32,557 nt of DNA from Candidatus Gastranaerophilales bacterium (GTDB taxonomy: Bacteria; Cyanobacteriota; Vampirovibrionia; Gastranaerophilales; Gastranaerophilaceae): NCBI GenBank assembly GCA_024695865.1, contig JAILHI010000099.1, positions 1 to 32,557 on the forward strand, read 5' to 3'. Numbering within the stretch: position 1 is the first letter of the stretch; every line of letters begins with the position of its first letter. The notes under the pieces were generated by a model, which did no database searches, had not been told where the DNA came from, and saw nothing but the letters and a program-made list of their open reading frames with translations. A program made the position numbers and the translations under genes. This document shows positions 1 through 32,557 of this stretch, piece after piece.

Positions 1-54
1 CTTAAAAGCCGATAGGGATAACACTCTGTGCCTGTTCAAGTCCTGCCCGGGGCA
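1..54 (+). tRNA. probable tRNA-Leu(UAA), 3' part (cut by window edge)
   Basis: The sequence reads as the 3' half of a class II tRNA. The window opens in an anticodon loop CTTAAAA (anticodon TAA, Leu). A long variable arm follows, with a 4-bp stem AGGG/CTCT around an ATAACA loop. Next come a T loop TTCAAGT at 35-41 and a 3' acceptor strand CCGGGGC with discriminator A at 54. CCA is not encoded. The T stem (GCCTG against CCTGC) has two internal mismatches, which is odd for a functional tRNA, so this could be a degenerate copy or an attachment-site remnant. The anticodon loop is uninterrupted, so the group I intron seen in many cyanobacterial tRNA-Leu(UAA) genes is absent at that site. The 5' half lies outside the window. 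Confidence 0.5.
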
Positions 55-58
55 TTTT

Positions 59-84
59 AAAACCACCCGAAGGGGGGGTTTTTT
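59..84 (+). terminator. intrinsic terminator after tRNA-like sequence
   Basis: AAAACCACCC, a short GAA loop and a seven-G run are followed by six Ts at 79-84. The stem is C/G-rich with one A-G mismatch. Read on the other strand, the hairpin is followed by TTTT, so it can also end the minus-strand repeat-protein gene that stops at 91. Confidence 0.6.
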
Positions 85-90
85 GCAGGC

Positions 91-513
91 TTAATTTCCG
101 TATTTTATCGGAACGTATTGCCCTTTTGCATTGTAGCTGTAATTAACTTTGTTTCCGCCGACAGATACGGGAACATACTGACCTTTGGCATTATAGCCGT
201 ACTGCACCTTTTGATTTCCGTAAGAAGTCGGAACATAATCCCCTTTTGCGTTGTAGCCGTAGTTTACCTGATTATCGCCAAAAGAGGTCGGAACATACTG
301 ACCTTTGGCATTATATCCGTAGTTTATACTTTGTCCGCCGCATCTGACGGGAACATATTCGCCTTTTGCATTATATCCGTAATCAATTCTCTGTCCGTCA
401 ACCGAAACGGGAACGTATTGCCCTTTGGCGTTATAGCCGTACTGAACATTTCCCGCAAAAACTGCCGCAGAACACAGAACAAAAAATGTAAAAACCGTAC
501 AGATAAATTTCAT
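91..513 (-). CDS. secreted protein of six 20-residue YGYNAKGxYVP repeats
   Basis: I do not recognise a named family. The protein begins with a signal peptide (MKF, a hydrophobic stretch, then AAVFA before GN) with a good signal peptidase I site; the cysteine in the h-region is not in a lipobox. The rest of the protein is six tandem repeats of 20 residues with the core YGYNAKG-Q/E/D-YVP, the last one ending at the stop. Third codon positions differ between copies while the core residues are kept, which points to selection on the protein rather than recent DNA duplication. Function is unknown; a cell-surface or periplasmic role is inferred from the signal peptide. An ATG at 528 would add MGFVF in front. 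I prefer 513 because it gives a standard signal peptide, but neither start has a strong Shine-Dalgarno site. It sits downstream of the SRP RNA on the same strand, separated by a hairpin. Confidence 0.75.
   Translation of the reverse strand: MKFICTVFTFFVLCSAAVFAGNVQYGYNAKGQYVPVSVDGQRIDYGYNAKGEYVPVRCGGQSINYGYNAKGQYVPTSFGDNQVNYGYNAKGDYVPTSYGNQKVQYGYNAKGQYVPVSVGGNKVNYSYNAKGQYVPIKYGN
94..447 (-). repeat. 60-bp in-frame tandem repeat, about 5.9 copies
   Basis: Six copies of a 60-bp unit encode the 20-residue repeats of the secreted protein. Each copy carries a close variant of the sequence for YGYNAKGQYVP. Copies differ mainly at wobble positions and in the 6-7 residue linker (for example SVDGQR, RCGGQS, SFGDNQ, SYGNQK, SVGGNK). 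Confidence 0.9.
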
Positions 514-546
514 AAATACAAACCCCATGCTCTTAATAAAAATAAC

Positions 547-573
547 AAAAAAACACTATTGGTGTGATTTTTT
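547..573 (-). terminator. possible bidirectional terminator downstream of SRP RNA
   Basis: An A-run, a short stem (CAC/GTG extended by A/T pairs) around an ATTG-containing loop, and a T-run form an A-rich/hairpin/T-rich palindrome between the SRP RNA and the repeat-protein gene. The stem is weak in G/C, so confidence is limited. Confidence 0.4.
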
Positions 574-658
574 GCCTGCAGTGCCTTTTGGCTTTTGGAA
601 AATCAACATGACTTTCCGATTATACGAATTTACAAAAAACACTACAACCTGATAAAAT

Positions 659-914
659 GCCGTGTCTCTGTCTATCGACACAAACGACTGCGGTTTTCAG
701 TATATCTTTCTCCTTTACCGCCCGACTACACCCGAAAGACACTCCTTAGTGCTGCTGTGTTCCCACCCTGACACGGTTCGAAGGCTTTCGCCATAATCGT
801 CGGTAATATCAACAATTAATATACTGTCCGCCGTAACCGCCTGAGCCTCACAACAGGCTCTGCGCCTCGCATACACTTCGAGTCAAGAGATTGCAATTCC
901 CCGCGGAACACGGC
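659..914 (-). ncRNA. ffs: signal recognition particle RNA, long (Alu-containing) type
   Basis: The minus strand carries the SRP helix 8 signature at 751-772: GTCAGG, then GUG-GGAA-CAC, then AGCAGC, with a GGAA tetraloop. The long helix 5 can be traced by successive perfect pairings: 781-784 with 744-747, 785-790 with 733-738, 801-806 with 715-720, 819-826 with 698-705 and 835-840 with 690-695. About 75 bases lie 5' of helix 5 and include a hairpin (GAGCC/GGCTC), as expected for an Alu-like domain. The two ends pair as GCCGTGT/ACACGGC (helix 1). That makes it about 256 nt, the size and plan of the Bacillus-type SRP RNA rather than the roughly 110-nt 4.5S RNA. It acts with Ffh and FtsY in co-translational targeting to the SecYEG translocon. 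The 5' end is set by the promoter immediately upstream; the 3' end is inferred from the pairing. Confidence 0.9.
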
Positions 915-920
915 TTTATT

Positions 921-949
921 ATTCTAACCCAAAAATATTTTTTTCGCAA
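921..949 (-). promoter_or_regulatory. sigma70-type promoter of SRP RNA
   Basis: TTGCGA, 17 bases, then TAGAAT on the minus strand. Transcription would start about 7 bases downstream, at 914, exactly the first base of the helix 1 pairing that closes the SRP RNA. Confidence 0.75.
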
Positions 950-1063
950 TATTACAAATCAGATTGTTTTTTAAATTTTATGTCAAAAAGTGCTGCCTTT
1001 TTGTTTTAATATAATTAAATACTGTGGTATAAAAACTTTTGATATCAAAAAAGAAAGGCTCTT

Positions 1064-1828
1064 ATGATAAATAAATCAGGTGTCACACTTGCAGAAACAC
1101 TGCTTGCCCTCGTTGTTCTGGGGATTGTGGCAAGTATGACAATACCTGCTCTTATGATGGATTACAACAACAAAGAAAATATTTTGGGTTACAAACGTGC
1201 CGTCAATATGTTAAACAAAGCCTACGCTGAATATGCGGAAGCCCCGACCGCCCAATATGAAACAAAATACAGAACCGTGAAAAGATGTCCCGAAGGCACA
1301 AGTATGTTTAATTTCCTCGGCATTGAATTTTGTGCGGGCTTTTCGGGCGGTATTCACATTGACCCCGTTATATCCGAAGAACCCTATCTTGAAAAATCAA
1401 CCGAAAAACTCGATCCCGTTTCTATCGGTGCAGAACGCTTAAATTCCGATGAATTTTTGATGAAAAACCTCTTTGAACCCTTTGTTTCAATAGCCTTTAA
1501 AGAGTTAATGGATTCTACCAATCCCATGGCAGGCTGTGGAAGCGATGCGCAAATCTTTTATACGACGGACGGAATGAGATATTGTTTTAAATACAGTGCT
1601 TCCGCAGCCGTCAATTCCGAATACGGAGAAAAAACCTATGGTATCATGTGGGTTGACGTAAACGGCGAAAAAGGCCCCAATGCTATCCCTACTTCAACCA
1701 AAACCCCCGGTGATACTTTCCCTATTGTTATTATGAAAAACCGCTTTATCCCCGGACACCCTACCGATTCCGATATGGCAACTCTCTCGCAGACACTTTA
1801 TTACGGTGAAAGAGAAACTTCAGAATAA
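1064..1828 (+). CDS. type IV prepilin-like / pseudopilin protein
   Basis: A 254-residue protein with a class III (prepilin peptidase) signal at its extreme N terminus: MINKSG, then VTLAETLLALVVLGIVASM. Cleavage would follow Gly6, Val replaces the usual Phe at +1, and the conserved Glu is at +5. The hydrophobic helix continues to about residue 30. The remainder is a soluble domain with five cysteines and the C-terminal pattern GIMWVDVNGEKGPN that recurs in this kind of pseudopilin. It is expected at the inner membrane and in a type IV pilus or type II secretion-like fibre, assembled by machinery such as the PilM-PilN/PilO proteins encoded at 30116-32415. The start has AGAAAGG about 6 bases upstream, and a TATAAT lies at 1010-1015. 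It is a single gene that ends at a strong bidirectional terminator. The minor versus major pilin role cannot be told from sequence. Confidence 0.85.
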   Translation: MINKSGVTLAETLLALVVLGIVASMTIPALMMDYNNKENILGYKRAVNMLNKAYAEYAEAPTAQYETKYRTVKRCPEGTSMFNFLGIEFCAGFSGGIHIDPVISEEPYLEKSTEKLDPVSIGAERLNSDEFLMKNLFEPFVSIAFKELMDSTNPMAGCGSDAQIFYTTDGMRYCFKYSASAAVNSEYGEKTYGIMWVDVNGEKGPNAIPTSTKTPGDTFPIVIMKNRFIPGHPTDSDMATLSQTLYYGERETSE

Positions 1829-1838
1829 TTTTAAAACA

Positions 1839-1868
1839 AAAAAGCGGGATTAATAAGTCCCGCTTTTT
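1839..1868. terminator. bidirectional intrinsic terminator
   Basis: A perfect 11-bp stem AAAAAGCGGGA/TCCCGCTTTTT with an 8-base loop. It sits between the convergent prepilin gene and the rplY gene, and has a U-tract on both strands. Confidence 0.9.
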
Positions 1869-1889
1869 AAAATTGTTATAAAAATCAAA

Positions 1890-2165
1890 CTATACTGCTA
1901 CAAATTGTACGTTTAATTTTTCACCCGTTCTGTAATTTGTCTGAACATCTTTAACTTTTACGCTCATTGATTTTGAATCAATCTTCAAATCAAAAGTTGC
2001 GTTAACATCTTTTTTGTATTCCGTTAAAAATTCTTTTGCATTAACCTGAACGGAAACGGAATCTTTGCCTTTTCCGTAAACTGTTGCAGGTAAATTGCCT
2101 TCTGCTCTTACTTGTCTGGGGTTCTTATTTTCATCTCTTTTTTCTGCTTTTATTACAACTGCCAT
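1890..2165 (-). CDS. rplY: 50S ribosomal protein L25 (short form)
   Basis: The 91-residue product matches the 5S rRNA-binding domain of L25/TL5/CTC: IKAEKRDENK near the N terminus, then RAEGNLPATVYGKG, then a VQVNAKEF strand. It stops after this domain, so it is the short E. coli-type form (94 residues there) without the C-terminal CTC extension. It binds 5S rRNA in the large subunit. The start is supported by AGGAG 8 bases upstream of ATG. It is monocistronic, divergent from folP with 66 bases between the starts, and convergent with the prepilin gene across a shared terminator. Confidence 0.88.
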   Translation of the reverse strand: MAVVIKAEKRDENKNPRQVRAEGNLPATVYGKGKDSVSVQVNAKEFLTEYKKDVNATFDLKIDSKSMSVKVKDVQTNYRTGEKLNVQFVAV

Positions 2166-2196
2166 AGTTACATCTCCTGTATAATTGTTTTATATA

Positions 2197-2224
2197 TTAA
2201 CAGTTTACATGCTTAATGTATAAT
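2197..2224 (+). promoter_or_regulatory. promoter of folP, predicted leaderless start
   Basis: TTAACA (one mismatch to TTGACA), 16 bases, then a perfect TATAAT. Initiation about 7 bases after the -10 would fall at 2231-2232, on or next to the folP ATG at 2232. Confidence 0.65.
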
Positions 2225-2231
2225 GTAAAGT

Positions 2232-3404
2232 ATGAATAATAAAATTTTAATAAAAAAATTAAGCGGCAATATCGAAGATGAACTTAAAAGCATTAATTTT
2301 TCGGCAGATTACATCAAAACAGCCGAAAAAAAATTTCTTCCGCAGACAATTAAGATTTTTAATTTAAAACCTGCCGAAGCAAATATTTTAAAACAATCAT
2401 GTTTATCCTTAGGCTTCGATGCTGCTGTGCACAGAGATACAATAACCTGCCGATGCGAAAAATCCGATGCAATCCTCTGCGGAAGCACCTCGCAGTTTTT
2501 AAAGTTATGCGAAAATCTTAAAAAGCAGCCTTTCAGATTAAAAACTTTGTCAGAGGAACTTCAAAAATATCTCTTGCCAAAACAAAATTATTTCATAAAC
2601 GGGCATGAATTTGATTTTTCAAAAACGTATTTAATGGGTATTTTAAATGTTACGCCCGATTCTTTTTCAGACGGCGGCAAAAATTACGACACGGAAACTG
2701 CCGTAAATTCAGCCCTGCAAATGTATAAAGACGGCGCAGCCATCCTTGATATCGGCGGGGAATCCACACGCCCCGATGCTGTTCCCGTTGATGTTCAGAC
2801 AGAATGTAACCGCATTTTGCCCGTCATTGAAAAAATTAAAAAATCAAACAAAGATATTTTAATCAGCGTTGACACAATCCACCCCGAAACCATTGTCAAA
2901 GCCGTTGAAGCAGGTGCAGATATTTTAAACACCGTTGCTGACATTAAAATTTTTGAAAGCGTTTTTGATTTTCTGAAAAAGCACAAAACACCAATAGTGG
3001 TTACGCATTCCGACGGCATACCGCCAAAACCTGTTCTCAAGGATTTTGACGGAGATATAGCCGATAACCTTTTCAGGTATTTTGCAGAAAAAATTGACTA
3101 TCTTAAAGAAAACGGTTTAACAGAAAACCTTTTCATACTCGATGTCGGAATAGGCTTTGGAAAATCAATCAACGACCAGTTTGAACTTATCAAAAGAGCA
3201 GGTGAGTTTTTGTCGCTCGGTTATCCCGTACTTTACGGCATAAGCAGAAAATCCTTTATCTCGAAAACCTTTGGCACTGAAAGCCGTGATAAAGTTTCCC
3301 AAATATACGCTCATCACCTGATGATGAACAAAATAAACATGTTAAGAGTTCACGATGTCAAAGCACATGCTAATCTCCAAATTTATTTGTCAAAAATAAT
3401 GTGA
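2232..3404 (+). CDS. folP: dihydropteroate synthase with N-terminal extension
   Basis: Condenses 6-hydroxymethyl-dihydropterin diphosphate with p-aminobenzoate in folate synthesis. The C-terminal TIM-barrel domain (about residues 130-390) shows MGILNVTPDSFSDGG, LDIGGESTRPDA, ISVDT, LDVGIGFGK, SRKSF and the closing RVHDV, so the usual pterin and phosphate ligands (Asn, Asp, Lys of SRKS, Arg/His of RVH) are kept. Residues 1-125 form an extra domain ending with ANILKQSCLSLGFDAAVHR and CRCEKSDAILCG, as in the roughly 390-residue DHPS proteins of many anaerobes. Two normally conserved positions differ: the Met of the MHxxG strand is Thr (VVTHSDG) and the Asp of IND is Thr (LNTV). No in-frame alternative start fits, and there is no clear Shine-Dalgarno site, consistent with a leaderless mRNA. 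An intrinsic terminator follows at 3474-3504. Confidence 0.93.
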   Translation: MNNKILIKKLSGNIEDELKSINFSADYIKTAEKKFLPQTIKIFNLKPAEANILKQSCLSLGFDAAVHRDTITCRCEKSDAILCGSTSQFLKLCENLKKQPFRLKTLSEELQKYLLPKQNYFINGHEFDFSKTYLMGILNVTPDSFSDGGKNYDTETAVNSALQMYKDGAAILDIGGESTRPDAVPVDVQTECNRILPVIEKIKKSNKDILISVDTIHPETIVKAVEAGADILNTVADIKIFESVFDFLKKHKTPIVVTHSDGIPPKPVLKDFDGDIADNLFRYFAEKIDYLKENGLTENLFILDVGIGFGKSINDQFELIKRAGEFLSLGYPVLYGISRKSFISKTFGTESRDKVSQIYAHHLMMNKINMLRVHDVKAHANLQIYLSKIM

Positions 3405-3433
3405 TGAAATATTACAATAATTCAAATAAAAGG

Positions 3434-3462
3434 TTTTAATTTTATTTTATATATGTTAGTAT
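3434..3462 (+). promoter_or_regulatory. candidate promoter of rimP-nusA
   Basis: TTTTAA, 17 bases, then TAGTAT; the predicted start is about 3469. The -35 match is poor, so the call leans on position: no room for a promoter exists between the terminator at 3474-3504 and the rimP ATG at 3525. Confidence 0.4.
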
Positions 3463-3473
3463 GAAGTTATCCG

Positions 3474-3504
3474 AAAAGGAAACGGCTTGCCGTTTCTTTT
3501 TTTT
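3474..3504 (+). terminator. intrinsic terminator in the leader of rimP-nusA (possible attenuator)
   Basis: A GAAACGG/CCGTTTC stem with CTTG loop, extended by A/T pairs to about 12 bp and followed by eight Ts at 3497-3504. It lies 70 bases after the folP stop and 21 bases before rimP. It can end folP transcripts and must be passed by any transcript that enters rimP. Confidence 0.85.
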
Positions 3505-3524
3505 ATCTCAACAAAAAGGGAAAC

Positions 3525-4052
3525 ATGCGTATGAAACACGATAAACACCCTCAGGAAGAAAAACAATACGAACATTTTAACAAAAGAGAACTGCTTGAAA
3601 AGTTGGTACCGCTTGTTGAAAATACTTCCATGAGATTTAACGTCATACCCGTTGAGATTGATTTTTCAAGAGAAAATCACAAATGGTTCCTGAGAATTTT
3701 CATTTATTCAAAAGAACGAAACATTACTCTTGACGATTGTGAAAACATGTCGAGAAGTCTTGGTGATTTTCTGGACGAACTCATTCCGTTCAAATTCAAT
3801 CTTGAAATCAGTTCCCCCGGGGTTGAGAGAAAACTCAAATCGGAAAAAGAATATCTAATCTTTCAGGGAAAAGATATTTATATCAAATTAAAAAACGGTA
3901 TAGACGAAACTTACGAGAAACAATTTGTTTGTAAAATCGTGGATTACGATACGGAACGTGGTTTAACCGCCTTTTTGTACGGCTCCAAAAAAGAAGTTTT
4001 AATACCGAAAGAGAACATAATTTATGCGAGATTATACTCGCCGGACATATAG
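3525..4052 (+). CDS. rimP: ribosome maturation factor RimP
   Basis: Needed for 30S subunit maturation. The diagnostic stretch FNLEISSPGVERKLKSEKEY is followed by FQGKDIYIKLK, the junction of the N-terminal alpha/beta domain and the C-terminal SH3-like barrel of RimP (YhbC). The product is 175 residues, slightly longer than typical because of a charged N-terminal leader. The start at 3525 has AAGGG close upstream; the ATG two codons later (3531) is possible. It is followed directly by nusA, the common rimP-nusA pair. Confidence 0.9.
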   Translation: MRMKHDKHPQEEKQYEHFNKRELLEKLVPLVENTSMRFNVIPVEIDFSRENHKWFLRIFIYSKERNITLDDCENMSRSLGDFLDELIPFKFNLEISSPGVERKLKSEKEYLIFQGKDIYIKLKNGIDETYEKQFVCKIVDYDTERGLTAFLYGSKKEVLIPKENIIYARLYSPDI

Positions 4053-4062
4053 GAGAAAAGAA

Positions 4063-5295
4063 ATGATTAAAATCGGGTCAGCATTATTCGAAGCCTGCGA
4101 ACAGATTGAACAGGAAAAAGGAATCGGAAAAGATATAATTATCGCATCTCTGTGTGATGCAATGGTTACTGCTTACAAAAAGCACATCAAAGCAAAAGAA
4201 GCAACAAACATTGAAGCCCTGCTTGATGAACAAACAGGTGAAATCGGGGTTTTCAGAACAAAGGTTGTTGTTGAAACAGTAGAAGATGATGACACCGAAA
4301 TTTCTCTTGAAGATGCAAAAGAAATTGACGATGAAGTTGAACTTGAAGATGAAGTCAAAATTGACGTTACACCCGAAGATTTCGGCAGAATTGCGGCTCA
4401 ATCCGCTAAACAGGTTCTCACACAAAGAATCAGAGAAGCAGAAAGAAAAATGGTTCTCGATGAATTTTTGGATAAAAAAGGTACTTTGACAACGGGTATC
4501 ATTCAGCGTATGGAACACAGAAACGTTATCGTCGGCATCGGAAAAACAGAAGCGGTAATGCCGCCCAAAGAACAAATCCCCGGCGAATTCTACAAGCCCG
4601 GAAACAGAATCAGAGTTTTTGTTATGAACGTAAAAGAAACACCCCGTCAATTACAGGTTATCGTTTCTCACGCTCATGCGGAAATTGTCAGAGAACTGTT
4701 TGAACTTGAAGTTCCCGAAATCGAGGATGGAATTGTTGAAATCAAATCAATTGCTCGTGAAGCAGGTTTCAGAACCAAAATTGCGGTTGCAAGCAATGAC
4801 CCCGAAGTCGATTGCGTAGGTGCTTGTATTGGCCCCAGAGGAAGCCGTATTCAGACAATCATCGGTGAATTAAGAAACGAAAAAATCGATATTGTCAGAT
4901 ATTCCGACGACCCCGTAGAATACATCGTCAACACTTTATCACCCGCAAGAGTTGTTTCTGTTGACATTCTCGCAGACGATGAATACTCAAAAGAAGCGCT
5001 TGTTATCGTTCCCGATGACCAGTTAAGTCTTGCAATAGGCAGAGGCGGACAAAACGTCAGACTCGCTCATAAACTTACTGGCTGGAAGATTGATATCAAG
5101 AGCGTTTCTCAGGCTGAAACCATGGAAAAAAATCAGGCTTACGAACAGGATAATTACGAAGAAGAACCTGTCGAAGAAGATATTGATGAAGAATTAATGG
5201 AAGATGAAGAAAACATCAATGAAGAAGAATACGGAGTTGATGAAGAAGATGTTCAGGAACTTGAAAACACAGACGAAACTTCCGAAGAAGAATAA
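4063..5295 (+). CDS. nusA: transcription termination/antitermination factor NusA
   Basis: Binds RNA polymerase and RNA, and promotes pausing and intrinsic termination. Domains in order: an N-terminal RNAP-binding domain (MIKIGSALFEACEQI onward), an S1 domain (GTLTTGIIQRMEHRNVIVGI to VFVMNVK), KH1 (GACIGPRGSRIQTIIGEL) and KH2 (LAIGRGGQNVRLAHKLTGW). The last 45 or so residues are an acidic Glu/Asp tail in place of the AR1/AR2 repeats of E. coli. The start at 4063 is chosen over an upstream in-frame ATG at 4024 because AGGAGA lies 7 bases before it and the family begins MIxxG; it starts 10 bases after the rimP stop. The ylxR and infB genes that usually follow are not here; an unrelated AT-rich gene follows instead. 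Confidence 0.95.
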   Translation: MIKIGSALFEACEQIEQEKGIGKDIIIASLCDAMVTAYKKHIKAKEATNIEALLDEQTGEIGVFRTKVVVETVEDDDTEISLEDAKEIDDEVELEDEVKIDVTPEDFGRIAAQSAKQVLTQRIREAERKMVLDEFLDKKGTLTTGIIQRMEHRNVIVGIGKTEAVMPPKEQIPGEFYKPGNRIRVFVMNVKETPRQLQVIVSHAHAEIVRELFELEVPEIEDGIVEIKSIAREAGFRTKIAVASNDPEVDCVGACIGPRGSRIQTIIGELRNEKIDIVRYSDDPVEYIVNTLSPARVVSVDILADDEYSKEALVIVPDDQLSLAIGRGGQNVRLAHKLTGWKIDIKSVSQAETMEKNQAYEQDNYEEEPVEEDIDEELMEDEENINEEEYGVDEEDVQELENTDETSEEE

Positions 5296-5312
5296 AATTT
5301 ATCTGTATATCG

Positions 5313-5339
5313 AATAGCATCTCTAAACGAGATGCTATT
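5313..5339. terminator. strong hairpin after nusA, probable terminator
   Basis: A perfect 11-bp inverted repeat AATAGCATCTC/GAGATGCTATT with a 5-base loop, 17 bases after the nusA stop. Only three Ts follow before GGG, so termination may be inefficient or assisted; an operator is an alternative. Confidence 0.5.
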
Positions 5340-5425
5340 TGGGTATATAGGTTTTAATATTATTTTTGGATTTATTTATTCTAAAAAAAATAAAGTTATT
5401 ATGATTATAAAAGGGGTTTGTAATT

Positions 5426-6577
5426 ATGAAACGACGTGATTTGTTAAAGTTGGGCGTATTGGCGGCAGGTGCAGGCTTAGCATCAAATTATGCAATAGGC
5501 GATGTTACTAATAGTAGTGATTTTGTTATAAACAAGTCTGATAAATATGTATTTTCTGTTCCTATGCCTTATGATTATGAATTAATTGATAAATTGTCGG
5601 AAATTAATTCAAACTACAAAAAATTTACAATTAAATCTTTATACAATAACTTACCTATGCCTCTATCAAAATTTTTTAACGAGGAATTTCAGAACTGTAA
5701 AGCATACAGTGAAAATGTCCGTAATGAAAAAGATTTTATAGAATATGTAACTTATGCACAGGATAAAGGTTTTCATTTTGTTTATGTTTTAAATTCTCCA
5801 AAACCTTTTTCGGATGATACATATAAAAAACATAAAAAACATTTAAAATTTTTATTTAAAATATTAAAAGATGCAGGTATAACGGAAATAAAAGTTGCAA
5901 ATACTCAGTTAATGGAAATAATTTCCGAAGAAACCGATTTTGACTTATCGGCTTCAACGTCTTTTGAATATCATAATGTTTCTCAGTACAAACATCTTTT
6001 GAATTCATATAAGAGAATAAAAAGAATTAATATTGCAATTGATGATAACAGAAACTTTTTATTTTTAAAAAATTTAAGAAAATCATTTCCTCATACAGAT
6101 ATAGAAATAATGGTTAATGAAACTTGTATTCATGGTTGCCCTGCAAGAATTTCTCACGCGGCAGCTTTTTGTAAAATATGGGATTGTTACGGTTTGCGTA
6201 ACAAAATGGGGGATATCGAATACTTTTTCAAGTCAAATGTTATATATCCATGGCAGCTTGAGGCATACAAAAATATTGGCATTAATAATTTCAAAATATT
6301 TGGATTTCGGCACCAATTATCATCTCTTAAATTTATGCAAGGATATATAGACTGTGTTGAAAACGGCACAGCAAATTTTACCGCATCTGACTTTTTTAAT
6401 AAAATATTTCCTGTATATATAGATTTAAAAAACAATCCAAAACTTAAAGACATCATTTCTTATATGCCGAATATAAATCATTTTGTAAAATACGGCGACA
6501 GATGCGCCAACATCTGTGACATAGACTGCACCTACTGCTTAAAGTGTGCAAAAAAATTAAGAGAAATTTTACTTTAA
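5426..6577 (+). CDS. U32-family-like Cys-rich protein with Tat-like signal
   Basis: A 383-residue protein that I place in the U32/UbiU-UbiV-like superfamily. Characters: ASTSFEYHN near 176-183, then VNETCIHGCPARISH at 230-244 (C234, C238, H244, followed by C249 and C254), then YPWQLEAYKNIGINNFKIFG near 274-293, which matches the 'RPEDL..Y..LGI..FKI.GR' pattern of this group. The C terminus is a cysteine cluster C360-x3-C-x3-C-x2-C-x2-C374. Related proteins bind [4Fe-4S] and act in hydroxylation or tRNA modification; the substrate here is unknown. Unusually, it begins MKRRDLLKLG plus a hydrophobic Ala/Gly stretch, a twin-arginine-like export signal. AAGGGG lies 9 bases before ATG. It is visibly AT-richer than its neighbours (Lys AAA, Phe TTT, Ile ATA abundant), stands alone after nusA, and is followed by palindromes; horizontal acquisition is plausible. 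Confidence 0.7.
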   Translation: MKRRDLLKLGVLAAGAGLASNYAIGDVTNSSDFVINKSDKYVFSVPMPYDYELIDKLSEINSNYKKFTIKSLYNNLPMPLSKFFNEEFQNCKAYSENVRNEKDFIEYVTYAQDKGFHFVYVLNSPKPFSDDTYKKHKKHLKFLFKILKDAGITEIKVANTQLMEIISEETDFDLSASTSFEYHNVSQYKHLLNSYKRIKRINIAIDDNRNFLFLKNLRKSFPHTDIEIMVNETCIHGCPARISHAAAFCKIWDCYGLRNKMGDIEYFFKSNVIYPWQLEAYKNIGINNFKIFGFRHQLSSLKFMQGYIDCVENGTANFTASDFFNKIFPVYIDLKNNPKLKDIISYMPNINHFVKYGDRCANICDIDCTYCLKCAKKLREILL

Positions 6578-6579
6578 CC

Positions 6580-6615
6580 GCAATACCTCAAAAACAGTGG
6601 TTTTTGAGATATTGC
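6580..6615. repeat. long hairpin immediately after the U32-like gene
   Basis: The inverted repeat GCAATA-C-CTCAAAAAC / GTTTTTGAG-A-TATTGC has an AGTG loop: 15 pairs and one mismatch, starting 3 bases after the stop codon. No T-tract follows, so it is not a standard terminator. It may stabilise the mRNA 3' end or mark an insertion boundary. Confidence 0.7.
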
Positions 6616-6679
6616 AGATGTAAAGTGTCCGATGAAAAAATCTTGGTCGTAATTCATCAGTTATCACAAAAACAAAATG

Positions 6680-6753
6680 CGTCATTACGAGGCTTGTCCG
6701 AAGTAATCCCCGAAAAGGATTGCCACGCTCACTTTGTTCGCTCGCAATGACAA
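6680..6753. repeat. REP/MITE-like palindromic element
   Basis: The ends are inverted: GTCATTACGAG at 6681-6691 and CTCGCAATGAC at 6741-6751. An inner pair, GTAATCC and GGATTGC, flanks a short CCGAAAA centre. The motif family (GTCATTGCGAGCG...GGCAATCC) is one I know as a dispersed extragenic palindrome in many unrelated bacterial genomes. No open frame of its own. It lies between convergent genes, where such elements usually sit. Only one copy is visible in this window. Confidence 0.7.
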
Positions 6754-6791
6754 TAAACATAAAGATTTACAAGTGTTTTTGTGGTAACAGA

Positions 6792-6819
6792 CATATAATC
6801 TCAAAAATCAGATTATATG
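6792..6819 (-). terminator. hairpin overlapping the end of the response regulator gene
   Basis: A perfect 10-bp stem CATATAATCT/AGATTATATG with an 8-base loop. On the minus strand its 5' arm covers the last codons and stop of the response regulator. No real T-tract follows, so it is a weak terminator or an mRNA 3'-end structure. Confidence 0.45.
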
Positions 6820-7485
6820 TTCTTTAATGGCTTTTACCGCCGCCTGAACTCTGTCATCTACGCACAATTTTTGCAAAATACTGCAAACATGCGCCTTTGC
6901 GGTATGCACACTCACAATAAGTTCTTTTGCGATTTCGGTGTTGCTCTTTCCCTGAACAAGATGTTTTAAAACTTCAAGTTCTCTGTCCGTAAGTTGAGCC
7001 CTTGCATCAGAAACATCTGTTTTTGGAAGATTGGATATATTTTCGGGCTTGGGAAATAAATTCAACGCCGCTTTGGCTACGGCAGGGTCAATCCAGCAGG
7101 CGCCTTTTGCAACATTTATAATAACCTGAGAAAGAACATTCGGTTCAATGTCTTTAAGACAATAGGCGCAGGCGCCCGAACCGAGAGCCGCAACAACTTC
7201 TTCACCCCTTTCATGAGAGGTCAGAATAATAACGTTTGTTTCGGGAGATATGTCTTTTATCTGCTGCGTTGCTTCAAGACCGTTCATTCCGGGAAGCCCC
7301 AAATCCATCAAAACAACGTTCGGCTTTTCTCTTGAAATAATTTCCAAACCCGTTTGGGCATCTTCCGCATCACCTACCACATTTATACGTTCAAACTCGT
7401 TTAAAGTCGATTTTAACCCTATTCGTGTCAGTTTGTAATCCTCAATGATAACTACTCGTACATCATCTGTTTTTACTGCATTCAT
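6808..7485 (-). CDS. orphan NarL/LuxR-type response regulator
   Basis: A 225-residue two-domain regulator. The receiver domain (about 9-125) has the acidic pair E15/D16, phospho-acceptor D61 in VLMDLGLPG, the Thr/Ser switch at S90 and K111. A linker (about 140-163) leads to a LuxR-type helix-turn-helix (about 165-222: LTDRELEVLKHLVQGKSN, then EIAKELIVSVHTAKAHV). The sequence style resembles cyanobacterial/plastid NarL-type regulators (Ycf29-like). GGAG lies 6 bases before the ATG. No histidine kinase is in the window, so its signal and targets are unknown. It follows folC by 75 bases on the same strand and could be read from its own promoter or by read-through. Confidence 0.9.
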   Translation of the reverse strand: MNAVKTDDVRVVIIEDYKLTRIGLKSTLNEFERINVVGDAEDAQTGLEIISREKPNVVLMDLGLPGMNGLEATQQIKDISPETNVIILTSHERGEEVVAALGSGACAYCLKDIEPNVLSQVIINVAKGACWIDPAVAKAALNLFPKPENISNLPKTDVSDARAQLTDRELEVLKHLVQGKSNTEIAKELIVSVHTAKAHVCSILQKLCVDDRVQAAVKAIKEHII

Positions 7486-7560
7486 TTTTGTCTCCGTTCT
7501 ATTTACAACAAGAATAATAATCTTTTAACAAGGTAAAGGACATTAACCACTCGGGTAATT

Positions 7561-8808
7561 TTATCGGATAACTTCCTCAGGAAGAAGATTTCCTGCCATA
7601 TAAAAAGATCCTGTCATAATATTAAGAGAGGTTTGACTTAAAAAATTTAATATATTTTCGGTTTTACGTAAATTTTTGAACTTTATATCACTTTTTTTTA
7701 TCTTTTCAATAATTTTTGCATAAGGAACGGCGAGAGGATATTCAAAATCGGGCAAAATCACGGTATCACCGCTTTCAAAAAGCATATTTGTGATTTTATC
7801 GTATTCTTTTGTGGAAATTGCACCGTATATCCAAGTCCTTTTTTGGTTCGGAAAATAGTAATCAAGATTTTTCAGCAGGTTCAAAGCCGCATCATAGTTA
7901 TGCGCCCCGTCAATGATGAGATTGTATTTTTTGTTATACTGAAATCTTGCGGGAAGAAAAACATTTTTTAACGCCTGACAAATACTGTTATCGTTTATTT
8001 TGAAGCCTTTTTGTTTTAAAACCTCCGTGATTTTTAAAACAAGATCGAGATTTTGTTTCTGATGAAGCCCCCAAAGGTTAAACTCATATTTCTGTCCGGC
8101 AAAAACAGCATAATTTATACCGTTTTCAAACAGAATCTTCACTTCTTCTTCCGCATCAAAAACGGGAGCCTTACGTTCTTCGGCAACTTTAAAAATAACC
8201 TCATAACCATTATTGTTTTTGTTTATGACTAACGGCGTATTATCTTTAATAATTCCCGCCTTTTCAAAGGCGATTTTTTCAACCGTATCACCTAGTCTGT
8301 CTTTATGGTCAATCGAAATTGATGTAATTGCCGTAACAACAGGTTGTTTAACAACATTGACGGCATCAAATCTGCCGCCCAGCCCCGTTTCCATTACCGC
8401 AAAATCAACTTTATTATCGTAAAAATATTTGTAGGCGGCAGCCGTTAAAAGTTCAAATTCCGTTACATCTATTCCGTTATTTTCCGCAAGTTGATTTATT
8501 TCTGTTGTATAAGCCGAAAAATCATCGTCGGAAATATCGACGCCGTTTATCTTAAAACGCTCATTATACTTAAAAAGATGAGGGCTTGTATATAAAGCGG
8601 TTTTATAGCCCGATGACTTTAAAATTTCTGCCGTCAGCGCACTGACAGAGCCTTTTCCGTTCGTTCCCGCAATATGAACAACCCTGATTTTTTCCTGAGG
8701 GTTATCCAAAAGTTCCAAAATTGCGGATATTCTTTCAAGACCGAGTTTTATGTGAAATTTTTCCGCCGAATGAAGCAATTTTTCGGTTTTTAAATAATTG
8801 TCCTTCAT
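7561..8808 (-). CDS. folC: bifunctional folylpolyglutamate / dihydrofolate synthase
   Basis: Adds glutamate to dihydropteroate and to folates. The Mur ligase-type fold is shown by the P-loop GTNGKGS at 48-54, the YTSPHLFKYNERFKING segment, METGLGGRFDAVN, ITSISIDHKDRLG and the C-terminal-domain IIDGAHNYDA. The length (415) is normal. The start shares ATGA with the murG stop (4-base overlap) and has no Shine-Dalgarno site, so it is likely translated by coupling to murG. It occupies the position where murC often follows murG in wall clusters. With folP (2232-3404) and glyA (25893-27134) it forms part of the folate/one-carbon set of the window. Confidence 0.93.
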   Translation of the reverse strand: MKDNYLKTEKLLHSAEKFHIKLGLERISAILELLDNPQEKIRVVHIAGTNGKGSVSALTAEILKSSGYKTALYTSPHLFKYNERFKINGVDISDDDFSAYTTEINQLAENNGIDVTEFELLTAAAYKYFYDNKVDFAVMETGLGGRFDAVNVVKQPVVTAITSISIDHKDRLGDTVEKIAFEKAGIIKDNTPLVINKNNNGYEVIFKVAEERKAPVFDAEEEVKILFENGINYAVFAGQKYEFNLWGLHQKQNLDLVLKITEVLKQKGFKINDNSICQALKNVFLPARFQYNKKYNLIIDGAHNYDAALNLLKNLDYYFPNQKRTWIYGAISTKEYDKITNMLFESGDTVILPDFEYPLAVPYAKIIEKIKKSDIKFKNLRKTENILNFLSQTSLNIMTGSFYMAGNLLPEEVIR

Positions 8809-9926
8809 TTTACAAGTGCTTTTAAATTTTTAATAATTTCTTCTTTAGCATAAGGTTTTGCATTTTTATAAGATGCTTCGGACATTTTTGCTATCTTATC
8901 GGGATTTTCAAACAGCGATTTAAGCATTTTAATGAGTGTCGAACCGTCTAAATCTTTATCCTCGCAATACAAAGCATAACCTATATTTTCGGCCTCTCTT
9001 GCATTTTTTCTCTGATGGTCTGCGGCAGCATAGGGATAAGGCACAAGAATACACGCAGCACCACAGAGATTAAGTTCGGACAAACTCAAAGAACCCGCTC
9101 TTGATACAACAATATCCGCAGATTTTAAGGCATAAAACATTTCATCAAAATACGGTCTTATGACAAGATTAGTGTTCATTTTGTAATTCGGGAAATATTC
9201 TGTTATTTTTTTGATAAACTCGTCATAATTCTTTTTGCCCGTCTGAATAACAAGTTGAACATCATATTTTTCGACTATTTCCTGTGCGATGATAATTGCC
9301 GTCTTGTTAAGAGTCTGTGCGCCCTGAGAGCCGCCCGTAATCAAAATGGTCATTTTATTCCGAAGTCCGAGTTTTTCTCTTGCTTCTTCCTTTGAAACCG
9401 TCAGAAACTCACTTCTTACGGGATTTCCCGTACAAATTATATTCTTCGACTTTAAAAGCCCTTTTGAACTTTCAAAGGCAACCGAAACCTTATTTGCAAA
9501 AGGAGCAACCGTCTTTGACACAAGCCCCGGAACAGCATCACAATCATGAATCATAAGCGGAACTTTTAAAAACGATGCCATAAAGGCAATCGGAGCGCTG
9601 ACGTATCCGCCGGTTGTAAAAACTACATCGGGCTTGTATTTTTTTATATAAAATAATGCCTTCCACAAAGATATTTCAAGTTTGCAAACCCATTTGACAA
9701 AATCAAAACTGACTTTTCTCGGCATACCGCTTACAGTAACAGGCAAAAACTCAACTTCTTCATACTGTTTAATTATGTCGTATTCCATATTTTTAGGATT
9801 GCCGACATAATAAATTTTTTCGGTATCCTCGCACTGCAAAAGCCCCTGCAATATTGAAACTGCGGGATAGATATGTCCGCCCGTGCCGCCGCCCGATATA
9901 AAATAAACTTTTTTATCTTTAGACAT
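8805..9926 (-). CDS. murG: UDP-GlcNAc:undecaprenyl-PP-MurNAc-pentapeptide GlcNAc transferase
   Basis: Makes lipid II from lipid I at the inner face of the membrane. A GT-B fold of 373 residues with the N-terminal glycine loop GGGTGGHIYPAVS, a middle ITGGSQGAQTLN loop that begins the donor domain, and the UDP-GlcNAc-binding stretch DIVVSRAGSLSLSEL followed by PYAAADHQRKNA. The start at 9926 overlaps the ftsW stop by 8 bases and has GAGG 7 bases upstream. The gene lies between ftsW and folC in the wall cluster. Confidence 0.95.
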   Translation of the reverse strand: MSKDKKVYFISGGGTGGHIYPAVSILQGLLQCEDTEKIYYVGNPKNMEYDIIKQYEEVEFLPVTVSGMPRKVSFDFVKWVCKLEISLWKALFYIKKYKPDVVFTTGGYVSAPIAFMASFLKVPLMIHDCDAVPGLVSKTVAPFANKVSVAFESSKGLLKSKNIICTGNPVRSEFLTVSKEEAREKLGLRNKMTILITGGSQGAQTLNKTAIIIAQEIVEKYDVQLVIQTGKKNYDEFIKKITEYFPNYKMNTNLVIRPYFDEMFYALKSADIVVSRAGSLSLSELNLCGAACILVPYPYAAADHQRKNAREAENIGYALYCEDKDLDGSTLIKMLKSLFENPDKIAKMSEASYKNAKPYAKEEIIKNLKALVK

Positions 9927-11067
9927 CAGTATTCCTCATAATTCTTATTTTTGAAATGTTAAGCAAAATTCCGACCATACACATCGTAACAAATAACGAT
10001 GTACCGCCGTAACTTATAAAAGGCATCGGAACACCTGTTGCTGGGAAGAACGAACTTGCAACCGACATATTAATAAACGCCTGACTTGCAATCGAAAAGG
10101 TTAAGCCCGCCGCCAAAAGTTTTCCGAACATATCTTTGCAGGAAATTGCAATCGTAATTCCTCGGTATAAAAACCAGGCAAAAAGCCAAATTATTGCAAG
10201 GCAGCCCAAAAAGCCCCATTCTTCCGCAATTACCGCATAAATAAAGTCGGTATGCGCCTCAGGCAGCCATTCGAGTTTTTGTCTTGAAGCACCGAAACCC
10301 ACGCCGAAAAAGCCTCCCGAAACAAAGGCAAGCAGGGACTGAATAATATTGTAGCCCGCACCGTAAGGATCCATCTCGGGATCAAGCCAGACTTTTATAC
10401 GACTCATCTGATACGGCTTGATTTTAAGAGCAAGCACCAAAAATGCCATACCCGCAAGAGTACATAACATTCTCAAAGAACCGCCTGCCATAATATAGAC
10501 GATTAGCGATACCAAGCCCATAATGATAACCATACTCAAGTTTGGCTGTATTGCCGTGAGCAAAACCATTGCCAAAATCGGAACAAAATATTTCTGGATT
10601 TTCACCTTATCAAACAGAAAAACATCTTTTGAAAAGGCGCAAGCAAGAAGAAGTGCAATTGCAGGCTTTGTCATTTCGGACGGCTGCAACTGAAAAGGCC
10701 CTAACGCAAGCCATCTTTTTGCGCCGTTGACCGTTACACCGAGAGAAGTAAAGTCAATTAATATCAGCGAAAAAACTACAATCCACGCAAAAGGCACCGC
10801 ATACTGTCTGAGTTTTTTATAATCGTATTTTGCAAACCAACTCATTCCGAAAATACCAAAAACGAACCATATCAACTGTTTTATGGCAAAACTTCCGGGG
10901 TTTGTACCCAAGGCGATACACTTTGACGCACCTGCCGACAAAATCATCATTATCCCGATAACAGATAAAAATACAACTATTATCAGAAGTCCTTTGTCAG
11001 GAGCCGTAATATATCCCGTAGGTATTAATTTTTCAGAATTTTGAATGTTATATTTTTGTGCCGACAT
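9919..11067 (-). CDS. ftsW: SEDS-family lipid II polymerase / division protein FtsW
   Basis: A polytopic SEDS protein with about ten membrane segments and the family signatures NGAKRWLALGPFQLQPSEMTK, GFGASRQKLEWLPEAHTDFIYAVIAEEWG and the C-terminal MPFISYGGTS. It polymerises glycan strands at the septum with a cognate PBP. Its place between murD and murG argues for FtsW rather than RodA. I take the ATG at 11067 (MSAQKYN), which overlaps murD by 20 bases; an in-frame ATG at 11124 would add a 19-residue hydrophobic stretch unlike the family. GGAG lies 15 bases upstream, rather far, so coupling to murD is likely. Confidence 0.92.
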   Translation of the reverse strand: MSAQKYNIQNSEKLIPTGYITAPDKGLLIIVVFLSVIGIMMILSAGASKCIALGTNPGSFAIKQLIWFVFGIFGMSWFAKYDYKKLRQYAVPFAWIVVFSLILIDFTSLGVTVNGAKRWLALGPFQLQPSEMTKPAIALLLACAFSKDVFLFDKVKIQKYFVPILAMVLLTAIQPNLSMVIIMGLVSLIVYIMAGGSLRMLCTLAGMAFLVLALKIKPYQMSRIKVWLDPEMDPYGAGYNIIQSLLAFVSGGFFGVGFGASRQKLEWLPEAHTDFIYAVIAEEWGFLGCLAIIWLFAWFLYRGITIAISCKDMFGKLLAAGLTFSIASQAFINMSVASSFFPATGVPMPFISYGGTSLFVTMCMVGILLNISKIRIMRNTDV

Positions 11068-12397
11068 ACTTTTTAAATTCTTCTCCTCTGTGTTCAAAAT
11101 TATCGAACATATCAAAACTTGCACAAGCAGGCGAGAACAGGATTATCTCGTTTTCATATTCGATTGCTTTATCTATTGATTCTTCAAAAGATTTAGCGTC
11201 ATATATATTTGAATAGCCGTTCTTTTCAAGATTTTCCCTGAATCTTTGGGTTGCTTCGCCTATCAAAATAACATTATTAACACATTCTTTGACTTTTTGG
11301 CAAAGACCCGTTAAATCGGTCATCTTATCCCGTCCGCCCATTATTAAGGTTACGGACTTTTCGGGGAAGGCTCTTAACGCAACAATGGTTGCCTCTGTTG
11401 TGGTTGATTTTGAGTCATTGTAGAACTTGTGTTTTCCGTCGGTTCCGACATATTCTATTCTGTGTTCTACCGCTTTAAAATCTTTGATTTTTTCGGCAAT
11501 CTTTTCATTCGATACACCGCAGAGTTTAGCCGCAATAATTGCAACCATTACGTTTTGAACATTATGCTCTCCGACTAACGGTATATCCTCAACGGCAATA
11601 ATTTCTTCGGGGTCTTTTTTCGCCTTAAAATATAATTTTCCGTCTTTTTCATAACAGCAGTTTTTATCGGTTTCTTTTGCAAAAATATACTTTTCGTAAG
11701 GATATTTTTCGGCAAAAGCGTAAACTTTTTCATCAGCACCGTTAAACACGGCAAAGGCAGGGGCTTTTTCAAGCGCAAACAATCTTGCTTTTGCCTTGAA
11801 GTAATTATCAAGCCCGTCGTGCCAGTCAATATGATTTTCCGACCAATTTAAAAAGCAAGCAATAAAAGGCTGAATGGTATGTGAAAGTTCCGACTGATAC
11901 GAACTCATTTCGCAAACAAGAAAATCATGTTTTTTATCCAGCAATTTTGTAGGAGGAACACCGATATTACCGCAAACGGGAGCATCAAATTCCGAACATA
12001 AAATATGTGAAATCAAAGTTGTCGTCGTCGTTTTTCCGTTTGTACCCGTTATCGCAATAAACGGTGAAAGTGTTTCCGCATAGGCAAGTTCTATTTCACT
12101 CATAACGGGGATATTCTTTTCTTTTAATCGTTTATAAATATCCTTTTGCGGAGAAATTCCGGGGCTCATAATTGCAACATAGGCGTCCTGCATAAATTCG
12201 TCGCTGTGTCCGCCCGTTTCAACGTGTATGCCTTCTTTTTCAAGAGTTTCAATAAGTTCCTTATCTTTATCCTCAGCCTGTTTAAATTCTGTCAGATAAC
12301 AGTCCGCCCCTTTTGAATTAAGGTATTCCGCCGCAGCCGTTCCGCTCTTGGATAAACCGCATATAAGAACTTTTTTATCAAACCATTTTCTTTTCAT
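11048..12397 (-). CDS. murD: UDP-N-acetylmuramoylalanine-D-glutamate ligase
   Basis: Adds D-Glu to UDP-MurNAc-L-Ala in the cytoplasm. The three Mur ligase domains are visible: an N-terminal Rossmann-like domain (VLICGLSKSGTAAAEYL), the central ATPase (AITGTNGKTTTTTLISHIL, then CEMSSYQSEL), and the C-terminal domain (EHRIEYV, YNDSKSTTTEAT, LIMGGRDK, FSPACASFDMF). The start at 12397 is chosen over 12418 because GAGG lies 6 bases upstream and the product begins MKRKWFDKKVLI; it is 449 residues. The start falls just past the mraY stop. In the usual N-x-x-x-DHxDxH segment the Asp is Asn (NWSENHIDWH). Confidence 0.94.
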   Translation of the reverse strand: MKRKWFDKKVLICGLSKSGTAAAEYLNSKGADCYLTEFKQAEDKDKELIETLEKEGIHVETGGHSDEFMQDAYVAIMSPGISPQKDIYKRLKEKNIPVMSEIELAYAETLSPFIAITGTNGKTTTTTLISHILCSEFDAPVCGNIGVPPTKLLDKKHDFLVCEMSSYQSELSHTIQPFIACFLNWSENHIDWHDGLDNYFKAKARLFALEKAPAFAVFNGADEKVYAFAEKYPYEKYIFAKETDKNCCYEKDGKLYFKAKKDPEEIIAVEDIPLVGEHNVQNVMVAIIAAKLCGVSNEKIAEKIKDFKAVEHRIEYVGTDGKHKFYNDSKSTTTEATIVALRAFPEKSVTLIMGGRDKMTDLTGLCQKVKECVNNVILIGEATQRFRENLEKNGYSNIYDAKSFEESIDKAIEYENEIILFSPACASFDMFDNFEHRGEEFKKYVGTKI

Positions 12398-12399
12398 AA

Positions 12400-13386
12400 T
12401 TACCTCATTAAATACCAAAACAAATATACGGCAGCGCTGCTTAAAATCAGGGTTACTCCCGTAAATACCGCTACGACTTTCGTTTCTTTCCAGCCGCCGA
12501 GTTCAAAATGATGATGTATAGGTGTCATTCTGAAGATTCTGTTTCCCGTCATTTTAAAACTTGCAACCTGAATCATTACAGATAGTGTTTCGCTCATATA
12601 AATAAAGCCTATCGGTATAAGCCAGAGTTCAAATTTTCCCATTACGGCAATGGCGCCCAAAACTCCGCCTAACGCAAGAGAACCCGTATCACCCATAAAG
12701 ACCTTTGCGGGATATTTATTAAAGAACAAAAATCCTGCCGTTGCGCCCGCTATTGCCGCAGAAACGATTGCAATTTCAACATTGCCCGTCAAAAGCGCCA
12801 GTGCGGCACACGCCGTCAGAGAGATTATCATATTTGAAGCGGCAAGACCGTCCAAGCCGTCCGTAAGATTGACGGCATTAGAAACACCCACCATTATAAA
12901 TATAGCAAAAAGCGGGTAAAGATAACCCAAATTTATGCTCCATTGCCCGAAAGAAACACTCGTTTCTCCCGTAACGGTCATATAAACCGCAGGCAAAAGA
13001 GCAATTGCAATCTGCAAAAACAGTTTCTTTCTCGGAGTAAGACCTTCGTTATGGTGATTTTTGATTTTAAGAATATCGTCCATCAAGCCTGCAAGCATAT
13101 AAAAAACAAACGTCATAATAAGCAGACAGGCAGGTGTTGTAAGTTTTTGCGCCATAACAAGCGCAATAATCGCACCAATCACCGCCGAACCGACAATAAA
13201 AACACCGCCCGTTGTAGGTGTTCCGCTTTTCTTTGCGTGAGATTCGGGCGCACATTCACGGATAGACTGCCCGAACATCTTTTTCTTTAAAAAATCTATA
13301 TAAACAACTCCCGAAAGCAGCGACAAAATCACCGCCACAAGAGCCGCTACCACTATCAGTGGTATGTTATTTAACGATATCAGCAT
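12400..13386 (-). CDS. mraY: phospho-N-acetylmuramoyl-pentapeptide transferase
   Basis: Transfers phospho-MurNAc-pentapeptide to undecaprenyl phosphate, giving lipid I. An integral membrane protein of 328 residues with about ten helices. It shows the conserved KSGTPTTGG loop near residue 52, the catalytic acidic GLMDDILKI, NLTDGLDGLA, FMGDTGSLALGG and the MraY-specific MTPIHHHFELGGW near the C terminus. The start at 13386 overlaps the murF end by 20 bases and has AGGAG 10 bases upstream. It is paralogous to the WecA/TagO-type enzyme at 24858-25889, which lacks the triple-His ELGG ending. Confidence 0.96.
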   Translation of the reverse strand: MLISLNNIPLIVVAALVAVILSLLSGVVYIDFLKKKMFGQSIRECAPESHAKKSGTPTTGGVFIVGSAVIGAIIALVMAQKLTTPACLLIMTFVFYMLAGLMDDILKIKNHHNEGLTPRKKLFLQIAIALLPAVYMTVTGETSVSFGQWSINLGYLYPLFAIFIMVGVSNAVNLTDGLDGLAASNMIISLTACAALALLTGNVEIAIVSAAIAGATAGFLFFNKYPAKVFMGDTGSLALGGVLGAIAVMGKFELWLIPIGFIYMSETLSVMIQVASFKMTGNRIFRMTPIHHHFELGGWKETKVVAVFTGVTLILSSAAVYLFWYLMR

Positions 13387-14698
13387 ATTTTTTCATCTCC
13401 TCGATTATTTCTTCAAACTTCATACTTCTTGAAGCCTTAAATAAAATTTTTGCCCCGTCACGATAATTTTGCACGATATATTCTGCAAGTTTTTGTTTAT
13501 CGTCAAAATGCTTAACAAGTTTATTTTGAGGGTTCATATTTTCCGAAAGTTCACCAAAGGTCAGCAAACAATCAAAATCAAACTGTTCCAGATATTTTCC
13601 CGTTTCAATATGGTACTTAACGGCATCATCGCCAAGTTCGCCCATATCACCCAAAACAACAATCTTTTTACCGTTCTTGCCGTTTAAAAAGGTTTTTATT
13701 GCCGCTTTTACGGAATCGGGATTGGAATTATAACAATCGTTTATTATCTCAAAACTGCCGATTTTCTCGGTTTCCCAACGTTTATCAATTGATTTGAAGT
13801 TTTTAAGACCTTCTGCAATTTCGTCTTCCGTCATTCCGGCAGAAAGCGCTGTTTCAATTACAAGCGCCGCATTTTGAACATTGTGTTCACCCTCTTGGGA
13901 TATAAAATAACGGTGGTCTTTATAAACAAATTCAGAACCGTTTTCTTCGGTTTTTTCAATTGAGATATTGTTAAAATCGATGTAAATATTCTTGCCCTTA
14001 AAGGTATTGAATTGTTTTATCAAATCATTATCGGGCGCAATCAAAACACCTCTGTCGTTCAAAAATTTAACAATTTCGCACTTTGCCTTTGCGATATTTT
14101 CAACCGAACCCAAACGTCCTATATGCGCCGTTCCCACGTTAGTTATAACAGCCCTGTCGGGTTTTGTGTATTTTGAAATGAGTTCGATTTCACCCAAACC
14201 TCTCATTCCCCCTTCGGCAATCAAAGCCTTTGTATCTTCGGGCATAGAAAGCAGTGTCTGACACAAACCGATTTCATTGTTGTGGTTAAGTTTTGTTTTA
14301 TGGGTTTTGTATTTAACCTCAAAAACAGATGCCATCATTTCCTTAACGGTGGTTTTTCCGCTGCTGCCCGTAATCAGAACCGTAATCGGATTGACTTTTT
14401 TTCTGTAATATTCCGCAAGTTCAAGATAAGCGGTTTTGGTATTTTTAACAAGAAGAATGATATCCGCATCAAGATTGACATCGTTCGGATTTTCCGTAAA
14501 ATACCCTGCCGCACCCGCATCAAGCGCATTTTGAATAAAATCAAAACCGTTAAAATTTTCACCCTTTAAAGGCAAATACAGCATATCCCTGCCGATTGTT
14601 CTTGTGTCGGTCGAAACAGTAAGATTGTCCTCGTCCTCATTTGCAAGAATAACCGTTGCGTGTGTGGCTTCAATAATTTCGTTAATCGTAAAACTCAT
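13367..14698 (-). CDS. murF: UDP-MurNAc-tripeptide:D-Ala-D-Ala ligase
   Basis: Completes the cytoplasmic muropeptide by adding D-Ala-D-Ala. Seen: STDTRTI and LPLKGENFNGFDF in the N-terminal domain, the ATPase loop ITGSSGKTTVKEM, GGMRGLGEIELISKYTKP with ITNVGTAHIGRLGS, and the C-terminal domain INDCYNSNPDSVKAAI with VLGDMGELGD. 443 residues, normal length. GGGG lies 6 bases before ATG. It is the first gene of the murF-mraY-murD-ftsW-murG-folC run. A hairpin sits between the dnaA stop and this start. Confidence 0.95.
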   Translation of the reverse strand: MSFTINEIIEATHATVILANEDEDNLTVSTDTRTIGRDMLYLPLKGENFNGFDFIQNALDAGAAGYFTENPNDVNLDADIILLVKNTKTAYLELAEYYRKKVNPITVLITGSSGKTTVKEMMASVFEVKYKTHKTKLNHNNEIGLCQTLLSMPEDTKALIAEGGMRGLGEIELISKYTKPDRAVITNVGTAHIGRLGSVENIAKAKCEIVKFLNDRGVLIAPDNDLIKQFNTFKGKNIYIDFNNISIEKTEENGSEFVYKDHRYFISQEGEHNVQNAALVIETALSAGMTEDEIAEGLKNFKSIDKRWETEKIGSFEIINDCYNSNPDSVKAAIKTFLNGKNGKKIVVLGDMGELGDDAVKYHIETGKYLEQFDFDCLLTFGELSENMNPQNKLVKHFDDKQKLAEYIVQNYRDGAKILFKASRSMKFEEIIEEMKKYADIVK

Positions 14699-14709
14699 AT
14701 TATCCCCTT

Positions 14710-14729
14710 TGCCGAATATTTTTTCGGCA
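14710..14729 (-). other. hairpin in the dnaA-murF gap
   Basis: The 7-bp inverted repeat TGCCGAA/TTCGGCA with a 6-base A/T loop lies just before the murF Shine-Dalgarno site. No T-tract follows on the minus strand, so it is more likely a processing or stability element than a terminator. Confidence 0.4.
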
Positions 14730-14752
14730 CTATGGGAATTTTACCACATTCT

Positions 14753-16168
14753 TTAAATTTGGTTAATTATGTTAAATATTGTATTAATTTCATCGGAAAG
14801 TTTTTTGTCGTACTGAATGTCTTCTTTTATATCGTCATATAAAATCGAAATTGTAGAGTGTTTTCTTCCGCCCAAAAGGTTGCCGATAGACTGCAAACTT
14901 TCACCCGTAAGTTCTTTTATAACATATATTGCGGCTTTTCTTGCGTAGGCAATCGGTGCAGACCTTGATTTTCCGCATATATCCTCTCTTTTGAGTCCGA
15001 AAAACTTGGCAGTTTCTTCAAGGATAATTTTTCCGTTAATCGCTTTGCTTTTTTCGTTATAACCTATTGCACGTTTAACAATTTCCATTGTCGGTTTCTC
15101 GCCGTAGCAGGCACAATATGCACATACCTTATTAAAAGCACCCTCAAGTTCTCTGATATTATTCTTATAAACGGTTGCCAAAAGTTCTATTACATCAAGT
15201 TTTAACTTAATATTGTCTTTTTCCGATAACTGCTGAAGAATTTTCATTCTTGTTTCTATGTCGGGAATACCTATATCAGCCATTAATCCCCATTCAAAGC
15301 GGGTTTTAAGCCTGTCTTCAATTCCTTCGATTTCCTCAGGGAGTCTGTCACTTGTTATTACAATTTGTTTTCCTGCCTGATAAAGCGCTTCAAAAACATT
15401 AAAAAATTCTTTTTTTGTTCTGTCTTTTCCCTCTATAAACTGAATGTCATCAATAAGCAAAACATCAACATTCTGATACTTTTGACGAAACTTTGTCATT
15501 CTCTTGTTTGTATCAACACCATCTTTGTAAGAGTCTTTTTTATTAGAATTTTTTTTAAAAGAATCTTTTTCTTCTTTAAAAAGGTTTTCAATTAAATCAT
15601 TAACAAAATCGTTTAAAGTTATATATTTAACCTTTTTTTTGCTTTTCAACATGACATAATTGCCGATTGCCTGCATCAAGTGGGTTTTGCCGAGCCCCGA
15701 CCCGCCATATATATATAACGGATTGAATTTTGTATTTCCCTGCGCAACATTATATGCGGCTCCGTAGGCAAGTTTGTTATATTCCCCTACAATAAAATTA
15801 TCAAACTGATATTTCGTATTGAGGTTGCAATCAGACTGCATTTGCTTAAGACCGTCGTACTTATTTGTAATGTCAGCCTGTTTTTCCTTTTTCCTCTGCT
15901 CTTTTTTGTATTGCTCCTCAATATCTTTGTCATAAAGAATTTCAAAATTAACAATTTCGCCGACCGTTTCCGATATGGTTTTGGCAATTACATCGTTATA
16001 CTTTTGAAGCATTAACTGGGTAAAATTAAACGGCGAAAGTAAAGTCAATTTGCTATTTTCAAGAGAGGAAGGCACAAGAGTATGCACCCAAGTATTATAA
16101 GATTCGCTCGGGATTTCTCTTTTGAGTTTTTCAAGGATTTGAGCCCACTGCTCGTTTACGTTTGACAT
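14753..16168 (-). CDS. dnaA: chromosomal replication initiator DnaA
   Basis: AAA+ initiator of chromosome replication. Domain I is at about 1-75 (WAQILEKLKREIP, then YNTWVHTL) and a short Lys/Glu-rich linker at 80-115. Domain III has Walker A GGSGLGKT at 155-162, Walker B LLIDDIQ at 237-243 and sensor/box VII around LKTRFEWGL. Domain IV is the C-terminal helix-turn-helix (about 375-471). Two oddities: an extra Lys/Ser/Asp-rich segment at about 197-222, between the Walker motifs, and GGRKHSTI at 433-440 where the signature normally reads GGRDHTTV. It starts 7 bases after aspS with a weak Shine-Dalgarno site and is followed by murF; dnaN, recF and an origin are not next to it. The frame is intact throughout and I regard it as the functional initiator. 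Confidence 0.95.
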   Translation of the reverse strand: MSNVNEQWAQILEKLKREIPSESYNTWVHTLVPSSLENSKLTLLSPFNFTQLMLQKYNDVIAKTISETVGEIVNFEILYDKDIEEQYKKEQRKKEKQADITNKYDGLKQMQSDCNLNTKYQFDNFIVGEYNKLAYGAAYNVAQGNTKFNPLYIYGGSGLGKTHLMQAIGNYVMLKSKKKVKYITLNDFVNDLIENLFKEEKDSFKKNSNKKDSYKDGVDTNKRMTKFRQKYQNVDVLLIDDIQFIEGKDRTKKEFFNVFEALYQAGKQIVITSDRLPEEIEGIEDRLKTRFEWGLMADIGIPDIETRMKILQQLSEKDNIKLKLDVIELLATVYKNNIRELEGAFNKVCAYCACYGEKPTMEIVKRAIGYNEKSKAINGKIILEETAKFFGLKREDICGKSRSAPIAYARKAAIYVIKELTGESLQSIGNLLGGRKHSTISILYDDIKEDIQYDKKLSDEINTIFNIINQI

Positions 16169-16175
16169 TTTTTAA

Positions 16176-17951
16176 TTAACTTTTTCTTACGGTTGATTTC
16201 AAGTGTAATTCTCTTAATTGTTCTTCCGTAACTTCTGCGGGAGCGTCCGTCATTAAGCATTTTGCACCCGAGTTTTTCGGGAAAGCGATAACATCACGGA
16301 TAGAATCGGTTTTTGCCATAAGAGCAATTAATCTGTCTAAACCTATTGCAAGACCTGCGTGCGGAGGTGTTCCGTATCTGAAAGCATTTACAAGGAAGCC
16401 GAATTTCTTTTGAATATCTTCTTCGCTCAGGCCAAGAGCCTTAAATACTCTTTCCTGAATATCGCTTCTGTGTATTCTGACACTGCCGCCGCCGAGTTCC
16501 GTTCCGTTATAAACGATATCGTAAGCAATCGAACGGCAATGAGCCTTATCCGTTTCCATTTTGTCCAAATCCTCGGGATTAGGCATTGTGAACGGATGGT
16601 GCATTGACATATATCTGCCTTCTTCTTCACTGTATTCAAACATCGGGAAATCAACCACCCACAAAACTGCATGGTCATCGGGATTGATTAAGTTTAATTT
16701 TTTACCGAAATGGAGTCTGAATCTGCCCATTGCATCATAAGCAATTTTCGGCTTATCTGCGACAAAGAACACCGCATCACCGTCTTTTGCCTGAGCACGT
16801 TCTTTAATTTGTTCAAGTTGTCCTTCTTTTAAGAATTTCAAAACAGGTGATTTAGCCGTTCCGTCAGCATTAAAGATAATGTTTGCAAGTCCTTTTGCGC
16901 CGTAGGAAAGAACAAGCGGTCTTAAATCGTCGATTTCTTTTCTTGAATAAGAAGCAGCGCCGGGGATTGTAATACCTTTAATAATTCCGCCGTTTGCAAG
17001 AACTTCCTTCATTGCATCAAAATCGGATTCCGCAAGTATATCGCCGAGGTCAAACAGTTTCAATCCGAAACGTGTATCGGGTTTGTCGCTGCCGTAGGTA
17101 TCCATAGCCTCCTGCCATGTCATTCTCGGGAATTTTTCGGGTAATTTAACATCAATAACTTCAAATGCCTTTTTGGTTAAACCTTCAACAAGATTAAGAA
17201 CATCTTCCTGTTCAACAAAAGACATTTCAATATCCACCTGAGTAAATTCGGGCTGTCTGTCTGCTCTTAAATCTTCATCTCTGAAACATTTTGCAATCTG
17301 ATAATAACGTTCTAAACCGCCAACCATCAGTAATTGCTTAAAAATTTGCGGTGACTGCGGAAGTGCGTAACACTTTCCTTCATGAACTCTGCTCGGAACG
17401 AGATAATCTCTTGCACCCTCGGGTGTTGTATTTATCAAAACGGGGGTTTCAATTTCCGTAAAATAATTGTTATTGAGATAATCTCTTATTGCAGTAACCA
17501 CCTTGTGACGAAGAATGAGTTTATCCTTCATTTCGGGACGTCTTAAATCAAGATATCTGTATTTGAGACGAAGGTCTTCGCCGACATTTTCATCATCAAG
17601 CGGAAAAGGAAGAACTTCTGCCTTTGAAAGCACTTCAATTTCCTCGGGGTAAACTTCAACTTCACCTGTCGGTAATTTCGGGTTATAAGTTTCCTCGGGA
17701 CGCTTTGAAACAGTACCCTGTATTCTTACAACGTATTCATTTTTTAAACTTTTAATCGTCTGATATACGTCGGGGTTCTTTTCGGGGTCTGCTACAAACT
17801 GGAAAAATCCCGATTTGTCACGCAGTTCGACGAAAATAATTCCGCCCAAATCACGTACGGTATCAACCCAACCCGTTAAAGAAACTTTTCTTCCTATATC
17901 ATTTGCTCTTAATTCGCCACAAAAATCTGATTTCATTGATGTTATCGTCAT
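16176..17951 (-). CDS. aspS: aspartyl-tRNA synthetase, bacterial type
   Basis: A class IIb synthetase of 591 residues. The N-terminal OB-fold anticodon-binding domain has VSLTGWVDTVRDLGGIIFVELRDKSG. The catalytic core shows YRYLDLRRPEM, EIETPVL, LPQSPQIFKQLLMVGG, the motif 2 loop FRDEDLRADRQPEFTQVD and motif 3 GLAIGLDRLIALM. The bacterial GAD insertion domain lies between motifs 2 and 3. Whether it is discriminating for tRNA-Asp or also charges tRNA-Asn cannot be decided here; no gatCAB or asnS is in the window. AAGGTG lies 8 bases before ATG. A 90-base A/T-rich gap separates it from fabF, so a promoter there is possible. Confidence 0.96.
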   Translation of the reverse strand: MTITSMKSDFCGELRANDIGRKVSLTGWVDTVRDLGGIIFVELRDKSGFFQFVADPEKNPDVYQTIKSLKNEYVVRIQGTVSKRPEETYNPKLPTGEVEVYPEEIEVLSKAEVLPFPLDDENVGEDLRLKYRYLDLRRPEMKDKLILRHKVVTAIRDYLNNNYFTEIETPVLINTTPEGARDYLVPSRVHEGKCYALPQSPQIFKQLLMVGGLERYYQIAKCFRDEDLRADRQPEFTQVDIEMSFVEQEDVLNLVEGLTKKAFEVIDVKLPEKFPRMTWQEAMDTYGSDKPDTRFGLKLFDLGDILAESDFDAMKEVLANGGIIKGITIPGAASYSRKEIDDLRPLVLSYGAKGLANIIFNADGTAKSPVLKFLKEGQLEQIKERAQAKDGDAVFFVADKPKIAYDAMGRFRLHFGKKLNLINPDDHAVLWVVDFPMFEYSEEEGRYMSMHHPFTMPNPEDLDKMETDKAHCRSIAYDIVYNGTELGGGSVRIHRSDIQERVFKALGLSEEDIQKKFGFLVNAFRYGTPPHAGLAIGLDRLIALMAKTDSIRDVIAFPKNSGAKCLMTDAPAEVTEEQLRELHLKSTVRKS

Positions 17952-18041
17952 AATATTTCACCTTAATAAATTTATTTATTTTCAAAAATAATTTAACTAC
18001 AAAAAATACATTAAATCAATAAACGACAAACGATTTTTGAT

Positions 18042-19289
18042 TTATTCTTCATATTTTTTGAAAATCAGCACCGCATTACAGCCGCCAAAGCCGAAAGAGT
18101 TTGAAAGCGCATAATTTACTTTGTGTTCTCTTGCTTTGTGCGGAACATAGTCGAGATTAGCAACTTCTTCGTCCTGATTATCGAGATTGATTGTAGGCGG
18201 AACAATATCGGTCATCGTGGTTTTTACGGCAAATAATGCTTCTGCCGCACCTGCCGCACCTAACATGTGCCCCGTCATTGATTTTGTCGAACTGACCAAA
18301 AGTTTTTTATTTACATTCTTATCGCCAAAAATTCTTTCAACGGTTTTTGATTCCGCAATATCGCCGACATGCGTGCTTGTTCCGTGCATATTAATATAAT
18401 CGATATCGTTTTTGGTTATTCCCGCATCTTCAATTGCAGATAAAATAGCGTATTCCGCACCTGCTCCGTTCGGGTCGGGAGCAACCAAATCATAGGCATC
18501 GGCACTTTGACCGTAACCGACTATTTCTGCCAAAATCTTTGCCCCTCTCGCCTTTGCATGTTCGTATTCTTCAAGCATTAAAACGGCAGAACCCTCACTC
18601 ATAACAAAGCCGTCACGGTCTTTGTCATAAGGTCTTGATGCTTTTTCGGGCTCGTCATTGCGCTTTGATAAAGTTCTTGCGCTTGTAAAAGCACCCACCC
18701 CAAAATCGCTGATTTTAGAATCACTTCCGCCTGCAAAAACTATATCCGCATCACCCCACTGAATTGAACGGAAAGCATCACCGATAGCGTGAGCACCCGA
18801 AGCGCAAGCCGATGCGACAGCCTTATTTAAACCTTTTGCGCCGAGTCTGATTGAAATTTTACCCGCAGCCATATTCGGAATCATCATAGGAACCGTAAAC
18901 GGTGAACACTTATGGTAGCCCCTTTTAAGCATTACTTCGTGACTTTGTGTCATCGTATAAAGACCGCCCTGTGCCGAGCCGATTATAACCCCGACTCTGT
19001 ACGGATTTTCTTTTTCAATATCAAATTTGCCGTTTTTTGCAGCCTCATCTGCCGCAATCAAGGCATATAAAATAAACTTATCAAGTCTTTTCGCCTCTTT
19101 TGCATCAACAAATTCTTCCTCGTTAAACTCGGGAACTTCACCTCCGATTTGAACCAAATGTTTATCCGCATCAAGAGATAATTTTCTTATTCCGCTTTTC
19201 CCCTGAACAATACTGTTCCAAGCCTTATCCGAACCTGTACCGTAGGGAGAAATACAACCCGTTCCGGTTATTACGACTCGTCTTTTCAT
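18042..19289 (-). CDS. fabF: 3-oxoacyl-[acyl-carrier-protein] synthase II
   Basis: Condenses malonyl-ACP with acyl-ACP in fatty acid elongation. A thiolase fold of 415 residues with the nucleophile Cys in ASACASGAHAIGDA, the catalytic His in NMHGTSTHVGD and the second His in KSMTGHMLGAAGAAE, then NSFGFGGCNA at the end. This Cys-His-His set and the length identify KAS I/II rather than KAS III. AGGA lies 7 bases before ATG. It follows fabH by 26 bases in the same direction. acpP, fabD and fabG are not in the window. Confidence 0.95.
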   Translation of the reverse strand: MKRRVVITGTGCISPYGTGSDKAWNSIVQGKSGIRKLSLDADKHLVQIGGEVPEFNEEEFVDAKEAKRLDKFILYALIAADEAAKNGKFDIEKENPYRVGVIIGSAQGGLYTMTQSHEVMLKRGYHKCSPFTVPMMIPNMAAGKISIRLGAKGLNKAVASACASGAHAIGDAFRSIQWGDADIVFAGGSDSKISDFGVGAFTSARTLSKRNDEPEKASRPYDKDRDGFVMSEGSAVLMLEEYEHAKARGAKILAEIVGYGQSADAYDLVAPDPNGAGAEYAILSAIEDAGITKNDIDYINMHGTSTHVGDIAESKTVERIFGDKNVNKKLLVSSTKSMTGHMLGAAGAAEALFAVKTTMTDIVPPTINLDNQDEEVANLDYVPHKAREHKVNYALSNSFGFGGCNAVLIFKKYEE

Positions 19290-19315
19290 TCTTAATTCCT
19301 AATAATGTGTGTGTG

Positions 19316-20305
19316 TTATCTTAATCTTATTATTGCACCTGCCGAAGTCATGCCCGCCCCGAAAGCACTCAACAAAACCGTTGAAGGTGTTTTAAGTTCC
19401 CCGCTTTTAATTTTTTCTGATATTACACAGGGTATTGAAGTTGCGGACATATTGCCGTAATGCTCAATATTGTGCAAAACTTTTTCGGGTGCAATTTTTA
19501 TTCTGGTTGTCAAAGCCTCAATCATTCTTAAATTAGCCTGATGAGGTATAAAATAGTCAATATCGTCTATGGTCATATTGGCTTTTTCAAGAGTCTTTTC
19601 AATAACGGCGGGTATTTTTTGCATAACAAATTTATAAACATCTTTTCCCGCCATAATGATATGTAAATTTTCGGGATTTTGATGGGGTTCTGCAAGCGGG
19701 CAGTTTTGATTCGGGATATTTAAAGATATAAACTCTTTATTCTTACCGTCTGCATCAAGATGCATTGCAATTATATCATCTTCACCATCTTCGGAAACTT
19801 CCAAAATTGTTGCCGCAGCACCGTCGCCAAACAGAACGCAACTGCTTCTGTCCGTCCAGTCCAAAAATTTTGATGTTGCATCAGCCGCCAAAACAAGAAT
19901 GCGTTTTGCAAACCCCGATGCTATATTTGCCCTTGCCATCTGCATTGCATACAAAAAGCCCGAGCAGGCTGCAACAAGGTCAAAAGCCGAAGCGTTATCC
20001 GCTCCGATTGCAGATTGAATTTCACAGGCAACTGACGGATATGGTCTTTGCGGTGCAGATGTTGCCGAAATAATCATATCTATTGTTTTTGCGTCAATAT
20101 TTTCTTTTTCAAGAAGTTTATTTACCGCTGAAATACCCAAAGTTACCGCATCTTCTTCACCCGATACGACATGTCTTTCCGCAATTCCGGTTCTTTGTCT
20201 TATCCATTCATCGCTTGTTTCGACAATTTTCGCCATATCATCATTCGTCAGTGTCAAATTCGGTACGCTAAATTCCATTCCTCTGATTTTTACGGGTATC
20301 TTCAT
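19316..20305 (-). CDS. fabH: 3-oxoacyl-[acyl-carrier-protein] synthase III
   Basis: Starts fatty acid synthesis by condensing an acyl-CoA primer with malonyl-ACP. 329 residues with the nucleophile in DLVAACSGFLYAM, His in FIPHQANLRM and Asn in YGNMSATSIP, the Cys-His-Asn triad of KAS III. Near the N terminus DEWIRQRTGIAERH is the typical CoA-binding segment. AGGA lies 7 bases before ATG. It follows the VOR-type oxidoreductase genes by 9 bases, which suggests that the acyl-CoA made there may prime this enzyme. Primer preference (acetyl or branched) cannot be read from the sequence by eye. Confidence 0.95.
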   Translation of the reverse strand: MKIPVKIRGMEFSVPNLTLTNDDMAKIVETSDEWIRQRTGIAERHVVSGEEDAVTLGISAVNKLLEKENIDAKTIDMIISATSAPQRPYPSVACEIQSAIGADNASAFDLVAACSGFLYAMQMARANIASGFAKRILVLAADATSKFLDWTDRSSCVLFGDGAAATILEVSEDGEDDIIAMHLDADGKNKEFISLNIPNQNCPLAEPHQNPENLHIIMAGKDVYKFVMQKIPAVIEKTLEKANMTIDDIDYFIPHQANLRMIEALTTRIKIAPEKVLHNIEHYGNMSATSIPCVISEKIKSGELKTPSTVLLSAFGAGMTSAGAIIRLR

Positions 20306-20314
20306 TGTTTTTTC

Positions 20315-20845
20315 CTACTCGTTCGCAAGTTTTGTGCCTGCTTCCAGCACGTTGTAATTCAATTCTTTAATTTTTTCGGGAAGAACGTTGCTGACAGCCT
20401 CTTTAATTGAACTGATTTTTGCAAAGCCGCAAATTGTACTTAAAATACCGAGCGCCGCCATATTTGCAGCCTTGATATTACCTATATCTCTTGCCGTATC
20501 GGATATTTTGGCAAAAATATAATTGATATCCGTTCTCGGCTTTTTTTCCTCTATAAGAGAAGAATTTGCAATAACTGTTCCGCCTTTTTTAAGTCTCGGC
20601 AAAAATTTTTCAAAAGACAAATCATTCAGAGCAATTAAAATATCGTTTTCTTTCTTATGAATTGAAGTAACTTCGACATCGCTGACAACAATCTCACAAT
20701 TAACCGCACCGCCCCGCATTTCAGCGCCATAACAAGGATACCACGTTACGTGTTTATCGTTCAGCATAAAAGCATTGGCAAGAATTATTCCCGCCGATAA
20801 AACGCCTTGTCCGCCAAAACCTGCTATTATGATACTCTGTTCCAT
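20315..20845 (-). CDS. 2-oxoacid:ferredoxin oxidoreductase, gamma subunit (VorC/KorC type)
   Basis: 176 residues of the pyruvate/ketoisovalerate oxidoreductase catalytic gamma domain: IIIAGFGGQGVLSAGIILA at the N terminus and TWYPCYGAEMRGGAVNC about 40 residues later are the family hallmarks. With the alpha, beta and ferredoxin-like subunits encoded just upstream it makes a four-subunit enzyme that decarboxylates a 2-oxoacid to acyl-CoA and reduces ferredoxin. The start lies 2 bases after the beta gene, with AAAGG 6 bases upstream. Confidence 0.9.
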   Translation of the reverse strand: MEQSIIIAGFGGQGVLSAGIILANAFMLNDKHVTWYPCYGAEMRGGAVNCEIVVSDVEVTSIHKKENDILIALNDLSFEKFLPRLKKGGTVIANSSLIEEKKPRTDINYIFAKISDTARDIGNIKAANMAALGILSTICGFAKISSIKEAVSNVLPEKIKELNYNVLEAGTKLANE

Positions 20846-20847
20846 AT

Positions 20848-21594
20848 TTAGCCTTTCGTAACGTCCTTAAATACCCCCAACGGAAAAACGGGTATCATTT
20901 TTTCTCTGATATGCCGATGTGCTTCCTGCGGTGTCATTTTCCAGTTTGTCGGGCAACTTGAGAGAATTTCGACAAAACCGAAACCCAAGCCTTTTATCTG
21001 GACTTCGCAAGCCTTTTTGATTGCCTGTTTTGCCTTAATGATATTCGCCACGGAATCAAGTGAAACTCTTGCAGAAAAAGCCGTACCGTCACACAGCGCA
21101 ATATGCTCCGCTATTTTCATCGGATAGCCGTTAAGTTCTGCCGAGCGTCCGAACGGTGTTGTGGTCGTAACCTGTCCGAGAAGTGTTGTCGGCCCCATCT
21201 GTCCGCCCGTCATACCATAAGTGGTATTATTGATACAAATTGATGTAACTTTTTCACCTCTCGTTGCAGTGTAAATCGATTCTGCAAAGCCGATTGCCGC
21301 AAAATCTCCGTCACCCTGATAAGTAAATACAAACTTATCGGGTCTTGCACGTTTTATGCCGGTTGCTTCCGCCGTTGCCCTGCCGTGAGGACATTCAAGA
21401 CAATCTATATCGTAAAAATCGTACAGAAAAACCGAACAGCCGACACAAAGCGCCGCAATCGTATCTTCTCTTACACCGCATTCGTCAATCGCATCACCAA
21501 GCAGTCTTAATGCAACACCATGGTCGCACCCCGGGCAAAAAGTGAATTTTGCATCTTTTTTTATACAATCGGGAAGTTTAAATACTTGCTGCAT
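20848..21594 (-). CDS. 2-oxoacid:ferredoxin oxidoreductase, TPP-binding beta subunit (VorA/KorB type)
   Basis: The thiamine diphosphate-binding subunit, 248 residues. TPP/Mg motif: TYQGDGDFAAIG followed about 30 residues later by INNTTYGMTGGQMGPTT. Near the N terminus are FCPGCDHGVALRLLG and the ECPHGRATAEATGIKRARP segment of this family. The start at 21594 (MQQVFKLPD) is decided by GGGAGG 6 bases upstream; longer in-frame starts lie inside the alpha gene. It overlaps the alpha gene by 17 bases, so the two are translationally coupled. The wording of the conserved blocks fits the 2-oxoisovalerate (VOR) branch better than the pyruvate branch, but substrate is not proven. Confidence 0.92.
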   Translation of the reverse strand: MQQVFKLPDCIKKDAKFTFCPGCDHGVALRLLGDAIDECGVREDTIAALCVGCSVFLYDFYDIDCLECPHGRATAEATGIKRARPDKFVFTYQGDGDFAAIGFAESIYTATRGEKVTSICINNTTYGMTGGQMGPTTLLGQVTTTTPFGRSAELNGYPMKIAEHIALCDGTAFSARVSLDSVANIIKAKQAIKKACEVQIKGLGFGFVEILSSCPTNWKMTPQEAHRHIREKMIPVFPLGVFKDVTKG

Positions 21595-22648
21595 ATTTAC
21601 CTCCCAATTCTTTTTCAACGGCTTCGAGAATTTCCGTTTCATCAAGCCATGCGCCTGCGGGTCTGCCGATATGAACAACATCAGCCTTGCCGTTTACGGC
21701 AACTTTTACGTCCTTTATCATTTGCCCCATATTCATTTCGGCAACAATGATTTTCTTTGTCTTATCCGCAATTTCGGATAATCTCTTGTTCGGGAAAGGA
21801 AACAGCGTTATCGGACGGAAGGTTCCGACCTTTAAACCTTTTTGACGGGCTAAATTCATTGCCGCTTTGATATTTCTGCCCATTGTTCCAAACGCAACAA
21901 GCAAAACCTCTGCATCTTCGACGTTATGCTCCTCAAACAGAACTTCTTCCCGTTCCATTTGGGCATATTTATCAAAAATATGCTGAAGATTTTGATTGTG
22001 TTTTTCTTCGTTTATTTCAAGCGAACGGATTTTTCTCGGGGCTCTGCCCTTTGCTCCCGTTAAAGCCCATTTTGAAGTATCAATTTCGGGATAAGGATAT
22101 TTGACAAATTCCGCAGGCTCCATCATTTGCCCCAAAAGTCCGTCAGAAAGAACTATAACAGGGTTTCTGTATTTTTGGGAAAGATAAAAAGCCCTGTGCG
22201 TTAAATCAACACATTCCTGAACGGTAGACGGAGCAAGAACGGGTATTCTGTAATCGCCGTTTCCGCCGCCCGTAACCGCCTGATCGTAATCACACTGCGA
22301 GGGATAAATATAACCCAATCCGGGGCCTGCTCTCATAACGCTGATTAACACAAGCGGCAACTGGTCGCCAACGGCATAAGAAAGCCCCTCCTGCATCAGT
22401 GATATTGCGCAAGAAGATGATGATGTCATTGCCTTTTCACCTGTCGATGCCGCACCTATCACCATATTTATCGAGGCAATTTCGCTTTCGGCACAAACAT
22501 AGCCTCTGTTTGCCTTCGGCATAATTTCACTCAAATATTCACCGATTGCGGTCTGCGGCGTAATCGGGTAACTGAAATAGCAGTCACAGCCCGCATCAAA
22601 GGCCGCCTGCGCTATTGCTTTGTTTCCGCTGATAAGTGTTTTTGCCAT
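21578..22648 (-). CDS. vorB: 2-oxoacid:ferredoxin oxidoreductase, alpha subunit (VorB/KorA type)
   Basis: 356 residues. ISGNKAIAQAAFDAGCDCYF, then SYPITPQTAIGEYL, MTSSSSCAISLMQEGLSYA, VMRAGPGLGYIYPSQCDYDQA, GGGNGDYRIPVLAPSTVQE and KYRNPVIVLSDGLLGQMMEP follow block by block the pattern I know from VorB proteins (3-methyl-2-oxobutanoate oxidoreductase). The C-terminal part (VLLVAFGTMGRNIKAA, then GRPAGAW) is the transketolase C-like domain. The subunit order ferredoxin-alpha-beta-gamma also matches korDABC/oorDABC operons, so 2-oxoglutarate remains an alternative substrate. The start overlaps the ferredoxin-subunit stop by one base (TAATG). Confidence 0.92.
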   Translation of the reverse strand: MAKTLISGNKAIAQAAFDAGCDCYFSYPITPQTAIGEYLSEIMPKANRGYVCAESEIASINMVIGAASTGEKAMTSSSSCAISLMQEGLSYAVGDQLPLVLISVMRAGPGLGYIYPSQCDYDQAVTGGGNGDYRIPVLAPSTVQECVDLTHRAFYLSQKYRNPVIVLSDGLLGQMMEPAEFVKYPYPEIDTSKWALTGAKGRAPRKIRSLEINEEKHNQNLQHIFDKYAQMEREEVLFEEHNVEDAEVLLVAFGTMGRNIKAAMNLARQKGLKVGTFRPITLFPFPNKRLSEIADKTKKIIVAEMNMGQMIKDVKVAVNGKADVVHIGRPAGAWLDETEILEAVEKELGGKYAASI

Positions 22649-22857
22649 TATTTATACACCTCGGTGATTGCCAAATCGGGACAAGTTAAAGCGCAGCATT
22701 TGCAGCCCAGACATTCTCCGTTTTTGTCGTCAAATTCGACAACAAAATTTCCCGTCATTCCCGTTTCGGAACTTTTTTTAATAAGTCCCTTAGGGCATGC
22801 ATCAAGGCATAAATAACAAGATTTGCACTTTTTTGTGTCTAAAACTATATAAGCCAC
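22648..22857 (-). CDS. 2-oxoacid:ferredoxin oxidoreductase, 2[4Fe-4S] ferredoxin-like delta subunit
   Basis: A small electron-transfer subunit with two four-cysteine clusters: CKSCYLCLDACP and CLGCKCCALTCP, each CxxCxxCxxxC(P). It passes electrons from the TPP site to external ferredoxin. I take a GTG start at 22857 (VAYIVLDTKKCK, 69 residues) with AGGCGGGG just upstream. A longer TTG start at 22884 would sit at the predicted transcription start of the promoter at 22893-22921 and has no ribosome binding site. It is the first gene of the vorDBAC-fabH-fabF operon. Confidence 0.85.
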   Translation of the reverse strand: MAYIVLDTKKCKSCYLCLDACPKGLIKKSSETGMTGNFVVEFDDKNGECLGCKCCALTCPDLAITEVYK

Positions 22858-22892
22858 ATTCCCCGCCTGATTTTGTGTATTCAAACAATTCT

Positions 22893-22921
22893 ATATTACA
22901 TTGCATAAAAATTGATGTCAA
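22893..22921 (-). promoter_or_regulatory. sigma70-type promoter of the vorDBAC-fabH-fabF operon
   Basis: A consensus TTGACA, 17 bases, then TAATAT on the minus strand, 19 bases past the aroH stop. Predicted start is about 22886. Confidence 0.7.
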
Positions 22922-22940
22922 GAACAGCAAAAGGTCTGTG

Positions 22941-23306
22941 TTACTTGTTCTTCAAATCAGGTCTTAATTTTTCGGCATTTTTAAGATAGACATGTTTCAT
23001 TTCCGTCTGTTCTTTTTCGGAATTTGTTACAATCAAAATTCTGATGCACTTTTCAAGACTTCCGTCAAATTCAAATTCGTTGTAACACATCATAGGAACG
23101 TTGTGCCAGCCTGCGTTTAACCTCGCAAATTTTGCGGGCGTAGCACTCTTAATGTCTTTTGTAATTGAAAACTGTGCAAAGGCAAAATCTTCCGTTTTAA
23201 GATTATTTCTTTTGATGATTTCATCAATAAGTTCTACGGTAGCATTTTTAACTTCTTCAGCCGTATCGTTTTCGATTGTTATTGCACCACGAATTGCTCT
23301 AATCAT
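22941..23306 (-). CDS. aroH: monofunctional chorismate mutase, AroH type
   Basis: Converts chorismate to prephenate for Phe/Tyr synthesis. 121 residues, the size of Bacillus AroH. It begins MIRAIRGAITIENDTAEEV (active-site Arg7 in RGAIT), has FSITKDIKSATPAKFAR, GWHNVPMMCYNEFE with the catalytic Glu region, CIRILIVTN with the transition-state-stabilising Arg, and HVYLKNAEKLRPDL at the end. It is the trimeric alpha/beta AroH class, not the helical AroQ class. The start shares ATGA with the fmt stop and has AAGGTG 8 bases upstream. No other aromatic pathway gene is in the window. Confidence 0.93.
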   Translation of the reverse strand: MIRAIRGAITIENDTAEEVKNATVELIDEIIKRNNLKTEDFAFAQFSITKDIKSATPAKFARLNAGWHNVPMMCYNEFEFDGSLEKCIRILIVTNSEKEQTEMKHVYLKNAEKLRPDLKNK

Positions 23307-24241
23307 AATACATCACCTTTTTTAAGTCTTTTTCCGTTTGCAAAATCACAGGCAGTTAATTTTCCTTTGCTTTCGGGTTTTACGGTCTTTATCAAAATTG
23401 CCTTATCACTGCATTTAACAGCCATACCGTCTTTTCCGATACATAAAATTTCACCCTGTTTTGCATTATCACAAGGCATATCAGAAATTTGAGTTTCCAA
23501 AACCTGTATATTTTTTCCGTTTCTGCAAAGGTATGCCACAGGCCACGGCTGAAGCCCTCTGACCTTATTGTGAAACTCTTTTGCACTCAGATTAAAATCA
23601 ATCAAACCGTCCTCTTTTGTGAATTTAGGCGCAAAAGTTACTTCATCTTCGTTCTGCGGAACGGAAACAAGTTTTCCGTTATAAATATCTTTAAGAGTTT
23701 TAATTATCAAGGCGGGTGCTTTTTGGGAAATTTCATCAACAATTTTGGGAACGGAAGAATTTTCACCGATTTTAATTTTTTCGGTCAGACAAATATCTCC
23801 CGCATCCATTTTTTTGACGGTTTTCATTGTGGTAATACCCGTTTCCGAGTCGCCGTTTATAACCGCCTGCTGAATAGGGTTTGCCCCTCTGTATTTAGGT
23901 AACAGAGAAGCATGAAGATTAATGGTGCAAAATTTCGGAATATCCAAAAAATCCTGCGACAACAACTGTCCGAACGCAAAAGTTACGCAAAAATCAGGGT
24001 TTAAATTTTTCAAAATCCCCATTATTTCGGCATCTTTTGAAACCGACGGCGTCTGATAAACAGTAAGTCCGTATTCCTTTGCACATTTTTTGACGGGAGG
24101 CTCTTTCAGACAGCAGCCTCTGCCCGCAGGTCTGTCGGGCATTGTAACAACCGCCCGAACATCAATTTCCTCATCTTTTGCAAGCGCCGCAAGTGAATTT
24201 ACGGCAATTTCGGGTGTCGCAAGAAATACAATATTAATCAT
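23303..24241 (-). CDS. fmt: methionyl-tRNA formyltransferase
   Basis: Formylates Met-tRNAi using 10-formyl-tetrahydrofolate. Seen: FLATPEIAVNSL at the N terminus, VVTMPDRPAGRG, FAFGQLLSQDFL, INLHASLLPKYRGANPIQQAVINGD with catalytic Asn and His, and MDAGDI with the catalytic Asp, then the C-terminal OB-like domain (HNKVRGLQPWPVAYL). The start at 24241 (MINIVFLA, 312 residues) is chosen because it matches the family N terminus and has AAAAGG 9 bases upstream; a longer frame reaching 24301 runs inside def. It overlaps def by 8 bases, the common def-fmt pair. Confidence 0.95.
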   Translation of the reverse strand: MINIVFLATPEIAVNSLAALAKDEEIDVRAVVTMPDRPAGRGCCLKEPPVKKCAKEYGLTVYQTPSVSKDAEIMGILKNLNPDFCVTFAFGQLLSQDFLDIPKFCTINLHASLLPKYRGANPIQQAVINGDSETGITTMKTVKKMDAGDICLTEKIKIGENSSVPKIVDEISQKAPALIIKTLKDIYNGKLVSVPQNEDEVTFAPKFTKEDGLIDFNLSAKEFHNKVRGLQPWPVAYLCRNGKNIQVLETQISDMPCDNAKQGEILCIGKDGMAVKCSDKAILIKTVKPESKGKLTACDFANGKRLKKGDVL

Positions 24242-24851
24242 TTCCTTCAGCCTTTTCATCGTCTTCAATTTTGTCAACAACAATAGAATTAGTCGTGGCA
24301 ATTATATCTTCCATCTCGGCTTCTTCGATTAATTTGTCAACTTCAACATGAGGAAGTCCTTTTTCTTCCAGAACCTTATCGGCTTCAAACCTGTTTCTCG
24401 AATGGTCTATAAACAAAATTCCGTTCAAATGGTCAAATTCATGCTGCAATGCTCTTGCAAGAAGTTCACCGTCTTTGCCCTCGATTATAAACGGCTTGCC
24501 CTTAATATCAAGCGCCTTAACCGTAACGTTTTTATATCTTCTGACTTCAGTATAAACTTCGGGGAAACTCAGACAACCCTCATTACAACCGACAGCGCCG
24601 TCTTTTTTTATGATTTTCGGGTTTATCAAAACTATCGGATTATACTTTTCTTTGGGGTTTGAAACATCAATAACAAACATTCTGAGTAGTTCGCCAACCT
24701 GCACGGCAGCAAGTCCGACACCGTTATTTGCATACATCGTATCAAGCATATCCTCTGCCAAAGTCTGAATTTTTTTGGATATTTTGGATACTTCTTTTGA
24801 TTTTTGTCTTAATAAAGGGTCTCCGTATTTCAAAATTTTTCTGATAGCCAT
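24234..24851 (-). CDS. def: peptide deformylase with acidic C-terminal extension
   Basis: Removes the formyl group from nascent N termini. All three metal-site motifs are present: GVGLAAVQVG, EGCLSFPE with the Cys ligand, and QHEFDHLNG with the two His ligands and catalytic Glu. 205 residues, longer than the usual 165-180 because of a charged C-terminal tail of about 40 residues (LIEEAEMEDII to KIEDDEKAEGND). The start is preceded by an AGTAGG-like site and lies 6 bases after the upstream transferase gene. Confidence 0.95.
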   Translation of the reverse strand: MAIRKILKYGDPLLRQKSKEVSKISKKIQTLAEDMLDTMYANNGVGLAAVQVGELLRMFVIDVSNPKEKYNPIVLINPKIIKKDGAVGCNEGCLSFPEVYTEVRRYKNVTVKALDIKGKPFIIEGKDGELLARALQHEFDHLNGILFIDHSRNRFEADKVLEEKGLPHVEVDKLIEEAEMEDIIATTNSIVVDKIEDDEKAEGND

Positions 24852-24857
24852 TTTTAC

Positions 24858-25889
24858 CTACTTCCTTGCCTGAAAATTTAAGTACAACATTACCGCCGCT
24901 AATGCCATAGCATATATAAAATATTTTATAACAGAATCATTTACGAGCAAAACACTCACGGCGCCCGACAAAACTGCAATACCCGTCAAAAGCAGAACCG
25001 TTTTGTTTTGAGAAAGCCCCGCTTTTAAAAGCCTGTGGTGAATATGTTCCGCATCGGCAACAAAAGGCGATTTTCCCTTTAAAATTCTTCTGATTGATGC
25101 AAAAGTAATATCCACAACGGGAACCGACAACACAAGAACGGGAATCCACATTGCAGTTGAAGCCGTCTGCATTACCCCCGTAATCGACAGAGTTGCAAGC
25201 AAAAAGCCCGAAAACAAAGCGCCCGAATCACCCATGAATATCTTTGCGGGATTAAAATTATAAGTTAAAAAGGCAAGCATTGCACCCGCCAAAATAAAGG
25301 CAATCAGCGTGCTGACCGTTCCCGTTGACATTCCTGCGGAAATCAGGCCCAGTGTAACCGCACTTACGGAAATAACCGAACCTGCAAGCCCGTCAATACC
25401 GTCTATAAAGTTTACTGCGTTTGCAACACCCACTATCCAAGCCGTTGTTACAAACCATGACAAAAAGCCTAAATGGAACGATATTCCGAACGGCAAATAA
25501 ACATCTTCAATTCTGATACCCAGACAATATACGATTGTTGCCACAGACAACTGAATAAACAGTTTGAATTTTGCATCAAGACAGTAAATATCATCAATCA
25601 GTCCGAGCAAAAACATCAGCGAACTTCCGAGCAAAATCCCCGAAAGCAAAGAACCGTAAGGATAATAACTTAAAAACACCAAGAACAAAAAAGTAAGCAT
25701 TGTGCTTAACCAAACAGCAACACCGCCTAATCTGGGAACAGGGTGTTCATGAATTTTTCTTTCTCCGGGGTTATCTACAAGCCCCTGTTTTTTTGAAAAA
25801 TAAATAACAATCGGAACAATAAATACCGAAAGTAAAAAAGCAATTATTGCGCCTATTATATGTGCTTCATTTAATTGAAGAATTGTCAT
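24858..25889 (-). CDS. undecaprenyl-phosphate GlcNAc/HexNAc-1-phosphate transferase (WecA/TagO family)
   Basis: A polytopic PNPT-family enzyme of 343 residues, about ten to eleven helices. Motifs: KIHEHPVPRLGG near residue 45, the acidic pair in LGLIDDIYCLD, NAVNFIDGIDGLAG, IFMGDSGALFSGF, and ADAEHIHHRLLKAG near 278, which is the WecA/TagO signature and separates it from MraY. It links a sugar-1-phosphate to undecaprenyl phosphate at the start of a surface polysaccharide. The sugar is probably GlcNAc, by family. It starts 3 bases after glyA, with AAGGA 7 bases upstream. No other polysaccharide genes accompany it. Confidence 0.9.
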   Translation of the reverse strand: MTILQLNEAHIIGAIIAFLLSVFIVPIVIYFSKKQGLVDNPGERKIHEHPVPRLGGVAVWLSTMLTFLFLVFLSYYPYGSLLSGILLGSSLMFLLGLIDDIYCLDAKFKLFIQLSVATIVYCLGIRIEDVYLPFGISFHLGFLSWFVTTAWIVGVANAVNFIDGIDGLAGSVISVSAVTLGLISAGMSTGTVSTLIAFILAGAMLAFLTYNFNPAKIFMGDSGALFSGFLLATLSITGVMQTASTAMWIPVLVLSVPVVDITFASIRRILKGKSPFVADAEHIHHRLLKAGLSQNKTVLLLTGIAVLSGAVSVLLVNDSVIKYFIYAMALAAVMLYLNFQARK

Positions 25890-25892
25890 TTT

Positions 25893-27134
25893 TTAATCCT
25901 TATATAGAGGGTATTTGTCACAAAGTTTCTGAGCCCGTTCTCTCAAATTTTTAAGTGCGGTTTCATTATCCCATACAGTTATTGCAGATGCAATAATTTT
26001 ACCGACTTCAACCATATCGTCCTCTTTAAAGCCCCTTGTCGTTACGGCGGGAGTACCTATTCTGACACCGCTTGTAACAAAAGGACTTTGAGGATCATTG
26101 GGAACCGTATTTTTGTTTGCCGTAATACCGACTTTTTCCAAAAGATTGGCAACATCTTTACCCGTCTTGCCCGTTTTTCTTAAATCAATAGTCATAACGT
26201 GGTTTTCGGTTCCGTTTCCGACAATATCGATATTTTCGTCCATTAAAGATTGAGCAAGAGCCTTTGCGTTCTTAACAATCTGTTCGGCATAAGTTTTAAA
26301 TTCGGGTTGCAGGGCTTCTTTAAGCGCAACTGCCTTTGCGGCAATAATATGTTCAAGAGGGCCGCCCTGAACCCCGGGGAACAAGGCTTTGTCTATGCCT
26401 GCGGCATGCTCGTTTGAACACATAATAATACCGCCTCTGGGGCCTCTTAAAGATTTATGCGTGGTTGTCGTGATAAAATCCGCATAACCCACTGGCGAGG
26501 GGTGAACACCGCCTGCAACAAGTCCCGCAATATGTGCAATATCCGCCATTAAATATGCTCCGACTTTATCCGCAATTTCTTTAAAACGTTTAAAATCAAT
26601 AATTTTTGAATAATTACTTGCCCCGCAGATAATCATTTTCGGCTTGTTTTCAACGGCAAGTCTTTCGACTTCATCATAATCAATTTCGCCTTCTTCGTTT
26701 ACACCGTACGAAACAACGTTAAAATACAAACCCGAAAAATTAACGGGTGAACCGTGCGTGAGGTGACCGCCGTTTGACAAATCCATTCCCATTACGGTAT
26801 CACCATGCTTTAAGGCATACAAAAACACTGCCATATTTGCCTGCGCTCCGCTGTGCGGCTGAACATTGGCATGCTCTACACCGAAAAGTTTTTTCACTCT
26901 TTCAACCGCAAGTGCTTCGATTTTATCTACAAATTCACAGCCGTTATAAAATCTTTTGTACGGTTTACCTTCCGCATATTTGTTTGTCAAAACCGTTCCT
27001 GCCGCTTCCATAACTGCTTTTGACGCAATATTTTCACTTGCAATAAGTTCAATAGTGTTTTCCTGTCTTTTCAGTTCTTCCTTTATTAAATCAGCGACTT
27101 CCGCATCTGTTTTCTGCAAATATATTTTTTCCAT
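25893..27134 (-). CDS. glyA: serine hydroxymethyltransferase
   Basis: Interconverts serine and glycine with transfer of a one-carbon unit to tetrahydrofolate; PLP enzyme of fold type I. 413 residues. Seen: [11 protein letters not shown] near the N terminus, [48 protein letters not shown], the PLP-lysine motif [14 protein letters not shown], and [15 protein letters not shown] lies 8 bases before ATG. It heads the minus-strand run glyA-transferase-def-fmt-aroH, and its product supplies the one-carbon units that Fmt uses. Confidence 0.97.
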
Positions 27135-27169
27135 GCCTAAATCTCCATAGTGAATAAATTTCTCTTATT

Positions 27170-27198
27170 ATTTTATATTAAAGTATGATAATTTACAA
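27170..27198 (-). promoter_or_regulatory. candidate promoter of glyA operon
   Basis: TTGTAA, 17 bases, then TAAAAT on the minus strand; predicted start about 27163, leaving a leader of about 29 bases that holds the GGAG site. Confidence 0.55.
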
Positions 27199-27278
27199 AA
27201 AAATGAAATCGCAAAACCCGCTATGTAAACAAAGATATACTGTTAAGACACAGTAATTATTATAATTTTATATATATT

Positions 27279-27306
27279 TTGCAAGCATTTTTGTTTGCGT
27301 TAAAAT
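27279..27306 (+). promoter_or_regulatory. candidate promoter of secDF
   Basis: TTGCAA, 16 bases, then TAAAAT; predicted start about 27313, leaving a leader of about 35 bases with a GAGG site. It diverges from the glyA promoter. Confidence 0.5.
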
Positions 27307-27347
27307 AATTTAGTAAGTATTTAAGTGTATTGTTACAGAGGACAAAT

Positions 27348-28658
27348 ATGAAAAACAAGATATTACTATTTTGGGCAATTATGATACTTGTTGTCGGATG
27401 TATCATCGTAATAATGACAAAACCCACAAAACTCGGGCTTGATTTGGTCGGCGGTTCAAGACTTGTTCTTGAAGCCCAGACGACAAACACTATTCCGAAA
27501 ATCACATCTGACCACATGGACAGTTTGAAATTTGCCATTGAAAACAGAATTAACGCTATCGGTGTTGCTGAAACAGTTGTTCAGAAACAGGGCGACAAAA
27601 GATTAATCATCGAAATCCCCGACGTTTCAGACCCCGAAAAAGCAAAAGAATTTTTAGGCGAAACCGCCGAACTTGAATTTAAACGTCCCGTTCAGAACTT
27701 TGACGGCACGGAAGGCTGGGAATCAACAGGCTTGACAGGTAAAGATTTAAGAAAATCTTTGGTTTCAACAAATTCACAAAACGGTGAATGGGTCGTCAGC
27801 CTTGAATTTAACGATGTCGGAACAAAAAAATTCGCAAAATTAACACAGGAACTCGTCGGACAGCCTATGGCCATCTTCTTTAACGGAGAACTTCAATCAG
27901 CCCCCGTTATTCAGGAGCCCATCATCGGCGGTCATGCTCAGATTTCAGGCGGTCAGGGCGGTTTCGAATACGAACAGGCTAAAAATATGGTTGACCTCTT
28001 AAACGCAGGTGCCTTGCCCGTTCCCGCAAAAATTATCGAAGAAAATACCGTAGGGCCTACTTTGGGTGCTGACAGTATTGCAAACAGTAAAGTCGCAGGT
28101 CTTGTCGGTTTATCCTTCGTTATGGTATTTATGATTGCTTATTACAGAATACCCGGTATCATTGCCGATATTGCACTTGTTATTTATTCACTGATTGTCT
28201 TTTCGGTATTTAAAATTATTCCCGTTACACTGACTCTCGCAGGTATTGCAGGTTTTATCCTCAGTATCGGTATGGCGGTCGATGCAAACATTCTTATTTT
28301 TGAACGTACAAAAGAAGAACTCCGAATGGGAAGAACTTTATTTACAGCGATAAATCTCGGTTTTGACAGAGCGTTTACAAGTATTTTCGACTCCAATATG
28401 TCAACCATTATTACATGTACGATTTTGTATATGCTCGGAACAAACGTTGTTAAAGGTTTTGCCTTAACACTTGCAATCGGTACAATCGTCAGTATGTTCA
28501 GTGCAATCACCGTTACAAAGAACTTTATGCACCTCTTGTTCGGTACAGGTCAGTTAAAACACCCCGGCTGGTTCGGCTTAAAAGCGGAAGAAATCAACTC
28601 TGCTTACGAAACTGATGAAACAAAACGTGAAAATGCCAAATTTGGTATTTTGGACTAG
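27348..28658 (+). CDS. secD: protein translocase subunit SecD
   Basis: With SecF uses the proton-motive force to help complete Sec-dependent export. 436 residues. An N-terminal membrane segment is followed by GLDLVGGSRLVLEA, the P1 periplasmic region, GGQGGFEYEQAKNMVDLLNAGALP, and then five clustered membrane segments with TVGPTLGADSIANS and GMAVDANILIFERTKEEL, the RND-like core. The P1 domain is shorter than in E. coli SecD (615 residues). The start at 27348 (MKNKILLFWA) has GAGG 7 bases upstream; an ATG six codons earlier is less likely. The secF gene follows after 14 bases. Confidence 0.95.
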   Translation: MKNKILLFWAIMILVVGCIIVIMTKPTKLGLDLVGGSRLVLEAQTTNTIPKITSDHMDSLKFAIENRINAIGVAETVVQKQGDKRLIIEIPDVSDPEKAKEFLGETAELEFKRPVQNFDGTEGWESTGLTGKDLRKSLVSTNSQNGEWVVSLEFNDVGTKKFAKLTQELVGQPMAIFFNGELQSAPVIQEPIIGGHAQISGGQGGFEYEQAKNMVDLLNAGALPVPAKIIEENTVGPTLGADSIANSKVAGLVGLSFVMVFMIAYYRIPGIIADIALVIYSLIVFSVFKIIPVTLTLAGIAGFILSIGMAVDANILIFERTKEELRMGRTLFTAINLGFDRAFTSIFDSNMSTIITCTILYMLGTNVVKGFALTLAIGTIVSMFSAITVTKNFMHLLFGTGQLKHPGWFGLKAEEINSAYETDETKRENAKFGILD

Positions 28659-28672
28659 GTAAGGAGAAAACA

Positions 28673-29653
28673 ATGTTTTCAAATGCAAAAAATATTATAG
28701 ATATAGTTAAATACAGATGGGTATATATGATAGTATCCCTCATGCTGATTATCCCTTCAATTTGCGCAATGGGATATCTGACAATGAAAACGGGAAGCCC
28801 GCTTTTAGTAGGTATTGATTTTACGGGCGGTACAATCATTCAATATTCCGTAGATAAAAAATTAAACAATGATGATATTGCAAAGATAAGAGCAGACTTA
28901 ACAAAGGCAGGTATAGAAAACCCTGTTATTCAGGTTTTGTCGGCAAGTTCATCGGCTGACGGTGAAGCAAAAACAAATGAATTTATTTCCGTTAAAACAG
29001 CCTTTGACGGTGATAAGGACAGCACAAAAACTTCAACCGTTTCGACAACAATCAAAAATTTATATCCCGAAGCCGAACTTGTTCAGGTAAGTTCCGTAGG
29101 CCCTACGCTCGGTAAAGAACTTATGAAAAATTCCTGCATAGCAGTTTTACTTGCAATCCTCGGTATATGCGCATATCTGTCACTGCGTTTTCACGTTGAA
29201 TACGCTCTGATTGCAATTTTCACACTGGTGCACGATGTTTTGTTCGTACTCGGTGTATTTGCTTTCTTGGGTATCTTCTGCAACGTTCACGTTGACTCGT
29301 TGTTCATTACGGCGGTTCTGACAGTATTAGGTTTTTCGGTTCACGATACAATCGTTGTTTTCGACAGAGTCCGTGAAAATCTGAAATTTGCAGCAAAAGC
29401 AACAACCTTCAACGAAGTTGTTGATGCCAGCGTAAACCAGACTCTTGCAAGAAGCATCAACACCTCAATAACCACCTTAATAACGTTGCTCGCTCTGTAT
29501 TTCCTTGGCGGTGTAACGACTAAGGATTTCGTTCTCGCAATGATTTTGGGTATTGCGGTCGGTACTTATTCAAGTATTTTCTTTGCAAGTGTCCTGCTTG
29601 TTTTCTACAACAACATTAAAGATGCAAAGAAAATGAAATCGGTTAACCCGTAA
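28673..29653 (+). CDS. secF: protein translocase subunit SecF
   Basis: 326 residues. First membrane segment at about 17-36, then GIDFTGGTIIQY, a periplasmic loop enriched in Ser/Thr/Lys, VSSVGPTLGKELMKNS, and five C-terminal membrane segments with LGFSVHDTIVVFDRVRENLK and NQTLARSINTSITTL, the SecF/RND signatures. AAGGAG lies 6 bases before ATG. Its stop overlaps the next start by one base (TAATG). Confidence 0.95.
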   Translation: MFSNAKNIIDIVKYRWVYMIVSLMLIIPSICAMGYLTMKTGSPLLVGIDFTGGTIIQYSVDKKLNNDDIAKIRADLTKAGIENPVIQVLSASSSADGEAKTNEFISVKTAFDGDKDSTKTSTVSTTIKNLYPEAELVQVSSVGPTLGKELMKNSCIAVLLAILGICAYLSLRFHVEYALIAIFTLVHDVLFVLGVFAFLGIFCNVHVDSLFITAVLTVLGFSVHDTIVVFDRVRENLKFAAKATTFNEVVDASVNQTLARSINTSITTLITLLALYFLGGVTTKDFVLAMILGIAVGTYSSIFFASVLLVFYNNIKDAKKMKSVNP

Positions 29654-30078
29654 TGGAAAAGAAAGATAAATCATTAGCAATGTTTATAACGGAAGCCCGT
29701 GAAAAGATCGGGCTTTCTTCTTTGCTGCTTGCAAAAAGGGCAAACCTCAGCGAAGAACAAATTCAGGATATTGAGTCAGGAAAAGACCTGTTTTTGTCAT
29801 CAACAGTAAGACAGAAACTCGCAAAGGCTTTAAAACTAAATCCGTCAGAAATCAAGGCTTATGAAAAAACCGTTGATATTCATTATGGCGGCAACGTTCC
29901 AAAGGATTTTGAAGACTATGCCAGAATGAAAATGACTCTCGGTGAAACAGACGATTTAAGATGTCCCGTCTGCGGTTCAGAAATGGTTTTCCGAACGGTG
30001 AAAAGATATGATTTGGAAGACAATCTTATCTTGCACCACAAAGCATCCTGTAAAAAATGTCCTTATCAGATTATTTAA
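29653..30078 (+). CDS. XRE-type HTH protein with C-terminal zinc ribbon
   Basis: I do not recognise a named gene. Residues 8-66 look like an XRE/Cro helix-turn-helix (FITEAREKIGLSSLLLAKRANLS... with LSEEQIQDIESGK). Residues 70-98 form a charged linker. The C-terminal part carries a probable zinc site with CPVC at 104-107 and CKKC at 133-136. It is joined to secF by a one-base stop/start overlap and shares its terminator, so it is co-expressed with SecDF. A DNA-binding regulator is the simplest reading; a link with protein export is only suggested by context. Confidence 0.7.
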   Translation: MEKKDKSLAMFITEAREKIGLSSLLLAKRANLSEEQIQDIESGKDLFLSSTVRQKLAKALKLNPSEIKAYEKTVDIHYGGNVPKDFEDYARMKMTLGETDDLRCPVCGSEMVFRTVKRYDLEDNLILHHKASCKKCPYQII

Positions 30079-30099
30079 CCAATAAGGACATTTATTTTT
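30055..30099 (+). terminator. intrinsic terminator of the secDF operon
   Basis: A perfect 12-bp stem AAATGTCCTTAT/ATAAGGACATTT at 30055-30066 and 30082-30093, with a 15-base loop, followed by ATTTTT. The 5' arm overlaps the last codons of the zinc-ribbon gene. Confidence 0.85.
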
Positions 30100-30115
30100 C
30101 GATGTCATAAATTTT

Positions 30116-30724
30116 TTAATTCATTACGCTGCTGGCTGACTGCTGTTTCTTTGCGTACAGAGTTATTGACATATTCAGAAGAATATATTGAGGATTTTTG
30201 TCATAAGGAGTTATTTTTACTTCAGAAACATTTATAAAATAAGGATAAACAGTTAAATCTCTCAAAGCACCCTGTAAATCGGTATAAGTTGCAACAACAT
30301 AATAATCAACCTGACAAACACTGTACAAGGAAGGGAACTTCGAAAAAATCGGGTCTGTTGAAGGACTGATTTGGTATGCAATTGAACGCAGCATAAGTTT
30401 ATTGGTTTTAAGAATTTCGGTAATATCTTCAAACATTCCGCCGAAAGCAGCCATTGAATCTTCAGAACCCATACCTGCATCAAAAACAGGTTTTATTTTA
30501 TTTTGCTGAACTTCGATTTTCTTTTTGGCTTCTTCATATTCTAAAACTTTTTTATTAATTTCTTTTAATTTTTCTTTTTCTTTTCTGTGCTCCATATTGG
30601 TAGTCTGCATTTTTTTGGTAGCACCTACAACCTGCTTAATACCGAAAGCGGCTAACAAAATAATGATTAAAATACCAATAATTACTTCTTTATAATTTTT
30701 CAGAGCTTTTTCATCGAATTGCAT
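30116..30724 (-). CDS. pilO: PilO-like type IV pilus inner-membrane assembly protein
   Basis: 202 residues with the PilO/GspM plan: a short cytoplasmic N terminus, one membrane helix at about 14-33, a Lys/Glu-rich coiled coil at about 37-75, and a periplasmic alpha/beta domain (ITEILKTNKLMLRSIAYQ, YYVVATYTDLQGALRDLTVYP, FINVSEVKITP). PilO dimerises with PilN in the alignment complex that links the cytoplasmic motor to the outer parts. Called mainly on topology and on its place directly after the PilM-PilN fusion (17-base gap). AGGA lies 8-9 bases before ATG. Confidence 0.8.
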   Translation of the reverse strand: MQFDEKALKNYKEVIIGILIIILLAAFGIKQVVGATKKMQTTNMEHRKEKEKLKEINKKVLEYEEAKKKIEVQQNKIKPVFDAGMGSEDSMAAFGGMFEDITEILKTNKLMLRSIAYQISPSTDPIFSKFPSLYSVCQVDYYVVATYTDLQGALRDLTVYPYFINVSEVKITPYDKNPQYILLNMSITLYAKKQQSASSVMN

Positions 30725-30741
30725 AATGTTATCCTAATTTT

Positions 30742-32415
30742 CTATGGGGCAGCGGGAGCCGGTAATCCGCCGGGGGCGTTTGCCTGCGGAGCAGCCGGTG
30801 CTGCAGCATTTGCTGCGGGCGCTGTACCTGCGGCATTTCCTTTTGCATCCTTAGTCTTTGAATCGTCAGTATTCTCTGCGGGATTTTTTGCAGCTGCTTC
30901 ACTTTCTATTACAAACTGATAGGCTGATTCCATATCAGAGCCCGGATTGCCCAAATTAAGTCTTGAAATTTTTAATCCGGGATATTTTGCTTTTAAACTT
31001 TTAACATAAGCATAGATTGATTCACTTTGCTGCGCCCTGCCCAAAATTCTGACTTCGGCACGTGAATTACAACTAAAATGGGTCAAATATACATCATCGG
31101 GGATTTCTGAACCAAGTGCATAAATTAAGGCAAGGTCTTTTTCATTTTCGTCCGATATTTGTTTAGAAACATTATATATGTTGTTAACATCTCCGCCGAT
31201 ATTTGTGGCATTAATCTTTGTCTGCGCTTCAACAAACTGGTCTTTCATTGTGGCAATTTCCGACAATAATTTCTTTTCAAGGACGGACAAACCAAAACTT
31301 AACAAAAGGAATAAACCGAGTATTAAAACGCCTAATATTGTACTTATGTTTAAAACTGCCCTTCTGTCAATTTCATAGTCCTGGTCGAACACGTGCAGAG
31401 TTAACATCTGCGAAATTTCAGAATCTTCACCAAGCAGGAAATTGAACTTAATCGGGAAGGTTTCGTATGTATATGCTGCAGCACCGACGGCTTCCAAAGA
31501 TATCATCGGAGAATATTTTGTCAAAACCGTAGGAGATATTTCCATAAAGGACTTATCTGCATACATATTTCTGTCTAAATATTTTAAATTGCCTTCAAAG
31601 TTAATTTTGTGACATAAAATTTCTGCACTTACATCATTGGTTTCGCTGACTACCAGCAAATTCTTTGCAGGATAGTTTTCCAACGCCGTACCTGCCGCTG
31701 ACGATATTGCAACATAAACTTCATCACTTGAGAAAGACTTAATTGCAAGAGGTTCTTCAAAGTAGTCAACCAGTTTTTTACCCTGCATACAGAATATCGA
31801 ATAACTGTTTGAACCGATTAATAAAATGTTTGTGGTATCGTTTCCGATAAATTCTTCTTCTAAAACCTTACTGTATATGATACCTTTTATCATTGAAGAA
31901 TTTGATGTTTCAACGGCAATAAGTTTTGCCCCTAATTCTTCAAAGATATCTTTTATATTTTGTATGGTATTTTCCTGAATGGCACCATAAACGATGTATC
32001 TTTTTTCGGTTTCCTTATTGACGTTTACCGTATTCCAACTGATAACAGGTTCGTGGCGTTTGAAGAGATACATTTCCTCTACTTCGGAAGCAATTGCCGT
32101 TGAGATTTGCTCATCGGGCAAAACCAGAGGCAAACTCGAAAAAGAGAAATGGACATTCGGAATATTTAAAACAACGTTAGAGTTTTTGGGTGTTACATTG
32201 ATTTCTTTAAACAAATCCTGAATCGCTTCCGCAAAATCTTCATAACTGATAATTTCACGGATTGCGTTGTTATATTTCAGTTCTTTACAGGCATATTTTG
32301 TTATCATTCTTTGACTTTTATCGATACAAATCATTTCAATAACATTTGAGGCTGATACCGATATACCAACTGTCGAAACGGAACTTAATCCTAATGCCTC
32401 TAAAAAGTTTCCCAT
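30742..32415 (-). CDS. PilM-PilN fusion protein (GspL-like architecture)
   Basis: 557 residues in one uninterrupted frame. Residues 1 to about 320 resemble the actin-like PilM domain: VGISVSASNVIEM at 16-28, SFSSLPLVLPDEQISTAIASE around 91-111, ending in EAVGAAAYTYE. From about 322 it continues as PilN: IKFNFLLGE (compare the INLLP start of PilN), one membrane helix at about 355-377, a coiled coil, and a periplasmic ferredoxin-like domain with LALIYALGSEIPDDVYLTHF and VRILGRAQ. The last 50 residues are an Ala/Pro/Asn-rich tail. The usual DxGxxxxK and second phosphate motifs of PilM are not recognisable. It would form the inner-membrane platform with PilO of the type IV pilus apparatus that handles prepilins like that at 1064-1828. 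A short AAGG lies 14 bases before ATG, so the start is moderately sure. Confidence 0.8.
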   Translation of the reverse strand: MGNFLEALGLSSVSTVGISVSASNVIEMICIDKSQRMITKYACKELKYNNAIREIISYEDFAEAIQDLFKEINVTPKNSNVVLNIPNVHFSFSSLPLVLPDEQISTAIASEVEEMYLFKRHEPVISWNTVNVNKETEKRYIVYGAIQENTIQNIKDIFEELGAKLIAVETSNSSMIKGIIYSKVLEEEFIGNDTTNILLIGSNSYSIFCMQGKKLVDYFEEPLAIKSFSSDEVYVAISSAAGTALENYPAKNLLVVSETNDVSAEILCHKINFEGNLKYLDRNMYADKSFMEISPTVLTKYSPMISLEAVGAAAYTYETFPIKFNFLLGEDSEISQMLTLHVFDQDYEIDRRAVLNISTILGVLILGLFLLLSFGLSVLEKKLLSEIATMKDQFVEAQTKINATNIGGDVNNIYNVSKQISDENEKDLALIYALGSEIPDDVYLTHFSCNSRAEVRILGRAQQSESIYAYVKSLKAKYPGLKISRLNLGNPGSDMESAYQFVIESEAAAKNPAENTDDSKTKDAKGNAAGTAPAANAAAPAAPQANAPGGLPAPAAP

Positions 32416-32557
32416 AAAGTCTTTTTTACCTTATCTCATTCTAACTTCTTTATATATAATATACTATATTTTCATTTTAGACTACTTTTGTGTATAATGT
32501 TAATAAAATTTACATCAAAATGAGGATAAGAAAATAGACACTTCTGATTTTATATAC
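32416..32557. other. intergenic region with -10-like element for a plus-strand gene beyond the window
   Basis: A/T-rich. TATAAT at 32493-32498 on the plus strand has no convincing -35. It is followed by GAGGATAAG at 32522-32530, which looks like a ribosome binding site, but no ATG, GTG or TTG follows at normal spacing before the window ends. Minus-strand A/T-rich stretches probably hold the pilMN promoter, which I cannot pin down. Confidence 0.4.

Follow-up and report, generated by a model that had tools for sequence, protein, structure and literature searches.

A natural PilM-PilN fusion with a decayed nucleotide site in Gastranaerophilales, a probable motor coupler of a secretin-bearing type IV filament machine

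The stretch of DNA analyzed here (hereafter the window) is one whole contig of 32,557 nucleotides from a Candidatus Gastranaerophilales bacterium, with 142 bp left between the start codon of the gene under study and the contig end upstream of it. The initial annotation had described a single frame at 30742-32415 that joins an actin-like domain, one membrane helix, a PilN-like domain, and an Ala/Pro tail. The frame was confirmed, on the minus strand and with 557 amino acids, and the plus strand across the same interval is riddled with stops. The features of this gene and of its downstream partner are as follows.

30742..32415, minus strand: fused pilM-pilN gene, 557 aa, one frame with its ATG at 32415
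31459..32379, minus strand: PilM-like actin-fold domain, residues 13-319, from the AlphaFold2 model and PDB matches
32332..32367, minus strand: degenerate phosphate-1 motif, residues 17-28, GISVSASNVIEM, with no acid at residue 19 and no Lys in residues 23-28 across 81 sequences
31798..31827, minus strand: degenerate phosphate-2 strand, residues 197-206, ILLIGSNSYS
31630..31650, minus strand: VSETNDV, residues 256-262, candidate place of the PilM adenosine motif, from spacing and the conservation of Ser257
31435..31449, minus strand: KFNFL, residues 323-327, at the fusion joint, from the profile-profile alignment to the start of split PilN
31279..31353, minus strand: membrane helix, about residues 355-379, a hydrophobic run within the predicted helix 351-404
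30901..31185, minus strand: PilN-like periplasmic domain, about residues 411-505 (PF05137, E 2.3e-4; Myxococcus PilN 3jc8, E 1.6e-9)
30745..30885, minus strand: Ala/Pro tail, residues 511-557, pLDDT under 50
30116..30724, minus strand: PilO-type partner gene, 202 aa, 17 bp downstream of the fused gene

A structure was predicted with AlphaFold2 from 81 aligned sequences (mean pLDDT 82.3, pTM 0.64; blocks from residue 11 to 330 between 82 and 98). In the model, an actin-like fold comes first; a long helix, which begins at residue 351 and includes the membrane segment, leads to an alpha/beta domain in the periplasm, and residues 511-557 form a tail of low confidence. This agrees with the domain order first proposed. 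The tail is probably disordered, and tails are variable across a set of 38 family members, drawn from 38 of the 51 genomes with a match described below. In a Foldseek search against the PDB, the top matches of the model were PilM (5eou_B, E 4.0e-18; 2ych_A, E 1.5e-16), followed by a Bacteroides actin-like protein and FtsA, and by the GspL cytoplasmic domain (1yf5, E 6.3e-9). VIA-align superposed 300 residues on 5eou_B with a Z of 23.5 and an rmsd of 4.3, and gave Z 22.6 for 2ych_A and Z 21.5 for the PilM of 3jc8; no GspL entry is among the 50 VIA-align matches listed, which is no evidence by itself.

The best structural match, 5eou, carries the molecule names PilM,PilN and is an engineered chain, PilM:PilN1-12, in which the N-terminal peptide of PilN is tethered to P. 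aeruginosa PilM, as it is in the window protein. The two differ in that 5EOU binds ATP and holds 12 residues of PilN, whereas the window protein has a whole PilN and an ATP site that appears lost. The alignment to 5eou_B extends to model residue 329 (chain residue 366), and the listed PilM-only chains end at model residues 317-319. We assume that P. aeruginosa PilM has 354 residues, which would make chain residue 366 the last of the twelve PilN residues, and on that count the model segment past the PilM fold may lie where the PilN peptide does. Because the alignments of actin and MreB in this comparison likewise extend to model residues 327-331, this end point is taken as a hint only.

Profile-profile comparison bears out the fusion of PilM and PilN proposed in the initial annotation. 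The family aligns to split PilM of the phylum over columns 3-206, i.e., the first part of the PilM-like domain (E 3.3e-15), and to split PilN of the phylum from residue 321 on (E 1.3e-14). The PilN alignment opens with PIKFNFL opposite NIDINFL, which is how the N-terminal peptide of PilN reads in cyanobacteria. In the fusion, PilN thus follows the end of PilM from its own first residues on, docking peptide included, and the alignment identifies KFNFL as the internal counterpart of the N-terminal INLL/INFL peptide. A loose hydrophobic-N/D-hydrophobic pattern occurs at this place in 69 of the 81 sequences. Searched against the PDB, the family profile matched Myxococcus PilN of 3jc8, and P. aeruginosa PilM at E 0.0068, a match we regard as weak since an unrelated receptor-cytochrome construct (E 0.0043) ranks just above it through the membrane/coiled-coil part. 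As a single sequence, the window fused protein had no match in the PDB search and none in an NCBIfam scan, and in Pfam matched the PilN domain alone, at 21.6 bits against a cut-off of 22.8.

As the window is a short metagenomic contig with the fused gene close to its end, two genes might have been wrongly merged in assembly or frame calling. Such an artefact is hardly conceivable given the relatives, where a survey of fused vs. split genes, suggested along with the initial annotation, found no split genes pointing to an assembly error. A homologue of the window protein is present in 51 of the 59 genomes searched (its own included), and in 40 of the 41 that are at least 90% complete; seven of the misses lie within the order, in genomes 78-89% complete, and the eighth, G058, belongs to another order. 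This homologue is one open frame in 49 of the 51 matching genomes, and in the other two (G034 and G044) the match falls into two pieces that each reach a contig end. In a pattern scan of named genomes, 176 loci were confirmed and the best 80 read (58 of them titled Candidatus Gastranaerophilales, and partly overlapping with the genomes of the 59-genome search); in each of these 80 distinct loci a single frame of 548-610 aa is open. When the family profile was searched across the phylum, 126 of 194 genomes matched. Stops were counted in 11 of the strong matches, but five of these genomes have whole frames in the 38-member set and the remaining six, when read through, hold whole frames of 555-575 aa, so the stops sit in the alignment overhang. 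An assembly artefact was accordingly rejected. Separately, genome G160 holds a second partial match to the periplasmic half (C9:71401-71820, E 1.9e-21) with an internal stop, perhaps a decayed copy.

The initial annotation had also read the DxGxxxxK-type motif as SVSASNVIEM and the second phosphate motif as lacking its Asp. Both readings hold: residues 19-28 are as quoted, and across the 81 sequences there is no Asp/Glu at residue 19 (0/81), no Lys in residues 23-28 (0/81), and no acid in the phosphate-2 columns 197-200 (0/81). In the more diverse 38-member set, residue 19 is likewise never an acid (0/38), and a Lys occurs in residues 23-28 in four members. The loss goes further than noted at first. 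Where PilM has the Gly of its adenosine motif (a place assigned by strand order), the fused proteins have Ser257, in 81/81 sequences and in 37/38 of the diverse set. From phosphate-2 to this place, all 81 fused sequences span 58 residues; 36 members of the diverse set have the same spacing, and the other two have 56 and 66. Six related fused proteins from beyond the class span 60-63 residues, vs. 105-114 in nine of the ten split PilMs (all but G060) and 105 in the fusion of G058. The decayed fusions therefore lack about 50 residues at a place that we take to be subdomain 2B of PilM. No intact nucleotide site was found in the profiles, and the alignments indicate that the ATP site is lost from the PilM half, with the acid, the Lys, and the Gly motif absent and about 50 residues deleted.

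Part of this decay is not peculiar to the fused proteins. Ten split PilMs of the phylum, read by eye, have Asp/Glu at phosphate-1 (10/10) but no Lys at the place of Lys26 (0/10), and the phosphate-2 Asp is found only in the four cyanobacteria and is absent from the other six; Myxococcus PilM, too, has Asn at the phosphate-2 place. The losses of the Lys and of the phosphate-2 Asp are thus present as the initial annotation had it, but, shared as they are with split PilMs, they are not marks of fusion, and it is in the further losses that the fused clade has gone beyond the decay common to both. Nor does fusion alone entail decay, because the fusion of the G058 order keeps the phosphate-1 Asp (11/11, with Asn at phosphate-2 in 11/11).

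Glu27 is invariant in both sets (81/81 and 38/38), and tight conservation of Glu27 and Ser257 where the usual motifs are missing could mean that the PilM half still binds nucleotide or another ligand via non-canonical residues, e.g., Glu27 or the SETD loop; the Asn of Myxococcus PilM likewise suggests that single losses are tolerated. With the acid, the Lys, and the Gly motif all absent and the presumed subdomain 2B stretch deleted, we regard such binding as very unlikely, and favor a PilM half that no longer binds nucleotide.

The 202-aa product of the downstream gene is predicted to have a PilO-like fold (pLDDT 83.3). Its best structural match is PilO 2rjz (Z 12.3, 97 residues, 2.1 A), followed by Myxococcus PilO, Akkermansia Amuc_1100, and, lower, PulM (Z 8.8). 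Among the 34 partner-family members that were found whole by a one-sequence search, Pfam PilO matches 13 and T2SSM one; neither matches the partner in the window, which had no Pfam match above cut-off and a single weak, unrelated match in NCBIfam. The pairing of the two genes is conserved: a PilO-type gene lies directly downstream of the fused gene in 79 of the best 80 of the 176 loci, the contig of the 80th ending 105 bp past the fused gene, and in all 21 loci read with wide flanks the two are adjacent and in the same orientation. As the contig ends 142 bp before the start codon, the upstream neighbor is known from relatives only; in 16 of the 21 wide loci, the opposite strand carries two gene clusters upstream, by reading an rRNA methyltransferase and a sigma factor, in some loci with one gene between. 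On the other side, the plus strand of the window at 29653-30078 encodes an HTH protein whose C-terminus has a Cys cluster resembling a zinc ribbon; its gene converges on the PilO-type gene and is still next to it in G003 and G035 (cluster c10).

The phylum-wide search revealed three arrangements of PilM and PilN. In the four cyanobacteria read, PilM and PilN are split, and genes of PilO size and secretin size come after them. Families f10, f16, f19, and f20, outside the class, have fused genes in frames of about 470-540 aa, and six of the seven such genomes searched with PilM_2 (not G072) also have a PilM of split size. Eight aligned fused proteins from outside the class match the Gastranaerophilales family end to end (E 1e-26, 477 columns); these are eight of the 11 first collected outside the order, with G076 copy a, G154, and G058 omitted, and the fused genes of G059 and G096 lie outside the whole-read set. 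Of the 145 genomes of the order, 8 still have a full-length split PilM (at E 1e-12 or better), and all 8 belong to families f2, f3, and f4.

The order of G058, in the same class, also has PilM_2 and PilN domains in one frame, and the G058 fusion lies near two T2SSE-family ATPase genes. A strong PilM_2 match was found in 25 of the 30 genomes of this order that were searched, in all 25 within frames of 578-700 aa, and the fusion looks order-wide. Three of the 11 fused proteins read from this order carry a C-terminal thioredoxin domain with a CPPC center (PF00085, E 4e-16 to 1.1e-15; L225:517-2610, L226:517-2592, and L229:505-2538, minus strand), which in such a PilM-PilN-thioredoxin chain is presumably periplasmic.

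In a tree of the PilM part, built from sequences of this phylum, the decayed fused clade (nine Gastranaerophilales and nine others) is separated from all split PilMs and the G058-type fusions with support of 99/99. This tree omits three long-branch rows (G154, G046, and G032); when they are included, support is 93/94, and the fused protein of G154 joins split PilM, its branch being very long. An independent origin of the G058-type fusion is not claimed: the tree joins it to split PilM, and a single clade of all fused proteins was not rejected in an AU test (p 0.381). In the motor ATPase tree, ten secretin-adjacent motors of Gastranaerophilales group with seven motors near fused genes and that of G072, and this group is separated with support of 92/97 from canonical PilB, cyanobacterial PilB, and E. 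coli GspE. Together, the PilM-part and motor trees place the fused protein in a separate type IV filament system that is shared beyond the class.

The initial annotation had likened the protein to GspL, which passages of two earlier papers already describe as a natural PilM-PilN fusion (PMC10191384, PMC6325625). In build the likeness stands, since GspL/EpsL/PulL/XpsL also combine a PilM-type domain with a degenerate actin-like fold, one membrane helix, and a PilN-type domain in one single-pass chain. In membership it does not: over the 38 fused members at E 0.01, Pfam matches PilN in 29 and PilM_2 (PF11104) in seven, and T2SSL/GspL C-terminal models match none (0/38), nor any of the related out-of-class clade (0/8). 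The fused genes of G003, G035, and G036 match PilM_2 at E 2.3e-4, 6.1e-4, and 6.4e-8, respectively, and the window fused protein itself has no PilM_2 match. Hhalign against one E. coli GspL found no similarity, a weak test with a single sequence. Split PilM and PilN of type IVa pili (PF11104, PF05137), to which both halves align and with which the fused protein shares a PilO partner, differ from it in being two chains and in not having lost the phosphate-1 acid, the Gly motif, and the stretch taken as subdomain 2B. By these comparisons the fused protein appears to be derived from PilM and PilN, and to be a GspL by architecture only. In bundle-forming pili, the N-terminal part of BfpC is described as structurally like PilM and GspL (PMC4471445); BfpC is a type IVb pilus protein.

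A true GspL, sharing a common ancestor with proteobacterial GspL and serving a type II machine (T2SS) that secretes proteins with short endopili, would have the same architecture, a lost nucleotide site, and a shrunken actin fold, and the GspL cytoplasmic domain is among the structural matches after PilM, the Bacteroides actin-like protein, and FtsA. It would also suit the secretin of G010, which scores higher with GspD (222.6 bits) than with PilQ (191.9), and the locus in G093, where a T2SSC-like gene (PF11356, E 5.7e-7) and a motor gene come after a related fused gene. We nevertheless consider this identity unlikely, as the missing GspL matches and the closer PilM fold are joined by further differences. 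The partner is PilO rather than GspM by profile (13 vs. 1 of 34). The secretins of the fused system in G036 and G043 score slightly nearer PilQ, and its motors score slightly higher with PilB than with GspE in 5/5 cases, by a small margin and below both cut-offs. Instead of standing in an operon of the gspC-gspO type, the fused gene and its partner form a two-gene unit away from the secretin-motor-platform operon. The genome of the window further keeps three PilT-family ATPases above the TIGR01420 cut-off, and T2SS is said to have lost PilT in a passage of PMC10191384.

Some genomes hold both versions. G036 and G043 each have two systems, one with split PilMNO, a secretin, and PilB-PilT-PilC, and one with fused PilMN-PilO and a secretin-motor-PilC set. 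A secretin-motor-platform set lies together, apart from the fused gene, in G010, G017, G035, G036, G043, and G046; G010, G017, and G035, where the set is secretin-motor-PilC, belong to the family of the window. In the genus of the window, G001 and G003 have a secretin without a motor gene beside it. No secretin, PilB-length motor, or PilC was seen in the genome of the window (G000), which is 89.5% complete, and G003 shows no PilB and no PilC. A loss of these genes from the genus was considered and dropped, as PilB is present in G001, G002, and G004, PilC in G002 and G004, and a secretin in G001, G003, and G004. The PilT-family ATPases perhaps serve the fused-system machine.

All five fused-system motors scanned carry an MshEN c-di-GMP motif above cut-off (L177:3589-5598, L187:5937-8084, L190:2967-5063, L143:9786-11549, and L148:2673-4889), and the two canonical PilBs scanned list no motif of the MshEN type (at E 1e-3 and 1e-10), which suggests second-messenger control of the fused-system filament via MshEN. 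G010 encodes a further PilB-like protein of 460 aa (L201:3475-4857; PilB model E 1.9e-52, only to profile position 395), the gene of which adjoins one for an apparent response regulator; among the other Gastranaerophilales searched there are T2SSE matches in frames of comparable length.

We propose that this natural PilM-PilN fusion probably acts as the stator on the cytoplasmic side and couples the motor of a type IV filament machine with a secretin. Its PilM half would no longer bind nucleotide. The docking peptide of PilN, now the internal KFNFL, would sit in the groove of PilM, a position that the model suggests weakly, and PilM would be held for good in its PilN-bound state. A PilB-type motor ATPase would dock on the PilM-like domain, and its strokes would pass via the single helix to the periplasmic PilN domain, which would pair with the PilO-type protein. 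A precedent comes from Thermus, where, in passages of PMC6325625, PilM links PilN to the motor, a K26A variant of PilM that is unable to bind ATP still binds the motor and, together with PilN, stimulates it, and PilM without PilN does not. P. aeruginosa work cited in the same passages indicates that PilN binding alters the ATP site or the domain arrangement of PilM. Because PilN is always attached in the fused protein, neither an association step nor ATP favoring it would be needed, and a permanently engaged coupler is proposed; by the same covalent link, regulated exchange of PilM is predicted to be lost. In mechanism such a protein would work like GspL, and by its sequence it is PilM plus PilN. 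The fusion and its joint, the predicted folds, the motif loss, the conserved pairing with PilO, and the kinship of the motor genes are seen in the data; the filled groove, the lack of ATP binding, and the contact with the motor are inferred from them. On this footing, a permanently PilN-locked, ATP-free motor coupler seems to us the likely nature of the protein.

Among the titles listed for an open-access library, none concerned a PilM-PilN fusion outside T2SS, and the words 'cyanobacteria' and 'Melainabacteria' are absent from the main text of a survey of the filament superfamily (PMC6668835). We tentatively raise the possibility, somewhat short of probable, that non-photosynthetic relatives of cyanobacteria have an undescribed type IV filament subtype that is neither a canonical T4aP nor a T2SS and combines a secretin, a PilB-type motor with MshEN, PilC, an ATP-free fused PilMN, and PilO. 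This subtype would have arisen by a PilM-PilN fusion independent of the one in GspL. It may have persisted in most Gastranaerophilales while the canonical type IV pilus was lost, taking the place of that pilus and perhaps making use of its PilT motors.

In PMC5877343, the pil genes listed for a termite Gastranaerophilus sequenced from a single cell are pilA, B, C, T, and D, and genomes of the group published before it are noted for 'partial gene sets' for pili. PilM, PilN, and PilO are present in the relatives searched here, fused or too diverged for ordinary annotation, and may fill this gap in the pilus genes. The phylum further provides split, fused-with-Asp, and fused-and-decayed versions of PilM and PilN for comparison. 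With Thermus PilM able to stimulate the motor without binding ATP, given PilN, a lineage in which PilM is both fused and decayed would fit ATP serving mainly to tune the binding of PilN, and would offer a natural test of that role.
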